Assembly (NCBI GenBank): GCA_015057315.1
Contig: SVER01000015.1
Span: 1 to 64,000 of the forward strand
Origin: Pseudobutyrivibrio ruminis
Lineage (GTDB): Bacteria; Bacillota; Clostridia; Lachnospirales; Lachnospiraceae
Direction: 5' to 3'
DNA: 64,000 nt
Each line of letters begins with the position of its first letter. Position 1 is the stretch's first letter. The translations under genes and the position numbers were made by a program. Positions 1 through 64,000 of this stretch are shown here, piece by piece. The notes under the pieces were generated by a model. The model was not told where the DNA came from and searched no databases. It saw only the letters and a list, made by a program, of their open reading frames with translations.

Positions 1-77
1 GTAAAAGCTTAGTAAGTACACCTACAGATGCAAGATTACTCACATTAAGATAATCTACAAATCTGCTCAAATGATAT
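1..77 (+). repeat. 3' arm end of a truncated long-hairpin element (copy E)
   Basis: These 77 bases are the exact reverse complement of 39006-39082, the left arm of copy C. Copy C reads on the minus strand when its head is aligned with copies A and B, so this is the distal 3' arm of a plus-oriented fifth copy whose remainder lies left of the window. Bases 78 to about 120 are purine-rich and may be its outer arm, but this cannot be tested without the partner arm. The next gene's stop codon is at 154, so this copy also sits just past the end of a minus-strand gene. Confidence 0.8.
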
Positions 78-153
78 TCCCATGTGTGAGGGAGTGGGGC
101 CTATGGGCGGGCCATGTTTCTAATATAGATTGACGAATTGGATAGTAGCGTAG

Positions 154-747
154 TTACCCCATAAGTGTCCTTTGCATTTCCTCCCACTCTAGTTTATGAA
201 AATGTTTCTTAAAAATTGTGATTTGCTTTTGATCTTCTTCAGGGAGCTGATAGGTATTAAGCTCTTCGAGAATCATTTCTACAGCGCTGTAGTCCATGGT
301 AGGGCAGACCTCCCTGAGAGCAGCGTAGGCATCGGCAAGCTCCTCCTTAGTGATGGGCTTTTTCACAGCTGCGAGGCGCTGTTTTTCTATCATATAGCCT
401 TCTAGCTTTTGGCAATAGCTTCTGAATAACGAAAGAAAATCTTCTATATTAGCAGCTATGAATGCTGTGTTTCCTGACTTACCTGCCATTTCAAGGTCCA
501 AAGCGTCACTTGCAAGCTCTGTTGCGCCTATCATTCTGGCTGATGTTTTAAGTGCGTGTACCTTGATTGTAAATAGCTCGATATTTCCCTGATTATATGC
601 CTCTTCTATAAGCGTGGCACTTTCCTCGATATCATGGTAGAAGGATTCCAGGAATTTATCGAAGTCTTTAAGACTTCCGCAATACTGTAACCCATCCATA
701 AGTGAAATGCCATCCACTTTGGAGAGTTCTATCTTATTAATATTCAT
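154..747 (-). CDS. Hpt-domain phosphotransfer protein
   Basis: This protein of about 197 residues probably shuttles phosphate in a multistep phosphorelay. The first 120 residues form an Hpt-like helical domain whose motif HALKTSARMIGA has the expected phosphorylatable histidine near residue 64, matching the HxLKSSA consensus. The C-terminal 80 residues are helical and not recognised. A GTG lies four codons upstream at 759, but that GTG is part of the likely Shine-Dalgarno GGTGGAG, so the ATG at 747 is preferred. No kinase or receiver is adjacent. The hybrid kinase at 12-15 kb carries its own Hpt domain, so the partner is unknown. Confidence 0.8.
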   Translation of the reverse strand: MNINKIELSKVDGISLMDGLQYCGSLKDFDKFLESFYHDIEESATLIEEAYNQGNIELFTIKVHALKTSARMIGATELASDALDLEMAGKSGNTAFIAANIEDFLSLFRSYCQKLEGYMIEKQRLAAVKKPITKEELADAYAALREVCPTMDYSAVEMILEELNTYQLPEEDQKQITIFKKHFHKLEWEEMQRTLMG

Positions 748-838
748 ACTTAACTCCACCTTAAAAACACGTGTATTCTACTACCACAATTCAGGAAATT
801 CAATCATTTTTTTGACAACACAAAATCCCCTTCGTTCC

Positions 839-1804
839 TTACAACTCAAGTATTTTCTGCAAGTATAATTTGAATTTTTGCTCCTCATCCTCTGGGAAGC
901 ATATAGTAGCACCAATACCAGTGAGCCAGCCATATAGCTGAGGTGAAACAGCAACAGATATTCTAGCCTTTACGTAGGTTTCTCCATCGGGTCTTACATC
1001 TATTTCTTTGCCGAATTTATCAAGCACAACTCCAATCAATTTCTTGTCAAACCTGATAGTAACTACCCTCTCATCTCCTGCGAACATACTGATATGCTGC
1101 TTGGCATATTCATGAGGGTTCAGGGCATCACGTTCTTTGGCACCAGCGCGCTCATCAGGTGTCATAGCAGCTGATATCATTTTATCCACGCGGTAATGTC
1201 TGATTTGTTTGCTGTCATCATCAAAGGCTACCAGATAATAGTTCTCATCGTTACGCAGCAAAAATGCCGGACTTACAATGTATGTCTTGCCACCGTGTCT
1301 TGGCTTCATTTCCTTGGTAAGGGTCCACTCCTGGTACTTGAAAGACATCTTCTTATCATTATCCAGGCATTGATAGATAACATCGATGGTGTAAAAGATT
1401 TTTTCATTGCCTGCTGGGGCTTTCTCTGGAACTACCACCTGACGGCTTAGCTGAGTGGCATCATCTATGCTGGCAAGACTTGTTATCTTATCCACAAGCT
1501 CCTTGGTTTTCTTGCTAGATATAAACTTAGATGCACCAACTGCATCCACAAGAAGCTTTAGCTCTGCTAGCTCAAACACGCGACTGGCGATATAGTAGCC
1601 CTTTTCTCCTTTAACCACATCAATGCCTGCATCCATAAGGGTGTCCATATCCTTGTAGACAGTCTTTCTTTCCGCTGGAATGTTCCTTGCCTTCAGGCGT
1701 TTTGTCATTTCAATAGCATTTATTTGATGCTTCTCATCGCTTTCACTCATGAGAATCTGATATTCATTTAATATCTTAAGCTTTTGTCCCCCAACGTGTG
1801 GCAT
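839..1804 (-). CDS. WYL-domain transcriptional regulator
   Basis: The protein has 321 residues. The first 65 form a DeoR/HTH_11-type winged helix (AERKTVYKDMDTLMDAGI is the recognition-helix region). Residues of about 135-230 form a WYL domain, a ligand- or nucleic-acid-sensing module, and a C-terminal extension follows. The start is supported by GAGAGG seven bases before the ATG. It is divergent from murL with 93 bases between, so it may control the murL-murD operon or itself. WYL proteins also regulate DNA-damage and defence loci, and the effector cannot be predicted. There is no hairpin between this gene's stop and the Hpt gene. Confidence 0.85.
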   Translation of the reverse strand: MPHVGGQKLKILNEYQILMSESDEKHQINAIEMTKRLKARNIPAERKTVYKDMDTLMDAGIDVVKGEKGYYIASRVFELAELKLLVDAVGASKFISSKKTKELVDKITSLASIDDATQLSRQVVVPEKAPAGNEKIFYTIDVIYQCLDNDKKMSFKYQEWTLTKEMKPRHGGKTYIVSPAFLLRNDENYYLVAFDDDSKQIRHYRVDKMISAAMTPDERAGAKERDALNPHEYAKQHISMFAGDERVVTIRFDKKLIGVVLDKFGKEIDVRPDGETYVKARISVAVSPQLYGWLTGIGATICFPEDEEQKFKLYLQKILEL

Positions 1805-1839
1805 GGTTTTACCTCTCTACTATTTTTACTTAAGGTTTT

Positions 1840-1868
1840 TTGTGATATAATTCTTATTTGATTATAAG
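1840..1868 (+). promoter_or_regulatory. Candidate sigma-A promoter of the murL operon
   Basis: TTGTGA at 1840-1845 and TATAAG at 1863-1868 are separated by 17 bases, about 30 bases upstream of the murL start. The spacing is ideal and each box matches the consensus at four or five of six positions. This is a sequence match only. Confidence 0.5.
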
Positions 1869-1897
1869 TTAATTTTTTATTGATTTAAAGGAATTAT

Positions 1898-3277
1898 ATG
1901 AGTAGACAAGATTTTTATAAAAAATGCAGAGTAGATTATCCCACATTTACATATCAGGGATATTCTTACGATTTAGATAATAAGGGAATCCGCATGACTT
2001 TTGATTTTGCCATCGATGGGCTTGCAGAATTTCACCCTACATGGTTTATTCCTCGCATTCATGCTATAGCTAATTTAGATGATAACCTTATTGATGAAAT
2101 GGTATTTTCACTTGGTATGGTGGAGCTTATCAGCTACTGGAAGATTGCATGCCCACCTACAGTTATCATCAAGGATAGAGCTCTTTCTGATGAACAGATT
2201 AACTGGTGGAAGAAGCTTTACTGGGGCGGCCTTGGGGAATTCTATTACACCAATGGCATTGAAGAAACCCTGGATAACTTCATGATGATTAAGTGTAAAT
2301 CAGATAAGCCTAGCAATCCACCTAAGTTTGTCACTGATAATGCCATTAAAGCAGGTCAGCTTCCTAAGGTAATGGTGCCTGTTGGGGGCGGCAAGGATTC
2401 CGTGGTTTCTATCGAGCTTCTTAAGGATAAGGCAGATGTTAACTGCTACGTAATCAATTCCCGTGGTGCAACTGATGCCACTGTGGAGGTTGGAGAGCTT
2501 ACTGATAAGACTATCTACGCTAAGCGTACTCTTGATAAGAACATGCTTGATTTAAACGCCAAGGGATATCTTAATGGTCACACACCATTTTCCGCTTTGG
2601 TTGCATTCTCAAGCATCATTGCAGGATACATTAACGGTCTTAGCTTTGTTGCACTTTCAAACGAATCCAGTGCCAACGAATCTACCGTTGCAGGTAGCTA
2701 TGTAAACCATCAGTATTCTAAGTCTTACGAATTCGAGGAAGATTTTAGATATTACGAAAAGACATTTATTGGAAGCGGTGTTTACTATTTCAGCTTCCTT
2801 CGCCCACTTGCAGAGCTTCAGATTGCCATGCTTTTCTCACAGTTTAAGAAATATCATGGTGTATTCAAAAGCTGTAATGTAGGTAGCAAGCAGGATATCT
2901 GGTGCGGACATTGCCCTAAGTGCCTGTTTGTTTATATCATCCTTTCTCCATTCCTTACACTGGAGGAGCTTGATAACATCTTTGGAAAGAGATTATTTGA
3001 GGATGAGACACTGATGGAAGACTTCGACAAGCTTTGTGGAATCCTTCCAGAAAAGCCATTTGAGTGTGTAGGTAGCCGTGATGAGGTTAACGCTTCTATT
3101 GTTGAAGCAATTCGTATATACGATGATAAGGAAATCAAACTTCCAATACTTCTTAGTCATTATAGGAGTGCCAAGCCTGTAGCAGGTGAGGATTTTACAG
3201 CTATCGTAAATGCGTATTCACATGAACATGGCTTAAATGAATACTTTGAAAATATTATTAAGGACGCTTTGAAATAA
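1898..3277 (+). CDS. murL: UDP-MurNAc-L-Ala-L-Glu epimerase (MurL-like)
   Basis: The predicted role is to invert the terminal L-Glu of UDP-MurNAc-L-Ala-L-Glu to D-Glu for peptidoglycan synthesis, as described for Xanthomonas MurL. The 459-residue protein shows a PP-loop-like PVGGGKDS at residues 161-168, NESSANES at 255-262 and a CGHCPKC cysteine cluster at 336-342, which I associate with this family. It is cytoplasmic with no signal peptide. A MurD-type ligase follows with one base between stop and start, the pairing expected if that ligase adds L-Glu rather than D-Glu. The start has AAAGGA upstream. Assignment is by motif and context, and the epimerase activity is an inference. Confidence 0.8.
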   Translation: MSRQDFYKKCRVDYPTFTYQGYSYDLDNKGIRMTFDFAIDGLAEFHPTWFIPRIHAIANLDDNLIDEMVFSLGMVELISYWKIACPPTVIIKDRALSDEQINWWKKLYWGGLGEFYYTNGIEETLDNFMMIKCKSDKPSNPPKFVTDNAIKAGQLPKVMVPVGGGKDSVVSIELLKDKADVNCYVINSRGATDATVEVGELTDKTIYAKRTLDKNMLDLNAKGYLNGHTPFSALVAFSSIIAGYINGLSFVALSNESSANESTVAGSYVNHQYSKSYEFEEDFRYYEKTFIGSGVYYFSFLRPLAELQIAMLFSQFKKYHGVFKSCNVGSKQDIWCGHCPKCLFVYIILSPFLTLEELDNIFGKRLFEDETLMEDFDKLCGILPEKPFECVGSRDEVNASIVEAIRIYDDKEIKLPILLSHYRSAKPVAGEDFTAIVNAYSHEHGLNEYFENIIKDALK

Positions 3278-3278
3278 A

Positions 3279-4568
3279 ATGAAAGAAACAATTAGAAATC
3301 TAGTAAAAGATAAAAAGGTATTAATTTTAGGATTTGGTCGCGAGGGTCAGTCAAGCTTTCGCCTTATTTCTTCAGTAGGAGGATATGAATGCTTAGACAT
3401 CGCTGATGCTAATGCAGTAAGCAGTGACCTTACAGCTATGCACAATGTAATCACAGGTGCTAACTATTTAGATTGCCTAGATGATTATGATGTAGTATTA
3501 AAGAGCCCTGGCATCGTGCTTCCTAAGGATATTAAGGAATACAAGTGCCACATTACCTGCCAGGCTGATTTGTTCCTAATGGTATATGGTGCTCAGACAA
3601 TCGGTATCACCGGTACTAAGGGCAAGTCCACAACTTCTTCACTTTTATATCATATACTTAAAACATGCGGTAAGGACGTGCTATTCGGTGGTAACATCGG
3701 TCTTCCTATTTTTGATATTACAGACCAGATTCACCCACGCACTATTATCGTGTTTGAGCTTTCCTGCCATCAGCTTGAATATGCTCACTATTCGCCATCC
3801 AAGGCTATTCTTCTTAACCTTTACGAGGATCACCTTGACCATTATGGCACTGTTGAAAAATACTGGAACGCCAAGAAGAACATATACAGAAACCAGGGCT
3901 ATTGCGATTTCTTATTCTGCAATCCTGATTTCCTACCAACACCTGGCGAATGCAAGGCTGCTGTAATCAAGGTTAAAGCTGCAGACCTTCCATTCAAATC
4001 ATTTGAAGATATAGATGGTGTTACTCTTCGCGGTACACATAACCTTTTCAACACTGCTTTTGTATATGATGTGTGCAGAAGATACGATATCACTGATGAA
4101 GAATTTATAGAAGCTCTTGCAAGCTTCAAAACACTTGCTCATCGTCTTCAGTTCATTGGCAAGAAGGATGATGTTGATTACTACGACGATTCCATCTCTA
4201 CCACAGTAGAGTCTGCAATCAGCGCAGTTCGTGCCATCCCTAATGCTGGCACACTGCTACTTGGGGGCATGGACAGAGGAATCGATTACGACCCATTAGT
4301 AGAATTCTTACCTACCACCAGATTAGAGCACATTATTCTTATGTACGACAGTGGTAAGGTTATTTTAGATAAGCTTAAGGCTACTGCAAGCCAGGATTTC
4401 ATGAGCAGAGTTACTTACATTGAAGAGCTTGCCGATGCCTGCACATTTGCTGTAGAAAACTCAACTAAAGGAACCGCCGTTATATTGTCACCTGCCGCAG
4501 CCAGCTACGGCCATTTCAAAAACTTTGAGCAACGCGGTGATTTCTTCAAGGAACACGTAGGATTATAA
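3279..4568 (+). CDS. murD: MurD-type UDP-MurNAc-L-Ala-glutamate ligase (MurD2-like)
   Basis: This 429-residue Mur ligase adds glutamate to UDP-MurNAc-L-alanine in the cytoplasm. The N-terminal Rossmann region (KVLILGFGREG) is followed by the ATP loop GTKGKST at residues 112-118, a central ligase motif (YEDHLDHYGT) and the C-terminal domain motif YYDDSISTT. It starts one base after the murL stop codon, implying translational coupling. Because it is paired with a MurL homologue it may be the L-Glu-adding MurD2 type rather than canonical D-Glu-adding MurD. Sequence alone does not settle which. A short repeat element follows at 4571. Confidence 0.85.
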   Translation: MKETIRNLVKDKKVLILGFGREGQSSFRLISSVGGYECLDIADANAVSSDLTAMHNVITGANYLDCLDDYDVVLKSPGIVLPKDIKEYKCHITCQADLFLMVYGAQTIGITGTKGKSTTSSLLYHILKTCGKDVLFGGNIGLPIFDITDQIHPRTIIVFELSCHQLEYAHYSPSKAILLNLYEDHLDHYGTVEKYWNAKKNIYRNQGYCDFLFCNPDFLPTPGECKAAVIKVKAADLPFKSFEDIDGVTLRGTHNLFNTAFVYDVCRRYDITDEEFIEALASFKTLAHRLQFIGKKDDVDYYDDSISTTVESAISAVRAIPNAGTLLLGGMDRGIDYDPLVEFLPTTRLEHIILMYDSGKVILDKLKATASQDFMSRVTYIEELADACTFAVENSTKGTAVILSPAAASYGHFKNFEQRGDFFKEHVGL

Positions 4569-4570
4569 TA

Positions 4571-4624
4571 AGGCTTCTCCCCTTTTAGGGGAGAAGCTGT
4601 CAGCGTAGCTGACTGATGAGGGGT
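4571..4624 (+). repeat. Short two-hairpin dispersed repeat, copy R1
   Basis: The unit consists of a GC-rich hairpin (GCTTCTCCCC ... GGGGAGAAGC) followed by a small hairpin GTCAGCGTAGCTGAC and the tail TGATGAGGGG. Related copies lie at 19036-19081, 33237-33284 and 49760-49859, and a half copy at 35349-35373. It separates murD from the zinc-ribbon gene without an obvious T-run, so it need not stop transcription. Confidence 0.85.
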
Positions 4625-4643
4625 ATCCCCGGAGGATTAAACA

Positions 4644-4904
4644 ATGCCAAGACTAAACCTAAATCCAGAAGGTCCAATCACCCGCCACTGCTCTAAGTGC
4701 GGCTGTCGAATTCCTATCAGCTCCGCCTACGACCAGTGCAAGGAATGCATGAAAAATGAACTCTTTCCAAAAGTGAAAGAATTCATTCTAAATAACTATG
4801 ACGTTAACGAAGTGATGGTTGCTGAGGAGTTTGGCATCGACACCAGCCTCATCCACGAATGGGTTCGAGAGGGACATCTTGAGTACAAGAAAAGCAGCCT
4901 ATAG
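4644..4904 (+). CDS. Small zinc-ribbon plus helix-turn-helix protein (YvyF-like)
   Basis: This is an 86-residue protein. The N-terminal zinc ribbon has two CxxC-type pairs (CSKCGC near residues 16-21 and CKEC near 32-35). The C-terminal half resembles a small HTH (VAEEFGIDTSLIHEWVREG). The arrangement resembles the YvyF/TIGR03826 flagellar-operon family of Firmicutes, but no flagellar gene is nearby. It has its own Shine-Dalgarno, GGAGG, seven to eight bases before the ATG. It may be cotranscribed with murL-murD through repeat R1. The regulatory role is inferred from fold similarity only. Confidence 0.7.
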   Translation: MPRLNLNPEGPITRHCSKCGCRIPISSAYDQCKECMKNELFPKVKEFILNNYDVNEVMVAEEFGIDTSLIHEWVREGHLEYKKSSL

Positions 4905-4930
4905 TATCCAACCTTTTAAAAATGACAAAA

Positions 4931-4953
4931 CAAGCAGCCACTATGGCTGCTTG
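4931..4953 (-). terminator. Terminator between convergent genes
   Basis: A perfect 10-bp stem (4931-4940 with 4944-4953) with a three-base loop lies between the stop of the zinc-ribbon gene and the stop of yhaN. On the minus strand it is followed by a T-rich run, so it is most convincing as the yhaN terminator. It could also work for the plus strand. Confidence 0.75.
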
Positions 4954-4958
4954 TATCA

Positions 4959-7631
4959 TTATAGTCTACTATCATGACATGTGAAGTACACTGTCTGGCG
5001 TTCGCCGGCTATGGTATGAAGGAGTTTTAATGACTCCTTTATTTTTTTGTCGTCAAGATTGGTAAATGGATCATCCAAAATAAGGATTGGCTTTTCCTCT
5101 GGGTAGAGTACATCTACTAGGGCAAGACGTGAGCAAAGTGCTACTAAATCCTGATATCCCTGTGATAGATATTCAGCACCCTTGGTGCTGCCTGAATAGG
5201 TAAGCTTGATGTTAAGGTCCATATCAAGCTCGAAGTCGTCGATGGCGTAGCCGGATTTGGTGCCATCTGGGCCATCAATTAGGCTTAAGTATTTGTGTAA
5301 GCCATTCTGAAGTGGCTGCATGTATTTGGCCTGGAAGCTTTCTCTGGCACGATTAAGGAAATCCTCTGTCTTGCCTAGGATGTCGGCTTCCTTTCTGTAT
5401 TCCTTTTCCTTTACTTCAAGACGCTCTATCTGGTCTGAAATATCGCTTAATCGTTCTACCTCTTCTAGAGCCTGGGATAGGTTTTCCTTCTCCTGAATCA
5501 GCTGCTTATTAAGCTCCATAATCTGCTCATCAAGCTCTGACTGCCTCTGCTGCAAATCATCTACAGATTGAACATCCTCATTAACATCAAAGGCTGCCTC
5601 AAACTTGGCTATCTCTTCCTTTAGCTCATCAATACGTCCCTTGATTGCCTCGTACGCATGCTTCTTAAGACCTATGCTTTGTATTGCCTCAGCTCGTCTA
5701 AGAGATTCATCTACAGGGAAGCGTCTAAGTATGTTTTCAATATCAGCTGTCATGGTCCTGATAGAATTCTCATGGGCTGCAAGCTCTTCCTGAGATTCAA
5801 GATACTTGGCATATCTATCTGCATCCTTCTTAAGCTGTGCTAAGAATTCGTATTCCCCGCCCATATCATAAAGATTGATTCCATAGCAGCTGGCAAAAGG
5901 CTGTATCTTAGTGTAAAGCTCCAGCTGCAAATCAGCCAGCTCATCAAGTGTGCCCTCAGCCTCCTGATGGCGAGCATTTTCCTCTTCAAGCAAATGTCTG
6001 TATTGATCTAGCTTGCGTCTGATTTCGTAAACATTCTCCTGCATAGTGGATGCTCTGGTAAGAAGGAAGTGAGATAAGAAATCCTCGCACTCTTCCTCTA
6101 GCTCTCTAAGCTCCAGCTTGCTCATCTCCAGCTCATCTTCTTCCTGTTCTATCCTATCCTCATAATCAGAAGATTCCCTAAGCTTGCGCTTATGAGTACG
6201 CCTGCCGCTGATAATGAGGGCAAGCACATCCAATACACTGGCAGCGATGCTTACAATCTCTACTATACGGCCAATTTCGTTCGCCATATAGCTAGTAAAC
6301 ACTGCACCTGTAAGAATAAAAATAATCAAAAGAATAGTGCCAAGTATATGCCAAACTGTCACGGTGTTTCTCTTATTAATCTTTTCATTGGCCTCCTGCT
6401 CAGCCTTAAGAGTAATTAATCTCTCGTTGCTTTGGCTGATACGTGCCTGCAAGCCAGTAATCTGAGTAGTCTGTCGCTCCACATGGGCAAGCTGCTCATC
6501 AGTAGGCACCAGCTTATCAAAGAAAAACCTAAGTTCTGTCAACTGCTTAGCTGATTCCTCAGAAAGCTTGGAATGCTCAGCCTTTGCTCTAAGCTCAGAC
6601 AAATTAGCTGCCATCTTATTCCATATAGCAAACTCGCTGTCATCAGGAATCCTATCTAAAAATGGCTTTTCAAAAGCTGGCTCTTCCTTTTCAACATCCT
6701 CAAGCAAAGCCTTATATGCTCTCTCATGAACAGCCAAGTCACGCTCAGTCTGCTCTAGCATTACAATCTCTTCATCAGATGGCACTCCTACTGCAAAGAA
6801 ATTATCAAGGTCTGAAATCTTTTGCTCCTCAGACAAAAGATTTTCCTTATGAATTCGATATGCACCAAGCTCCTGCTCCTTCTTACTCTGAAGCTGAATC
6901 TGCTCTGCAAGCTTTGCCTTCTCATCGTTAAGCTTATCAAGATTGTCCTGCTTCTCCTCAATAAGGCAGCTCATAGCCTCAACGCTCTCTTCTATAGCTG
7001 GGAGCTTTTCGTATTCCTCACGGCATTTATTAATCTCCAGCTTAGTTCCAAAAAGCTTACCAGGATTAATCTTACTATTGCGGGTATACTCCACCCTGGC
7101 TTCCTTCACACTCTTAAGAGCCATATCGAAGTTACTGATATCATCCCTGGCAGATGTAAGATTTCCCATCTTGGCATTCAGCGAATCAGTCATGGCTGTA
7201 CCAAGAGAAAGCTGAGGAATATACACACTCTTCTCAAAGGAATCCCTATCCACCTTAAAAAGCTCCTCACCGATATCCTCGGTGAAATCAGTACTCTCCA
7301 ATCCTGTCACATTATCATACAGCGCAAAGGTATCATCCCTATCTGTCTTACCAAATGTACGCTCAATACGGTACTGTCTATCCTTAACACTAAAGACGAT
7401 ATTACCGCCGCACAGACTTCCATCCCAAGGCAGATAATGGTTACGCTCTAACAGTTTTTTCTTAGTATTAGGTGAATACTCCAGCCCGTAAAACATAGCC
7501 TTAATAAACACGGAAAAGGTGGTCTTGCCCCATCCATTCTCCTGAAGGATTGAGTTAAAGCCCTGATTAAAATCATATTTAAATTCTGTAATCTTGCCAA
7601 AATGGGCAATATAACAAGAGATAAGTTTCAT
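4959..7631 (-). CDS. yhaN: SbcC/Rad50-like SMC ATPase (YhaN)
   Basis: This is an 890-residue ABC/SMC ATPase, the probable partner of the nuclease YhaO in DNA-end processing or repair. The Walker A motif GWGKTT is at about residues 34-39. Long coiled coils flank a central hydrophobic stretch near residues 425-475 that reads as two membrane segments, a feature of YhaN-type rather than E. coli SbcC proteins. The C-terminus carries the signature LSQGYQDLVALCSRLAL and Walker B ILILDDPFTNLDD. The ATG abuts the yhaO stop codon directly (TAA then ATG), so the two are coupled. B. subtilis yhaM lies next to this pair, whereas the yhaM homologue here is at 32 kb. Confidence 0.9.
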   Translation of the reverse strand: MKLISCYIAHFGKITEFKYDFNQGFNSILQENGWGKTTFSVFIKAMFYGLEYSPNTKKKLLERNHYLPWDGSLCGGNIVFSVKDRQYRIERTFGKTDRDDTFALYDNVTGLESTDFTEDIGEELFKVDRDSFEKSVYIPQLSLGTAMTDSLNAKMGNLTSARDDISNFDMALKSVKEARVEYTRNSKINPGKLFGTKLEINKCREEYEKLPAIEESVEAMSCLIEEKQDNLDKLNDEKAKLAEQIQLQSKKEQELGAYRIHKENLLSEEQKISDLDNFFAVGVPSDEEIVMLEQTERDLAVHERAYKALLEDVEKEEPAFEKPFLDRIPDDSEFAIWNKMAANLSELRAKAEHSKLSEESAKQLTELRFFFDKLVPTDEQLAHVERQTTQITGLQARISQSNERLITLKAEQEANEKINKRNTVTVWHILGTILLIIFILTGAVFTSYMANEIGRIVEIVSIAASVLDVLALIISGRRTHKRKLRESSDYEDRIEQEEDELEMSKLELRELEEECEDFLSHFLLTRASTMQENVYEIRRKLDQYRHLLEEENARHQEAEGTLDELADLQLELYTKIQPFASCYGINLYDMGGEYEFLAQLKKDADRYAKYLESQEELAAHENSIRTMTADIENILRRFPVDESLRRAEAIQSIGLKKHAYEAIKGRIDELKEEIAKFEAAFDVNEDVQSVDDLQQRQSELDEQIMELNKQLIQEKENLSQALEEVERLSDISDQIERLEVKEKEYRKEADILGKTEDFLNRARESFQAKYMQPLQNGLHKYLSLIDGPDGTKSGYAIDDFELDMDLNIKLTYSGSTKGAEYLSQGYQDLVALCSRLALVDVLYPEEKPILILDDPFTNLDDKKIKESLKLLHTIAGERQTVYFTCHDSRL

Positions 7632-8714
7632 TTATATTTCCTCCCCCATTATGGCTCTAATGCCAATTTCGATAATCTTAGCCTTCTCATCCTCATCCAT
7701 ATCCTGAGACTGCACCAACCTGACAAACTCGCCCTTAAGGCTCTTATCGTATTTGAAGCTATCGTAATCTACCAGAGTCTTAGTTCTGTCGTAGCATTTT
7801 ACAAAGAAATATTTATTTTCAAACAAACGGACAAAGCGAATGATATCAAGCTCATCATCCAGCTCTCTCTCACCTGTCAGCACGAACTTAACCAAATCCT
7901 GGTCATCCACATCAAGCAACTGCTCCCTGGCCTTAGCTGCCACCGCCTGCAAATCCATATCCGCAGTAACCTCTACATTAATCTCATGCAAGCGCCTCAG
8001 GGCAAATGGAATAAACTCCGATGTAATCAAACCATTCTCTACCTCCATCAGCACAAAGCCCTTATCACCTGTCTCATCAAAACCTCGGCCCTCTAAGCAT
8101 CCCGGATAGCAATACACACCTCTATCATCCAGTGGCTCAAACATAAACTTGTGAACGTGCCCCAGTGCCAGATAATCAATAAACTTGCCCTTCAGTGCCT
8201 GTGTATTAATAATCTCCGCACCATCCTTACCATCATAATCAGCCTGCTGTCCATGCAACATGACGATATTAGTAGCCGCCGAATCAAGCACCAGACGTTG
8301 CGCCATAGTAGACACATTGCTGCCATTTAGCTCCATGCCAGTAATCACAACATCCTCGCAGCTATAGCTAGTCCAGCCATCTGCATTAAACATATGAAAA
8401 TTAGAAGGTATCTCATCTATACCCTCTTCCATAAAATCGCATCTATCATGATTGCCCTTAAGATAATAGAAATCAATCTCAGGAGAATCTACAATCTGCT
8501 CCACAACACGTTTCTTAACATCCTTACGAATATGCGTCTTGTCAAACAAATCACCCGCAATCAAAATAGCCCTAACGCCGTTTTGCTTAGCAAACTCTAC
8601 CATACGCTCGTAGGTCTCCACCAGCTCAATACGACGAAGCGCCGCTTGCTCTTTATCTAAATTACTTTCCATCTTGGAATCTAAGTGCAGGTCCGCACAG
8701 TGAATAATCTTCAT
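7632..8714 (-). CDS. yhaO: SbcD/Mre11-like metallophosphoesterase nuclease (YhaO)
   Basis: The 360-residue calcineurin-like phosphoesterase has its metal-binding motifs in order: CADLHLDS near the N-terminus, AGDLFDK, KGNHDR and LGHVHKF. It is the expected nuclease subunit of an SbcCD-like complex with the downstream YhaN. A C-terminal capping region of about 120 residues follows. The start is preceded by a GGGGG stretch about seven bases away. The upstream region to the right is occupied by long-hairpin element A, with any promoter in 8715-8914. Confidence 0.9.
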   Translation of the reverse strand: MKIIHCADLHLDSKMESNLDKEQAALRRIELVETYERMVEFAKQNGVRAILIAGDLFDKTHIRKDVKKRVVEQIVDSPEIDFYYLKGNHDRCDFMEEGIDEIPSNFHMFNADGWTSYSCEDVVITGMELNGSNVSTMAQRLVLDSAATNIVMLHGQQADYDGKDGAEIINTQALKGKFIDYLALGHVHKFMFEPLDDRGVYCYPGCLEGRGFDETGDKGFVLMEVENGLITSEFIPFALRRLHEINVEVTADMDLQAVAAKAREQLLDVDDQDLVKFVLTGERELDDELDIIRFVRLFENKYFFVKCYDRTKTLVDYDSFKYDKSLKGEFVRLVQSQDMDEDEKAKIIEIGIRAIMGEEI

Positions 8715-8914
8715 GCCATTACCCCCGAAAAAACTACGTATATTCTACCATATTTGTTACACCTTGTAACTATCTACTGCCCCATAATCTCAGCCGACCC
8801 GCCTGCCTTCCTCCCTTTACTCTCCACCGCCCCTGCCCCGCCTGCCCCACCGCTAGTGAGAACTTCTTTTGCCATGCCACGGGCTCTTATTTCTATAGTT
8901 TCCATCCACAATCC

Positions 8915-9303
8915 CAGAATCTACATTTTCTAAATACTACAAATGCCCCTTCTTTGATTGTTAGAATCTTTTTAATTCTTTGCACTTTCAGCCTGCTGTC
9001 TCCCTGACACAGACACTCATATATGTTATTTAGCTTCCACAGTATAATTCATAATCAATTGCATGATTTTGTAGTGAGCTTAGTAAAATCAAAAGCAGGG
9101 TTTGCATGTTTTAGTATGGGCTGCCACGGACGGCAGCCCAAGGCTGATAGCGAAATGGACTGAGCTTGAAGCCGGTACTAAAACATTCAAACCCTACTTT
9201 TAGATTTTACTTAGCAAACGGAATATGAATGCAATTGATTATGAATTATACTGTGGAAGCTCTTAGTACCCCTCGGAGTGTCTGTGTCAGGGAGACAGCA
9301 GGC
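8915..9303 (+). repeat. Long branched hairpin element, copy A
   Basis: This non-coding rod has perfectly paired segments 8991-9018 with 9276-9303 (28 bp), 9032-9064 with 9229-9261 (33 bp), 9083-9090 with 9203-9210 (8 bp), 9091-9104 with 9188-9201 (14 bp, one mismatch) and 9108-9116 with 9176-9184 (9 bp). The head has hairpin 1 (9117-9125 with 9132-9140) and hairpin 2 (9142-9145 with 9170-9173 and an inner 3-bp stem). Bases 9101-9178 are identical to 15247-15324 in copy B. The left arm resembles copy B outward to 8915, but its right partner is missing, so the copy looks shortened. Apart from a C-rich tract at 8795-8850, I see no gene in 8715-8914. Confidence 0.9.
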
Positions 9304-9366
9304 GGGTGGACGTAAAAATGAGGCCACCTATGGCATACATAAGTGACCCCACCTTTTGGAAATTTA

Positions 9367-11427
9367 TTATTCAGACTTTAGTCTAAATTGGCTAACTACC
9401 TTTGTAAGGCTTTCGGAGATGTCGTTTTGCTTGTCTGACATTCCGTTGATTTCGATGACTGTTTCGGATAGATTTTCAACGGAATCCATTACGTTGCCGC
9501 TGTTGGCTGCTGTGTTCTGGGTAGCCTCGGCGATGTTCTGGATAGCGTCACGTACCTCGCTCATGATTTCCTGAATTGAATCAGTCATCTGAGATAGCTT
9601 CTCGGATGTTTCTTTGATGGATTCAGCATCCTGTCCGTATCTTTCAGCTACGTCTACGAAGTTCTTGTAGTCAGGTGTAACTGTGTCTGATACGTAATCG
9701 AGAAGGGATTTTGCATTGGTAGCAAGTCCTTCGAAGGCTTCCTGGATACCGGAGATTGTTTCCTGAATCTTGCCTACAGAATCTGATGTCTGGCCTGCCA
9801 GCTTACCGATTTCTGTAGCAACTACTGCGAAGCCCTTGCCCTGCTCACCGGCTCTGGCTGCCTCAATTGAAGCATTCAGAGAAAGTAATGTTATTTGGTC
9901 TGCAATGTCTGCGATAACACTGGCCATTTCGCCAATGCTTTCTACGACCTTGGACTGAGCTATGCTGTCTTCAAGCTTTGTCTGGAAGCTTGTCTGTAAT
10001 GTCTGAGATTTATCGAATGCCTCCTGGCTGTTCTTTCCAATTTCAGCTGCACGCTTTTGAATATCGATGGCAAGCTCTAGGCTGCCCTTTGTTTCATCAT
10101 TAAGATTGTCTGTGGACTGAGCAACCTGGTCAACTGATGCTGATAGCTCCTCTGTGGCTGCTGATGAATTCATCATATCTGAGTTTACGTCACCCATTAC
10201 GTCTACAATCTTATCAAACTCTATCTTGAGCTGTTCAGCAGAAGTCTTTAGCGTACTGCTGGCTTCATTGATTTCTACAGAGTAATCCGCAATGCTTTGG
10301 ATAACCCCCTTGTTGTTTCCATACATATCGTTAAGAGAAGAAGACATAACTGCAAGCTCGTCTCTGCCCTTGATTGATAATGAATCAATGGTGAAATCGC
10401 CCTCTGCAAGGCGTGTTGCAAAGCCTTGAACCTTGCGGATTGTTTTGGCTACACCACCGATACCCATTACAATTATTATGATTGCAACGATGATTGCAAC
10501 AATACATACTGCAATAAGTCTATTAATCAGCTGGTAGATAGGCTGCATAAGTTCGTAGGCCTGAATGGCTACCATCAGCTTCCAGCCTGTTAAACCGATT
10601 GTATCAAAATAAACTTTGTAATCCTTCTTGCCATCTGAATAGCTTGTAACACCATTTGTATCAGCAAGAATAGTGCTCATCATTTTTACCACTGAAGCGT
10701 TTTCATCAGCTGTAAGATTTGCACCCTCCTGAACCTTGGCATCATCGTAGCCTGCTATCAAAAGACCATCAGCACCAGTAAGAATACCTACGCCAGTCTC
10801 GCCTACCTTGATATTTCCTATGATGTTTGTGATGGCTGATAGCTCAATATCAACTGTTACACAACCAATCTTCTTTCCACCAACAACAATTGGTGTTGAG
10901 CAAGAGGACATGACTGTTCCGGAAGTAGGATCATAATAAGGGTCTGTAATCATTGGCTTATCACTACCCATTGCATTGGTATAGTATTCCTGAGTGAAAT
11001 AATCGTACTCGGCATTGCTGTACTCCCAAGTAGTTACTGCATTATCACCATCCTTGTATACGTAAGGGCCATAATACTGCTGCTCAGGATCATAGGCGTA
11101 TGGTTCAAACCAAAGACCTGAGCCTAGCACAATATCATTGGTTGCAATCATATCCTGTAACATCTTCTCATAAGCTGCCCACTCAGTGTAAGTATAAGAT
11201 GAAGCAACACTGATTGCTATAGAATTTGCCAATGTTTCTACATCCTGCAGGTAGCCTGTTACCTCTGAGCTGTTAGCTCGAAGCTCTGCCTGCATAGATT
11301 CCTGAGTCTTTCTATCTACCAGAGCCTCACTGGATGTTGCGGACATAATTGTTAGAACGATTTGGGCCAATACCAGAACCGGCAAAATCATTACTAACAT
11401 TTTGGTTCCAATTTTCTTAAAATTCAT
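9367..11427 (-). CDS. Methyl-accepting chemotaxis protein with dCache sensor
   Basis: This 686-residue chemoreceptor has an N-terminal membrane segment near residues 10-30, an extracellular dCache-like sensor (about 35-280), a second membrane segment (about 293-320), a HAMP domain and a cytoplasmic MCP signalling hairpin. The tip is recognisable from [19 protein letters not shown] near residue 520. It would signal to CheA/CheW, which are not in this window. GGAGGG precedes the ATG. It follows the response regulator by 153 bases, with a terminator between, so it is likely its own unit. Copy A of the long hairpin lies 63 bases past its stop. Confidence 0.92.
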
Positions 11428-11537
11428 ATATTGCCCTCCAATACTTATACGTTCCCCTCAGATAAAAAAATTTTATTTCATAAATGTGTATAAATGTTGA
11501 AAATTCCTCATCCATACTATGAATTTTTTGCGTAAAA

Positions 11538-11569
11538 AACCACCTGGCTATAAAATTTGCCAGGTGGTT
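11538..11569 (-). terminator. Terminator after the response regulator
   Basis: An 11-bp perfect stem (11538-11548 with 11559-11569) with a ten-base loop sits 12 bases past the response-regulator stop and is followed on the minus strand by a run of five T. It separates the kinase-regulator operon from the chemoreceptor gene. Confidence 0.85.
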
Positions 11570-11580
11570 ATACATTCAAT

Positions 11581-12351
11581 TTATTGCTCGGCCTGTTTTA
11601 GGAAGATGTTCTCAATTGCATTTATAATCTTGGTCTGCATAGGTGGCTTTACAAAATAGCCTGCAGGCTTAAGATCTAAAACAGCATCTACATGCTCCTT
11701 ATCAGCAATTCCTGTTAGGAATATAACTGGAACATCCTTATAATCCTCCTCAGAGCGAATCATCTCCAGTGTCTGTCTGCCATCTACAACAGGCATCTCA
11801 TAATCAAGAATGATTAAATCTGGTCTATCCTGCCCCATGGCCTTCATACATTGTGCTGCAGATGTTGCAAGGGTTACCCTATATTTATCCTGGAGCATAT
11901 TTCGCATATTTCTAAGCAACACAGGATTATCATCTACCACAATAATATGGCGCTTATCTGTCTCTACCACAGCATTAAGTATAGCATCAGCATTCATGCC
12001 AAATTCCTTACAAATGCCTCTGATAATAAGTTCCCTGGATGCCTGCTCGATGTTCTTAAATTGACCAGAGTAATAATAAGAAATGAACATCTGCTTCTTA
12101 AGCTCTTTGCCATAGGTAAGGACTGGAAGCTGAGGATTATATTCAGAAATAGCTTCGAATATCTCCTCATGGGATATATCAAAACCATCTATGTCCATGA
12201 TTACCATATCTGGACCAAACAGTTTTAGCATACTCTTAACAATCTTTCCACTACTGGTGCACAGCTGAGTATGAAAGTGCTGTGAAAGAAAAGAATTAAC
12301 GTCCGATGGTGAATCGGAACTAAAGTCCCCAACAATTAGTAGTTTTCGCAT
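11581..12351 (-). CDS. Response regulator with a degenerate and an intact receiver domain
   Basis: The 256-residue protein has no DNA-binding output domain. Residues of about 135-250 form a canonical receiver: VVDDNP acidic pocket, LDYEMPVVDG phosphoacceptor, FLTG switch and the FVKPP lysine. Residues 1-120 look like a divergent receiver (LIVGDFSSDSPSD, then MDIDGFD) lacking the normal acidic pair. It lies 10 bases downstream of the hybrid kinase gene with AAGGAGA before the ATG, so the two form one operon. The output probably depends on protein contacts. Confidence 0.88.
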   Translation of the reverse strand: MRKLLIVGDFSSDSPSDVNSFLSQHFHTQLCTSSGKIVKSMLKLFGPDMVIMDIDGFDISHEEIFEAISEYNPQLPVLTYGKELKKQMFISYYYSGQFKNIEQASRELIIRGICKEFGMNADAILNAVVETDKRHIIVVDDNPVLLRNMRNMLQDKYRVTLATSAAQCMKAMGQDRPDLIILDYEMPVVDGRQTLEMIRSEEDYKDVPVIFLTGIADKEHVDAVLDLKPAGYFVKPPMQTKIINAIENIFLKQAEQ

Positions 12352-12361
12352 AATATTCTCC

Positions 12362-14803
12362 TTAATTTTGTAGCTTTTCTATATCTGCCAATGCCTCATC
12401 TTCCTCAAGATTCATAACATGCATATTCAAATGCTCCAACCTTTCTTGAATGTCCCCCTCATAAGCAAATGACATTATTTGTTTCATATTATTATCAGCA
12501 GCCTCGGAATCGTGAGTCATTATTGCCATCTTAAGCATCTCAAGAAGAGCAAACAAATCGTCCATATCCTCCATCTTTGGCTTTTCAACATCAGATGAAA
12601 GTACTGCTAATCTGGATTTCATAGAATCCATCTCTTCCAAAAGAATTGGCGTCAGCATCTTGATTCTATCAATATCCTTATCCCTGGCTGCATACTCACA
12701 GAGCTTAGCAAGTCCGCCCAGTGATGTAGCGCCTATGGTATTAGACATGCTCTTAACCCCATGCACCTTGATTCTGTAATCTTCCAATACAGATTCGTCT
12801 ATACTATTATAATACCTGAGAATCTCGTCTCTTTCAAACCCGATTGAGTCATAAAAATCAATTGCGGTCTGATATACCATATTAGTATCAGGGAAATGCA
12901 ACAGTGCATAATCCCAATCGATTCCTTCTATATCCGGCAATTCTACCTTCTTAGAACGATGTTTTCTCGCTTCATCCTTAGCATCTGGCTCATGATATTC
13001 CAGCAGATTTTCTGGCAGAAAATCGCGAATCATCTTTTCCAGCTGTGCCGGTACAACAGGTTTAGACAAGAATCCATGGAATCCCATGGTCAAATATCTA
13101 TCCTTTGCGCCTGCAATAGCATTTGCAGTAAGAGCAATTACAGGAGTTCCCAAACATCTATTACCATCCAATGTACCCATAGCCTTGAATGTCTCCACAC
13201 CATCCATACCAGGCATCATGTGGTCAAGGAAAATCATATCAAAATGCTGCTGCTTAATAAGCTGCAAACACTCTGCACCGCTGGAAGCCTCCTGGATTTT
13301 AACCTTGGAATCCTTAAGCAATGCCACAAAAACCTTTCTATTCATAGCATTATCATCTACTATAAGGAAGTTTGCCTTTGGCGCCTCAAAGCTTGTGCTA
13401 TATTCGTAATTAGATGTAAGCTGCTTTAGCTTTTGCTCAAAATCACCTATAGGCTCCTTATTAACAACCTCCTGTGAAAGAGTGAAATAGAATGTAGAGC
13501 CCTGCCCATATACGCTCTCCACCTCTAAGTTGCTTCCCATCATCTTAAGCAGATTCTGGGTAATAGTCATTCCAAGGCCTGCGCCTTCGATATTTCTATT
13601 TCTATTAACCTCTAATCTCTCAAAGGATTCAAACATTCTCTTGATATCCTCTGGCTTAATACCGATACCAGTATCCTTTACCTTAAAGGTCAAATCCACA
13701 TAATTGCCAAAGCTTTTTTCACAATCGACGCTGATTTCAATATAACCTTCCTGAGTATACTTAACTGCATTAGTAATAATATTAGTAAGAATCTGTTTAA
13801 TTCTAATATCATCTCCCAGCATATCACAAGGAATTGTACTATCAATACTAAGCTTTAGCTCCAGGTTCTTTTCCTTAGCACGAAGTGTTACATTATTAAG
13901 GACATCATGCATCAAACTCATAAATGCATACTCGCCCTTAACAATCCCCATCTTACCAGACTCAATCTTTGTAATATCCAGTATATCATTAATCAGAGAC
14001 AACAGATTCTGTGAAGCAGTCTTGATATCCAGCGCATACTCCTCTACTACCTTTTCTGAGGTCTCCCTAAGAATCATCTCATCCATACCCATAATAGTAT
14101 TGATAGGAGTTCTTATCTCGTGAGACATATTTGCCAGGAAATTACTCTTGGCCTCCGTAGCTGTCTGTGCCTGCTTCTCAGCCTTCTTCGCCTGCAAGGT
14201 CTTCTCTAACAAATCATCGTTATTGATAGCCGCCTGCTTATACAATCTATCATAAAGACTTCTCTGAAACTTTATAATACTACCTACTGCAAAAGCTGTT
14301 ATCATAAGGGATTGAATAACATCCAAATATACATTTGCTCTAGGCTCCAAGCTTATCACATACTCAGGATGATAATAGGAAATAACATAGCATCCAACTA
14401 TAATAGCCACATCAGTAAGAAGCAAAAACAAAAAGTCCATGCCATCCAACAGCATAAACATAAAAATAATGCCCATGGAGAACCAGCACACCATACCACT
14501 ATTGATTCCACCTGTCACAAAAAACATAACAGGGAACAAACCAATAGCCACTGCGAAGCAAACCGCAATAGTGCTATTTTTCAAGCAATTACGGAAATTG
14601 GCCATGTAGATACACACGCCATCTATTATTATAGATACCAGGATAACAGCTGTCAGCAACCCTGACATACCACCAATTATATTCAATGGAATTGTTACAA
14701 CACCACCTACGAACCCAATAATCGTAATAATATTAAACAACACCAAATCCGTTGGTAAATCCTGACCAAAAAATCTCTTATTTATTGCCCTGAGCTTCTT
14801 CAA
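12362..14803 (-). CDS. Membrane hybrid histidine kinase with receiver and Hpt domains
   Basis: Domains in order are five to six membrane segments (residues about 20-195) without a large extracellular sensor, HisKA with phosphorylated His in NMSHEIRTPINTIMG (near residue 230), HATPase_c (KVKDTGIGIKPED and GAGLGMTI), a receiver (LDHMMPGMDG) and a C-terminal Hpt domain (KVHGVKSMSNTIGA, near residue 683). This is a full phosphorelay in one chain. A GTG at 14812 is possible, but the TTG at 14803 has TTGGAG at the correct distance and is preferred. The next gene supplies a free receiver. The signal is unknown. Confidence 0.9.
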   Translation of the reverse strand: MKKLRAINKRFFGQDLPTDLVLFNIITIIGFVGGVVTIPLNIIGGMSGLLTAVILVSIIIDGVCIYMANFRNCLKNSTIAVCFAVAIGLFPVMFFVTGGINSGMVCWFSMGIIFMFMLLDGMDFLFLLLTDVAIIVGCYVISYYHPEYVISLEPRANVYLDVIQSLMITAFAVGSIIKFQRSLYDRLYKQAAINNDDLLEKTLQAKKAEKQAQTATEAKSNFLANMSHEIRTPINTIMGMDEMILRETSEKVVEEYALDIKTASQNLLSLINDILDITKIESGKMGIVKGEYAFMSLMHDVLNNVTLRAKEKNLELKLSIDSTIPCDMLGDDIRIKQILTNIITNAVKYTQEGYIEISVDCEKSFGNYVDLTFKVKDTGIGIKPEDIKRMFESFERLEVNRNRNIEGAGLGMTITQNLLKMMGSNLEVESVYGQGSTFYFTLSQEVVNKEPIGDFEQKLKQLTSNYEYSTSFEAPKANFLIVDDNAMNRKVFVALLKDSKVKIQEASSGAECLQLIKQQHFDMIFLDHMMPGMDGVETFKAMGTLDGNRCLGTPVIALTANAIAGAKDRYLTMGFHGFLSKPVVPAQLEKMIRDFLPENLLEYHEPDAKDEARKHRSKKVELPDIEGIDWDYALLHFPDTNMVYQTAIDFYDSIGFERDEILRYYNSIDESVLEDYRIKVHGVKSMSNTIGATSLGGLAKLCEYAARDKDIDRIKMLTPILLEEMDSMKSRLAVLSSDVEKPKMEDMDDLFALLEMLKMAIMTHDSEAADNNMKQIMSFAYEGDIQERLEHLNMHVMNLEEDEALADIEKLQN

Positions 14804-14945
14804 TTCTGTCACTCCAAATCTACTACTAACTTACGCACTCCCACGCATCAATATGCGCACATACCTAAGATAAATATAATAAAATATTCCCAATCCTACA
14901 AGACTTTGCGCCCTCAAAAACGTGAAGATTTTGTGTCCTCGCCCA

Positions 14946-15637
14946 GCCCTGCCCACCTGCCCCTCTATCTGGCCTACGTCTATGCCTCACCCCCTTAAAA
15001 TTGATGCACAACACAGGCTCCCCAGCGGTATAAAGCCCCCATGCTTTCTGGCACAATCGCAGAATCTTTTATTTTCTAAATGCTATAAATGCCGCTTCTT
15101 TGATTGTTAGTGTCTTTTTAATTCTTTGCACTTTCAGCCACCTGTATTCCTGGCGCAGACACTCATACACTTTATTTAGCTTCCACATTATAATTTATAA
15201 ATAATTGCATGATTTTGGAACGAGCTTAGTAAAAGCAAAAGCGGGTTTTGCATGTTTTAGTATGGGCTGCCACGGACGGCAGCCCAAGGCTGATAGCGAA
15301 ATGGACTGAGCTTGAAGCCGGTACGAAAACATTCAAAACCCGCTTTTAGCTTTTACTTAGCGAGTGTAATATGAATGCAATTATTTATAAATTATAATGT
15401 GGAAGCTTTTGAGGACATCAAGAGTGTCTGTGCCAGGAATACAGGTGGCTGAAAGTGCAAAATCAGTAAAAAGACACTAACTTGAAGCGGCATTTATAGC
15501 ATTAAGAAACTATTAGATTCTGCTCAAATGATGTCAGAAAGCATGGGGGCTTTATACCGCTGGGGAGCCTGTGTTGTATCTAAACATATCGAGTGAGGCA
15601 TAGGCCGTAGGCCCCCACCCTCATGGGTGGGCAGGGC
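14946..15637 (+). repeat. Long branched hairpin element, copy B (most complete)
   Basis: This 692-bp non-coding element fills the space between the kinase and ung. Paired segments from outside in are 14946-14956/15627-15637, 14971-14978/15606-15613, 14982-14990/15593-15601, 15008-15050/15535-15577 (43 bp perfect), 15059-15067/15515-15523, 15079-15098/15484-15503 (20 bp), 15107-15120/15467-15480, 15126-15164/15422-15460 (39 bp, one G-T pair) and 15178-15210/15375-15407 (33 bp), then inner stems. The branched head has hairpin 1 at 15263-15286 and hairpin 2 at 15288-15319. The element ends five bases from the ung stop codon. A short reading frame at 14865-15056 is an artefact of one arm. Confidence 0.92.
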
Positions 15638-15642
15638 GTAGG

Positions 15643-16317
15643 CTAGATGTTTTCGATTTGCCAGTCGATTGGGGCGAGGCCGTGGGTGGTTAGGAACTGG
15701 TTGGTTTGGCTGAAGTGTTTGCAGCCGAAGAAGCCCCTGTATGCTGAGAGAGGGGATGGGTGTGGTGCGCGAAGGATTAGGTGGTTAGGGTTGTTTAGCT
15801 TGGCGCACTTTTTGGCTGCTGGGGAGCCCCATAGTAGGAATACGATTGGGCGATCCTGCTTGTTTAGAATGTTGATTACGGCATCAGTGAACTGTTCCCA
15901 GCCTAGGCCTGCATGGCTGGCAGCCTGGTGTGCTCTGACGGTGAGTACGTTGTTGAGCATAAGGACGCCCTGGCGTGCCCATTTTTCCAGGTAGCCGTTG
16001 TTTGGAATGTAGCAACCTAAATCATCCTGTAGTTCCTTGTAGATGTTTACAAGTGATGGTGGAGTCTTAACACCAGGCTTTACGGAAAAGCATAAGCCGT
16101 GGGCCTGGCCTGGCTCATGATAAGGATCCTGTCCGATGATAACAACCTTTACATCCTTAAGTGGGGTGAAATCAAAGGCGTTGAAAATATCGTCTGCCGG
16201 TGGGTAGACCACGTTTTCGTGGTATTCCCTTTTAACATTTTCGTAAAGTGATTTGTAATATGGCTTTTTAAATTCTGGTGTAAGTGGCTCTAGCCAATCA
16301 TTTGAAATTGCTGACAT
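15643..16317 (-). CDS. ung: Uracil-DNA glycosylase, family 1
   Basis: The 224-residue enzyme removes uracil from DNA as the first step of base-excision repair. It has the catalytic water-activating motif [18 protein letters not shown], the uracil-contacting LLWGSPA segment and the leucine-loop motif [13 protein letters not shown]. The length is typical of the family. It starts 10 bases after niaR with AGGAGA before the ATG, so it is the last gene of the nad operon by spacing. This placement is not functionally obvious. Confidence 0.97.
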
Positions 16318-16326
16318 TTAATTCTC

Positions 16327-16854
16327 CTATTGTAATATCCAATCATCTAAAGGCAGCCAGTAGCCCTTTTCTTTTAACTCATCTTCGATGAGGTCAAGGG
16401 TGTCCTCGCTGTCGGCGCTAATCACATGGTAGTGATAGCCGCTGGTGGCAGAGCTTAGGGATTTGGACTTGCCTGATTTGATGGCTTCCATAAATTCCTT
16501 GGCATCACGCCTGCTACTCACGTTAAGTGGTGCCTCTAGTCTGTTATAAAATCTATGATTAATGATGATGTTTTCTGCACATCCACCATTGTCTACTATC
16601 GTAAATAGCTCATCAAGTATTTCATCATCAGTGTGATGGCTTTTGATAATGCGTTTGCATTTGCTCTCTGAATTGATGACGTAGCCCCTGTTGGTGGATG
16701 TAATGTCCACTCCGTTGGCACGGATAAGGGCAATGTCTGTGACGATTACCTGGCGGCTTACGTCTAAGCGCTTGGCAAGAGCAGTGCCAGACACTGGTGT
16801 ATCGCATTTACGAATTATATCTATTATTTGCTTTCGCCTAGATTCTCCGTCCAT
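16327..16854 (-). CDS. niaR: NiaR nicotinate-responsive repressor of NAD synthesis
   Basis: The 175-residue protein has an N-terminal HTH_11 winged helix (SGTALAKRLDVSRQVIVTDI) and a C-terminal 3H domain, named for three conserved histidines; candidates are in KSHHTDDE, NHRFYNR and SGYHYHVIS. In Firmicutes this family (YrxA/NiaR) represses NAD synthesis genes when nicotinate is available. It lies 11 bases after nadC with GGAGG before the ATG. A probable operator overlaps the nadA promoter at 20068-20087, consistent with autoregulation of the whole operon. Confidence 0.92.
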   Translation of the reverse strand: MDGESRRKQIIDIIRKCDTPVSGTALAKRLDVSRQVIVTDIALIRANGVDITSTNRGYVINSESKCKRIIKSHHTDDEILDELFTIVDNGGCAENIIINHRFYNRLEAPLNVSSRRDAKEFMEAIKSGKSKSLSSATSGYHYHVISADSEDTLDLIEDELKEKGYWLPLDDWILQ

Positions 16855-16865
16855 GCTTCCTCCAA

Positions 16866-17717
16866 TTATATAGCATGTAGATTCTTCATTGAAATATCAA
16901 GGATTGGTGCTGAATGAGTAAGGGCACCACTTGATACGTAATCTACACCGCTATCAATAATGTTTTTAATGTTTTCTTTTGTTACGTTGCCTGAGCATTC
17001 TGTTTTTGCTCGGCCATTAATTATTTTAACAGCTTCCTGCATAGTTGCAACATCCATGTTGTCTAGCATAATGATATCTGCACCAGCATCTGCTGCTTCC
17101 TTAACCTGTTCAAGGGTCTCTGTTTCGATTTCAATCTTTCTAACAAATGGTGCATATGCCTTTGCCATCTGGATTGCCTTTGTGATAGAGCCTGCTGCAC
17201 CAATGTGGTTGTCCTTAAGAAGCACTCCGTCAGAAAGATTGTATCTGTGGTTCTGTCCACCGCCGCACTTTACAGCATATTTCTCAAAGATGCGCATGTT
17301 TGGTGTAGTCTTTCTGGTATCAAGAAGAACTGTCTTGCTGCCTTTTAATAATTCTGCCACGTCATGTGTGTATGTTGCGATGCCGCTCATGCGCTGTAGA
17401 TAGTTAAGAGCTACTCGCTCTCCTGAAAGAAGTACACGGATGTCGCCCTTTACCTTTGCCATAAGCATTCCCTTTGTGACAGCATCGCCATCCTTAACAT
17501 ACTTTTCTACAACTGTGTTTTCATCTAACAGCTTAAATACGCGCTCATATACATCCATTCCGCAGATGATTCCATCCTGCTTTGCAATAAGCTCTACCTC
17601 GCCTGCCTTGGCCTCTGGCATAACAGCATTAGTGCTAACGTCTTCGCTTGAAATATCTTCTCTAAGAGCCATCTTGATTAGCTCGTCTGCATTAAGTCTC
17701 ATAGTAATATCGTTCAT
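16866..17717 (-). CDS. nadC: Nicotinate-nucleotide pyrophosphorylase (quinolinate phosphoribosyltransferase)
   Basis: The 283-residue enzyme converts quinolinate and PRPP to nicotinate mononucleotide with CO2 release. Recognisable blocks are the RKTTPNMR motif, GGGQNHRYNLSDGVLLKDNH and the barrel segment EIETETLEQVKEA, with DIIMLDNM near the C-terminal half. The ATG directly abuts the nadB stop, with GGAGG inside the end of nadB, so translation is coupled. Confidence 0.96.
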   Translation of the reverse strand: MNDITMRLNADELIKMALREDISSEDVSTNAVMPEAKAGEVELIAKQDGIICGMDVYERVFKLLDENTVVEKYVKDGDAVTKGMLMAKVKGDIRVLLSGERVALNYLQRMSGIATYTHDVAELLKGSKTVLLDTRKTTPNMRIFEKYAVKCGGGQNHRYNLSDGVLLKDNHIGAAGSITKAIQMAKAYAPFVRKIEIETETLEQVKEAADAGADIIMLDNMDVATMQEAVKIINGRAKTECSGNVTKENIKNIIDSGVDYVSSGALTHSAPILDISMKNLHAI

Positions 17718-19022
17718 TTATATTGCCTCCTTCTCGGCTCTAAGATTTGCTTCTTTTTTAATCTCACCAACTACCATTGCGTGATAGTATTCCATGATAC
17801 TTGGTAAATCCTCGTAACCATCCATGTTTACAAGGTTATCAAAATCAGCAGCCTTTTTAACGCTTTCCTTTGCTGCAATATCAGCTGCTGCACGTTTGGC
17901 GAATACCAGGCTTTCTAACAATGAATTGCTGGCTAATCTGTTGCGGCCATGTACTCCGTTGCAGCTGGTTTCGCCAACGGCGTATAACTGTTCCATTGTG
18001 GTTTTGCTGTCTTTGTCTACATAGATGCCACCCATAAAATAGTGCTGGGCTGGTACAACAGGCACCCATGTCTTAAGAGGATCAAAGCCTGCCTCCACAC
18101 AGTGCTTGTATATGTTAGGGAAGTGGTTAAGAATTTCTTCCTCTGGAATTGGCGAGAAATCCAGCCATACATGCTCTGTTCCCTGCTCCTTCATCTTGGC
18201 AAGGATTGCATTGCTTACCACATCTCTTGGCTGTAATTCATCTGTAAAGCGCTCACCATTCTTATCGCGAAGCACCGCTCCCTCACCACGGACTGATTCC
18301 GATATAAGGAAGCTTCTGCCGTTTTGTCTTGTAAAAAGTGTGGTTGGATGTATCTGCACATAGTCGCAGTTTTCCAGGCGCACGTTGTGATACATGGCAA
18401 GTGCTAAAGCATCACCTGAAATATGTCTATAGTTGGTTGAGTGTGGGTAAACTCCACCTAAGCCTCCGCAGGCAAGGACAGTTACATCTGCCTCTATTGT
18501 AGATGTCTTTCCATCCATGTCAGCCACTACTATTCCGTAGCATACATTGTCCTGGCACACCCAGTCCACCATTGTGGTGTGAGCCTTAAGGGTGATGTTT
18601 TTCCTCTCCATAGCTCTGGCTAGGAGCTTGCTTGTAATCTCTCTTCCTGTCACATCGGCGTGAAACAGGATACGATTGTTAGAATGGGCTCCTTCCTTCG
18701 TAAATACGAATTGACCATCCTTTTTTTCAAACTCTACACCGTAGCCCTCAAGGTCTTTTATTATATCCTGTGAGCTTCTAATCATTATCTCTACTGATTC
18801 CTTACGATTCTCATAATGACCTGCCCGCATGGTATCCTCGAAATAAGAATCGTAATCATTATCATCCCTAAGCATGCAGATGCCTCCCTGGGCTAAGAAG
18901 CTGTCGCTTCCATCTAGGGCATCCTTGGAAATGCAAAGAATCTTTTTATCCTGTGGTAGGCTAAGTGCGCAGAATAGACCTGCTGCACCAGTGCCTACGA
19001 TAACTATATCATAATGTTCCAT
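17718..19022 (-). CDS. nadB: L-aspartate oxidase
   Basis: The flavoprotein oxidises L-aspartate to iminoaspartate, the substrate of NadA. The N-terminal FAD-binding motif is VIVGTGAAGLFCALSL. LDGSDSFLAQGGIC and the substrate-binding segment near HPTTLF and GVHGRNRLASNSLLES are conserved. At 434 residues it is shorter than the roughly 540 of E. coli NadB, and the missing part corresponds to the C-terminal helical domain. The frame is clean up to the abutting nadC start, so this looks like a natural short form. AAGGAGAG precedes the ATG, just after repeat R2. Confidence 0.94.
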   Translation of the reverse strand: MEHYDIVIVGTGAAGLFCALSLPQDKKILCISKDALDGSDSFLAQGGICMLRDDNDYDSYFEDTMRAGHYENRKESVEIMIRSSQDIIKDLEGYGVEFEKKDGQFVFTKEGAHSNNRILFHADVTGREITSKLLARAMERKNITLKAHTTMVDWVCQDNVCYGIVVADMDGKTSTIEADVTVLACGGLGGVYPHSTNYRHISGDALALAMYHNVRLENCDYVQIHPTTLFTRQNGRSFLISESVRGEGAVLRDKNGERFTDELQPRDVVSNAILAKMKEQGTEHVWLDFSPIPEEEILNHFPNIYKHCVEAGFDPLKTWVPVVPAQHYFMGGIYVDKDSKTTMEQLYAVGETSCNGVHGRNRLASNSLLESLVFAKRAAADIAAKESVKKAADFDNLVNMDGYEDLPSIMEYYHAMVVGEIKKEANLRAEKEAI

Positions 19023-19035
19023 TTTCTCTCCTTAT

Positions 19036-19081
19036 AGGCTTCCCCTTGAGGGGAAGCTGTCACGCAGTGACTGATGAGGTG
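19036..19081 (+). repeat. Short two-hairpin dispersed repeat, copy R2
   Basis: The element has the same structure as copy R1, with a 9-bp GCTTCCCC-type hairpin and a second small hairpin of different sequence (GTCACGCAGTGAC instead of GTCAGCGTAGCTGAC), both still self-complementary. It lies between nadA and nadB in a probable operon and ends just before the nadB Shine-Dalgarno. Confidence 0.85.
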
Positions 19082-19086
19082 TCCTT

Positions 19087-19992
19087 TTACTTTGCCAGCT
19101 CCAACATCCTCTTAAGTGGCACCAGTGACTTTTCTCTCTTCTTTTCACTAACCTCTACAACTCCAGTATTATCTCTGAGGCAATCTCTTACCTTTTCCAG
19201 TGTAACCTTTTTCATATTAGGACAAATCTGCACAGAGCCTGCTGCGTAAAACACCTTATCAGGATTATTCTTCTTAAGCTGGTAAAGAACACCAAGCTCT
19301 GTAGAAATGATAAATTCCTTCTTATCAGACTTGGTAGCATAATCGATGATGCCTGATGTGCTGCCAATGTAATCTGCAAGTTCAAGAACTGATAGCGTAC
19401 ACTCAGGATGAATCAGCACCTCCGCATCAGGATGTGACTCCTTGGCGCGCTTTATCATATCTGCAGTAACTGCCTTGTGAACATGACAGTAGCCATCGTT
19501 AAATATGAAATTCTTCTCAGGAACCTTGCTTGCAATATATCTACCAAGATTCTCATCTGGAATGAAAAAGATATTTTTATTAGGAAGTGCCTTTACAATC
19601 TTCATAGCATTTGCCGATGTAACACAAACATCTGAATGCATCTTAAGCTCTGCTGTTGAATTGATGTAACATACCACAGCCACATCATCATATTCTCTTC
19701 TTACTTCTTCAATACGCTCTACCTCTGCCATGTGAGCCATTGGACAATCAGCCTTAGGTTCTGGCAGTAACACTGTCTTCTCAGGATTCAATATCTTAGC
19801 AGACTCTCCCATAAACTGAACCCCGGCAAACACAATAGTGCTCTCCTTCAAATCAACTGCTACCTTTGCCAGATAGTAGCTGTCACCTACGTAATCAGCA
19901 ATAGCCTGAACCTCATCATTAACATAATAATGGGCTAATACTACTGCATTCTTTTCCTTTTTCAACTGTTCTATTTCTTCTACCAGTGTCAT
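19087..19992 (-). CDS. nadA: Quinolinate synthase
   Basis: The 301-residue iron-sulfur enzyme condenses iminoaspartate with dihydroxyacetone phosphate to quinolinate. Its three-fold repeated architecture is visible, with AHYYVNDEVQAIADYVGDSY at the N-terminus. Cluster-ligand cysteines fall in KADCPMAHM, VCVTSANA and VQICPNMKK regions; the exact three ligands need alignment. It is the first gene of nadA-nadB-nadC-niaR, with AAGGAGA before the ATG and a promoter about 60 bases upstream. Confidence 0.96.
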   Translation of the reverse strand: MTLVEEIEQLKKEKNAVVLAHYYVNDEVQAIADYVGDSYYLAKVAVDLKESTIVFAGVQFMGESAKILNPEKTVLLPEPKADCPMAHMAEVERIEEVRREYDDVAVVCYINSTAELKMHSDVCVTSANAMKIVKALPNKNIFFIPDENLGRYIASKVPEKNFIFNDGYCHVHKAVTADMIKRAKESHPDAEVLIHPECTLSVLELADYIGSTSGIIDYATKSDKKEFIISTELGVLYQLKKNNPDKVFYAAGSVQICPNMKKVTLEKVRDCLRDNTGVVEVSEKKREKSLVPLKRMLELAK

Positions 19993-20049
19993 AACATTCT
20001 CCTTCTACTCATCAGGCTCACACCTGATATAACAATGCGATTGACAGCA

Positions 20050-20087
20050 AGTATACCACATGTTACGTCAGGTGACAAGACAGTTGT
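20050..20087 (-). promoter_or_regulatory. nadA promoter overlapped by a probable NiaR operator
   Basis: Read on the minus strand, TTGTCA (20073-20078) and TATACT (20050-20055) are separated by exactly 17 bases. The -35 box is embedded in an imperfect inverted motif at 20068-20087 (ACAACTGTCTTGTCACCTGA) that resembles NiaR sites with their TGTCTTGACA-like core. A repressor bound here would block RNA polymerase. The operator assignment comes from family knowledge and the presence of niaR in the operon. Confidence 0.7.
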
Positions 20088-20113
20088 ATCTACAGCAGAT
20101 TTTTTTCAAAAAA

Positions 20114-20143
20114 ATAGCAACGAAGTTTTTCCCTCGTTGCTAT
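20114..20143 (-). terminator. Terminator of the uraA-upp operon
   Basis: A 10-bp perfect stem (20114-20123 with 20134-20143) follows the upp stop by 17 bases and is followed on the minus strand by a run of T, giving a strong intrinsic terminator. Confidence 0.88.
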
Positions 20144-20160
20144 AATCAGTAACTAAATTA

Positions 20161-20799
20161 TTATTTTGTACCAAAGATTCTATCTCCAGCATCTCCAAGA
20201 CCTGGGCAGATGTATGCATCCGCATTAAGCTCGCGGTCGATGTGACCAACATAAATCTGAACATCAGGATGTGCCTCGTGAAGAGCGCGAACTCCTTCTG
20301 GAGCAGCGATGATAGCCATAAACTTGATGCGCTTACCGCCGTGCTGCTTGATAAGTGAGATTGCATCGATAGCTGAACCACCTGTTGCAAGCATAGGGTC
20401 TGTTACAACAATAAGTCTCTCTTCGATTGGGCTAGGAAGCTTGCAGTAGTATTCGTGTGGGATGTGTGTCTCCTCGTCACGATACATACCAATGTGACCA
20501 ATCTTAGCTGTAGGAACAAGCTGCTGAATACCGTTAACCATACCAAGACCTGCACGAAGGATTGGAACGATTGCCATCTTACGACCTGCAATTACAGGTG
20601 CCATGCACTTCTCGATTGGTGTTTCACATTCGATATCAACTGTCTGTAAATCATTGAGAGCCTCAAAAGCCTCAAGCATGGCTATTTCTTCTACAAGAGC
20701 TCTGAACTCTGCTGTTCCAGTATTCTTGTCTCTAAGCATTGTAATTTTGTGCTGAAGTAGAGGATGTGTTAACTCTACTACGTTATCTAACTTTTCCAT
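20161..20799 (-). CDS. upp: Uracil phosphoribosyltransferase
   Basis: The 212-residue salvage enzyme makes UMP from uracil and PRPP. The PRPP-binding loop [17 protein letters not shown] and the C-terminal uracil-binding segment [14 protein letters not shown] are typical, and the length matches the family. It follows uraA by 78 bases without a terminator, so transporter and enzyme form a uracil uptake and salvage pair. AGGAGG precedes the ATG. No PyrR-type attenuator was seen upstream of uraA. Confidence 0.97.
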
Positions 20800-20877
20800 T
20801 AGATACCTCCTATTTTGTATAACATATATTTTTAATTTCTTGCTGGCAGTATAGGGCCAACAAAAGATTCTACAAAT

Positions 20878-22257
20878 TTAAGCTTGTATTTCTTCTGCAT
20901 TTTTAAACTTGTCACTTGCAGGAACTACTGTATCCATAGCGCCATACTCGTAATCTCTACCAGGAATAATTGCATTAAGCACAACACCTGAGATAGCAGC
21001 AATAGCAAGGCTTGTAAGTGTAATATCTGTGCCAGCAACTGTAAATGTAAGACCATCTGAAAAACCAAGGCCTGATACAAGGATAACTGCTGCAATAATA
21101 AGGTTTCTTGACTGTGTGAAGTCCACCTTATTCTCAACAACATTTCTAACTCCTATTGCACTTATCATACCATAAAGCATAAAGCTTATTCCACCTACAA
21201 TTGCACTAGGCATTGTACCGATGATACCAGCCATCTTAGGAATGAATGAAAGCACAATTGCGTATACTGCTGCAATTCTAATTACCTTAGGGTCGTGAAC
21301 CTTAGAAAGCTCAAGTACGCCTGTGTTCTCTCCGTATGTGGTGTTAGCAGGACCGCCAAACATTGCTGAAAGTGCTGTTGCAAGTCCATCACCGATAAGT
21401 GTGCGGTGAAGACCTGGGTCAGAAACTAAATCTTCTCCAACTGTTGCAGAGATTGCTGACATATCACCGATATGCTCCATCATCGTAGCGATAGCGATTG
21501 GTGCCATTACAAGGATTGCAGATAAATCAAATTTACATACAAAGAAATCTGGCAAGCCTACCCAGGCAGCCTGGTTAACTGATGCAAAATCAAATATTGC
21601 ACTGCCATCAGCATTTGTCATGCCAAGCGCGTTAAAGATAAGTGCACATCCGTATGAAATTACTACGCCCATAAGGATTGGAATGATTTTGAAAATACCC
21701 TTGCCCCAGATATTAAAGATGATAACTACTGCAAGAGCTATGATTGCAAGAAGCCAATTCTGCGAAGCATTTGTGATAGCAGATGGCGCAAGTGAAAGAC
21801 CGATACAAATGATAATTGGACCTGTTACAACAGGTGGTAAGAACTTCATAACCTTCTTAATGCCAACCATCTTAATAATAACTGCAAGTACTAAATAAAG
21901 AAGTCCGGCAACTACAATACCGCCACATGCGTATGGAAGCTTTTCGCCCATTGTCATGTTTTTGAAAATACCAGTATTTAAATTAGCAACTGTGTGAAAT
22001 CCCCCGAGAAAAGCGAATGATGAACCAAGAAAAGCGGGAACTTTGAACTTAGAACAAAGATGGAAAAATAAGGTACCGATACCGGCGAAAAATAGAGTGA
22101 CTTGAATTGAAAGGCCCTGCCCTTCGAAATAATTGTTGACTAAAATAGGAACTAGAATAGTTGCCCCAAACATTGCGAACAAGTGTTGAAGCCCTAAAAT
22201 CAACATTTTTGGTATGCCTAACGTAGTGGCATCCTTAATTGGTGCATGTTCTTTCAT
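20878..22257 (-). CDS. uraA: Uracil/xanthine permease (NCS2 family)
   Basis: The 459-residue membrane transporter has about 12-14 hydrophobic segments. The N-terminal segment LGLQHLFAMFGATILVPIL and the central motif TTYGENTGVLELSKVHDPKV are diagnostic of nucleobase-cation symporter 2 proteins. Its neighbour upp makes uracil the likely substrate. It begins with GGAGG before the ATG, downstream of a 63-base gap containing no recognisable regulatory element. Confidence 0.93.
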   Translation of the reverse strand: MKEHAPIKDATTLGIPKMLILGLQHLFAMFGATILVPILVNNYFEGQGLSIQVTLFFAGIGTLFFHLCSKFKVPAFLGSSFAFLGGFHTVANLNTGIFKNMTMGEKLPYACGGIVVAGLLYLVLAVIIKMVGIKKVMKFLPPVVTGPIIICIGLSLAPSAITNASQNWLLAIIALAVVIIFNIWGKGIFKIIPILMGVVISYGCALIFNALGMTNADGSAIFDFASVNQAAWVGLPDFFVCKFDLSAILVMAPIAIATMMEHIGDMSAISATVGEDLVSDPGLHRTLIGDGLATALSAMFGGPANTTYGENTGVLELSKVHDPKVIRIAAVYAIVLSFIPKMAGIIGTMPSAIVGGISFMLYGMISAIGVRNVVENKVDFTQSRNLIIAAVILVSGLGFSDGLTFTVAGTDITLTSLAIAAISGVVLNAIIPGRDYEYGAMDTVVPASDKFKNAEEIQA

Positions 22258-22320
22258 ACATTTCCTCCTTAAATATACTCAAACTTTCAATATCCTATCA
22301 CAAATCTTTCTATTCGTCTA

Positions 22321-23088
22321 CTACGAAATTAAAAGATTTGCAATCAGTGCCAAAACTAAAAGATGAACCGGATAGAAAAGGTAGAAGAAAAGCCTAAGTG
22401 CCCTGTTATCTAATCCTCTATTTCCCTCGTAATAATACATTGGAATAAGCATAAGAAATGCCCACGCTTCTGTTTTGCTAGAAAGGACTGTAAGTATAAG
22501 CACACCAATAGCAAATGCAGTTATTCTGCCTAATTTGCCTTTATTATAATTGTAGTAACTGTACATAGCACCAATACAACAAATTCCAGCCTCGCCATAG
22601 TCAAGATTTGTAAAATACGCTATAACCATGCCTACTAATACTACAGCGCACCTGAAAAAGTTAGTATGGTTACTTGTCAGCTGATTTTTTTCAATTTCTG
22701 CGATTGCATAAAGAACTATTAAGCCAAGCAGCAATTCCCACAACACATTATTATATTCAAGGGTAAAAAAAGTATCTCTACTAACAAGGTCAAAGGGAAT
22801 CTCTGAAATAATAGCTATAAACAATAATCTTAGGGCATATTTTTTTACATTGCGGGTATGTATAAATCCCTCCACTAGCATGAAACAATAGATTGGAAAA
22901 GCCATGCGGCCTATATTTCGCATGAGACGATACAAATCTATTGTCTGAATAAATGAAAATGGCTCAATCCCTGCCCGCACCATATTTGCCACAATTCCCA
23001 CAGCAATATGGTCTATAAGCATTGTGATAACTGCTATAATTTTTAAACCTGTCCCTGTAATTTCAAAGCCTTGTCTTTTTGCACCCAT
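22321..23088 (-). CDS. TraX-family membrane protein
   Basis: This 255-residue protein has about seven hydrophobic segments. The start region (GTGLKIIAVITMLIDHIA) and the block MRNIGRMAFPIYCFMLVEGF are characteristic of the TraX family, whose founding member acetylates F pilin. Chromosomal Firmicute members have no known role and may acylate surface molecules. The ATG overlaps the stop of the KdsC-like gene by one base (TAATG). No conjugation gene is nearby, so TraX is a family label only. Confidence 0.85.
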   Translation of the reverse strand: MGAKRQGFEITGTGLKIIAVITMLIDHIAVGIVANMVRAGIEPFSFIQTIDLYRLMRNIGRMAFPIYCFMLVEGFIHTRNVKKYALRLLFIAIISEIPFDLVSRDTFFTLEYNNVLWELLLGLIVLYAIAEIEKNQLTSNHTNFFRCAVVLVGMVIAYFTNLDYGEAGICCIGAMYSYYNYNKGKLGRITAFAIGVLILTVLSSKTEAWAFLMLIPMYYYEGNRGLDNRALRLFFYLFYPVHLLVLALIANLLIS

Positions 23089-23564
23089 TATTTAACCAAC
23101 CATTCTATAAATTCTCTAACAGCCCCTCTGCCACCATCTTTTTTCGAAACAAAATCTGCAAGCTCTATAACTTCATCGCAAGCATCAGCCGGACATCCTA
23201 CCAATCCTCCGGCATCCTGGATGCGTTTCATACAATCATAATCGTTCATATCATCACCGCAGTATGCGCACCTAGAAAGCTCCACCCCGGTCTTTTCCAA
23301 TATCTCTGTAAGCTTAGAAAACTTGTCACCGACACCCTGGTAAATCTCTGTGATGCCAAGCTCCTTTGCCCTGTTTTCTACAATCCTACTGGTGCGGCCA
23401 GTGATGATAACAGGTGTGATTCCATTTGGCATACCGATATGGCAAATGCCGTAGCCGTCTTTTGCAGAGAAGGCCTTCATCATCTCCCCATCCTGTCCCA
23501 TGTATATATGTCCATCTGTAAGAGTGCCATCCACATCAAGCACCAGGTATTTAATATTCTTCAT
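23088..23564 (-). CDS. KdsC-like HAD phosphatase
   Basis: The 158-residue HAD-superfamily hydrolase has motif I DVDGTLTDG near residues 10-18, motif II VIITGRTS, and motif III/IV KFSKLTEIL and CGDDMNDYDCM. The length and lack of a cap match KdsC-type tetrameric phosphatases that act on KDO-8-P or similar sugar-acid phosphates. A Gram-positive cell would not need KDO, so another phosphorylated sugar is more likely. Its Shine-Dalgarno is inside a terminator-like hairpin at 23569-23601. Confidence 0.85.
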   Translation of the reverse strand: MKNIKYLVLDVDGTLTDGHIYMGQDGEMMKAFSAKDGYGICHIGMPNGITPVIITGRTSRIVENRAKELGITEIYQGVGDKFSKLTEILEKTGVELSRCAYCGDDMNDYDCMKRIQDAGGLVGCPADACDEVIELADFVSKKDGGRGAVREFIEWLVK

Positions 23565-23568
23565 TAAA

Positions 23569-23601
23569 AAAATCTCCTTAGAAAAACTCTAAGGAGATTT
23601 T
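23569..23601 (-). terminator. Terminator-like hairpin containing the KdsC-gene Shine-Dalgarno
   Basis: A perfect 14-bp stem (23569-23582 with 23588-23601) with a five-base loop is followed on the minus strand by T residues and then the ATG at 23564. AAGGAG at 23574-23579 is part of the 3' arm. The hairpin could terminate dapA-transporter transcripts and would mask the ribosome site when folded. Confidence 0.8.
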
Positions 23602-23607
23602 AACACA

Positions 23608-25146
23608 TTAAGCCTTCACTTTCTTCTGTGAAATGTTCTTTATTACGAGCAATGTGCCAATCATAAGTACTATACCGATGATAAGGCAAATTACCCAATT
23701 TCTAACAAAGCCTGAAATAATGTATGCAACCAGTGATACGATAGCAACTGTAATAGCATAAGGCAGCTGGGTACTTACATGTCTCATATGGTCACATTCA
23801 GCACCAGCGGATGCCATAATTGTAGTATCTGAAATTGGTGAACAGTGATCACCGCAAACAGCTCCTGCCATACATGCAGAAATGGCAATAATCATAAGCT
23901 CATTATTAACGTCACCGCCAAAAACATTTACTACGATAGGAATAAGAATTCCAAATGTACCCCATGATGTACCTGTTGCAAAAGCAAGGAAGATACCAAC
24001 TACAAATACAAGAGCTGGAAGCAGGCTCATAAGTGCTCTGTTATCTGCGATATTTGCTACGATTCCTGCCACATACTCAGCTGCACCCAGCGAATCTGTC
24101 ATAGATTTAAGTGTCCATGCAAATGTAAGAACAAGAATGGCTGGCACCATACTCTTAAAGCCTTCTGGAATAGCATTCATACATTCATTAAAGCTAAGTA
24201 CCCTTGTTGCAAGGAAGAAAATTATTGTGATAACAAGTGCTACCACCGAACCATAAACAAGTCCAACTGATGCATCTGAATTTGAGAATGCATCGATAAA
24301 GTTGGCACCTTCGAAAAATCCACCTGTGTAAATCATTCCGATTACGCAGCAAATAATAAGTGCCACAATTGGAAGTACCAAATGTATTACCTTACCTCTT
24401 TCAGAAATTGGTGGATGAGGCTGATCCTCAGCACCTGTAAGGCTGGCTGCGTCCTTCTTCTTTTTATGCTTAGCCTCTGCAATAGTCTTAAGCTCTGCAA
24501 GATTCATTGAACCATAATCAAAGTTCATGTATGTGATACTAAACATCATTACAAGTGTAAGCAGTGCGTAGAAATTGTAAGGGATGGCCCTGATGAAAAG
24601 TGTAAGGCCGTTTGCTCCATCTACGAAGCCTGTTACCGCTGCTGCCCATGATGAAATAGGTGCGATGATACACACTGGAGCTGCTGTAGCGTCAATAAGG
24701 TAAGCTAGCTTTTCCCTTGAAATACCATGCTTATCAGTAAGTGGTCTCATAACTGAACCAACTGTAAGACAGTTGAAATAATCATCGATGAAAATAAGCA
24801 TACCAAGGACGATTGTAGCAACCTGTGCTCCTGCCTTAGTCTTAACATGGGTTACCGCCCATTTACCAAAGGCTGCCGAGCCACCAGCTCTATTCATAAG
24901 CATTACCATACTTCCCAGGATTACAAGGAATGTAAGAATACCTACGTTCCAGCTGTCAGAAAGCTGACCAATCATGCCATCTACAAAGATGTGCTCCATG
25001 GCCTTTGTGATATTAAATCCAGCATACAATAATCCGCCAGACAGTATACCGATAAACAATGATGAGTACACTTCCTTTGTGATAAGTGCCAGTACAATTG
25101 CGATTAATGGTGGCAATAAAGACCAGATAGTATTAGTAAATTCCAT
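23608..25146 (-). CDS. NhaC-family transporter, probable lysine transporter
   Basis: The 512-residue membrane protein has about 12 hydrophobic segments and NhaC-superfamily features such as GSMVMLMNRAGG and CGDHCSPISDTT. It overlaps the end of dapA by 14 bases under a lysine riboswitch. Comparative work on the lysine regulon describes NhaC-like LysW transporters controlled in this way, so lysine or a precursor is the likely substrate rather than sodium. The family alone would suggest Na+/H+ exchange, and the lysine role is inferred from context. Confidence 0.85.
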   Translation of the reverse strand: MEFTNTIWSLLPPLIAIVLALITKEVYSSLFIGILSGGLLYAGFNITKAMEHIFVDGMIGQLSDSWNVGILTFLVILGSMVMLMNRAGGSAAFGKWAVTHVKTKAGAQVATIVLGMLIFIDDYFNCLTVGSVMRPLTDKHGISREKLAYLIDATAAPVCIIAPISSWAAAVTGFVDGANGLTLFIRAIPYNFYALLTLVMMFSITYMNFDYGSMNLAELKTIAEAKHKKKKDAASLTGAEDQPHPPISERGKVIHLVLPIVALIICCVIGMIYTGGFFEGANFIDAFSNSDASVGLVYGSVVALVITIIFFLATRVLSFNECMNAIPEGFKSMVPAILVLTFAWTLKSMTDSLGAAEYVAGIVANIADNRALMSLLPALVFVVGIFLAFATGTSWGTFGILIPIVVNVFGGDVNNELMIIAISACMAGAVCGDHCSPISDTTIMASAGAECDHMRHVSTQLPYAITVAIVSLVAYIISGFVRNWVICLIIGIVLMIGTLLVIKNISQKKVKA

Positions 25147-26017
25147 ATTCCTTCATGTTCTCCTCTAAAATTTTTGCATGAGCCTCTTCCATTTCGGTAA
25201 GTGGCTTTCTAAGTGGGCCTGCCTCAAATCCCATCAGGTTAAGTGCCTTCTTAACAGGAATTGGGTTAACCTCTGAAAACAGGCTATCAATAAGAGGCAA
25301 AGCCTCAAGCTGCATCTTTGCTGCCTTCTTGAAATCTCCATCTAAGCATGCCTGACACATATCATGTGTCTGCTTTGGCGCTACATTTGAAAGCACTGAT
25401 ATAACGCCAAGTCCTCCAAGTGACATAATAGGAACGATTTGGTCATCGTTTCCTGAATACACATCAATACATCCATCTGCAAGCTGAATAAGCTTTGCAA
25501 TCTGGCTGATATTTCCTGTAGCTTCTTTAATAGCGACGATATTCTTAACATCCTTTGCAAGCTTTACAGCTGTCTCTGGAAGAATATTACAGCCTGTACG
25601 GCTTGGCACATTATAAAGAATACATGGGATGTTTACCGCATCGGCTGTATCCTTAAAATGCACATACAATCCGCCCTGAGTAGCCTTGTTATAATATGGT
25701 GTTACAAGAAGAAGGGCATCTGCACCAGCCGCCTCAGCTTCCTTAGAAAGGTAGATTGCAGTATCTGTACTGTTAGAGCCTGTGCCAGCGATAACAGGAA
25801 CGCGCTTATTAACTGTCTTCACACAATGCTTAATAACATCGATATGCTCTTCATGGGAAAGTGTAGATGCTTCACCAGTAGTACCACAGATAACAATAGC
25901 ATCTGTGCCATTTTCAATCTGGTACTCAATAAGCTTATCTAACTTCTCATAATTAACTGTTGTGTCTTCATTGAATGGTGTAACAATTGCTACGGCTGCG
26001 CCAGTAAATATACTCAT
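25133..26017 (-). CDS. dapA: 4-hydroxy-tetrahydrodipicolinate synthase
   Basis: This 294-residue class I aldolase condenses pyruvate with aspartate semialdehyde, the first committed step to lysine and diaminopimelate. The Schiff-base lysine is K164 in VAIKEATGN, the catalytic tyrosine is Y135 in LYNVPSRTG and the threonine pair is in GTTGEAST (45-52). AGGAGG precedes the ATG, and the riboswitch terminator ends about 25 bases upstream. It heads an operon with the NhaC-family transporter. Confidence 0.97.
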   Translation of the reverse strand: MSIFTGAAVAIVTPFNEDTTVNYEKLDKLIEYQIENGTDAIVICGTTGEASTLSHEEHIDVIKHCVKTVNKRVPVIAGTGSNSTDTAIYLSKEAEAAGADALLLVTPYYNKATQGGLYVHFKDTADAVNIPCILYNVPSRTGCNILPETAVKLAKDVKNIVAIKEATGNISQIAKLIQLADGCIDVYSGNDDQIVPIMSLGGLGVISVLSNVAPKQTHDMCQACLDGDFKKAAKMQLEALPLIDSLFSEVNPIPVKKALNLMGFEAGPLRKPLTEMEEAHAKILEENMKEYGIY

Positions 26018-26040
26018 TTTTCTCCTCCTAATAAAATAAA

Positions 26041-26253
26041 AAAGCTAACCATAATAAATGGTTAGCTAATGATATCGTAACGTATGATAGCTCCCCACTT
26101 ATCACTAAGTGACAGTCATACAGTTATTCACTGCATGCCCAAGATAAGCAACTACAGGCGCTACTCTCCTTCGGCGAAATTCCCTTTTATCTCATATCAC
26201 TTGGGCCTGTCCCATCAATGAGATTACTAATGTTTCTCGCAACCTCTATCTTT
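26041..26253 (-). ncRNA. Lysine riboswitch (L box) with terminator
   Basis: On the minus strand the leader of dapA contains the L-box hallmarks: AGATAGAGGTTGCG at the 5' side of P1, an AGTAA segment, GGGAATTTCGCCGAAGGAG, a CAGTGAATAACTG stem, GACTGTCACTT and GGGGAGCTATC closing P1. P1 pairs 26246-26250 with 26086-26090. It is followed by a 10-bp terminator stem (26043-26052 with 26058-26067) and a run of T. Lysine binding should favour the terminator and shut off dapA and the transporter. Confidence 0.95.
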
Positions 26254-26369
26254 TATTAAGTTGACCTCATAGTACAACTTCAATCATTATCTGTCAACCT
26301 GTTTTTTTCCATTCCCCTCAAATCCCCTTTGTAGGTACTATTCACGGACATGCCCATATGCCCGTAGCT

Positions 26370-26837
26370 GGATTTAGCAAAGCGCCAGCCCCAGCCATCG
26401 GGACATACTTGCCAAATAAATTTTGAGTGTGCTCGCCCTATGTATCAGCCAGTGTACCGTGCTAATTGCATCATTGGAGAAGAATTGCTGCTTCTCTTAA
26501 TGCCACAAACGAGCATACGTCACGTGTCCTTTCACGGCTTTGACTATTCGAAGGCACTGTATGTATCTCACAGACACTTGGTGGGTTTCATAATAGCAGT
26601 GGCGGCAATATTACTCTAGGTAGAGTGTGTCTGTGAGATACATACAGTGCCGACAGAATTGTCAAACCTTGAAAGAACACGTGTAATAGAGAATGCGAGT
26701 TGTGGCATTTAGAGAATCAGTAATTCTTTGACTGTGCAATTAGCACGGTACACTGGCTGATACATAGGGCGAGCACAATCATGACATGTCGCTGGCAAGT
26801 ACGTCCCGGTGGCTGGGGCTGACGCTTTGCTAAATCC
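26370..26837 (-). repeat. Long branched hairpin element, copy D
   Basis: This 468-bp non-coding rod pairs 26370-26384 with 26823-26837 (15 bp), 26386-26397 with 26810-26821 (12 bp), 26428-26470 with 26735-26777 (43 bp perfect) and 26553-26577 with 26627-26651 (25 bp perfect), with weaker pairing between. The loop holds two small hairpins (TAATA/TATTA around 26590-26613 and CTCT/AGAG around 26614-26625), the same branched-head plan as copies A-C. Its sequence is unrelated to A-C as far as I can see, so its strand is uncertain. It ends 34 bases from the stop of the potassium-channel gene. Bases 26254-26369 hold nothing else I recognise. Confidence 0.88.
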
Positions 26838-26871
26838 ACCATCTAAATAGTGGGCAGGATGAATCAGAGCA

Positions 26872-27834
26872 TTAGAGACGGGTTGTAAAGTACATATCTG
26901 TGGCAAGTACTACTGTGTCTCCAGCTTGCAGGGTTAGTTCGGGAGTTGGAAGGATGGCCTCAGTGTCACGGAGAACCATAGCTGGGATAAAATGTTCAGG
27001 AGTACCAACGGCTTCAATCTTTAGGCCATTCCAGCAGTGGGCGTCATTTACTTTGATGGTGAGTAAGTCCACATGCTCGTCCTTGGCAAAGTTTTCCTGT
27101 TGCTTTACCCTGCTGTACTGCTCCACGAAGCCGGCGCTAATGATACCAGTAGGGATGGCAACCACACCTACACCTAAAAACGCTGTGAATATTGCCATCA
27201 CTCTGCCCATTACAGTGATTGGATAAATATCTCCGTAGCCTACTGTAAGCAGTGTGGAGACAGACCACCATATTCCAGAAAATGCGTTTTCAAAAACCTG
27301 TGGTTGAACATTGTGCTCAGCGTAATACATGCCAATTGAGCTTGCCAGCATTAAGATTAGTACGATTATCAACGAAGACATAATCTGATTTTTCTTTTCC
27401 TTAAGGACTGAAAAGATGACAGCGAAGGAATCATACTGTCCGTTGATTCTAAACAGGTGAAAAATACGTACTACACGTAGGATTCTAAATGCGATGAATC
27501 CTGATAAAAAGAAGAATGGCAAGATTGTAAATAAATCTACAATACCATCGTAGGATATTAAAAATTTAAGTATTGCCCTAGGCTTGCTTACATTAGGGTA
27601 CAGCAAATCTGCAGTCCAGATCCTTAGGGCGTATTCAATGCAAAATATGATAATTGTAACAAGGGCAATCACATCCATTACAGGGAAAAATGCTGATAAC
27701 TGGCTAAAGGTTTCAAGCACCATTACAGCTATGTTTAATAGGATTGTTATTGTTATAAAAACGTCAAACAATCTACTTGTGAAATCATTCTTATTTCCGA
27801 TTTGGATAATGTTAAAAATCCGCTGTTTAGTCAA
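26872..27834 (-). CDS. Voltage-gated-type potassium channel with TrkA-C-like tail
   Basis: The 320-residue protein has six hydrophobic segments, an arginine-containing S4-like helix (RILRVVRIFHLFR) and the selectivity filter TVGYGDIYP. The C-terminal 80 residues resemble a TrkA_C regulatory domain (GTPEHFIPAMVLRD). It should sit in the cytoplasmic membrane as a tetrameric K+ channel. Translation starts at TTG (27834), with GGGGGAAG at the proper distance; the ATG inside that stretch leads to an immediate stop. Confidence 0.9.
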   Translation of the reverse strand: MTKQRIFNIIQIGNKNDFTSRLFDVFITITILLNIAVMVLETFSQLSAFFPVMDVIALVTIIIFCIEYALRIWTADLLYPNVSKPRAILKFLISYDGIVDLFTILPFFFLSGFIAFRILRVVRIFHLFRINGQYDSFAVIFSVLKEKKNQIMSSLIIVLILMLASSIGMYYAEHNVQPQVFENAFSGIWWSVSTLLTVGYGDIYPITVMGRVMAIFTAFLGVGVVAIPTGIISAGFVEQYSRVKQQENFAKDEHVDLLTIKVNDAHCWNGLKIEAVGTPEHFIPAMVLRDTEAILPTPELTLQAGDTVVLATDMYFTTRL

Positions 27835-27867
27835 TGCATCTTCCCCCGTTTTGTTTAGGTGTTTGGA

Positions 27868-28668
27868 CTATTTCTTGAGCTTCAGTCCATAATAGTTGGC
27901 AATACCTGTGGCATCTGCAATGCCAAGCTGCTGGTACTGCTCTGGTGTGCTTAAATGATTTAGCCTGTCAGAATCATTGGTGCAAAAAGCATGCTCCACA
28001 ATAATACATGGAATGCCTGCGGACTTAGACTGATTGATAAGTGCATAGTAGTCCTTGGCACTTCCATCTGGATACTTGCCTGAGCCAGAATCTCTTGTGA
28101 CGATTCCTGTTCCATTTGGGCAGAGCTTCCAGTTGTTTACAGTAAGACCAGTGGCCGTAAGCTGTGAAAGAATAGACTGACCAAGCTGTGTTCCCTGTAG
28201 ATACATCTGAGGCTTGTAATTTGGATTTGGAATAATTACCTTAGAACCGTTTTGGGATTTATCCAAATCAGGGTCGTAATCGTTATGTAGACTAATGAGC
28301 ACATCTGCCTTAGCATTTTTGGCATAGTCCACGCGAGACTTCAAGCAAGTGTTAGCCGAATCCGGGTCTGCCCCATAAGGACACTCTAAGGAGTATCTTG
28401 TCATCTGAACTGTAACACCACTGTATTTTTCCAGCTCCTGCTTGCAGTAATATGCAATATAAAGATTGGCTAATCCCTCTTCGAAGTTCTCATAATGGCA
28501 ACCTAAATGTGTGGTATCGTGGCCTGCATCTAGTACCACCACTATGTTATTTTTAGCTTGAGTTTTCTTGGTCTTTGCTTCCGATTCAAATGTTGTAGAT
28601 GTAAATAGGGCTAATGCCATTGACAAACCAAGCATTAAGCTAATTCCTTTTTTTAATGATTTCTTCAT
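27868..28668 (-). CDS. Secreted N-acetylmuramoyl-L-alanine amidase (Amidase_3)
   Basis: The 266-residue exported enzyme is predicted to cleave the amide between MurNAc and the peptide stem. A signal peptide (KKSLKKGISLMLGLSMALAL) is followed by the zinc-amidase domain: VVLDAGHDTTHLG, a glutamate in ENFEEGLANL, ISLHNDYD and IVEHAFCTN. The start at 28668 has GGGAG five bases upstream and begins the signal peptide correctly. A start at 28704 would add a polar stretch and overlap nnr. It follows nnr by 22 bases. Confidence 0.9.
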   Translation of the reverse strand: MKKSLKKGISLMLGLSMALALFTSTTFESEAKTKKTQAKNNIVVVLDAGHDTTHLGCHYENFEEGLANLYIAYYCKQELEKYSGVTVQMTRYSLECPYGADPDSANTCLKSRVDYAKNAKADVLISLHNDYDPDLDKSQNGSKVIIPNPNYKPQMYLQGTQLGQSILSQLTATGLTVNNWKLCPNGTGIVTRDSGSGKYPDGSAKDYYALINQSKSAGIPCIIVEHAFCTNDSDRLNHLSTPEQYQQLGIADATGIANYYGLKLKK

Positions 28669-28690
28669 GTTTTCTCCCATACAATTGTTA

Positions 28691-30223
28691 TTATATTTTT
28701 TCAAAATTATCTATGATGTGACTTGCTAAAACACCTCTGATACCATAAATGATGGATGCCTTTTGTCCAGCTTTGCCATGAATATATGCTGCTGCACTTG
28801 CAGTAAGAAGAGCTTTTTCCATGGTGCACTCTCCTGTTTCTACCAGGGGCTTTTCTATTTCTAAAGAGTCTTGTCCGATCAAGGATGCCACAAGGCCTGC
28901 CAGTACATCTCCTGATCCTGGTGTAGCCAGTGCCTGATTACCGCTAATTATGTAGCTTGCACGATTTCCATCTGTAACAATGGTTGTGTGATTTTTAAGC
29001 ACTACCACCAGTCCATATTCCAGGGCGAAATCCTTAGCCACCTGCTCTTGGTTAATATTTATATCGGCTACTTTTGTTCCAGTTAGCCTTTCCATTTCCT
29101 TAAGATGTGGTGTAAGAATCACCGTGGTTCTTGCTGCCGCCTGCTTAAGAAGTGGTAAGCTTGCTGCTGCAAGATTAATTCCATCTGCATCTATTATTAT
29201 AGGCTTTGTAACGGTTTCTATAGTCTTTTTGAAAATATCAGTTGATACTTCGTCCATGCCAAGACCTGGGCCTATAAGTATAGTATCAGCCCACTTTAGC
29301 TGAGCTAAAAGCTCATCCTCGTTGTATTCATTATATCCTAAAAACATGGCCTCAGGTAGATTTTGCCTTATGGATTCTGTGTTATTTTTGTGAGTATAAA
29401 TTTTTACAAGGCCTGCGCCTGATGACAAAGCAGCCTTGGCTGACAGGTAACATGCACCGTAAATGTTTTCACTTCCTGCAATAACAAGAAGCTTTCCGCA
29501 GCTGCCCTTGTTGGCATCAAGAGGGCGAGGTCTGATTTGGGACAAAATTGTATCGTCAATTATGATATCGTATTTATCCTTTGGCTCATCTAAATATATG
29601 CCAACATCTGCTGTGGTGATTTTTCCTGCGGCAGACTTGCAATCAGACATCACCAATCCCTTTTTCATGTAGGCAAATGTAACTGTCAAATCAGCCTTTA
29701 TACCAGTATTGCCAAGGAGCTTTCCACAATTGGCATCATATCCGGATGGGATATCCACAGCAACCACCTTATTTGCCTTCTCATTGATGATAACTGCTGC
29801 TTTTTCATAGTCACTTGCCAAGCCTCTTGTAAGGCCAATTCCAAACATGGCATCTATGGTGATGTTTGCTTGCGCTATAGCTGTTTCATCAAAGGTATTT
29901 TCCATTGTAAGACCATAGCTTACTGCTATAGCTATTTCCTGCTTTAGCTGGTCTGTGTATTTGTCAGGATTGCCAAGTGTGAAGCATTTAACCCTGAAGC
30001 CTTTAAGCTGGAGCAGCCTTGCTATGGCCACACCATCGCCGCCATTATTACCAGGTCCGCACACCACTGCAAACTTGTAAGCTTCTGGATACTCCTGACT
30101 TATAGCTTCCACCACCTTCATGGCGGCTCGCTCCATTAGCACTAAGCTAGGAATACCATGCTCTGTCATTGTTCTGTTGTCACAATCCTGCATCTCATTT
30201 GCAGATAAAATGTACTGTGCCAT
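28691..30223 (-). CDS. nnr: Bifunctional NAD(P)H-hydrate repair enzyme
   Basis: The 510-residue fusion repairs damaged NAD(P)H. Residues 1-215 are the NnrE epimerase (VCGPGNNGGDGVAIARLL and VAVDIPSGYDA). Residues of about 225-505 are the NnrD ADP-dependent dehydratase (KLLVIAGSENIYGA, ILIGPGLGMDE, TPGSGDVLAGLVASL). Domain order and length are normal for Firmicutes. AAGGAAG precedes the ATG. Confidence 0.96.
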   Translation of the reverse strand: MAQYILSANEMQDCDNRTMTEHGIPSLVLMERAAMKVVEAISQEYPEAYKFAVVCGPGNNGGDGVAIARLLQLKGFRVKCFTLGNPDKYTDQLKQEIAIAVSYGLTMENTFDETAIAQANITIDAMFGIGLTRGLASDYEKAAVIINEKANKVVAVDIPSGYDANCGKLLGNTGIKADLTVTFAYMKKGLVMSDCKSAAGKITTADVGIYLDEPKDKYDIIIDDTILSQIRPRPLDANKGSCGKLLVIAGSENIYGACYLSAKAALSSGAGLVKIYTHKNNTESIRQNLPEAMFLGYNEYNEDELLAQLKWADTILIGPGLGMDEVSTDIFKKTIETVTKPIIIDADGINLAAASLPLLKQAAARTTVILTPHLKEMERLTGTKVADININQEQVAKDFALEYGLVVVLKNHTTIVTDGNRASYIISGNQALATPGSGDVLAGLVASLIGQDSLEIEKPLVETGECTMEKALLTASAAAYIHGKAGQKASIIYGIRGVLASHIIDNFEKI

Positions 30224-30564
30224 CGCTTGCTTCCTTTATGTTGAATTGTTGTTATCTATGGTTCGCGCCTTGGTAAAATGTCTATTTTTGGGGGATGACG
30301 CCTCCCGCTTGAAGCCCTATTTCAAAATTAGTATCTCTAGAGTGAATTTTGCAAAAAAGATACTCAATATTCTTTCTAAAATCAAAAATGAGTATCTTAT
30401 ATGTGAATTTCTACATAATCATACTTTACTATACCACATTTGCTTGTCTATGAGGTGATATGGCATAGATAAAAGTTTGACTTTAACAAAAAGGAGGCTT
30501 TTTTATACTCAATTTGTTGATTTGATAGCTGCTGGCCTGCTAGGTAAGGTTGACTTTAGCAATA

Positions 30565-30618
30565 ATTCAACTTGCTGATTACTTCGATGTTTCTGAATTA
30601 AAGTTAGATGATAATTAA
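30565..30618 (+). pseudogene. Possible HTH regulator fragment
   Basis: The reading frame gives AIIQLADYFDVSELKLDDN and then a stop. This resembles the tail of a small Xre/Cro helix-turn-helix (usually LADYFDVSLDYL). No start or upstream helices are in frame. It is too short to be certain and could be coincidence. Confidence 0.3.
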
Positions 30619-30660
30619 AGCCCGAAGGGCGTAGAAAGAAATACTGATATCAAATAAAAT

Positions 30661-30690
30661 GAGCACCTTCACACTAGAAGGTGCCCATCT
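30661..30690 (-). terminator. Probable terminator of the yhaM-rlmD operon
   Basis: An 8-bp stem GCACCTTC with GAAGGTGC and a six-base loop lies about 45 bases past the rlmD stop. On the minus strand it is followed by a T-rich but interrupted tract. Confidence 0.65.
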
Positions 30691-30733
30691 CGGCAAAATC
30701 AACTTTTACATCTATGAAGTGTTTAATTTGTAA

Positions 30734-32116
30734 CTAATTCTTAGAAAGTAGCGCCACGGTTTCTGTATGCATAGTATGACCAAACTGATCACAGACAGTA
30801 TACTTTTGCAAGTGATAACCATTTTCCTCAAGATGTTTTAAATCTCTTGCCAAAGTGGCGCTGTCGCAGCTGACGTAGACGATGCGCTTAGGTGCCATGG
30901 CAATCATGGTATCTAGGGCAACTACGTCGCAGCCTTTACGTGGTGGGTCTACCATGATGACGTCCGGGTGAGACATCTTTTCGTAGATTTCTGGAAGGAC
31001 TACCTCTGCTTCGCCGCAATAGAATTCTGCGTTATCCAGGCCGTTAAGCTTGGCGTTGGCCTTGGCGTTTTCGATGGCCTGTGGCACTACTTCTATGCCG
31101 ATGACGCGGCCTGCGTGCTTTGCCATTGAAAGGGAAATGGTTCCGATTCCGCAGTATAAATCCCACACATCCTCACTTCCATGCAAATCAGCATACTCTA
31201 AAGCCTTACTATATAATCGCTCCATCTGATCATGGTTAACCTGATAGAAGGAATTAGCGCTGATGTCAAAGGAAATGGTATCGCCGTTTGTAAGAGTGAT
31301 GGTGTCGCGGATTGCTTCCTTACCATAAAGCACCTTAGTCTCATAGCCCATGATGACATTGTCACGGCGGGTGTTGATGTTAAGCACTAGTGAGGCAAGA
31401 TTAGATTCAACAGATTCAACATGTGCAACCAATTTATCGACATTTGGAAGCGAATCTCCATTCACCACTACACAAACCATGGTCTCACCTGTAGCCTTAC
31501 CCTCACGAACAAGGACATGACGAATTAACCCCTTACCACTCACTTCATCATAAGGTGAAACGCCACATTCATTCATGTAATCTATTATCGTATATACGAT
31601 ATCCATGCTCTTCTTAGAGCAAATCTTGCAATCATCAGATGGTACGATGCGATGGCTTCTGGCGCCGTAAAATCCTGCGATGATATTTCCATCCTTGTCC
31701 ACGCCGATAGGTACCTGAGCCTTGTTGCGGTAACGAAGTGGGTCTGCCATGCCAAGGATAGGCTCGCGGATGCTATCAACAAAATCCCTATCATAGCCAC
31801 CGATTTTAACCAGATTATTAGCTACGATATTATCCTTAATCTGAAGCTGCTTATCATAAGCCACCTGCATAATCTGGCAGCCGCCGCATTGCTTAGCATT
31901 AGGACATGCTGGCTGAACACGATATGGGCTAGGTGTCACGACCTGCTTCAAAGCAGCGAAGCAGTATGTCTTTTTCACCTTTGTGATAATGACGTCACAC
32001 TCATCTCCTACTACCGCGTCCTTGACAAAAATGGTCACACCATCTGTGTGACCAATTCCTGCGCCCTCAAGGGACATATCTTCAATTGTAAGTCTTACAA
32101 TATCATTTTTATTCAT
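30734..32116 (-). CDS. rlmD: 23S rRNA (uracil-C5)-methyltransferase, RlmD/RumA type
   Basis: The 460-residue SAM-dependent enzyme methylates uridines of 23S rRNA. Residues 1-60 form a TRAM RNA-binding domain. Cysteines for a 4Fe-4S cluster are in ACPNAKQCGGC with a further one in the CKICSKK segment. The methyltransferase core shows DLYCGIGTISL, VDPPRKGCD and the catalytic cysteine in YVSCDSATLARDL. In B. subtilis one paralogue modifies two sites, so target specificity is open. The ATG overlaps the yhaM stop by one base. Confidence 0.92.
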   Translation of the reverse strand: MNKNDIVRLTIEDMSLEGAGIGHTDGVTIFVKDAVVGDECDVIITKVKKTYCFAALKQVVTPSPYRVQPACPNAKQCGGCQIMQVAYDKQLQIKDNIVANNLVKIGGYDRDFVDSIREPILGMADPLRYRNKAQVPIGVDKDGNIIAGFYGARSHRIVPSDDCKICSKKSMDIVYTIIDYMNECGVSPYDEVSGKGLIRHVLVREGKATGETMVCVVVNGDSLPNVDKLVAHVESVESNLASLVLNINTRRDNVIMGYETKVLYGKEAIRDTITLTNGDTISFDISANSFYQVNHDQMERLYSKALEYADLHGSEDVWDLYCGIGTISLSMAKHAGRVIGIEVVPQAIENAKANAKLNGLDNAEFYCGEAEVVLPEIYEKMSHPDVIMVDPPRKGCDVVALDTMIAMAPKRIVYVSCDSATLARDLKHLEENGYHLQKYTVCDQFGHTMHTETVALLSKN

Positions 32117-33066
32117 TAATTCTTACCTGTTCTACGGATGTTTGAATCAAGGAGACGATTGAATCCCTGCCATGCCAAATTGTTCTCATCAACATTTTCA
32201 AGTGCTTCGTAGATAGTCTCAAGCTTTGCATCGATGTTATCTGCAAAAGAAAGTGCGATAGCTTCGGCAATAGCTGGCTTCTTAGGTGAACCAAACTCAA
32301 GCTCGCCGTGATGAGATAAGATGCAGTGGATAAGTTCCTTGCGCTTTACCTCTGGGAAGCCTGGAATATCATCGATGGCGCGATCTACCATGTTGGCACC
32401 TACATAGATGTGACCTAAAAGCTGGCCCTCATCTGTGTAATCATTACGAGGAAAATCTGAAAGCTCCCTAACCTTTCCTATGTCATGGAAAATTGCTGCT
32501 GTTATAAGCAAATCTCTATCTAAAAATGGGTACTGCTTGCTGAAATAATCGCAGTTAGTAGCAACTGAAAGTGTGTGTTCAAGCAAGCCACCAGTAAATC
32601 CATGATGCACTGACTTAGCAGCAGAATGTGCCTTGAATGCCTCGATAAAATCCTTGTCATCAACGAAATATTTCTTAAGCAAAGCTTTCATGTATGGCGC
32701 CTTGATGGAATTAATAAGCGCCATCAAATCGCTCCACATTACATTTACATCCTTCTTGCTGGCTGGGATGTAATCTGTGATTTCGAATTCCCCTGGGTTG
32801 GCCTTGCGAAGTCTCTTTATATTAAACTGCAATGCACCGTTCCAGCTGGTGATGTCACCTGTAACTGTGATGAAATCAAGTTCATCATAATCGCTGATTC
32901 CCTCTGAATCAACATCCCAAATCTTGGCATCGATTGTACCGGTCTTATCACATAGTGTAAGTGACTCAAATGCCTTGCCTGTCTTGGAAACACCTGCAGT
33001 CTTCTTCTTGCAAAGATATGTTTCTGTTCCTCTGTCTCCCTCTTTAAGTGTGTTAATGTATTTCAT
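32116..33066 (-). CDS. yhaM: YhaM-type 3'-5' exoribonuclease
   Basis: The 316-residue protein has an OB-fold nucleic-acid-binding domain (residues about 10-100, GTIDAKIWDVDSEG) and an HD phosphohydrolase domain (HHGFTGGLLEHTLSVA, AAIFHDIGKVRELSD, HCILSHHGELEFGSPK). This combination defines the YhaM/Cbf1 family, which trims RNA and single-stranded DNA from the 3' end. In Bacillus it neighbours yhaO-yhaN; here those are 24 kb away. GGAGA precedes the ATG. Confidence 0.93.
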   Translation of the reverse strand: MKYINTLKEGDRGTETYLCKKKTAGVSKTGKAFESLTLCDKTGTIDAKIWDVDSEGISDYDELDFITVTGDITSWNGALQFNIKRLRKANPGEFEITDYIPASKKDVNVMWSDLMALINSIKAPYMKALLKKYFVDDKDFIEAFKAHSAAKSVHHGFTGGLLEHTLSVATNCDYFSKQYPFLDRDLLITAAIFHDIGKVRELSDFPRNDYTDEGQLLGHIYVGANMVDRAIDDIPGFPEVKRKELIHCILSHHGELEFGSPKKPAIAEAIALSFADNIDAKLETIYEALENVDENNLAWQGFNRLLDSNIRRTGKN

Positions 33067-33236
33067 TTATTCTCCAATCTAAGCTCCAAAGAGCAGCGCA
33101 GCTTAGCTGCAAAAATCTTACTTAATTATAAGGGATGAAGGAAAGATTATCAATGTGTGGTTAATGGTCGAAAATATAAATTATTTCGTCTTTTTTTAAT
33201 CGTTTTCGCACTTTTTATGTGGTAGGATTTTTATAA

Positions 33237-33284
33237 CACCTCATCAGTCAGCTACGCTGACAGCTTCCCCTCAAGGGGAAGCCT
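33237..33284 (-). repeat. Short two-hairpin dispersed repeat, copy R3
   Basis: This is an inverted copy of the R1/R2 unit: GATGAGGTG tail, small hairpin GTCAGCGTAGCTGAC and the larger GCTTCCCC hairpin when read on the minus strand. It lies directly upstream of the GH42 Shine-Dalgarno AAGGAGA, so it would be in the 5' UTR of that gene. Confidence 0.85.
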
Positions 33285-33303
33285 ACGTAAGGAGATTAAA
33301 GAT

Positions 33304-35346
33304 ATGAAAACTAATAAATTATTTCCACAGGTAGAGGGCTTTTTGCATGGAGGAGATTATAATCCTGAGCAATGGCTTGATAGACCTGATATTCTAAAAA
33401 AAGATATTGAGTACATGAAGGAGGCTGGCATCAACACTGTCACCATGGGTGTTTTCTCATGGTCTGTGCATGAGCCAGTGGAGGGGCAGATTAGCTTTGA
33501 TTGGCTTGCCGAAATCATGGATGAGCTATACGAAAATGGCATTTACACTGTACTTGCCACACCAACTGGTGCCCGTCCAGCATGGCTTGATGAAAAATAT
33601 CCATCTGCTATGCGCTGCGATGAAATGGGAGTAAGAAATCATCATGGAGTACGCCACAATCATTGTATGCAGTCACCAGAATATCGCGAGAAGGTGCGCA
33701 TTATGGATTCAGCCTTGGCTGAAAGATTTGCAGGTCATCCTGGTCTTCTTATGTGGCACATTTCTAACGAGCTTGGTGGATATTGCTACTGCGACACCTG
33801 CCGCAAAAAGTTCCAGCAGTGGCTTGCGGACAGATACGACCATGATATTGAAAAGCTTAATAAGGCATGGTGGACTACATTTTGGTCTCACAAATTTAAC
33901 AGCTTTGATCAGATTGACCCACCTTACAAAAATGGTGAGAACTGCGTCCTTGGACTGAACCTGGATTGGAAGAGATTTTCCACCTGGTCTGCAACAGATT
34001 TTATGAAGTTTGAAATTGACACTTTACGTGGTGCTGGGGCTACAGAACCTACTACAACAAACTTTATGGAGATGTTCTACGACTACGATTACCACTACAT
34101 GAAGGATTTCATAGATGTAATCAGCTGGGACAACTATCCTGAGCTGCACAACAACTGGCAGACTGATGCTGACCAGTTACTTGAGCGTAGCTTTAATCAT
34201 GCCCTATTTAGAAGCATGAAAAAAGACAAGCCATTTATGATGATGGAATCTGCTCCTGGCCTTGTAAATTGGAGACCATTTAACAAATATAGACGTCCTG
34301 GCATGCATGAGCTTATTTCTATGCAGGCTGTTGCAACTGGTTCTGACACCGTTCAGTATTTCCAGATTAGAAAGAGTCGCGGTTCTTCTGAACAGTGGCA
34401 TGGTGCTGTCATCGACCACATTGGAACTAATGATACCAGGGTATTTAAGGAGGTTGCTAAGCTTGGTGCTGACCTTAAAACTATTTCGGAAGTTGCCGGT
34501 GCACTGTCTGATAACAAGGTGGCAATCCTGTTTGACTGGGACAATCGCTGGGCTATTGATGATGCCTGGGCTCTTGCCAAAGACACTAAGAACTTTGACA
34601 AAACCTGTATGAGCATTTACAACGAATTTATGAGCCTTGGTGTGGAGCCAGATATCATTTCATCTGACATGGATTGGAGCGATTACAAGATTATCTGTGC
34701 ACCGATGCTTTATGTTCTCCATGATGGTGTTGGTGAAAAGATTGCTGATTTCGTACGAAATGGCGGTCAGTTTATGAGCACCTATTTCACCGGTTATGTT
34801 AACAAGGATTTGCTTGCAAACCTTGGTGGATTCCCAGGGGATGGATTATCGCAAGTTTTCGGCCTTCGCTCAGAAGAAATCGACACACTTTATCCAGAGG
34901 ACAAAAACAGCATCAGCATTATCGATAAGGCTGGTAAGCCTTCATATTCTGCACCTGTAAGTGATTATCAGGAATTGTTAAGAGATGTTACTGCGGAAGT
35001 ACTTGCAAGATATGATGGTGATTATGTAGCAGGAAAGCCTGCTATTACACGTAATTCATACGGTGAGGGCTTTGCTTATTATGTAGCATGTCGCACTAAT
35101 CAAAACGATATTGAATTCCTATATAGGGAAATGCTAGAGCATGCTGGTATCGCATATACGAAGTTACCTGTTGGGGTGGAGAAGCATACACGTTTTGCAG
35201 AAGATGCTAAGTATGATTTCTATCTTAATGGAAATACTGAGGATGTTACTGTGAAAGATGTAGCAGGGGTAGAATTGTTGACCGGTGAGAATGTCTCTGG
35301 GACGTTGGTATTGAAGGGATATGGTGTAGCGGTGGTAAAACGCTAA
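33304..35346 (+). CDS. GH42 beta-galactosidase
   Basis: The 680-residue cytoplasmic glycoside hydrolase family 42 enzyme would cleave terminal beta-galactosides from plant or milk oligosaccharides. The N-terminal TIM barrel starts with GGDYNPEQW. The acid/base is E156 in SNELGG, and the nucleophile is E315 in MMMESAPGLVNW. Cysteines 161, 163 and 166 (CYCDTC) fit the structural zinc site of the family. A trimerisation domain and small C-terminal domain follow. There is no signal peptide and no transporter gene is adjacent. It is monocistronic, with a terminator at 35349. Confidence 0.95.
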   Translation: MKTNKLFPQVEGFLHGGDYNPEQWLDRPDILKKDIEYMKEAGINTVTMGVFSWSVHEPVEGQISFDWLAEIMDELYENGIYTVLATPTGARPAWLDEKYPSAMRCDEMGVRNHHGVRHNHCMQSPEYREKVRIMDSALAERFAGHPGLLMWHISNELGGYCYCDTCRKKFQQWLADRYDHDIEKLNKAWWTTFWSHKFNSFDQIDPPYKNGENCVLGLNLDWKRFSTWSATDFMKFEIDTLRGAGATEPTTTNFMEMFYDYDYHYMKDFIDVISWDNYPELHNNWQTDADQLLERSFNHALFRSMKKDKPFMMMESAPGLVNWRPFNKYRRPGMHELISMQAVATGSDTVQYFQIRKSRGSSEQWHGAVIDHIGTNDTRVFKEVAKLGADLKTISEVAGALSDNKVAILFDWDNRWAIDDAWALAKDTKNFDKTCMSIYNEFMSLGVEPDIISSDMDWSDYKIICAPMLYVLHDGVGEKIADFVRNGGQFMSTYFTGYVNKDLLANLGGFPGDGLSQVFGLRSEEIDTLYPEDKNSISIIDKAGKPSYSAPVSDYQELLRDVTAEVLARYDGDYVAGKPAITRNSYGEGFAYYVACRTNQNDIEFLYREMLEHAGIAYTKLPVGVEKHTRFAEDAKYDFYLNGNTEDVTVKDVAGVELLTGENVSGTLVLKGYGVAVVKR

Positions 35347-35348
35347 TT

Positions 35349-35373
35349 AGGCTTCCCCCAGAGGGGGAAGCCT
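35349..35373 (+). terminator. Terminator after GH42, half copy of the short repeat (R5)
   Basis: An 11-bp perfect stem (35349-35359 with 35363-35373) with a three-base loop is followed by TTT. The stem sequence AGGCTTCCCCC matches the first hairpin of the short repeat family; the second hairpin is absent. It can serve both converging genes. Confidence 0.85.
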
Positions 35374-35374
35374 T

Positions 35375-35785
35375 TTACATATTTCTATTCAGTGACACTA
35401 CCATGATGTCATCACTGTCTTCATCGGTTACGAAGTAATCTGTGATTTCCACGCGGCGCAACACTCCGTCGTCGCCTTCTTGAATTACTCTGATTTCAAC
35501 CTTGTCCGTACCTTTTTCATATTCATGGATAAGGTTCTCACGTGAAAAGGTATTTTTGAAAAGCTCTCTATCCATTTCGTGCATGGTAGAAGCACCTGAT
35601 TCAATAAGGTCATCAAAAGTGCCTGCCACTTTACATTTTGTGGATGTAAAATCCTTGTAGGTCAAAAAGCTGTATGTATTCTTAGTCAGATTACCAAGAA
35701 TCATCAGCGGATACTGCTTGAACAATGCCTGTGTCAGCAGCTTATTAATACTAATACTATTTTCTTTTTTCTCTTTGTCTCCCAT
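35375..35785 (-). CDS. Small PAS-like sensory protein
   Basis: The 136-residue protein has no membrane segment. Residues of about 35-135 (MILGNLTKNTYSFLTY, then RRVEITDYFVTDEDSDDIMVVS) resemble the PAS-type module found before GGDEF or kinase domains in related bacteria, but no output domain follows. A start at 35815 has no ribosome site, whereas the ATG at 35785 follows AGGGGAG by seven bases. It may modulate another signalling protein; no function is assigned. Confidence 0.6.
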   Translation of the reverse strand: MGDKEKKENSISINKLLTQALFKQYPLMILGNLTKNTYSFLTYKDFTSTKCKVAGTFDDLIESGASTMHEMDRELFKNTFSRENLIHEYEKGTDKVEIRVIQEGDDGVLRRVEITDYFVTDEDSDDIMVVSLNRNM

Positions 35786-35868
35786 TGTTTTGCTCCCCTT
35801 ACAAATTTCATGCAAAGAATACTATACTTCTATTTACCAAAAAATGCAAAGGGTGGGGGAATCCCACA

Positions 35869-36534
35869 TTATAATCTAGCCAAATTGCGAAGATTTCCCA
35901 TTTTGCTTATATAATCTCTGTTCCCGTTAAACAGGGCATTTGTTCCCAGCACAAAACCATCCACACCTAATCTTGCGTATGAAAGAATCCTTGAATCATT
36001 ACATGCCCCATCTAAGTATATCTTTATCCCCAGGCTTTCTTTCAAATCAACCAACCTTTTTATCTTATCTGATACAAATGGCAGATATGGCCTGCCAGCC
36101 TCACCTGGGTCCACCATCATCACCATTACCTTCTTTGCTATACATGCAATTTCCTTAACAGACTCTATGCTGGTACAAGGATTATTAGCCACTCCAGGCA
36201 CCATACCAGCTTCTATTATTCTGTTAAGAGTTGTGGATGGGTGATATTCCGATTCAGCATGTATGTATACTGTATCTCCTGGTCTGATTAGCTTTAAGAA
36301 TTTTTCAATATGCACCCTTGGATGCTCAATCATGAGATGAACATCCAAGGGTCTTGCTGCGACCCTGGCTATATATCTCAGGTCGCATAATGACATGGCA
36401 AAATTATCCACAAATCTGCCATCCATTATATCTATGTGAAAGGAGTCAATTCCTGCCTCCTCAAGCAAATTAATTTCGGAAGCAAGACTTCCAAAATCAG
36501 CACACATCATAGATGCGTTCAATTCCAACTTCAT
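35869..36534 (-). CDS. Ribulose-5-phosphate 3-epimerase-family protein, AlsE-like
   Basis: The 221-residue TIM barrel has the metal and catalytic residues of pentulose epimerases: HIDIMDGRFVDN, DVHLMIEHP and LDGACND. The loop reads VDPGEAGRPYLP rather than the NPGFGGQ of housekeeping Rpe, closer to D-allulose-6-phosphate epimerase (AlsE). It is last in an operon with two DUF4422 genes, so it may supply an unusual ketose for a surface glycan. The ATG at 36534 has GAGG at the right distance; a TTG at 36546 overlaps the previous stop. Confidence 0.8.
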   Translation of the reverse strand: MKLELNASMMCADFGSLASEINLLEEAGIDSFHIDIMDGRFVDNFAMSLCDLRYIARVAARPLDVHLMIEHPRVHIEKFLKLIRPGDTVYIHAESEYHPSTTLNRIIEAGMVPGVANNPCTSIESVKEIACIAKKVMVMMVDPGEAGRPYLPFVSDKIKRLVDLKESLGIKIYLDGACNDSRILSYARLGVDGFVLGTNALFNGNRDYISKMGNLRNLARL

Positions 36535-36542
36535 ATAATTCC

Positions 36543-37661
36543 TCAATTCAAAAAGTTCTTGTTTGCATAAACCACCTTGTACCTATCTCTTCTGCTATCG
36601 AAATAATAGGATATTAATCTTTCAGACATAAACCCGGGATATCGTCTCTGATATCTATCTGGCTTATCTCCTACTCTTCTATATACCGTAAATACGATAC
36701 TAAACAGCCACTGGCACAATTCATTTAGCACATCTCTTCTTGCAATCAACATATTGCATGGGCTATACAAATTGCCTGCAAAAAACTCTTTTGCCTTATC
36801 ATATTCATCAGGCAGGCTTGTTCTGAAATAATTCATCAATATGTCCCAATCCTTAGCCACATGCCTTGTGCGATAGTCCTGTTCCACACTTGGTGAAACG
36901 AAAAGGGGTACTGGCAAAATCACATCAATATTGTTGGCATCGCACAGCCTAATCCAGTTATCTGGAAGCAAGAAATGCCTGCGATAATGGGCCAGTCCCA
37001 CGTAATCCTCTGTAGTATTTTTCCATATCCAGTACAGCCCCGTAAGCTCACAAAACTGGCTATTCAAGGATGATATGTTCTCTGTTCCCTTTCCGGAATT
37101 ATCCAGTTTTTCTATGCATGGCAAACGCTCTTCTGTCATACTGACTCCAACCTGCAAGGCTTCCTCATTTATCTGCAGGGTGTAATCATCCCTCAAAGCA
37201 GAATCATGCACTGAGCTTGCCACATAAATCTTTCCCATGATACTGGCATTTCTAGCTCCACCATCACTTAGATTTTCAAGCAATGTAAAATTTTTTCCTG
37301 CTGCCGCAAAATTTCTTTTTACATATTCATTTCGCATATACGAATCAAGATGTACGTCAATTGGCCTCACATCTATAAACCCAAGCTCCTTAAGCTCTGC
37401 TTCAAGCTTAGCATGATTCACCCCACGGGTTGCGATGTAAACAGGATTTCTTATGTCGATTCCATTTTTCTCAATCTCTTCTTTTGATATTGATACAACA
37501 GGTATCCCATCTATATTAGTTGGATTATCATCCATCTCCGCTGACACAAAAAATGCCTTTACTTTGGTATTCGGTGACAGATATTCGATATAGCCCTTTG
37601 CGGTTTTAGCTCGCGATGATGCCCCTGCGATATACACCACTTGCTCTCTTTCAATCCCCAT
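36543..37661 (-). CDS. DUF4422 glycosyltransferase-like protein with N-terminal Rossmann-like domain (copy 2)
   Basis: The 372-residue protein has an N-terminal 130-residue nucleotide-binding-like part (VVYIAGASSRAKTAKGYIEYL). The C-terminal DUF4422 domain is marked by LNSQFCELTGLYWIWKN and DYVGLAHYRRHF. DUF4422 proteins occur in capsule and LPS loci and are treated as glycosyltransferases. A GTG at 37673 is in frame, but the ATG at 37661 has GTGAGG six bases upstream. It is paralogous to the preceding gene with the same architecture. Confidence 0.78.
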   Translation of the reverse strand: MGIEREQVVYIAGASSRAKTAKGYIEYLSPNTKVKAFFVSAEMDDNPTNIDGIPVVSISKEEIEKNGIDIRNPVYIATRGVNHAKLEAELKELGFIDVRPIDVHLDSYMRNEYVKRNFAAAGKNFTLLENLSDGGARNASIMGKIYVASSVHDSALRDDYTLQINEEALQVGVSMTEERLPCIEKLDNSGKGTENISSLNSQFCELTGLYWIWKNTTEDYVGLAHYRRHFLLPDNWIRLCDANNIDVILPVPLFVSPSVEQDYRTRHVAKDWDILMNYFRTSLPDEYDKAKEFFAGNLYSPCNMLIARRDVLNELCQWLFSIVFTVYRRVGDKPDRYQRRYPGFMSERLISYYFDSRRDRYKVVYANKNFLN

Positions 37662-37669
37662 TTCTAACC

Positions 37670-38800
37670 TCACTCTACAAAATGCTTATCCGCTATTGCT
37701 ATCTTAAAATCATCATAATGATGGAGCATATAAACAGTAAGCAACCTTTCTCCTAAAAAGCCCAAAAACCTATTCTGATAAGCATCTTCCTTCGGGATGC
37801 AATGCTTATTACAATAATCCAAAATATCAAACAGCCACTTACAATAATCCTTGAAGATTTGATTTTTCGCGATGAACATGTTGTAGCCAAAGTAGAAATT
37901 CCCCCGTTCTACCTTAATCAAATCAAACAGATAATCTGGCTGCTTAACCATAATCGCCTTCTTCATCACTTTCCAATCATCAGGGTCATGATCCCTTTCG
38001 TAGATTTCCAGGACACATGGGTAATTCATCACCGGAACTGTCACCACCACGTCGATATCCGATTTCAACAATTTAGCCCTCTCCTTTTCGCTCAGACAAA
38101 AATGCCGTCTATAGTGGCACAGCCCCACATAATCTGCGGTTGCATTTTTCCACAGCCAGTAAAGTGCCGTCAGCTCACAGTATTTACGATTCTCAGTAGA
38201 GATGTTATCTCCCACATCATCTCGCAATCTACAGCTGCACTTATCTGACAATGCCGCCCCAACAAATATCTCATCTTCCCAGTCATAGTTGCTGATATCC
38301 TCCGTAAGCTCCTTATCGTACTGGCTCACCGCCCTATACACACCTATGGTCTTTTCTTGAGCTTCTACCTCTTCCTTAAGCTCCCTAAGTTCTTCCTGCA
38401 AAAGCCTATAGCGATACCCCAGGTTATCCAAACGACTTCGCATATAATTGCCCCTTATCCCAGTCCACAGGTCGCTTTCAAATGTCAGGTAAATTACTTC
38501 TGTAAATACAGACTTAGCCAGTTCATTTTTTATTGATTTCCGATTCTTCTCTACACACGCCACAATCACCAGCGTATCTTTAGGAAACACCTGCTCCGCC
38601 ACCTCCAGTGTAATCACCGGTCTTTTAAGCACCACCTTTGGATTTCCCTGGGCATGGGTCACAACAAATGCCGCCACCCTCACATTATAAGGATCATCCA
38701 TCAGACACTGCCCCACCTGGGTTGCCACCACACTAGCGCCATACACAAGTATTGTCCTACTCTCAACTATTTGTTTAAAAATATCTCTCTCATACAACAT
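37670..38800 (-). CDS. DUF4422 glycosyltransferase-like protein with N-terminal Rossmann-like domain (copy 1)
   Basis: The 376-residue protein has the same two-domain layout as its neighbour: TILVYGASVVATQVGQCL at the N-terminus, a short coiled coil near residues 130-155, and the DUF4422 block CELTALYWLWKNATADYVG and LCHYRRHF. Its stop codon overlaps the next gene's ribosome site. The two are tandem paralogues that probably add successive sugars. The GGTGAG ribosome site lies in the hairpin at 38803-38835. Confidence 0.78.
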   Translation of the reverse strand: MLYERDIFKQIVESRTILVYGASVVATQVGQCLMDDPYNVRVAAFVVTHAQGNPKVVLKRPVITLEVAEQVFPKDTLVIVACVEKNRKSIKNELAKSVFTEVIYLTFESDLWTGIRGNYMRSRLDNLGYRYRLLQEELRELKEEVEAQEKTIGVYRAVSQYDKELTEDISNYDWEDEIFVGAALSDKCSCRLRDDVGDNISTENRKYCELTALYWLWKNATADYVGLCHYRRHFCLSEKERAKLLKSDIDVVVTVPVMNYPCVLEIYERDHDPDDWKVMKKAIMVKQPDYLFDLIKVERGNFYFGYNMFIAKNQIFKDYCKWLFDILDYCNKHCIPKEDAYQNRFLGFLGERLLTVYMLHHYDDFKIAIADKHFVE

Positions 38801-38802
38801 AA

Positions 38803-38835
38803 AAATCTCACCATTTCCTTTCTATGGTGAGATTT
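38803..38835 (-). promoter_or_regulatory. Start-proximal hairpin containing a Shine-Dalgarno
   Basis: A perfect 11-bp stem (38803-38813 with 38825-38835) with an 11-base loop is followed on the minus strand by five T and immediately the ATG at 38800. GGTGAG lies in the 3' arm and AAAGGA in the loop. It looks like a terminator placed on a ribosome site, like those before the KdsC-like and DUF5722 genes. Confidence 0.75.
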
Positions 38836-38928
38836 AATATAAGCTTCCCCGGTAAAAAACAAATATTCATTTTCCCAAGGGATTATAAGATTTTCATAAA
38901 CTCATGGCCAGCCGTACCCCTTGCTATA

Positions 38929-39571
38929 GCTGGGGAGCTGTCACTATAGCATAAGGCGCCTGCCTGGAGCTTGCCCTCCCGCCGCCGGCTACACACCATG
39001 CACGGATATCATTTGAGCAGATTTGTAGATTATCTTAATGTGAGTAATCTTGCATCTGTAGGTGTACTTACTAAGCTTTTACAATTCGAAGGTAATGTGT
39101 GTAGACAGCGGACATATATATAGTTCTACAAGCATGTGTATTAGCCGGATTAAGCCCTGTTGCGTTTGCTATTACATTCGCTAATAAAAATTAAAAAAGC
39201 AGGTTTTGAATATATAGCCACCGTGGCACATTCGACATCGTGTCTCAGGTGACCACTTGCGCCGCCATCCTAGCGGCGCATATCTATATATACAAAACCT
39301 GCTTTTTATTTTTCTAAGCTCACTTCAAAGCAAACGCAACAGGGCTTAATCCTGCTAATACACATGCATTCAAATTTTAATTTATGTCCGCTGTCTGCAT
39401 ACTTTACTGATAGAATTGTAAAACTTTGTAAGAACACCTACTAATAAAGATGCAAGATTTCACATTTAGATAATCTAAAATCTGTGATTGTATCTGTGTA
39501 TGGTGTGTAGCCGGCGGCGGGAGGGCATGCTCTAGGCAGGCGCCTTGAAATCTTACTCAGCTCCCAAGCTG
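38929..39571 (-). repeat. Long branched hairpin element, copy C
   Basis: This 643-bp non-coding rod pairs 38955-38964/39535-39544 (10 bp), 38972-38998/39501-39527 (27 bp perfect, extended by G-T pairs), 39132-39144/39355-39367 (13 bp), 39147-39170/39329-39352 (24 bp perfect) and 39194-39208/39293-39307 (15 bp perfect), with most of the remaining arms alignable. The head has hairpin 39258-39265/39273-39280 and a second with 39223-39226/39253-39256 and 39234-39237/39241-39244. On the minus strand the arms near the head (GTGAGCTTAG and ATTCAAA blocks) match copies A and B. It ends 14 bases from the metY stop. Confidence 0.9.
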
Positions 39572-39585
39572 CTGCAAAAGCATTC

Positions 39586-40863
39586 CTAGCGAAATGCCTG
39601 GGCGATGTCGGCTACCAGGTCAGCGGAATCTTCGAGACCGCAGGATACGCGGATAAGTCCAGCTGGGATGCCGGCCGCTTCAAGCTGCTCGTCAGACATT
39701 TGACGGTGGGTGGATGTAGCAGGGTTGAGGCAGCAGCTTCTAGCGTCTGCTACGTGGGTTTCGATGGCAATGAGCTTAAGCTTCTTCATGAAGCTTTCCG
39801 CTGCTGCACGACCACCTTCAAGCTCGAAGGATACAACGCCACAGCCTCCCTTTGGTAGGTACTTCTGAGCGATTTCGTAGTATTCGTCACCCTCAAGTCC
39901 TGGGTATGTAACCTTCTTCACCTGTGGCTGTTCCTTTAAGAACTTAGCTACAGCAAGTCCGTTTTCTACGTGGCGAGGCATACGTACGTGAAGGGATTCA
40001 AGACCAAGGTTAAGAATAAATGCATTCTGAGGTGACTGAATGCATCCAAAGTCACGCATAAGCTGTGATGTACATTTGGTGATAAAGGCACCTTCCTTGC
40101 CAAACTTCTCAGCATAAGTGATGCCGTGATAGCTTTCGTCAGGTGTACAAAGACCAGGGAATTTGTCAGCATGTGCCATCCAATCAAACTTGCCTGAATC
40201 TACGATACATCCACCTACTGCTGCACCGTGTCCATCCATGTATTTGGTAGTAGAATGTGTAACGATATCTGCCCCCCACTCAATAGGACGGCAGTTAACA
40301 GGTGTTGGGAATGTGTTATCTACGATAAGTGGCACTCCGTGTGCGTGGGCAACTTTAGCAAACTTTTCAATATCAAGCACCGTAAGAGCTGGGTTTGCAA
40401 TAGTCTCACCAAAGACTGCTCTTGTATTTTCTTTGAAGGCAGCGTTTAGCTCTTCCTCGCTAGCCTTTGGTGATACGAAGGTTACATCTACGCCCATCTT
40501 ACGCATAGTAACATCGATAAGATTGAATGTGCCTCCATAGATTGATGATGATGCTACGATATGGCTGCCACATTCGCATATATTAAACAATGCAAAGAAG
40601 TTAGCTGCCTGGCCGCTGGATGTAAGCATTGCTGCGCTACCTCCCTCTAAGGCAGCAATCTTAGCTGCAACATAATCGTTAGTAGGATTCTGCAATCTTG
40701 TATAGAAATAACCAGATGCCTCTAAGTCAAAAAGCTTGCCCATATCCTCACTTGTGTCATATTTGAAAGTGGTGGACTGTACTATAGGAATCTGACGTGG
40801 TTCGCCGTTTCCTGGAGTATAGCCAGCCTGAACACATTTAGTTCCAATACCTTGATTATTCAT
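39586..40863 (-). CDS. metY: O-acetylhomoserine sulfhydrylase
   Basis: The 425-residue PLP enzyme makes homocysteine or methionine from O-acetylhomoserine and sulfide or methanethiol. Family marks are YTRLQNPTND, GSAAMLTSSGQAANFF and the PLP lysine in THSTTKYMDGHG. Length and the N-terminal CVQAGYTPGNGEPRQIPIVQ are typical of MetY/Cys3-type proteins. AGGAGG precedes the ATG. No SAM riboswitch was seen upstream. Confidence 0.94.
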   Translation of the reverse strand: MNNQGIGTKCVQAGYTPGNGEPRQIPIVQSTTFKYDTSEDMGKLFDLEASGYFYTRLQNPTNDYVAAKIAALEGGSAAMLTSSGQAANFFALFNICECGSHIVASSSIYGGTFNLIDVTMRKMGVDVTFVSPKASEEELNAAFKENTRAVFGETIANPALTVLDIEKFAKVAHAHGVPLIVDNTFPTPVNCRPIEWGADIVTHSTTKYMDGHGAAVGGCIVDSGKFDWMAHADKFPGLCTPDESYHGITYAEKFGKEGAFITKCTSQLMRDFGCIQSPQNAFILNLGLESLHVRMPRHVENGLAVAKFLKEQPQVKKVTYPGLEGDEYYEIAQKYLPKGGCGVVSFELEGGRAAAESFMKKLKLIAIETHVADARSCCLNPATSTHRQMSDEQLEAAGIPAGLIRVSCGLEDSADLVADIAQAFR

Positions 40864-40894
40864 TAAACAACCTCCTGAATACTTAACATTAAAA

Positions 40895-40920
40895 TAAGGA
40901 GCGCATTTATACGCTCCTTA
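40895..40920 (-). terminator. Terminator between sodA and metY
   Basis: A 9-bp perfect stem (40895-40903 with 40912-40920) with an eight-base loop lies 36 bases past the sodA stop and is followed on the minus strand by TTTT. Confidence 0.8.
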
Positions 40921-40956
40921 CACTTTACCACATTAAAGAATCAATTTAAACATTTG

Positions 40957-41574
40957 TTAGCAACAGATTTGCTCATATCTGGCAGAAACCTTGCTCCAAT
41001 CCAAGATTTCCCAGAATGCTTTGATATAATCTGGTCTTAAATTCTTGTATTTTAAATAATATGCATGCTCCCACACATCCAGGGCGATAATAGGAATCAT
41101 GCCCTTGCCCTCTGAGATTGGATTGTCCTGATTAAGTGATGTGGAGATAGCAAGCTTGCCTGATTTGTCTGTTGAAAGCCATGCCCAGCCCGAGCCAAAC
41201 TGACCTGCGGCTGCTGTAGACATCTGCTCTTTTAAGGCATCAAGACTACCAAAGGTATCTGCTATTACTGTAGCTAAAGCACCTGTTGGCTCTTTAGCAG
41301 CATTAGGTGAAAACATTTCAAAATATAGATTGTGATTATAGTAACCACCACCCTGATTGCGAAGTCCCTTTCTTAAGGTTTCATCGCTGACCTTATCAAG
41401 GCTTGCAAGTAATTCCTCAGCAGATAAATTCGCCATGCCGGCTTTTACTGCCAAGTCATTAAAATTCTTTGTATATGTAGCGTGGTGTTTACCATGATGT
41501 GTCTCAACTGTTTCCTTATCGATATAAGGCTCAAGAGCGTCTGTAGCGTAAGGTAATTTAATCTGTTCGTACAT
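40957..41574 (-). CDS. sodA: Iron/manganese superoxide dismutase
   Basis: The 205-residue enzyme dismutates superoxide. Metal ligands are recognisable: the first histidine in THHGKHHATYTKN region, a second in GGGYYNHNLYFEM, and DVWEHAYYLKYKN near the C-terminus. The reading frame extends 28 codons upstream, but AAGGAGAG seven bases before the ATG at 41574 and the family N-terminus (YEQIKLPYATDALEPYID) fix the start. Its promoter region holds an 18-bp palindrome. Confidence 0.95.
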   Translation of the reverse strand: MYEQIKLPYATDALEPYIDKETVETHHGKHHATYTKNFNDLAVKAGMANLSAEELLASLDKVSDETLRKGLRNQGGGYYNHNLYFEMFSPNAAKEPTGALATVIADTFGSLDALKEQMSTAAAGQFGSGWAWLSTDKSGKLAISTSLNQDNPISEGKGMIPIIALDVWEHAYYLKYKNLRPDYIKAFWEILDWSKVSARYEQICC

Positions 41575-41643
41575 AGTATACTCTCCTTTCACATGAACCA
41601 TTAATATGCTTATGTCATTTTGGATTAGTGTATACATTTTACC

Positions 41644-41661
41644 ATATTGTAAATACAATAT
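41644..41661 (-). promoter_or_regulatory. Palindromic candidate operator upstream of sodA
   Basis: ATATTGTAAATACAATAT is an 18-bp sequence with perfect 8-bp arms about 70 bases upstream of the sodA start. On the minus strand TAAAAT and TATACA lie just downstream as possible -10 boxes. Its core does not match the PerR or Fur consensus clearly, so the regulator is unknown. Confidence 0.45.
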
Positions 41662-41696
41662 AAATTAAATTCATGTAAAATCTACACAAATTCTTC

Positions 41697-42860
41697 TTAG
41701 TCTCCACTATTACTATCTGTAAGAATTTGTCTTTTATAAATTGCTTTCAAGCGATCAATCACCGCATCCGCAAGCAGCGGTAATGCCACACCAACAATAG
41801 TGTAAATAATCAGTACATATTCCGGGGCATCAAATAGTACTGGCCAGGATGCTACCATATACATCGGCTTGCCAACAGCCAGGCAATAACCTACAGAAAC
41901 CAGCTTGAAAGCCAGGATGTGCAAAAACAGTATAGACATTGTGTGCTTGCCAATGAATGTAAGCCATCTTCCTAGAAAATTATTTTCCAAATCAGCCGCC
42001 ACAGAAGCTAGCATAGCCATGCCTAGGAAGGTTGTGGCTACTAAAAACACAGGATTTACAATCTGAGATTTGGAGAGCTCCAGTGTGCCAAATGGCAAAA
42101 GTGCCAATAATATAACAAATGATACAGGTCCTGCACATACTACTACCCACTTCTTAGCTGGCAGCCTATCTAACATTCCAGCATCAACAAGTGACCTTGT
42201 AAGCACTCCCATCAAATAACAGCTATACACCCCAAACACCTGCAAATGTCTGTCAGCAATAGGTGCCTCACTGGCAAATCCATTTGAAATGGCAAAGGCA
42301 ACCAGCAGATTAAAGGCAAGCAATACACAAAGCACTGCTACTCTAACTTTGGAGCCAAGCCCTCTTATCCCATACTCCACAAAACAATGAATAACGCAAA
42401 CCAAAAACAGCACAATCAAAAACCAGCTTGCGCTGCCCATCTGCGGAATCTCCTTAAATGTAAGCACATTGTACACGTCTACCACAAGCTCCCTAACACC
42501 CTTGGGATGCATCAGTGTCTGGGCGGCCTTTTGGATAAAGACTACATCCTGTTTAAAGGCTCCATTATCTGTGTAGAAGTTTAGACTAATAAAAACATTG
42601 TTAAGTATCGCATATACGATATTGAATCCCATATAAGGAATCAGCAACCTGCGCACCCTTGAAAAGAAATATCCTTCTGCCTGCTGCAAGCTAGCCCCAT
42701 GTGCCTTATTAAAGCAATATCCACTTAAAAAAATAAAAACGGGCATGTGGAATAAATAGATGAAATCACGGGCTACACCAAAAGTGTGCCCGTAAACCAT
42801 CAATATTATTGCAATGCCCTTAATGATATCTATGTTATTATTTCTAGCCTTAGAATCCAT
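41697..42860 (-). CDS. Acyltransferase-3 family membrane O-acetyltransferase
   Basis: The 387-residue protein has about ten hydrophobic segments. The family signature is visible at the N-terminus: NNIDIIKGIAIILMVYGHTF with the catalytic-type histidine, then LFHMPVFIFLSGYCF. Members acetylate surface polysaccharides from the membrane. The ATG overlaps the stop of the NeuD/PglD-like gene (TAATG), so three genes (GT2, acetyltransferase, acyltransferase) are coupled. Confidence 0.88.
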   Translation of the reverse strand: MDSKARNNNIDIIKGIAIILMVYGHTFGVARDFIYLFHMPVFIFLSGYCFNKAHGASLQQAEGYFFSRVRRLLIPYMGFNIVYAILNNVFISLNFYTDNGAFKQDVVFIQKAAQTLMHPKGVRELVVDVYNVLTFKEIPQMGSASWFLIVLFLVCVIHCFVEYGIRGLGSKVRVAVLCVLLAFNLLVAFAISNGFASEAPIADRHLQVFGVYSCYLMGVLTRSLVDAGMLDRLPAKKWVVVCAGPVSFVILLALLPFGTLELSKSQIVNPVFLVATTFLGMAMLASVAADLENNFLGRWLTFIGKHTMSILFLHILAFKLVSVGYCLAVGKPMYMVASWPVLFDAPEYVLIIYTIVGVALPLLADAVIDRLKAIYKRQILTDSNSGD

Positions 42861-43477
42861 TAGTCAATCTTTTTAGCGGGAACTCCCACGTAAGTTCCTT
42901 CCTTGATGATATTTTTAACAACCACTGCTCCTGCACCAATCACGCAATCAGAACAGATGGAAAGATTATTGCTGACTACCGCTCCGATTCCAAGCCAGGT
43001 GTTGTCACCAATGGCAACTGTGCCTGCGGTGTGAGCTCCAACGGAAATGTGAGCGTAATCACCAATCATATTATCATGATCCACAGATGCGCCTGTGTTT
43101 ATAATAACGCCATCACCTACTGTGGTGCCTGGATTAACAACAGCGCCAGCCATAACCACTGTACCAGTGCCTATCTTTGCATCGTATGCAATGACAGCAC
43201 TAGGATGAATCAGAGTTACCACATTGGCACCCTTGTTAATAAGCTTCTCTTGAACCTTACGGCGAATCTTCGCATCACCAATTCCAACAATAAAATCGTA
43301 CTTGTCATTAATGAAATTCTCTAAATCCGTGTCCTCATCAGCAACAGGATATTCCCCCAACATATCGATCGTAGGATTCAAATCCACAAATACGATATTG
43401 TCATATCCATTTTCAAGTGCGATTTCTGCAACAACCTTGCAGTGGCCACTAGCCCCCATAATAGCAATACTTTTCAT
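42860..43477 (-). CDS. NeuD/PglD-like sugar O- or N-acetyltransferase
   Basis: The 205-residue protein has an N-terminal Rossmann-like region (IAIMGASGHCKVVAEIA) and a C-terminal left-handed beta helix of hexapeptide repeats (GTGTVVMAGAVVNPG through GAGAVVVKN). This layout matches PglD and NeuD acetyltransferases that modify nucleotide sugars. The active-site histidine is probably the one in NTGASVDHDNMIG. The start overlaps the GT2 stop by one base. Confidence 0.9.
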   Translation of the reverse strand: MKSIAIMGASGHCKVVAEIALENGYDNIVFVDLNPTIDMLGEYPVADEDTDLENFINDKYDFIVGIGDAKIRRKVQEKLINKGANVVTLIHPSAVIAYDAKIGTGTVVMAGAVVNPGTTVGDGVIINTGASVDHDNMIGDYAHISVGAHTAGTVAIGDNTWLGIGAVVSNNLSICSDCVIGAGAVVVKNIIKEGTYVGVPAKKID

Positions 43478-44439
43478 TACTCGTTCCTCTCTTCCCCATT
43501 TTTAGTGATAATGCTATCAATTATATATATTGGGCGATTTTTCACTTCTGCAAAAATAATCGCCAAATATTCTGATATAAATCCAAGGATGATAAATAAC
43601 ACCCCAAACATAAAACAAATAAGAACTACCACTGTTGAGTAGCCTGATGGTGCATTGCCCAGGAAAAACTGAATGATAGAATATACTATCAATATTAAGG
43701 CAAATGCCAAGGATGTCATACCTGCATAGATTCCCATCTTAAGAGGTGCATCTGAAAAATTGCAGATTGCATTAAGTGAAAGCTTTACAAGTGCCTTAAG
43801 ATTATAGTTGCTTTCTCCTGCCACACGTGCGCTGGCCTTAAACTCAAGTGTAGTCTTCTTGAAGCCTACGTTTTGCACATATCCTCGAAGGAATCTGACA
43901 CGCTCGCGATAATCCTTCTTAAGTACAAGGGCTACCCTACGGGAAATTCCAAAGAAATCTGATGAATTGTTTTCAAAATTGGCCTTGGACATTTTGTTCA
44001 TAACCTTGTAAAAGGCAGCAGATGTAATCTTTTTAAATAAGCCTGCATCCTCTCTGGCAGTGCGAACCATGGATATTACATCATAGCCTTCATCAAATTT
44101 AGCAATGATGCCAGGAATTGCTTCTGGTGGATGCTGCAAATCTGCATCCATGCAAACAACGCCATCGCCTGTAGATACATCAATGCCAGCTATCATAGCT
44201 GCCTCATGGCCTCTGTTAGCTGCAAAGTTAACAACTACCACATGGTCATCTGCTGCTGCAAATTCCTTAAGAATCTCTAAGCTGGAATCCCTACTGCCAT
44301 CGTTAACAAAAATAAGCTCATAGTCCCAGCCACTCTTAGCGCATGCCTCTGATAGGATAGGGCTGGTGTGTTCATAAAACTGCTTAAGTCCAAGCTCCTC
44401 ATTATATACTGAAACTACAATCGAAATCTTTTTTGCCAT
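43477..44439 (-). CDS. Polyprenyl-phosphate glycosyltransferase (GT2, GtrB/DPM1-like)
   Basis: The 320-residue protein has a GT2 domain (SIVVSVYNEE, VFVNDGSRDSS-type region, VCMDADLQHPPE) and two C-terminal membrane segments, as in GtrB and ArnC enzymes that load a sugar onto undecaprenyl phosphate. The ribosome site GAGGAGAG is 21 bases from the ATG, with a small GACCA/TGGTC hairpin between that may bring it closer. Candidate flippase subunits lie 2 kb upstream at 46.3-47.0 kb and a GtrII-family protein at 61-63 kb. Confidence 0.9.
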   Translation of the reverse strand: MAKKISIVVSVYNEELGLKQFYEHTSPILSEACAKSGWDYELIFVNDGSRDSSLEILKEFAAADDHVVVVNFAANRGHEAAMIAGIDVSTGDGVVCMDADLQHPPEAIPGIIAKFDEGYDVISMVRTAREDAGLFKKITSAAFYKVMNKMSKANFENNSSDFFGISRRVALVLKKDYRERVRFLRGYVQNVGFKKTTLEFKASARVAGESNYNLKALVKLSLNAICNFSDAPLKMGIYAGMTSLAFALILIVYSIIQFFLGNAPSGYSTVVVLICFMFGVLFIILGFISEYLAIIFAEVKNRPIYIIDSIITKNGEERNE

Positions 44440-44449
44440 TTTTTCATTA

Positions 44450-44468
44450 GACCAGATGGTCTCTCCTC
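44450..44468 (-). promoter_or_regulatory. Ribosome site with an intervening hairpin before the GT2 gene
   Basis: GAGGAGAG (minus strand of 44461-44468) is followed directly by GACCATCTGGTC, a 5-bp hairpin, then ten bases to the ATG at 44439. Without folding the spacing is too long; with the hairpin folded it becomes normal. No better Shine-Dalgarno lies near the start. Confidence 0.4.
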
Positions 44469-44555
44469 AACTATATATAATAAGCGCCGAAGCTGAATTA
44501 AATCAACCTCGACGCTTGTATTATACCATATCTTATCTATGCAAAGTATTTTTAT

Positions 44556-46139
44556 TTATCTTGGTGCTAAAAGTGTGTTTAAATCAACACCTGCCATGCC
44601 GCTTGCCTTAGCAATTGTTTCTGGACTTTCTGCATTCTTATACATTTCATAAGAAACCTTTGCATGATTACTATAATCAAGAAGGCCGTTTGCAAGACCC
44701 TGTGGCATTTCGATATGTGGATCATCCTTTTCACGTGCAAGGATGATTCCATCGATGTGGCTGTTATTGTTGGCAACCATTATCGCATATACGATAGATA
44801 CTGCCTGTGCCTCCTGGCCGGCTGATGATGTGTAACCCTGCTCAGAAAGCTTAACTGTTCTGACTGCACCAGTAGGTGATAGGAATGCTGGCTGACTTAA
44901 GAAATCAGTAAGCACATCAATATTATAAACTGAGATATATTTGGTATTCTGATTACGCTGAATCTTGTCTGTTGGTGCCCATGCCATGTTATTTGTAAGT
45001 GGATAATTGTATGCGTGGAAAGCAAGTCTCCAATCGATATTACCCTGGCTTGCAATGCAATTGTTAAACTGTGTTAGGAATGAACGTGAGCTGTGAAGAC
45101 CACTTGCGCTTGCATTCCAGCTGTGGTCGATACAGGTGTAAACATTTGCATTGGCATTTACTGACTTAATAGCATTGTAGCAAAGACGGAATGCGTTGGC
45201 ATATTCCTGAGTGTATACTGCAAGATTGTTACCACAATTCATGTAGTTCCACTGTCTCCAGGCATTTACCTCGTTTCCAATAATAAAGTTATCCACCTTC
45301 GCTGTCATTCCAAATAAGCTAAATCCACTATAGCGATTAGCAAGGAAAGAAGCTGCTGCTGCAAGTGTCTCTGCACCTTCTGTAGTGGTTGCATTAAGGC
45401 CATAATATGTGTGCTGTCCAATTCCATCTGCAGCGTAAGGGCTCATAAAAAAGCCTGGTGCTGCCTGGTCGCAAACAATAATCATAGAAACCTGTACGCC
45501 CTGTGCAGATAATCTTCCTATTAAATTATCATAAGCAGAAATAAATGCTGTATTAAAATTATAGGATTTACCATTATATACGTATGGAGTTCCACGACCG
45601 TTGGAAATACGGCTAAGCTCGATTGTAACAGTTGCCTGCTTTGCACCAAGCTGTGCTAATGTACGCATACCCATGTTAGATGAACTTGCATCTGCTAACA
45701 AACCCTTCTTGCCATTTTCTGTTCTGGCAATCTTGGTGCTTCCTAGCGCCTCTGGGTTTGTGATAAACATGCTGTTTGAAACAGGCTTAAGGGCTCCACC
45801 GCTTACTACGCAAACAGTGAATTTTTTGAACAATAAAGATGCTTCTGTATTATATCCAAGTGGTGCTGCAAAAGAAGCTGCAGCTGATACTGGGCTTTGT
45901 GCCACATCTACTCCAACTGGTGCCGACTGATTAACATCTGATGCAATTAGATGATAGAGACCATCATCAGATGAAGCTGTTCCCTTAGATGAAACTACTA
46001 CATTTCCGTCTGAAATAAGAACGCCTCCGATAGCAACACTTCCAGCTGCCTCAGCAGTAATTGCAGGAGTGGCTAGAAATGCTGTTACAGCTATAGCTAG
46101 AGCCATAACGAAGCTTGCAATTTTCTTAAAAACTTTCAT
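44556..46139 (-). CDS. Secreted DUF5722 glycosidase-like protein
   Basis: The 527-residue protein has a signal peptide (MKVFKKIASFVMALAIAV with cleavage after TAEAA). The catalytic-like core (about 150-500) resembles DUF5722 and clan GH-A barrels: NFIIGNEVNAWRQWNY supplies a candidate acid/base glutamate, and VKLSEQGYTSS a candidate nucleophile. It may act on cell-surface or extracellular glycan. No anchoring motif is visible. The Shine-Dalgarno lies within the hairpin at 46146-46186. Confidence 0.75.
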   Translation of the reverse strand: MKVFKKIASFVMALAIAVTAFLATPAITAEAAGSVAIGGVLISDGNVVVSSKGTASSDDGLYHLIASDVNQSAPVGVDVAQSPVSAAASFAAPLGYNTEASLLFKKFTVCVVSGGALKPVSNSMFITNPEALGSTKIARTENGKKGLLADASSSNMGMRTLAQLGAKQATVTIELSRISNGRGTPYVYNGKSYNFNTAFISAYDNLIGRLSAQGVQVSMIIVCDQAAPGFFMSPYAADGIGQHTYYGLNATTTEGAETLAAAASFLANRYSGFSLFGMTAKVDNFIIGNEVNAWRQWNYMNCGNNLAVYTQEYANAFRLCYNAIKSVNANANVYTCIDHSWNASASGLHSSRSFLTQFNNCIASQGNIDWRLAFHAYNYPLTNNMAWAPTDKIQRNQNTKYISVYNIDVLTDFLSQPAFLSPTGAVRTVKLSEQGYTSSAGQEAQAVSIVYAIMVANNNSHIDGIILAREKDDPHIEMPQGLANGLLDYSNHAKVSYEMYKNAESPETIAKASGMAGVDLNTLLAPR

Positions 46140-46145
46140 AAAAAA

Positions 46146-46186
46146 ATAACTCCTTAAATTTTAAATTACAAAATCTCAGGAGTTAT
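46146..46186 (-). promoter_or_regulatory. Start-proximal hairpin containing a Shine-Dalgarno
   Basis: A 9-bp stem (46146-46154 with 46178-46186) with a 23-base loop is followed on the minus strand by seven T and then the ATG at 46139. AAGGAG at 46150-46155 is in the 3' arm. This is the third example of the arrangement in the window. Confidence 0.7.
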
Positions 46187-46254
46187 AATAACATATATTT
46201 TGGAAAAATGTGTGAATTCTTGTAACTTTTCCAAAAAAATAATAATTGTGGCCT

Positions 46255-46596
46255 TTATACGCCTAAACTGGCAATTATTATACCAACAATAATCACTAAA
46301 AGCCCAAGAGCCTTCTTCTTACTAATACTTTCCTTTAAAAAGATTCTGCCTAAGATAGCAACCCAGATATATCCTGTAGCCTCAAGAATAGGGCCAAGTG
46401 AAAGTGGAACTTCCTTGTAGCCGATTACTGAACAAAGTGATGCTGCAAAGAATACAACGTACGCTCCCATTACCATTGGATTAAGATATTCCGCAAGTTT
46501 GTTAGGATATTCCTTCTCCGCTGCCTTTTTTAAAACAATCTGTGAGACGGATGCAATAAATGTACCCGTAAGCATAATTAAAGCATATTTAAGCAT
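46255..46596 (-). CDS. SMR/EamA-type small membrane protein, subunit B of a putative flippase
   Basis: The 113-residue protein has four hydrophobic helices and the small-multidrug-resistance pattern (LGPILEATGYIWVAILGRIF, KKALGLLVIIVGIIIASLG). It overlaps the preceding four-helix gene by eight bases, suggesting a heterodimer like ArnE/ArnF that flips undecaprenyl-phosphate-linked sugar. The true start is the ATG at 46596 after AAAGGAGG, not an in-frame codon 25 codons upstream. Confidence 0.82.
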   Translation of the reverse strand: MLKYALIMLTGTFIASVSQIVLKKAAEKEYPNKLAEYLNPMVMGAYVVFFAASLCSVIGYKEVPLSLGPILEATGYIWVAILGRIFLKESISKKKALGLLVIIVGIIIASLGV

Positions 46597-46981
46597 TATT
46601 TCCGTCCTCCTTTGAATCTTCTTTTGTGGCACTGCTGTCTTCGTCACCACTAACAACCAAGTAAACTCCAAGGATTACAACAGCTGCTCCGATAACCTTT
46701 TGAATAGTAATGCCTTCATGAAAAATAACAAATCCCCATACGAGCCCCCAAAGTGTTGTCACGGCTTTGTTAGCATAGGTGGTAATTAAAGGAAGATGCT
46801 TAAGTACCTGCTGCCATGCGATGGCGTAAAATCCCAAGATACAAACCACTATTGCGTAGAAGAAAATCCACTTAGGACTTAAAAATTCGTACTGGGCAGC
46901 TGTTTTGGAGCAGATGCTATTTAGGGAATACACTAAAATAATTATGTGAAGAATCACAAACCATTTGATTTTTTCTTTCAT
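46589..46981 (-). CDS. SMR/EamA-type small membrane protein, subunit A of a putative flippase
   Basis: The 130-residue protein has four hydrophobic helices (SPKWIFFYAIVVCILGFYAI, NKAVTTLWGLVWGFVIFHEG) and an acidic 20-residue tail. The arrangement matches small DMT-superfamily half-transporters. With its overlapping partner it probably forms an asymmetric lipid-sugar flippase. It follows the GT4 gene by 15 bases and is preceded by AAGGAG. Confidence 0.82.
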   Translation of the reverse strand: MKEKIKWFVILHIIILVYSLNSICSKTAAQYEFLSPKWIFFYAIVVCILGFYAIAWQQVLKHLPLITTYANKAVTTLWGLVWGFVIFHEGITIQKVIGAAVVILGVYLVVSGDEDSSATKEDSKEDGNNA

Positions 46982-46996
46982 TCTAAAAACTCCTTC

Positions 46997-48037
46997 TTAA
47001 TTAATTCCATATATCTTACAAAGCGTAGCCTTGTAGTTATCTATATTGTTAACTTCCTTAGAACGGGCATGCTGCTGTTCCACCAGAGATGCATGCAGGC
47101 TTTCATCTGAAAGTACTTTTACTAAGATATCTGCAAATTCCTCATCATTATCTGATAAGAAGCCGTTCTCACCATTTCTAACTAAATCCTTAAGGCCATC
47201 TGTTGGAGTGCTAACGATTGGGACACCTAATGCTATTGCCTCCAGTGCCACCATTGGAAGCCCCTCCCAACGGGATGTCATTACCATGATTTTAGAATCA
47301 TGAAGCATCTTGGCTGGATTTGGTTGAAAGCCTAAAAAGCTTACATTGGAATCCAGATTTAGTTCACTACAAAGAGCTTTTATCTCAGCTTCCTCTTCAC
47401 CATTTCCAACAATTGCGATCTTAATATCTGATTTCTTATTGCAAGCTATTCTTAATATATGAAGTAATCTCTGAATATTCTTTGGGTAAGTCATTCGACC
47501 AATAAAAATAATATCAAAATCATAATTATTTGTGTCTAATGCCATGCGCTGTCTTAGATTATTTTCATCCATTACATTATATAAGACCACGCTCTTGTCC
47601 TTAAATGCTGAATGGAAAGCATAACCATTAAAGGCACTATTTGATACCCAAATTATGTTTTTTGCCTTTTTAGCTGCAAAATAATATGCTATAGACTTAG
47701 GTGAAAGTCCCCTGCTATTAAACGCATTATTATGAATGTGTGAAATAAGTGGTATTGTACCACATGCTTTAGCTGCAAGAAATCCTGCACGCATGTCATG
47801 GGCGTGGATTACATCAGGCTGATATGCGACAATTACACGTTTTAGCTCGGAAGTGTTCATTTTTTTTATTGGATAAAAATTAATGTCGCGCTCTTCTAAC
47901 GCTTTGCGGACTGTACCATCAGGACTGCAATATGCCATCTCAACATCACTGTCATCCTTGAACATATTTATAATTTGACATACAACATTCTCAGCTCCTG
48001 AAAATATTTGCGAACTTAAAATGTGTAGAACCTTCAT
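46997..48037 (-). CDS. Glycosyltransferase family 4
   Basis: The 346-residue GT-B enzyme has an N-terminal acceptor domain (FSGAENVVCQIINMF, DVIHAHDMRAGFLAAKACG) and a C-terminal donor domain with DIIFIGRMTYPKNIQR and the EX7E-like EGLPMVALEAIALGVP. The start at 48037 is chosen because AAAGGA lies seven bases upstream; an ATG five codons earlier lacks a site. It is part of the capsule or exopolysaccharide operon, and donor and acceptor are unknown. Confidence 0.9.
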   Translation of the reverse strand: MKVLHILSSQIFSGAENVVCQIINMFKDDSDVEMAYCSPDGTVRKALEERDINFYPIKKMNTSELKRVIVAYQPDVIHAHDMRAGFLAAKACGTIPLISHIHNNAFNSRGLSPKSIAYYFAAKKAKNIIWVSNSAFNGYAFHSAFKDKSVVLYNVMDENNLRQRMALDTNNYDFDIIFIGRMTYPKNIQRLLHILRIACNKKSDIKIAIVGNGEEEAEIKALCSELNLDSNVSFLGFQPNPAKMLHDSKIMVMTSRWEGLPMVALEAIALGVPIVSTPTDGLKDLVRNGENGFLSDNDEEFADILVKVLSDESLHASLVEQQHARSKEVNNIDNYKATLCKIYGIN

Positions 48038-48093
48038 AACTATTCCTTTCATAAAATAATTGTAGCCGTATATGCGACTACAATTATCATTTA

Positions 48094-48492
48094 CTAAATC
48101 TCTTCTTCAAAATCAAAATCGTGGAACAAGAACTTTCGGCAGGCAAGTAAGATTGCAATTGCAATAATGCTAATCAAAGCGTTAAGTGGCTTTTCATGAC
48201 CTGCAACAAGACCTCTAGCAATAGCAAAAATCAGCACCTCAACAACTGTATTCATAGAATGTCTGATAAGCATTCTGATAAACTCAATAACAATGATTAC
48301 TGAAAATGCAGTGCTCATGAGGTTTTCAATGTAAACATCAAAGCTACTACCACCAAAATTAAGTACTGTTAGGATTAGATTGAATATACCATACATTACT
48401 CCAACTAGAAGCAATACTGCTGCAATCTTTTCCAAAAACACCGGCATTCTAAGAACTGCGTTGTGCCATTTTTCTCTTTTGTTATTTGGCAT
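48094..48492 (-). CDS. PsiE-like small membrane protein
   Basis: The 132-residue protein has four hydrophobic segments. Its pattern (VIIVIEFIRMLIRHSMNTVVEVLIFAIARG, split by charged residues) resembles the phosphate-starvation-inducible PsiE family, whose function is not established. It lies inside the glycan operon between capG and the GT4 gene and has AGGAGG before the ATG. Weak family resemblance is the only evidence of identity. Confidence 0.6.
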   Translation of the reverse strand: MPNNKREKWHNAVLRMPVFLEKIAAVLLLVGVMYGIFNLILTVLNFGGSSFDVYIENLMSTAFSVIIVIEFIRMLIRHSMNTVVEVLIFAIARGLVAGHEKPLNALISIIAIAILLACRKFLFHDFDFEEEI

Positions 48493-48522
48493 AAGGGGTC
48501 CTCCTATATATGTTTACAATGA

Positions 48523-48603
48523 AGAACTGCCATTTAAAATTGCCTTCGGCAATGGGCAGTTCTGGGCAAACAATTTTACACATTAAAATGTGTAAAATTG
48601 TTT
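48523..48603 (-). terminator. Tandem stable hairpins after capG
   Basis: Hairpin one is a 17-bp perfect stem (48568-48584 with 48587-48603) that overlaps the capG stop codon. Hairpin two pairs 48523-48531 with 48555-48563 and contains an inner 6-bp stem (48539-48544 with 48548-48553); on the plus strand its tip reads GCCTTCGGC, a UUCG-type loop. There is no T-run, so RNA stabilisation or attenuation is as likely as termination. Confidence 0.6.
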
Positions 48604-49753
48604 ACTTTCGCCATACCATCTTATTAACTACACCTGTATAAGACTGAATAATCTTTACAACCTTTGTTGAAACATTCTCTTCGATGTAATCAGGTACTGG
48701 GATGCCGTAATCTTCCTCCTCGTTCATATCAATAGCTGTTGTGACAGCCTGAAGAAGTGAATGCTCATCAATACCTGCAAGCACGAAGCAAGCCTTATCA
48801 AGAGCCTCTGGACGCTCTGTTGATGTACGAATGCATACTGCAGGGAATGGATGCCCAATACTTGTAAAGAAGCTTGATTCCTCTGGCAATGTGCCTGAAT
48901 CTGAAACAACTGCAAATGCATTCATCTGCAAGTGATTATAATCATGGAAGCCAAGTGGCTCATGCATTCTAACACGTGGGTCAAGCTTGAAGCCTGTAGC
49001 CTCTAAACGCTTACGGCTACGTGGATGACAGCTATAAAGGATTGGCATATCGTACTTTTCAGCCAGCTTATTGATAGCTGTAAAAAGAGATGTAAAATTC
49101 TTTTCTGTATCAATATTTTCCTCACGGTGAGCTGAAAGAAGGATATACTTCTTTGGCTCAAGCCCAAGCTTTTCAAGGACATCTGATGCCTCAATAGCCT
49201 CAAGATTCTCATGCAATACCTCTGCCATTGGAGAGCCTGTTACATAAGTACGCTCCTTTGGAAGGCCGCACTCTGCAAGATATCTTCTTGCATGCTCTGA
49301 ATAAGCCATATTTACATCTGAAATAATATCTACAATACGACGATTTGTCTCCTCTGGAAGGCACTCATCCTTACATCTATTACCAGCCTCCATGTGGAAG
49401 ATTGGAATATGCAATCTCTTAGCCGCAATAGCTGAAAGGCAAGAGTTAGTATCACCAAGTATAAGAAGTGCGTCTGGGTTAATTTCTACCATAAGTTCGT
49501 AAGATCTAGCTATAATATTTCCTACTGTCTGACCCAGGTTATCGCCTACGGCGTCCATATATACATCTGGGTCATCCAGCTTAAGATCCTTGAAGAACAC
49601 GCCATTAAGATTATAGTCGTAGTTCTGGCCTGTGTGTGCTAAGACGCAGTCGAAGTACTTGCGGCACTTTTTGATTACGGCGGCAAGACGGATGATTTCG
49701 GGTCTTGTGCCTACTATGATTAATAATTTTAGTTTTCCGTTGTTTTTGAACAT
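48602..49753 (-). CDS. capG: UDP-N-acetylglucosamine-2-epimerase family, CapG-like
   Basis: The 383-residue GT-B-fold epimerase has IIVGTRPEIIRLAAVIK at the N-terminus, HTGQNYD, ILGDTNSCLSA and HMEAGNRCKDECLPEETNR. The last motif is characteristic of CapG/FnlC rather than WecB. With capE and capF upstream it should complete UDP-N-acetyl-L-fucosamine synthesis by C2 epimerisation. The in-frame 55 codons upstream are repeat R4 sequence; the ATG at 49753 uses GAGGG from the tail of that repeat as Shine-Dalgarno. Confidence 0.9.
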   Translation of the reverse strand: MFKNNGKLKLLIIVGTRPEIIRLAAVIKKCRKYFDCVLAHTGQNYDYNLNGVFFKDLKLDDPDVYMDAVGDNLGQTVGNIIARSYELMVEINPDALLILGDTNSCLSAIAAKRLHIPIFHMEAGNRCKDECLPEETNRRIVDIISDVNMAYSEHARRYLAECGLPKERTYVTGSPMAEVLHENLEAIEASDVLEKLGLEPKKYILLSAHREENIDTEKNFTSLFTAINKLAEKYDMPILYSCHPRSRKRLEATGFKLDPRVRMHEPLGFHDYNHLQMNAFAVVSDSGTLPEESSFFTSIGHPFPAVCIRTSTERPEALDKACFVLAGIDEHSLLQAVTTAIDMNEEEDYGIPVPDYIEENVSTKVVKIIQSYTGVVNKMVWRK

Positions 49754-49759
49754 AATTTT

Positions 49760-49859
49760 ACCCTCATCAGTCAGCTTCGCTGACAGCTTTTCTCGCCTCC
49801 CGGCTCGGTCGTTGCTAAACAGGCTCCACTGGAGCCTAGCAACCCATGGGGAGAAGCCT
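49760..49859 (-). repeat. Short two-hairpin repeat, enlarged copy R4
   Basis: The outer AGGCTTCTCC/GGAGAAGCCT-like ends, the GTCAGCGAAGCTGAC hairpin and the TGATGAGGG tail match R1, but the central loop is replaced by about 50 bases containing another hairpin (TTGCTA/TAGCAA enclosing GGCTCCA/TGGAGCC). It sits between capF and capG, and its tail provides the capG ribosome site. Confidence 0.85.
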
Positions 49860-49860
49860 T

Positions 49861-51081
49861 TTATACTTTTTCGAAATATGTGTCTGGTCTGTCCTGCTCC
49901 AGTAACTCGTTGGCCCACATGAGGGTTACGAGGTCGGTGGTGTCAGATAGGTTGATGATGTTGTGGGTGTAGCCTGGTAGCATGTGGACGGCCTGGATTT
50001 TTTCGCCGCTTACCTCAAATTCAATCATTGGGTAAGGATTGCCGTTTTCATCTACACCTACGCGGCGTTGTTGGATTAGGCCGTGGCCTGATACAACGAT
50101 AAAGAATTCCCATTTTGTATGGTGCCAGTGCTGACCCTTGGTAATACCTGGCTTGCTGATATTTACGGAGAACTGACCGTGGTTAGCAGTTTTAAGAAGC
50201 TCTGTAAATGAGCCACGGTTATCTACGTTCATCTTTAAATCAAAGCATGCCTTATCCTTTGGAAGGTAGCTAAGGTATGTGCTATAAAGCTTCTTGGCAA
50301 AGCTGCCATTTGGGATGGCTGGCATCATTAGTGTAGTAGGCTGTGCAACAAAGCTGTCCAGTAGCTCCACTATCTCGCCTAAGGTGACATTGTGTGAAAC
50401 TGGTACGTAGCAGTATCTTCCTGCAGTGTCTGCCACCACCTGGCCATCATCGTCATAATCGCAACGGTGTTCATTGCCGCGAAGGGCATCTACCATTTCG
50501 TTAACCAAATCATCTATGTATACCAGAGTAAGCTCTGTGCTAGGGTCGTTGACGGTGATTTCAAGGCCGTTAGCTTTGTTATTACAGAATGTAGCAACAG
50601 CTGAATTGTAATTTGGTCTGCACCATTTTCCAAAAAGATTAGGGAAGCGGTAAACAAGTACCTTAGCCCCAGTCTCCTGCTCATACTTAAAGAAAAGCTC
50701 CTCTCCTGCAAGCTTACTCTTACCATAATCGCTGCCAGCATATCTACCTAGAAGTGTAGCCTGAATAGATGATGAAAGCATTACAGGGCAAGTGTTGCCA
50801 TGCTTCTTTAATGTATCTAACAAAGTGCTAGCGAAGCCAAAATTGCCTTCCATGAATTCGGATGTGTCCTTAGGACGATTAACGCCTGCAAGGTTAAATA
50901 CGAAATCGCAATCGCTACAATATTTATCAAGCTCTTCTAATGAAGAATCTCTGTCATATTCATAGATTACAATTTCCTCATCTAGGCCGTGGAACTTATC
51001 TCTTCCATCGGCTGCGCACTTAAGTGTCTCTACTAAATTTTTACCAACAAATCCGGCTGCACCGGTAACTAATATCTTCAT
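49861..51081 (-). CDS. capF: CapF-like bifunctional reductase with C-terminal cupin
   Basis: The 406-residue protein has an N-terminal SDR domain (KILVTGAAGFVGKNL, YGKSKLAGEELFF catalytic Tyr-Lys) and a C-terminal cupin (GITKGQHWHHTKWEFFIVVS) with metal-binding histidines. This is the CapF/FnlB architecture that reduces the 4-keto intermediate to UDP-L-talose-type sugar after cupin-assisted epimerisation. It starts seven bases after capE, and GGAGAAA lies upstream of the ATG. Confidence 0.93.
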   Translation of the reverse strand: MKILVTGAAGFVGKNLVETLKCAADGRDKFHGLDEEIVIYEYDRDSSLEELDKYCSDCDFVFNLAGVNRPKDTSEFMEGNFGFASTLLDTLKKHGNTCPVMLSSSIQATLLGRYAGSDYGKSKLAGEELFFKYEQETGAKVLVYRFPNLFGKWCRPNYNSAVATFCNNKANGLEITVNDPSTELTLVYIDDLVNEMVDALRGNEHRCDYDDDGQVVADTAGRYCYVPVSHNVTLGEIVELLDSFVAQPTTLMMPAIPNGSFAKKLYSTYLSYLPKDKACFDLKMNVDNRGSFTELLKTANHGQFSVNISKPGITKGQHWHHTKWEFFIVVSGHGLIQQRRVGVDENGNPYPMIEFEVSGEKIQAVHMLPGYTHNIINLSDTTDLVTLMWANELLEQDRPDTYFEKV

Positions 51082-51087
51082 TAACTA

Positions 51088-52131
51088 TTATTTCTCCATT
51101 GAAGCAAGCATGTCTCTAACATAATCTGTAGTCATAATCTTATCAACAGTGCCCTGTACATCAAGACGCTTTGTGTTGTGTGATGTGTAAGCATCTGCAG
51201 CCATAGTGTGAACCTGGCCATCTACAAAGAACTTGTCGTAGTTAAGGTCACGTCCATCTGGAAGAACGCGGTAGTAGTTACCCATATCTACTGAACGAAC
51301 ACACTCTTCGTTTGTCATAAGTGTCTCGAATAATTTCTCGCCGTGACGTGTACCGATAATCTTAGTACCTGTGTCGCCAAAGAGCTGCTGAACAGCCTTT
51401 GCAAGGTCACCGATTGTAGAAGCGTCAGACTTCTGAACAAATAAGTCACCTGGCTCGCCATGCTCGAATGCAAACATAACAAGAGCAACTGCCTCGTCAA
51501 GGTTCATAAGGAAACGTGTCATGTTAGGGTCTGTGATAGTGATTGGGTTACCTGCCTTAATCTGGTCGATGAAAAGAGGAATAACTGAACCACGTGAGCA
51601 CATAACGTTACCGTAACGTGTAGTACAGATTGTAGTCTTACCTGCTGCAACACGTGCATTTGCACCGATTACCTTTTCCATCATAGCCTTTGAAATACCC
51701 ATTGCATTGATTGGGTAAGCAGCCTTATCTGTTGAAAGGCAAACAACACGCTGAACCCCTGCCTCTACTGCTGCATGAAGCACGTTGTCAGTACCCTCTA
51801 CATTAGTGCGAACAGCTTCCATTGGGAAGAACTCGCATGATGGCACCTGTTTAAGTGCTGCTGCATGGAAAATGAAATCAACACCTGGCATAGCATCCTG
51901 CACTGAGCGCATGTTACGAACATCGCCAATATAGAACTTAACCTTACCTGCAAGGTCTGGATGCTCAGCCTGAAGCTGATGTCTCATATCATCCTGCTTC
52001 TTCTCATCACGTGAAAAAATACGGATTTCCTTTAAATCTGAATCCAAGAAATGCTTAAGTACAGTACTACCAAATGAGCCTGTACCACCTGTAATCATAA
52101 GTGTTTTATCTTTGAATAAATCGCAATTCAT
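51088..52131 (-). CDS. capE: CapE-like UDP-GlcNAc 4,6-dehydratase/5-epimerase
   Basis: The 347-residue SDR enzyme starts UDP-N-acetyl-L-fucosamine synthesis. It has the nucleotide-binding motif ITGGTGSFGSTVLKHF, the catalytic segment STDKAAYPINAMGISKAMM typical of CapE/FnlA (Met-Lys replacing Tyr), and DPNMTRFLMNLDEAV. GAAGGAGA precedes the ATG. It is the first gene of capE-capF-capG. Confidence 0.95.
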   Translation of the reverse strand: MNCDLFKDKTLMITGGTGSFGSTVLKHFLDSDLKEIRIFSRDEKKQDDMRHQLQAEHPDLAGKVKFYIGDVRNMRSVQDAMPGVDFIFHAAALKQVPSCEFFPMEAVRTNVEGTDNVLHAAVEAGVQRVVCLSTDKAAYPINAMGISKAMMEKVIGANARVAAGKTTICTTRYGNVMCSRGSVIPLFIDQIKAGNPITITDPNMTRFLMNLDEAVALVMFAFEHGEPGDLFVQKSDASTIGDLAKAVQQLFGDTGTKIIGTRHGEKLFETLMTNEECVRSVDMGNYYRVLPDGRDLNYDKFFVDGQVHTMAADAYTSHNTKRLDVQGTVDKIMTTDYVRDMLASMEK

Positions 52132-52362
52132 TGCTTTTCTCCTTCAATATAAGAATCTTTATAATAAAGCCATAATTTGCCTTCGGGTCATATTATAACA
52201 CACATATTGTTTTCATAAAAATCTTATTTAGTTTTTCTTTGATTTATAGTTAATTTACCACAATTGTAACCCTTCTATATCAAACTGATACATGCCATTT
52301 ACACAATCTGATTAAATTAATGTTGTAGTTACAAATAGCTTGATTAATAGGAGGTTTTCAGT

Positions 52363-52863
52363 ATGGATGAAAGTTTGACTAATAAACCAAAAATGGTGAA
52401 ACTTGTGATTATGATAGGGCTGCCTATTATTGTTGGCTTACTATCTGCATTTCTTACTGGAGATGCAATGATAGAATATGGTGATTTGGTTAAGCCACCT
52501 TTGGCTCCGCCTGCATGGCTTTTTCCAACAGCATGGACCGTACTTTATATTCTAATGGGTCTTGGTAGTTACTTCTTACTTGTTGCAGACACAGATACCG
52601 AGCAGCAATTTAACGATAGGCGAACAGCCCTGATTATTTATTTTATCCAGCTGGGCTTCAATTTTGGCTGGTCATTATTCTTCTTCCTTGGCAAGTTTTA
52701 TATTTTCTCATTTATCTGGCTAATGATTATGTGGGTAATGATAATTGCCTTGGTTGTTAAATCTTCGAGAGTTTGTACAAAAGCTACTTTAATGTTTGTT
52801 CCTTATTTACTTTGGACCACATTTGCTGCGTACTTAAATGTAATGATTGCAATATTAAACTAA
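52363..52863 (+). CDS. tspO: TspO/MBR family protein
   Basis: The 166-residue membrane protein has five hydrophobic helices. The tryptophan-rich family motif is clear in KPPLAPPAWLFPTAWTVLYI and LGFNFGWSLFF. TspO proteins bind porphyrins and have been linked to stress or tetrapyrrole handling. It stands alone on the plus strand with AGGAGG before the ATG and a terminator at 52878. Confidence 0.93.
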   Translation: MDESLTNKPKMVKLVIMIGLPIIVGLLSAFLTGDAMIEYGDLVKPPLAPPAWLFPTAWTVLYILMGLGSYFLLVADTDTEQQFNDRRTALIIYFIQLGFNFGWSLFFFLGKFYIFSFIWLMIMWVMIIALVVKSSRVCTKATLMFVPYLLWTTFAAYLNVMIAILN

Positions 52864-52877
52864 CATACCTACAATTA

Positions 52878-52915
52878 AAGCTCACTACCAGGCTTATTTA
52901 CCCGGTGGTGAGCTT
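52878..52915 (+). terminator. Shared terminator of tspO and the antiporter gene
   Basis: A 12-bp stem (52878-52889 with 52904-52915, one T-G pair) lies between convergent stop codons and is followed by TTT on the plus strand. Confidence 0.8.
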
Positions 52916-52935
52916 TTATAATGTCACGTATAAAT

Positions 52936-54189
52936 TTATTTCTTTGAAATCCATGAATATACTTTCTTCATGGTAAGTCCCTGCACAACAGTTGTGAAGA
53001 ACACGATAGCATAAGTTCCACCAAGGATAAGCCTATAGGTGTTACTATCTAGCATAGGCTGCGTACTCATGGCAAGCGCTATACAAAGTCCGCCTCTAAG
53101 ACCTCCCCAGGTAAGAAGTGCTGTGAATTTCTTCCAATTATATCCATCAGGAATGCTGCCCATTGCAGGTGTTGAAAGAGCTACTGAGCCTGCGCGGCCT
53201 ATCCAGTTGCAAAGAATTGCGATTAAAACCAATCCTCTTACATGTGGCATCTGAATAATTGGAACAAATGACAATCCAAGCATTACATATAACACTGAAT
53301 TTAGTAGGTTATCCAATATGTCCCAGAAGGTATCAAAATGTTGCATCGCCTCAAAATGTCCCTTGCCCTTTTCATATCTTCTGATTGAAGAGAACATTAC
53401 GCCGCAAACAACAGACGCAATTGCGCCTGAACAGTCAAATTTCTCACAAAGCAAATAAGCCGTTGATACTGCTAGAAGGCTGGCAAAAATTTGCCTGTTG
53501 TAATCTAATGTTCTTGCAAAAACAAAGATGCAAATAAATGAAACTGCAAAGCCGATTACTGCTGCACCAAGGACTTCTCTAAGCATTATCATGACAGCAT
53601 TTTCACCCTTTGATGCCTTAACGATACCTGAAAAACATACAAAAAGTGCAACACCTACACCATCGTTTAGAAGTGACTCACTTTCAATAAGGAAGCTGAT
53701 ATCTTTTGGTAGACCGAATTTGTTGAGGATGCTTGTGGCTGCGATTGGATCAGTAGGCGCTACGATACTTCCAAACATAAGGCACACTGGAAGTGATACA
53801 TTAAGCCTCAAAAGCATAGCAAAGCCATAGAACGCAAAGCCGTATATTAATGCTCCTAAAAATGTACATAAGAATGAAAGTACACTAATCTGCCTTGCCA
53901 TTCTTTTAAAATCTCTGATTTTCATGTGACAGCTGCCTGCAAAAAGCATGAAGCACAGAACACAATCCATCAGATAATCTTCCAAATCGAATAACTGGAT
54001 ATCGTGAAGAATAAGCTGAATATCTTCATTCTTAATGAAGTGGCTAACCAAAAGAAGCACTGCACCAATGATGATTGCGTACAACATCAGTGCAATTTCT
54101 TCGGTGATTTTGGTCACTCTCTCATTGAAATACCCCAATCCAACAACAAGTAGCATGATTACAACAAAAAATGGTAGAAATGTAGTCAT
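52936..54189 (-). CDS. CPA1-family Na+/H+ antiporter
   Basis: The 417-residue membrane protein has about 12 hydrophobic segments. The segments APTDPIAATSIL and ESLLNDGVGVALFV carry the ion-binding Asp residues of the NhaP/NHE family, and WGGLRGGLCIALAMS is conserved near the C-terminus. It should exchange sodium or potassium for protons. There is no large cytoplasmic tail. AAAGGGGG precedes the ATG. Confidence 0.92.
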   Translation of the reverse strand: MTTFLPFFVVIMLLVVGLGYFNERVTKITEEIALMLYAIIIGAVLLLVSHFIKNEDIQLILHDIQLFDLEDYLMDCVLCFMLFAGSCHMKIRDFKRMARQISVLSFLCTFLGALIYGFAFYGFAMLLRLNVSLPVCLMFGSIVAPTDPIAATSILNKFGLPKDISFLIESESLLNDGVGVALFVCFSGIVKASKGENAVMIMLREVLGAAVIGFAVSFICIFVFARTLDYNRQIFASLLAVSTAYLLCEKFDCSGAIASVVCGVMFSSIRRYEKGKGHFEAMQHFDTFWDILDNLLNSVLYVMLGLSFVPIIQMPHVRGLVLIAILCNWIGRAGSVALSTPAMGSIPDGYNWKKFTALLTWGGLRGGLCIALAMSTQPMLDSNTYRLILGGTYAIVFFTTVVQGLTMKKVYSWISKK

Positions 54190-54207
54190 GTTAACCCCCT
54201 TTGAAAT

Positions 54208-54705
54208 TTATTTATGCTCACTGCCAGGTAGAGGTCTACGCTTGGCTGTAAGTTCTTTTACATCAATACGCATTACGGTGACGATGGAAAGCATTCTTTC
54301 ATCGAATTCAAAATCATCTCTGCCCGTTTGAGTGTGCATCAGCACCTTCATAGCATGAATCTTCTCTGCTGGATCTTCGATGATACCTATTGTGCCAAAT
54401 CCCATTGCGCACTCGTACACTGTTCCGTACTGGCATGCCATACGACCTTCAAATGGCGCAACGTTTCGCTCCATCGTAACGCAACAGTTTGGATTCTTCC
54501 TGATTACATCCAGCTTGCGCCCCTCATTGGCGCCATGCAGGTAGATGATATAATGGCCATCTGCCTCATCCTTTGTAATGCCGTAGTTCATTGGAACCAC
54601 GTAAGGCATACCATCATCCACCAGCCCCAGGTGAAGGTATACGCTGTTGTTTAATATGTCTTCTATTTCGGATATGTCGGTGATTTCTCGTTCTCTACGA
54701 CGCAT
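54208..54705 (-). CDS. Pyridoxamine-5'-phosphate-oxidase-family flavin-binding protein (NimA-like)
   Basis: The 165-residue split-barrel protein begins MRRREREITD and has LHLGLVDDGMPYVVPMNYGI and IYLHGANEGRKLDVI, typical of the NimA/FMN-binding group. Members reduce nitro compounds or bind flavin or heme. Specific function is unknown. It is 18 bases upstream of the antiporter gene with GAGAGGG before the ATG, so the two may be cotranscribed. Confidence 0.87.
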   Translation of the reverse strand: MRRREREITDISEIEDILNNSVYLHLGLVDDGMPYVVPMNYGITKDEADGHYIIYLHGANEGRKLDVIRKNPNCCVTMERNVAPFEGRMACQYGTVYECAMGFGTIGIIEDPAEKIHAMKVLMHTQTGRDDFEFDERMLSIVTVMRIDVKELTAKRRPLPGSEHK

Positions 54706-54755
54706 GTGTTACCCTCTCTTCTAGTCATTTATGCCGGTTTAATAATTCTCCGCTC

Positions 54756-55730
54756 TTAGTTCTCATACATTATATTCTCACCATGTCTCAATGGATATGT
54801 GGTAAGCTCCGTAGCATCAAGATTAGTCTTGTGCATATCTACGGCGGTAATCTGGTGATTCTCGTAGGTATTGTAGTAATAGATTCCTTTATCCAAATTA
54901 CAGCAGGAAGTGTAGATGGTTATTTCATAGGCATCGCCGCCTAAGTGTACGCACCCACGTTGCTGATCCACCGAGCCAAGAATATGGAAAAACTGACTTA
55001 CACTTTCAAGCTCTGTCTCTCCCGAAATGGAATTCATTCTAGTAAAAGCAACCTTTACAAAACGGGAGCTCGATGACAAATCACCTGGAAGTCCTATAGC
55101 ACCCATACCGCGGCTGTACTGATTTAATGACAAGGTTGCTGCGAAAGTGTTTTGGGCTGGTTCTGCAGATAATGACATGTATTTGTTTAATTCAAAAAGC
55201 TGAATATCAAAAGTAGGATTATTGGTCATTACGCCTACCGGATTATCGTATATACGAAGCCCCTCTATTGTCTGCTCCACAACTATGGATTCTGTCTTAT
55301 CTGAAATCATCCAGTGAAGAGGTGACAGTGGAAGCTTAACGCTAAAATTCTCATTAATAAGATTAATTTTATCAAGCAGAACCCTAGCCTCTTTCACTGA
55401 GGCACACTGCCCTAATATCCACGGAATAAGTTCAAAAGGTGTGATATTGTCCTTATCATCCTTCATCGCCTTGTAGTCAGCATTGTCAGGGAAGTTCAGT
55501 CCAGCCATGCCAACACCTTTTTCATTTATAGCATCATAAAAAAGTGGGTAGTCATCAACCACATATGCCATTCCAATCAATGCATAATGACTGTCCAAAT
55601 CATTTTGATGCCTAATAGGGAACTTGTAGTTTCTAGGCATAATGGTCACCGTCTCATTATATGAGAACTCCAAATCCAAATTACGCCCAAAGTAGTGGTC
55701 TTTACTATAGTATGTTGCTGCTGTGCACAT
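54756..55730 (-). CDS. Choloylglycine hydrolase-family Ntn amidohydrolase
   Basis: The 324-residue enzyme keeps the Ntn-hydrolase residues of bile salt hydrolase and penicillin V acylase: Cys2 (exposed after Met removal), R16, D19, N79, N171 and R223. Alternative substrates are conjugated bile salts, N-acyl amino acids, acyl homoserine lactones or penicillin V, and sequence alone does not choose. The ATG at 55730 is required for the Cys2 nucleophile and has GGGGAG six bases upstream; an earlier in-frame codon would bury it. Confidence 0.93.
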   Translation of the reverse strand: MCTAATYYSKDHYFGRNLDLEFSYNETVTIMPRNYKFPIRHQNDLDSHYALIGMAYVVDDYPLFYDAINEKGVGMAGLNFPDNADYKAMKDDKDNITPFELIPWILGQCASVKEARVLLDKINLINENFSVKLPLSPLHWMISDKTESIVVEQTIEGLRIYDNPVGVMTNNPTFDIQLFELNKYMSLSAEPAQNTFAATLSLNQYSRGMGAIGLPGDLSSSSRFVKVAFTRMNSISGETELESVSQFFHILGSVDQQRGCVHLGGDAYEITIYTSCCNLDKGIYYYNTYENHQITAVDMHKTNLDATELTTYPLRHGENIMYEN

Positions 55731-55755
55731 AAATTCTCCCCCCATCATTGTTAAA

Positions 55756-56553
55756 TTAATTCTCCGTGGGCTTAATCATTAGATTGTCTGCAATCACTGA
55801 TTTCTTCGAAAACTTCAATGTGGTATAGCCAATAATACTAAAAGCTATAGCCCCAACCAAGTTCACAAGCAAGTCCTTCATTGTATCAATGATACCTATA
55901 TCCAAGTACCCTCCTGACACTACATAGGATTTTCCGTCTGCTGTGTTGATTACTGTGTCAGAGATATTGTTTATAACAAAAAGCATACCACTGTTTGTAG
56001 GGTCCAGCGTCACTGAGCCGATTTCTTTTACAATAAAATCCTTTTGCATATCTAGATAGAATAGCTGATCCATAGTAAATTCAAAGAATTCCCAAATCAC
56101 ACCAACTGTCATGGAAAAGCAAAAAGCTACAAGCGTCAGGTAAAATGGTGATAAATTGATATGCTTGCTACTTCTGTTTAAAAGATAGATAAGGGAAAAG
56201 CCGATTGCTGCGCACAAGAACCCATTCATAGTGTGTAGCATCGTATCCCACCCTGGAATCATCACATAGTAATGGTTTACCTCACCAAGTATCTCTGCCG
56301 CATAGATAAAGCCAAAGATTATAGCCTGAAACACTGCTGGAAACTCTATCTTCATCTTGTCCTGCAAGAAAGCCGGCATTAAGAATAGCAGCAATGATAG
56401 AATGCAAATTGCAGCACTTTCGTAATTCTTTGTAATTATGCATCTAATGAGGGTTAATATTACTAAGCTCCTAAGTACTAGATAGAAGGTGAAGGTTCTC
56501 TTATTTTTCTTGTAGCTGTCTACTAGGGAGTTTTTGTAGTCTATTAGTTTCAT
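55756..56553 (-). CDS. YjdF/DUF2238-like membrane protein
   Basis: The 265-residue protein has about six hydrophobic segments. Conserved polar positions include WDTMLHTMNGFL, GVIWEFFEF and DTMKDLLVNLVGA, a pattern I associate with DUF2238 (YjdF). No function is known. It ends 26 bases before the choloylglycine-hydrolase gene and may be its operon partner. AAAGGA precedes the ATG. Confidence 0.65.
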   Translation of the reverse strand: MKLIDYKNSLVDSYKKNKRTFTFYLVLRSLVILTLIRCIITKNYESAAICILSLLLFLMPAFLQDKMKIEFPAVFQAIIFGFIYAAEILGEVNHYYVMIPGWDTMLHTMNGFLCAAIGFSLIYLLNRSSKHINLSPFYLTLVAFCFSMTVGVIWEFFEFTMDQLFYLDMQKDFIVKEIGSVTLDPTNSGMLFVINNISDTVINTADGKSYVVSGGYLDIGIIDTMKDLLVNLVGAIAFSIIGYTTLKFSKKSVIADNLMIKPTEN

Positions 56554-56751
56554 TTTAGGGTCCTTTCAATTACACTACTGCCATTTTTTTCGACATTATT
56601 ACATTTACACATCAATTCCTTCCTCATCATAGCAAACCTGAGCATCATATGATTCATTTTATTTGCTTTCACTCTTTGACTAAAATATTGATTCTTATGT
56701 ATCGTTAATCATTCAAAAATATACTATAAATTCTCAAAATTGTAATACATC

Positions 56752-58455
56752 CTAAAATCCTATCTTCATTAACTCATCAAGCATTGCTGGTCTTCTGCGA
56801 TATTCCATTTTTAAATCATTTGCTATTTCTTCCGCTTTCACTCTCCCCGCCTCTGAAAAACTCATCGTCTTCAAGTACTTAACTATGCTTCTATATGCAT
56901 TTCTATCACAAGCTTGCTCCATACTTTCTTTAATGTAGGTGGCGTATATATGAATTACTCTTTCTGGAACTTCTTTTGACAATATTTTAAGGTATTTATC
57001 TAGAATATAAACATTTGTATCTTCTTCTATGTCATCCATTAATTGTTCAAATTTACTTTCCTCAATGAAAAAATCATATACCACATAGCTCCCACGGTTT
57101 TTCTCGATTATTAAATCAGCTATGTTTTCCCACCCATTTATCTTTTTTTCTCGATACAAGGACTTTAATTCTCTAAATTTATTTACATCTGATTGGGTAC
57201 AATGCAAAAGATTATATTGCAATTCTACAAAATAATCCTCGTTACTTCCAGTTAATTTATATAACTCAAGCAGTTTATCACTATGCTGCGTCAGCAGCGC
57301 TTTATCATTGGAATCCAATTGCTTACTTTTAATCAGTAAATCTATTGCGGTGCCGTACGCTTTAGCTTCTATATATTCTTCAAGCTTCCTAATTCTCACT
57401 GCATAAAACTGCATATGCTTGTCACAATAATCATCTATTTCCGGCTGCGACATACCAAGGCGGCGCATATAATCTATTCTTTTATCGATTAAACTAATTC
57501 TACCTTCATTAATTGAATACATATACCCACAATCATTTGAATCACCCCGAGCTTCTATCATAGAATCTATTTCATTCATAGCAACCAATAGTTCCTCAGG
57601 AGAAGCTAATTCTGTATTGCGAAATTCTAGCAAGTATCCTTCTATCCAGTCTAATAGCCGACCCTCCTTATAAGACAAGAACCAATTTTTAATCCTCTTC
57701 TTCGCATCAATATCAGCCTTCTGATATATAGTTTTCCATATTGAATAGCATTTTGCTGCTACCATAACTGAACCACCATCCGAGTCGTCCATATCTATCG
57801 AGCCTATCAACATGAAAATCTTATTAGTTAATTCGAAAGCTGGCTTCAGAGCCCCTTTATCGACAATAAATTCCACTCTATCCTCTAAAAAACATTTTAA
57901 AGAGCAACAAAAATCATATGCATGATTCCAGTCAATATATCCGTGATAGCAGTTTTCATCCACAATATCATCTATCTCTTGTCGTAATGCTAATAATTGT
58001 TTTGCATCTAAAATATAATCATATTTGAGTTTTAATGTATTTCTAAGTTCAGAATCATTTATCAACAGATTAGTTAACAATATCTGTTTTTCTTCATCAG
58101 GGATTTTTGATAACAATTGCTGTATATCTTCCCTAAGCATTTCTTTTTCTTGTATAAGTCGCGTTAGATGATCTGATTCTGGCTTATTGCTATTCTCTTC
58201 GCTAAAGAATTCATATAAAACCGCAGCCATATGTTTGCAATTATTTCCACCGGCAGCATACGGGCAATCACATTCCATGTTTATAATATTTCCAGCATCT
58301 ACATCTATTTCTATTTCATAAACATCACTACCATCAACACAAGCTTCTATTTTATGCTCATCAGCACTAATAATTCTAACTCTATTATCTGCATGATAAT
58401 CATATCCGCGCTCACGTATATGCGATTTAAATAAGCTTTCCCAGTTCACCTTCAA
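56752..58455 (-). CDS. SWIM zinc-finger protein
   Basis: The 567-residue protein has an N-terminal SWIM domain (CDCPYAAGGNNCKHMAAVLY, CxCxnCxH) at about residues 60-82 and then a long helical region resembling the C-terminal part of bacterial SWIM proteins, without a helicase domain. SWIM domains bind DNA or protein. Translation probably starts at TTG (58455), five bases after GAGGGG; the 16 codons upstream lack a ribosome site. Codons look more AT-rich than in neighbouring housekeeping genes, and it lies beside a defence-like pair. Confidence 0.78.
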   Translation of the reverse strand: MKVNWESLFKSHIRERGYDYHADNRVRIISADEHKIEACVDGSDVYEIEIDVDAGNIINMECDCPYAAGGNNCKHMAAVLYEFFSEENSNKPESDHLTRLIQEKEMLREDIQQLLSKIPDEEKQILLTNLLINDSELRNTLKLKYDYILDAKQLLALRQEIDDIVDENCYHGYIDWNHAYDFCCSLKCFLEDRVEFIVDKGALKPAFELTNKIFMLIGSIDMDDSDGGSVMVAAKCYSIWKTIYQKADIDAKKRIKNWFLSYKEGRLLDWIEGYLLEFRNTELASPEELLVAMNEIDSMIEARGDSNDCGYMYSINEGRISLIDKRIDYMRRLGMSQPEIDDYCDKHMQFYAVRIRKLEEYIEAKAYGTAIDLLIKSKQLDSNDKALLTQHSDKLLELYKLTGSNEDYFVELQYNLLHCTQSDVNKFRELKSLYREKKINGWENIADLIIEKNRGSYVVYDFFIEESKFEQLMDDIEEDTNVYILDKYLKILSKEVPERVIHIYATYIKESMEQACDRNAYRSIVKYLKTMSFSEAGRVKAEEIANDLKMEYRRRPAMLDELMKIGF

Positions 58456-58598
58456 TGTTTCCCCTCTTTTACAGGATAGTCTAGTCTTTTTACCATCAAA
58501 CAATTCTTTTGTAATGCCATTTCCAAAATATGCTCATAGTATTCATCTCAGCATAGCCCAACCTATTGGAAATGTAAAGAATGGTTATGACTAATCTA

Positions 58599-59600
58599 TC
58601 AGTAAGTATCTTCATCCTTACCGCATACATTAATAAGCCTGCTATTATAATCCGTTATTATAGTTACAGCTGTACTGACAATCCAAATATATCCATTTGA
58701 CGCATCAGCAGCACATCTATTCTGCTCCTTTAACAAATCTAATGCATTATATACTGTCAGCTCCTTATAGCCTCCGAGTATATGCTGTATTTTTTGTAAT
58801 GATGTTAGAATAATATATCGATATAGATTTCTTAATCTACTATAATAATCTCCGCTATATACCCCTTTAACATATTCATCATATTTTGCTGAAATAAGAT
58901 AGCATAAAGCCTTATCAAATTTAAAATCATTATCGTTATTTTCCCTGATGATATTTTCAATTAACTCAGGAGTTACTTTGGCTGCCTTTAAAATCATATC
59001 CGCTTTATTTTTGTAGTCTTCTATCCCATTGGTATAAAGTATATCCTCAATTACGTTTGGCAACCCCACGAATCCTTTTACTACACTGTTTTCAACTGCG
59101 GATTTATACTCATGACCATTAGCAATGCAAGAATTACTTTTTTTTAATAGATAGCTTCTATCTGGTATACTTGAAAAATCACAATACGCCTCAACCATGG
59201 GATAATTAATATAAAGTTTGCCATTGTCTGTTGAATCCATGAATGCACTTTGCATTCTCTCAATATCTATATTTACAAATCTTTTATCTTGTCTTTCATA
59301 ATCAAATATCAAATAAATATCTGTAAATTCACTCTTATAGCTTGTTGCTATACTCGAATCATTTCTACTCACTAGAAGCGGCAAATCAATATCTTGTAAA
59401 TACCAATTTTCGCCATATTCGTTTTTAATACTTTGAATTAAGACATATATGTTTGTCTTGTACACCCATACATCATCTTCATCTATTGATAATTCATTAA
59501 ACGCCATAAGCATTGATTTAAACAGATACTCTTTTTCGTATACACCTTCAACAATTAGCATCGTTCTATTACGATGCTTTTCTTTTATTAAACTACTCAT
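58599..59600 (-). CDS. TOPRIM-like effector of an ATPase-TOPRIM defence pair (AriB-like)
   Basis: The 333-residue protein has TOPRIM-type acidic motifs: E18 in MLIVEGVYEKEYL and D100/E102 in IYLIFDYERQD. It is coupled to an AAA ATPase by an eight-base overlap. In the PARIS system AriA (AAA15 ATPase) is paired with AriB (DUF4435/TOPRIM), which is released on sensing phage anti-restriction protein and acts as a nuclease. The resemblance here is in order, size and motif placement. The rest of the protein is not recognised. Confidence 0.6.
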   Translation of the reverse strand: MSSLIKEKHRNRTMLIVEGVYEKEYLFKSMLMAFNELSIDEDDVWVYKTNIYVLIQSIKNEYGENWYLQDIDLPLLVSRNDSSIATSYKSEFTDIYLIFDYERQDKRFVNIDIERMQSAFMDSTDNGKLYINYPMVEAYCDFSSIPDRSYLLKKSNSCIANGHEYKSAVENSVVKGFVGLPNVIEDILYTNGIEDYKNKADMILKAAKVTPELIENIIRENNDNDFKFDKALCYLISAKYDEYVKGVYSGDYYSRLRNLYRYIILTSLQKIQHILGGYKELTVYNALDLLKEQNRCAADASNGYIWIVSTAVTIITDYNSRLINVCGKDEDTY

Positions 59601-60732
59601 ACATTTGAAATTCTCCTGCTATATACATCTTTTCAAGATTATGTCCCTCTCTCAGTTCTCTGTTTGTAGCATGTGTTAATGATGTTATTCGACCATCTCT
59701 TGACAATATCATCAAGCAATCAGGTCTCAAATTCTTATTAGACATAAGATTTGTGTTATGGGTAGTTAATACAATTTGAGTATTAGGATAATTGTCAATC
59801 ATATAATTCAACAATTTTTCGGACATTTCATAATGATAAAATGCGTCAAACTCATCCATATACAAAAATGATGGTTCCCTTTCAGTCAAAAAAATCTTTC
59901 TATATAGATCAACTAACGACTTAGTTCCACTTGATGCAGTTTCAAAAAAAGGCACCAACTTATTATGCTTAAAATATAATGCATGTTGTCCATCTGGCAA
60001 TTTTTTTAATTCTAATTTGCATTCAACCCCCATTGCATTTAGGAATTCTTCGAATTTTTTAAGTTCAGCTTTGTTTTCAATTATTTCAAAAAATCTTTTT
60101 TGTATAAGATTATCTTTCTTGTAAAAATAATCAGTTTGAACAGATACAAACTGCATTCTATTAATATAATCCATTAAGCTAACAAGGTGCGATTCATTGG
60201 TCAACGATATATTACTGTATATCCAACGTAAAAATGTCGTGTCCTCCAAGTTAATCAATTCATCAGTCATAGAATCTATAAATCTCTCATATAAGATAGG
60301 TCCCTCTCGCAATATCTCTAAATTTTCATCTAGCATTATTCTCTTGCTAAAATCATACTTATACACTATATCGCCATTAAGAAATAGAGATTCTGTTAAT
60401 AATCTATCTGCTTCTGATCGAGAATATTCATACTTTAAAACATCATCTCCAAATTTAAATTTATATGAAAAGAAGATTTCTTCCCCATTAGTGTCCGCAT
60501 TTAATAATGCAGTTCTCCTATTATTTAACGAAAATAGGGTATAATATATATCTTGAATCGCTCCTCCTAAATTCGTCTTTCCTGTTGCATTTCTTCCATA
60601 AATTAAGACTTTAGATAAAACATTATTCGTAATACACGCCTGATTAAATTTGTAACCACATACATCACTAAAATCGATGCCGATACTCCCATTAAAAGTT
60701 TTATAATTTCTTACTTCAAAATTTATTAACAT
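59593..60732 (-). CDS. AAA_15/OLD-type ATPase of a defence pair (AriA-like)
   Basis: The 379-residue ABC-like ATPase begins MLINFEVRNYKTF, as in OLD/AAA_15 proteins. Walker A is GRNATGKTN at residues 46-54, the signature is near SSGTKSLVDLY, Walker B is FLYMDEFD at 289-296 and the switch histidine is in LTTHNTN. It overlaps the TOPRIM-like gene downstream. The start at 60732 has GAGAGGTG five bases upstream; the 18 codons before it lack a site. It is AT-rich and bordered by mobile-element debris, fitting an acquired antiphage module. Confidence 0.75.
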   Translation of the reverse strand: MLINFEVRNYKTFNGSIGIDFSDVCGYKFNQACITNNVLSKVLIYGRNATGKTNLGGAIQDIYYTLFSLNNRRTALLNADTNGEEIFFSYKFKFGDDVLKYEYSRSEADRLLTESLFLNGDIVYKYDFSKRIMLDENLEILREGPILYERFIDSMTDELINLEDTTFLRWIYSNISLTNESHLVSLMDYINRMQFVSVQTDYFYKKDNLIQKRFFEIIENKAELKKFEEFLNAMGVECKLELKKLPDGQHALYFKHNKLVPFFETASSGTKSLVDLYRKIFLTEREPSFLYMDEFDAFYHYEMSEKLLNYMIDNYPNTQIVLTTHNTNLMSNKNLRPDCLMILSRDGRITSLTHATNRELREGHNLEKMYIAGEFQMYE

Positions 60733-60780
60733 ACTTACACCTCTCTTTAATGTAAGTATATTTAATACACAAACAAAAAT

Positions 60781-60816
60781 CAACACTCCCCGTAATTTTT
60801 TTACGGAGAGTGTTGA
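60781..60816. terminator. Hairpin upstream of the ATPase gene
   Basis: AACACTC, a CCCGTAA block and their complements form a stem of about 14 bp with one bulge around a T-run loop. It lies 50 bases upstream of the ATPase start and could be the terminator of a gene lost during insertion, or insulate the defence pair. Confidence 0.5.
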
Positions 60817-60948
60817 TAATTATCTTTTTACACATCAACAAATTTCCTGCTATATGAAAATACATATGCATTCCTTTATATTTTACAGGTTCAATTGTAA
60901 ACGTTCTCCCAAGCATCGTTTTCTGTATTCTCTGAAGGCAATTTAAGA

Positions 60949-61032
60949 TGCTATATCATTCAACACTTTCGTGCATTTTTGAATGATGGAAAAGTTCCAA
61001 TGGGCAACGACTATGCTGAGCAGAAATGCTAG
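60949..61032 (+). pseudogene. IS66-family transposase remnant
   Basis: The frame reads FRAFLNDGKVPMGNDYAEQK and then stops. Intact IS66 TnpC proteins carry a closely similar segment (FLxDGxxPxxNNxAER) near their C-terminus. The asparagine-to-aspartate change in the catalytic-region motif and the early stop show decay. No terminal inverted repeats were found. Confidence 0.6.
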
Positions 61033-61260
61033 GTATTTTGATATCTGGTACTCATGATTGAGGGCTTACGAATCATCCAAAATGGGCATCAAACCTCCAA
61101 AATTTCTTTTCACCTTCCGATATGAACACTTATATATCCTTGAAAAATCACTTACAACTTCAATTAACATAACCGATTTAAAACAATAATTTGATAACTC
61201 TGACTGGGCATATTTCTCTTTAAAAATATTAATCTTAGGAGCATGGTTATTCGTAAGCGC

Positions 61261-61377
61261 TTAGTATTTATTTGTGCTTTTTGATATTTTTTCACATATC
61301 AGGATTGGAGCTAGTATCACTATCCCCACAAGAGCTAATATAAAATCTATTAATCTTTTAAAAAACTTCGCGTACAA
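61261..61377 (-). pseudogene. 5' stump of a phosphoglycosyltransferase (PglC/WcaJ-like) gene
   Basis: Starting at TTG 61377, with AGGAG seven bases upstream inside the end of the GtrII gene, the frame gives 38 codons including KFFKRLIDFILALVGIVILA, then stops. This matches the membrane-anchoring N-terminus of bacterial sugar transferases that begin lipid-linked glycan assembly (usual length about 200 residues). The catalytic domain is absent. It would have been the next gene after GtrII in the operon. Confidence 0.65.
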
Positions 61378-61379
61378 TT

Positions 61380-62966
61380 TTAATCTCCTAGCTTCACAAT
61401 AACTCTGCCATCAATCACCTCGATGGCGCCATCATTAGGATATGTTGGCATTGCCTTAACTGCCGATTCTGCAGCTACGGTTCCGTCATCTATAATTACA
61501 TTCTCATTACCAAATCCTAAGTGCTCTCTAAGGAAGTAAATTGAGCCTTCGTATTTTACCAGGTCGGTGTAGCGAGGGAATTTGGTGATTTTGATTGCCT
61601 CCAGTTGGTCGCTGTTGTCAACCTTTGCAAAAGTGCCATCTTCCAAATTAGACCAGCCAACCAAGACGATTTCCATATCATCCTCAAAACCCTCACATGA
61701 TTTGATGGATGTTATCAGCTGATTAAAGTATGCGATTGCCTGCTCCTGGGCGATTTCTCCCTTCATGTAAGCAGCATTGTCCATATACGTATATCCGATA
61801 GTCATAACCAGAATCAGCGCTAACTGAATCCATGTCAATTTATTTACAATCGCAGATATGAGTCCTGACAGGCCATCCATACCTTCTAGCTTTTCAACCA
61901 TTAATAGTGGCATGATATAGATAAAAATGTCACCGTAAACCATCACAGAATCCACATTATATTCGCTGCTGGTAGAAAGCAGATATACCACATTCATTCC
62001 AAGTGGAAGAAGTATTAATCCAATTATGCTTACAAGTTTGATGGAAATAGCTGTCTGCTTTTTAACTAATAAATATATGATTTGAACAACTGCAATAACC
62101 ACAATAAGCGCAGTAAAAGCACGCTGATATAAAACAGCATTGATGCCCTCCTGGCCGAATGTGAAGAATGCCTTAAATGCATCTACAAAAAGCTGAGGAG
62201 CTTTGCTAAGACTAAAGCCCTCATCCATGCCCTTGTAATCTACAGCACTTATATGTTTAACAGCCATTGTAACCTTGCGCATAATAGCCCAAAGCACGAG
62301 ACCTACTGCAAGATTAGCGAGATATATTAAGCCGGTTTTGATATAATCGATAACTTTTCCAAACTTATCATCTAACACATCAAAGAATAATGTAATCAAG
62401 AAAAGCGCTATAGTTACAGACATGAACGCCTGATAAAAGCCTAAGCATACAGCCAATAAAATAGCCGCACAGATAAATCTGCCTACAGTTCTTTTTTCAA
62501 TCAGCACCTTGGCTGACAAAACTGACAAGATTAATCCAAGCTGATACTCCCATGAAGTAAACATGAATGAGAAAATGCTTGCTACAACCGGATAAACAAC
62601 CATTATTACGCCTATTAGGCCTGCAATAAATTTGCTATTTACCTTGAATAAATCGATTACTAACATAGCAGCAATTGCTATAAATACTATTGAAAGCAAT
62701 CCATTAAACACCGGCACCGAAAAAAGCTTGGTGGTCATCATCTGCAAATCGTACACAAAGCCTAGCATCCAACGGCCAGATTCGTATGTGCCACCAAGAT
62801 TAAAGAGACACGCTGTATTATCATGGTAAGATATACGATTGAAAATAATATAGCCGTGGGCTACTATACCTGCAATCAAAGCAGCAACGAAGCCGTATAT
62901 CTGCTGTGACGAAAGATTATTTTTTATCGATAGGATTTTGCTTTCGATTTTATTTGTAAAATTCAT
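61380..62966 (-). CDS. GtrII-family membrane glucosyltransferase
   Basis: The 528-residue protein has about 11 hydrophobic segments and a soluble C-terminal region of about 120 residues. The N-terminal extracytoplasmic motif (NRISYHDNTACLFNLGGTYESGRWMLG) matches the GtrII/PF14264 family, which transfers glucose from undecaprenyl-phosphate glucose to surface polymers. The GT2 at 43.5 kb is a plausible donor-making partner. It starts seven bases after the dehydratase gene and is followed by a broken phosphoglycosyltransferase. Confidence 0.88.
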   Translation of the reverse strand: MNFTNKIESKILSIKNNLSSQQIYGFVAALIAGIVAHGYIIFNRISYHDNTACLFNLGGTYESGRWMLGFVYDLQMMTTKLFSVPVFNGLLSIVFIAIAAMLVIDLFKVNSKFIAGLIGVIMVVYPVVASIFSFMFTSWEYQLGLILSVLSAKVLIEKRTVGRFICAAILLAVCLGFYQAFMSVTIALFLITLFFDVLDDKFGKVIDYIKTGLIYLANLAVGLVLWAIMRKVTMAVKHISAVDYKGMDEGFSLSKAPQLFVDAFKAFFTFGQEGINAVLYQRAFTALIVVIAVVQIIYLLVKKQTAISIKLVSIIGLILLPLGMNVVYLLSTSSEYNVDSVMVYGDIFIYIMPLLMVEKLEGMDGLSGLISAIVNKLTWIQLALILVMTIGYTYMDNAAYMKGEIAQEQAIAYFNQLITSIKSCEGFEDDMEIVLVGWSNLEDGTFAKVDNSDQLEAIKITKFPRYTDLVKYEGSIYFLREHLGFGNENVIIDDGTVAAESAVKAMPTYPNDGAIEVIDGRVIVKLGD

Positions 62967-62972
62967 TATGTA

Positions 62973-64000
62973 TTAACCTCTAAAAGTTGTAACAGTCTGT
63001 CTAATTTCCTGTACTACATCCTCGCCAGCATTTCTATAGGCAAGATCCATCAGATTACGTAGATGTCCAAGGAATTCGTTAGAATCAAACTTAATTGGCT
63101 CAGCTACATGAATCAAGTGATTCTCTGTTTCCTTCAATCCCTCCTCGCTCATAAGCTTCTCTTCATAAAGCTTTTCACCAGGTCGAAGTCCGATTTCCTT
63201 AATCTCAATATCAATATCAGGGCGGAGGCCTGCGAGCTCTATCATGTTTCGAGCAAGGTCAAGAATCTTAACCGGCTCACCCATATCAAGAACGAATATT
63301 TCACCGCCGCTGGCATTAGCACCTGCCTTAAGCACCAACGATACTGCCTCAGGGATTGTCATGAAATAACGGATAATGTCACGATGTGTCAGTGTGACAG
63401 GGCCGCCCTCTGCAATCTGCTTCTTAAATAGTGGAACTACCGAACCGTTGGAACCAAGTACATTTCCGAAACGAACAGCCACATATTCTGTATGACCGCT
63501 GCCTGCTGGCACCTTTTCACCATCTTCCAAATCAATATCAAGCTGATGTGTGATAAGCACCGGAAGCTTGTCCTCCTGGTTGCTGCGCACCATGTTATCA
63601 AAGGTCTGAATAATCATTTCACAGATACGCTTTGTAGCGCCCATTACGTTTGTAGGGTTAACCGCCTTATCTGTGCTGATAAGGACGAAACGGTCGCAGC
63701 CGTATTTCATAGCTGCGTATGCAGTCTTGTAAGTTCCTACCGCATTGTTCTTGATTGCTTCGCAAGGGCTGTCCTCCATAAGAGGCACGTGCTTGTGAGC
63801 CGCCGCATGGTAGCAGATGTTTGGTCTGTAGGTTTCAAAAACTGAATTGATTCTTCTAGCATCACGTACAGAACCAATAAGTGTCACTAAATCAAGGTTA
63901 GGGTATCTACGCTTCAGCTCTAACTGAATATCATAAGCATTATTCTCGTATACATCAAAGATAATGAGCTGCTTAGGCTCGTATTTGGCTATCTGTCGGC
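62973..64000 (-). CDS. UDP-GlcNAc 4,6-dehydratase (PglF/WbpM/CapD type), partial
   Basis: The reading frame is open to the right window edge, giving about 342 codons of the C-terminal SDR domain; family members are about 600 residues with N-terminal membrane helices. Visible are AAAHKHVPLME, STDKAVNPTNVMGATKR (Met-Lys type active site) and GGEIFVLDMGEPVKILDL. A GTG at 63887 is internal, since upstream codons (ending PNLDLV) continue the fold. It would make a 4-keto-6-deoxy sugar for surface glycans and is the first visible gene of the interrupted operon with GtrII. Confidence 0.93.
   Translation of the reverse strand, partial: RQIAKYEPKQLIIFDVYENNAYDIQLELKRRYPNLDLVTLIGSVRDARRINSVFETYRPNICYHAAAHKHVPLMEDSPCEAIKNNAVGTYKTAYAAMKYGCDRFVLISTDKAVNPTNVMGATKRICEMIIQTFDNMVRSNQEDKLPVLITHQLDIDLEDGEKVPAGSGHTEYVAVRFGNVLGSNGSVVPLFKKQIAEGGPVTLTHRDIIRYFMTIPEAVSLVLKAGANASGGEIFVLDMGEPVKILDLARNMIELAGLRPDIDIEIKEIGLRPGEKLYEEKLMSEEGLKETENHLIHVAEPIKFDSNEFLGHLRNLMDLAYRNAGEDVVQEIRQTVTTFRG

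Follow-up and report, generated by a model that had tools for sequence, protein, structure and literature searches.

The window analysed here, a stretch of 64,000 nt from Pseudobutyrivibrio ruminis (contig SVER01000015.1, positions 1 to 64,000), harbors three giant hairpins, referred to as copies A, B and C, whose heads are TwoAYGGAY RNA (RF01731). Copy A lies on the plus strand at 8790..9313, with approximate limits and one outer arm partly deleted; its TwoAYGGAY core spans 9067..9226 and is enclosed by a 33-bp stem with its 5' arm at 9032..9064 and, further out, by a 28-bp stem with its 5' arm at 8991..9018. Copy B, likewise on the plus strand, is a complete insertion of 705 bp at 14938..15642 that immediately follows the stop codon of gene 15643-16317. 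Its core is found at 15214..15371, and its outer stem is formed by the 5' arm 15008..15053 and the 3' arm 15532..15577 (both plus strand), each of which differs from that of the sister species G010. Copy C occupies the minus strand at 38920..39560 (approximate limits) with its core at 39170..39329. Covariance-model scores of 62.8, 70.3 and 63 bits were obtained for copies A, B and C, respectively, all above the gathering cut-off of 43. As judged by eye, the right end of copy A adjoins the T-run of a terminator-like hairpin, and the neighbours of copies A and C comprise a terminator-like T-run and a gene end. The window also contains a lysine riboswitch at 26080-26256 on the minus strand (109.2 bits).

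Copies A and B had attracted attention in the initial annotation because of compensated changes in their stems around an invariant head, and these counts were reproduced. In the 28-bp stem (A 8991-9018/9276-9303, B 15137-15164/15422-15449), five pairs are compensated, one changes from A-T to G-T and 22 are unchanged, while in the 33-bp stem (A 9032-9064/9229-9261, B 15178-15210/15375-15407) four pairs are changed on both sides and 29 are unchanged. The inner stems hold three more paired changes, read by eye from the sequence, and the head is identical at 78 of 78 positions between copy A (9101-9178) and copy B (15247-15324). Over the 61 pairs of both stems, the left arm is changed at ten positions and the right arm at nine, with nine coinciding, which was reached in none of 20,000 shuffles. 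The two stems constitute only the innermost part of a larger palindrome, and copies A and B belong to a dispersed mobile element that is about twice as long as the stems originally described and is present 13 times in this genome.

Palindromes of 560-803 nt with a median of 620 were recovered by local alignment of the two arms in 80 of 100 copies, which were chosen from 252 motif matches in the genus by picking among 150 listed ones and adding all listed copies of the genome G007; for a few of them (L034, L117), the length is based on arm alignments that are short or lopsided. Later comparisons took in 120 copies, and L112 as well as four truncated or odd copies were left out of single copy comparisons. 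The computed folding energy of copy B (14980-15610) is -393.5 kcal/mol (z -50.8, 20 shuffles), that of copy C -385 kcal/mol (z -22.9), and that of copy A, which misses part of one arm, -229.4 kcal/mol (z -18.8). Of 30 loci from other genera of the family, 27 yielded palindromes of 219-430 nt and L084 one of 546 nt, with unreliable arm alignments in L056 and L063. Almost the whole element is evidently an inverted repeat, so one strand can fold into a hairpin of 600-750 nt that is tipped by TwoAYGGAY.

The motif itself is widespread. All 13 RF01731 matches of this genome exceed the cut-off, and a survey of the genus yielded the 252 matches in 27 of 29 genomes, with 0-49 per genome. Among 298 genomes of the family, the motif was found in at least 46 and above the cut-off in at least 44, figures that are lower bounds because few candidates were scored per genome. 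Three contigs of other genera (G034:C47, G034:C33 and G056:C123) show two RF01731 matches in opposite orientation about 0.7 kb apart. According to loose patterns that leave the loop itself unchecked, 119 of 120 copies have GGAY close to loop 1, and in the vicinity of loop 2 GGAY was counted in 66, CGAY in 53 and another sequence in one. Weinberg et al. 2010 class TwoAYGGAY as a probable RNA that is probably neither cis-regulatory nor a riboswitch (PMC2864571), and a passage of another article puts it forward as a CsrA-binding RNA of Clostridia (PMC4333381). CsrA was detected in 28 of the 29 genomes of the genus, including both that are devoid of the motif (G001, G012), and the sole genome lacking a CsrA match, G015 (81% complete), has two motif matches; with CsrA this ubiquitous, co-occurrence is uninformative with respect to the sponge hypothesis. 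The elements share the head, both hairpins and the adjoining stem with TwoAYGGAY RNA and score above gathering, but the Rfam model comprises 168 positions while here the motif tips a mobile hairpin of 600-750 nt. Those parts of the retrieved literature that name TwoAYGGAY make no mention of a transposon or of a mobile 600-750-nt hairpin. Likewise, no literature was found that joins miniature inverted-repeat elements with Pseudobutyrivibrio, or long palindromic inverted-repeat mobile elements with Lachnospiraceae.

Mobility is apparent at the site of copy B. Within the 900 bases downstream of the gene 15643-16317, a long palindrome is present in three of 29 genomes, namely this one, G010 and G013, with self-alignment scores of 594, 529 and 230, respectively, compared to at most 61 in the other 26. 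In the empty sites of G023, G004 and G024, the stop codon TAG runs straight into GACACAAA, where copy B has 705 bp. Moreover, 45 of the 120 copies feature the terminal repeats GTTACYATTCAC at both ends with up to three mismatches per end, and in G007 the end pattern yielded 24 matches vs none for the reversed control. Target duplications of 8 bp, defined as agreement at seven or more of eight positions, flank nine of the 36 best-ended copies compared to 0.23 expected; two of these nine (L014, L180) represent one locus in two species. In the 36 copies, the eight flanking bases agree at 59% vs 32% expected, and the control lengths gave none at k=9 and one at k=7 compared to 0.43 expected. The remaining nine of the 45 ended copies were left out owing to more than four end mismatches in all or short flanks. 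Canonical ends and an 8-bp duplication were not found for copies A, B and C, and the mobility of these three hence rests on the empty sites of copy B and on their relatives. At the level of genome comparison, these observations demonstrate that the giant hairpins are mobile. Copy B (14938-15642), the copy that was scanned, contains no ORF of 100 aa or more.

Outside the genus, seven of 25 loci show at least five matches at k=6 vs 2.5 expected and none at k=8, five short loci of 30 (L056, L057, L063, L078, L079) having been left out; target duplications in these genera are suggestive only. The palindrome of L060, from a different genus, is bracketed, as seen by eye, by a direct repeat of nine bases (atatagcgg), which hints that the motif may be mobile in other genera as well. 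Two kinds of smaller elements were also encountered. A separate MITE of 192-195 bp has the ends GTTACTATTCACAG as in the hairpin element (L275, L304, L311, L319, L324, L329, L336) and resides in G001 too (L304), a genome devoid of a TwoAYGGAY match, and an 80-bp derivative at L334:229-308 has the same ends as the element and a perfect 8-bp duplication, agtcaaag.

An autonomous element with the same ends was not identified, as the end-pattern search of the 29 genomes led only to an IS4-family transposase gene in G028. This candidate lies between GTTACTATTCAC ends but was rejected as partner, since its relatives have other outer sequences, CAATGTCATTAAGTTA. The G028 copy looks inserted into a small hairpin, its relatives show, by eye, duplications of 9-11 bp in hairpin loops, and it is more likely to represent an element inserting into hairpin loops. 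At 13 further loci with GTTACYATTCAC ends, no neighbouring transposase was recognised by eye from ORF starts. Elements of the IS4 family with CAATGTCATTAAGTTA ends were found by eye, with duplications of about 10-11 bp, in the loops of terminator-like hairpins (L342, L343, L344), and another one at L359 (L362 gave the same score) is flanked by two core arms of a TwoAYGGAY palindrome; these five loci come from G023, G012, G009 and G028. As judged from their insertion sites, the IS4-family elements with CAATGTCATTAAGTTA ends are probably hairpin-loop-targeting IS. In addition, an IS110-family transposase gene in L331 (G013:C197) is enclosed by two GTTACTATTCACGG ends spaced 2.3 kb, which would fit an insertion into such a palindrome.

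Within their flanks, the elements are found in either direction. Among 18 copy pairs with both flanks matched, the element is inverted in 11 and parallel in seven, the pairs not being independent of each other. A cis-regulatory RNA, the Rfam type of RF01731, would be expected to keep a fixed orientation, in contrast to the 11 of 18 inverted pairs. For copy C, which is inverted in place in G010 (L019/L182), the interior aligns reversed at 96.5% over 628 columns, compared to 84.8% in the direct alignment including flanks; the corresponding values for L030/L031 are 97.8% over 579 columns and 83.5%. The orthologs of copy A in G010 and G013 are likewise inverted relative to their flanks, and in G007 the loops between the ends and the outer stem swap sides, by eye, among copies of one outer-stem type. 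Since interiors align reversed between parallel flanks, the arms recombine with each other. Several of the genomes are MAGs, in which the orientation at inverted repeats may be wrongly chosen and repeat content may be affected.

Comparisons of near-orthologous copies reveal how the stems differ: between related species, the majority of compensated changes fall into clustered blocks. The sister genomes G000 and G010 have at least five loci in common with flanks 95-98% alike. Copy B and its G010 ortholog have a nearly identical core, yet 14 compensated pairs are clustered in the central part of their outer stem, to a degree that 0 of 5000 shuffles reached, next to 15 one-sided changes. The single outer arm left in G013 at this locus resembles copy B by eye, so that G010 probably carries the changed version. 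The block of G010 (22 nt, up to three mismatches) has no other occurrence in the 29 genomes, which leaves part of the novelty unexplained and the account in this respect incomplete. At locus C, a mid-stem block of about 20 nt differs in both arms between G010 and G013, with six compensated pairs, again clustered (0 of 5000 shuffles), and nine one-sided changes. The G013 block matches both arms of the copy L183 with two mismatches each and shows more differences to L187; G000 has the G010 version, and either version may be the older one. One possible donor of this block would be a copy of the L183 type. One conversion tract that spans the entire centre, received from a copy with the same head, would also be a simple means of changing both arms of one ring together, although a head site, ACCTGAG vs ACTTGAG in L187, speaks mildly against this. 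A third case is L046/L048, where 25 compensated pairs are clustered (0 of 5000 shuffles) and accompanied by 13 one-sided changes, which cluster somewhat too (116 of 5000), and 13 broken double changes. L045/L186 shows 17 compensated pairs with weak clustering (179 of 5000), and L038/L044 constitutes the reverse case, in which the outer stem is kept and the core exchanged.

Pairs free of blocks provide the background: eight one-sided changes and one compensated pair in L014/L180, two and none in L019/L182, 15 and two in L178/L185, and six and one, with three broken double changes, in L030/L031. L014/L180 and L019/L182 are of the same age as the pair of copy B, and steady compensation would not readily explain such unlike patterns at loci of one age. 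Wider stretches gave 29 one-sided, three compensated and five broken double changes for L183/L187 and 14, three and two for L025/L181, in which one side is deleted; these counts include more one-sided change at misaligned outer edges. Copy A and its G010 ortholog (L020/L178) differ in another manner, as their 13 compensated pairs are spread over the inner stems instead of forming one block, the interior is 87% alike while the flanks are 95-96% alike, and about 150 nt of one outer arm have been lost in copy A. An exchange of the whole interior would explain this divergence, as would slow compensation in a fast-changing copy. Both the replacement of paired blocks in place and the inversion of the element are evident from these alignments.

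In G007, 17 copies of 600-616 bp with both ends were available, and 16 of them were compared with L121. Compensated pairs are concentrated in the outer stem, where 172 changes are compensated, 90 one-sided and 18 broken doubles, while one-sided change prevails in the inner stems, with counts of 47, 112 and 17, respectively. In two copies (L124, L120), the hot block differs between their own two arms, which are thus hybrid. Internal loops and bulges hold the same places across copies and species. The covariation that the first reading of copies A and B had proposed to test exceeds the shuffle null, with 72 of 219 pairs changed on both sides compared to 25.2 in shuffles (0 of 500) and at most 27 in a slid alignment. 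It is unevenly distributed: in one outer helix, all 26 pairs are changed on both sides, while in the two long helices inside it 49 of 75 pairs never vary. Real as the covariation is, it is no demonstration that an RNA has been under steady selection. The initial annotation had regarded paired change in stems with a fixed head as the mark of a functional RNA or hairpin DNA; this holds insofar as RF01731, the head, is a structured motif that is conserved, but paired change by itself is not supported as evidence of selection for an RNA. Among 97 long copies, 51 possess a paired stretch of 26 nt or more that is unmatched in the other copies compared. In these unique outer stems, C exceeds G in the 5' arm of 46 of the 51 copies, the overall G-C skew amounts to -0.28, and the 3' arm is G-rich.

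Copies A, B and C probably represent a non-autonomous, MITE-like foldback DNA transposon of Pseudobutyrivibrio, the arms of which would have been rewritten through recombination, both from copy to copy and from one arm to the other. Recombination would treat the stems as units, hence the mainly paired change. Blocks that are already self-complementary would arrive from other copies by gene conversion, and recombination of arm with arm would flip the interior and overwrite one arm with the sequence of its partner. The triggering breaks probably arise at the extruded hairpin. A need for the head, inner stems and internal loops, either as RNA or as a transposase or hairpin substrate, would account for their greater constancy; that the head, the inner stems and the bulges are conserved speaks for a function of these parts, be it of RNA or of DNA. 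Single paired changes in the inner stems, which make up 27% of the changed pairs, count against this transposon reading. Less likely, the element might be edited while folded, so that breaks or conversion, acting on the extruded stem as on ordinary duplex, would write a new block into both arms at once; the outer stem would then constitute a fast-diversifying cassette, for which many copies possess their own unique yet still paired sequence.

That a functional RNA under continuous selection underlies the pattern, with selection favouring a compensatory change in the opposite arm whenever one arm had changed, appears improbable. The strength of the covariation over the shuffle and slide controls, the conservation of head and inner stems, the occurrence of the motif in at least 46 of 298 genomes of the family and the scattered compensated pairs between copy A and its G010 ortholog agree with it, as do the interiors of L030/L031, which are 97.8% identical compared to 86 and 88% in their flanks. 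However, of eight near-ortholog comparisons, four have clearly more one-sided than compensated changes, and three of the remaining four show compensated pairs clustered beyond all 5000 shuffles. Furthermore, 14-25 paired changes are hard to gather singly while the neighbours stay nearly identical, and an interior that flips relative to the neighbouring genes has no fixed transcription context. Intrastrand template switching free of selection, which the initial annotation had named, proved a serious alternative, and paired change in near-perfect outer arms despite their divergence, the inversions as signs of arm recombination, and the one-arm intermediates L124 and L120 are compatible with it. 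As a pure process, in which random one-arm mutations are corrected on the hairpin template by template switching or arm-to-arm conversion with neither inter-copy exchange nor selection, it is nonetheless improbable to much the same degree, given that internal loops and bulges persist in place across copies and species, one-sided mismatches are kept in the inner stems and the block at locus C matches another copy. Very improbable is the storage of captured phage, plasmid or gene sequence in both arms of the outer stem for a memory-like use. The unmatched paired segments of 51 of the 97 long copies would fit such a use, but the whole of copy B, the only stem searched, has no match at E 0.01 among 50,697 phage or 72,556 plasmid records, on which grounds a phage or plasmid origin of this copy was rejected, and two head patterns have no exact match in viral contigs. 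In addition, the outer stems of young G007 copies are by eye variants of one another, and the excess of C over G in 46 of 51 5' arms argues against such storage as well.

Seen as a foldback transposon, the element resembles bacterial MITEs in its short terminal inverted repeats, target duplication, many dispersed copies and absence of a long ORF (in copy B), and the 192-195-bp MITE of the same genus has the same ends. It differs from them in being nearly all inverted repeat, in carrying a conserved RNA motif and in an outer stem that varies from copy to copy yet stays paired. Some large palindromes, for instance the human Y palindromes, are kept alike by arm-to-arm gene conversion. With these and with foldback elements, the hairpins share long inverted arms, interior inversion and arms kept alike, but they are bacterial, about 0.7 kb long, endowed with conserved bulges and loops, and subject to block replacement in the stem. 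As in the hairpins, changes in quasi-palindrome template-switch mutation extend the identity between imperfect inverted arms (PMC3820800). That process brings the arms closer to perfection, whereas the present hairpins retain their loops and exchange blocks of their stems.

These findings suggest that strong covariation may arise largely by recombination between self-complementary copies, which calls for caution when RNAs in repeated elements are to be discovered from covariation. At the same time, the hairpins offer a natural assay for bacterial recombination and repair of long hairpins. Since the motif sits on a mobile hairpin, the covariation and the spread of TwoAYGGAY need re-reading, and an orphan RNA family of 2010 gains a physical context as the tip of a mobile hairpin in one genus.
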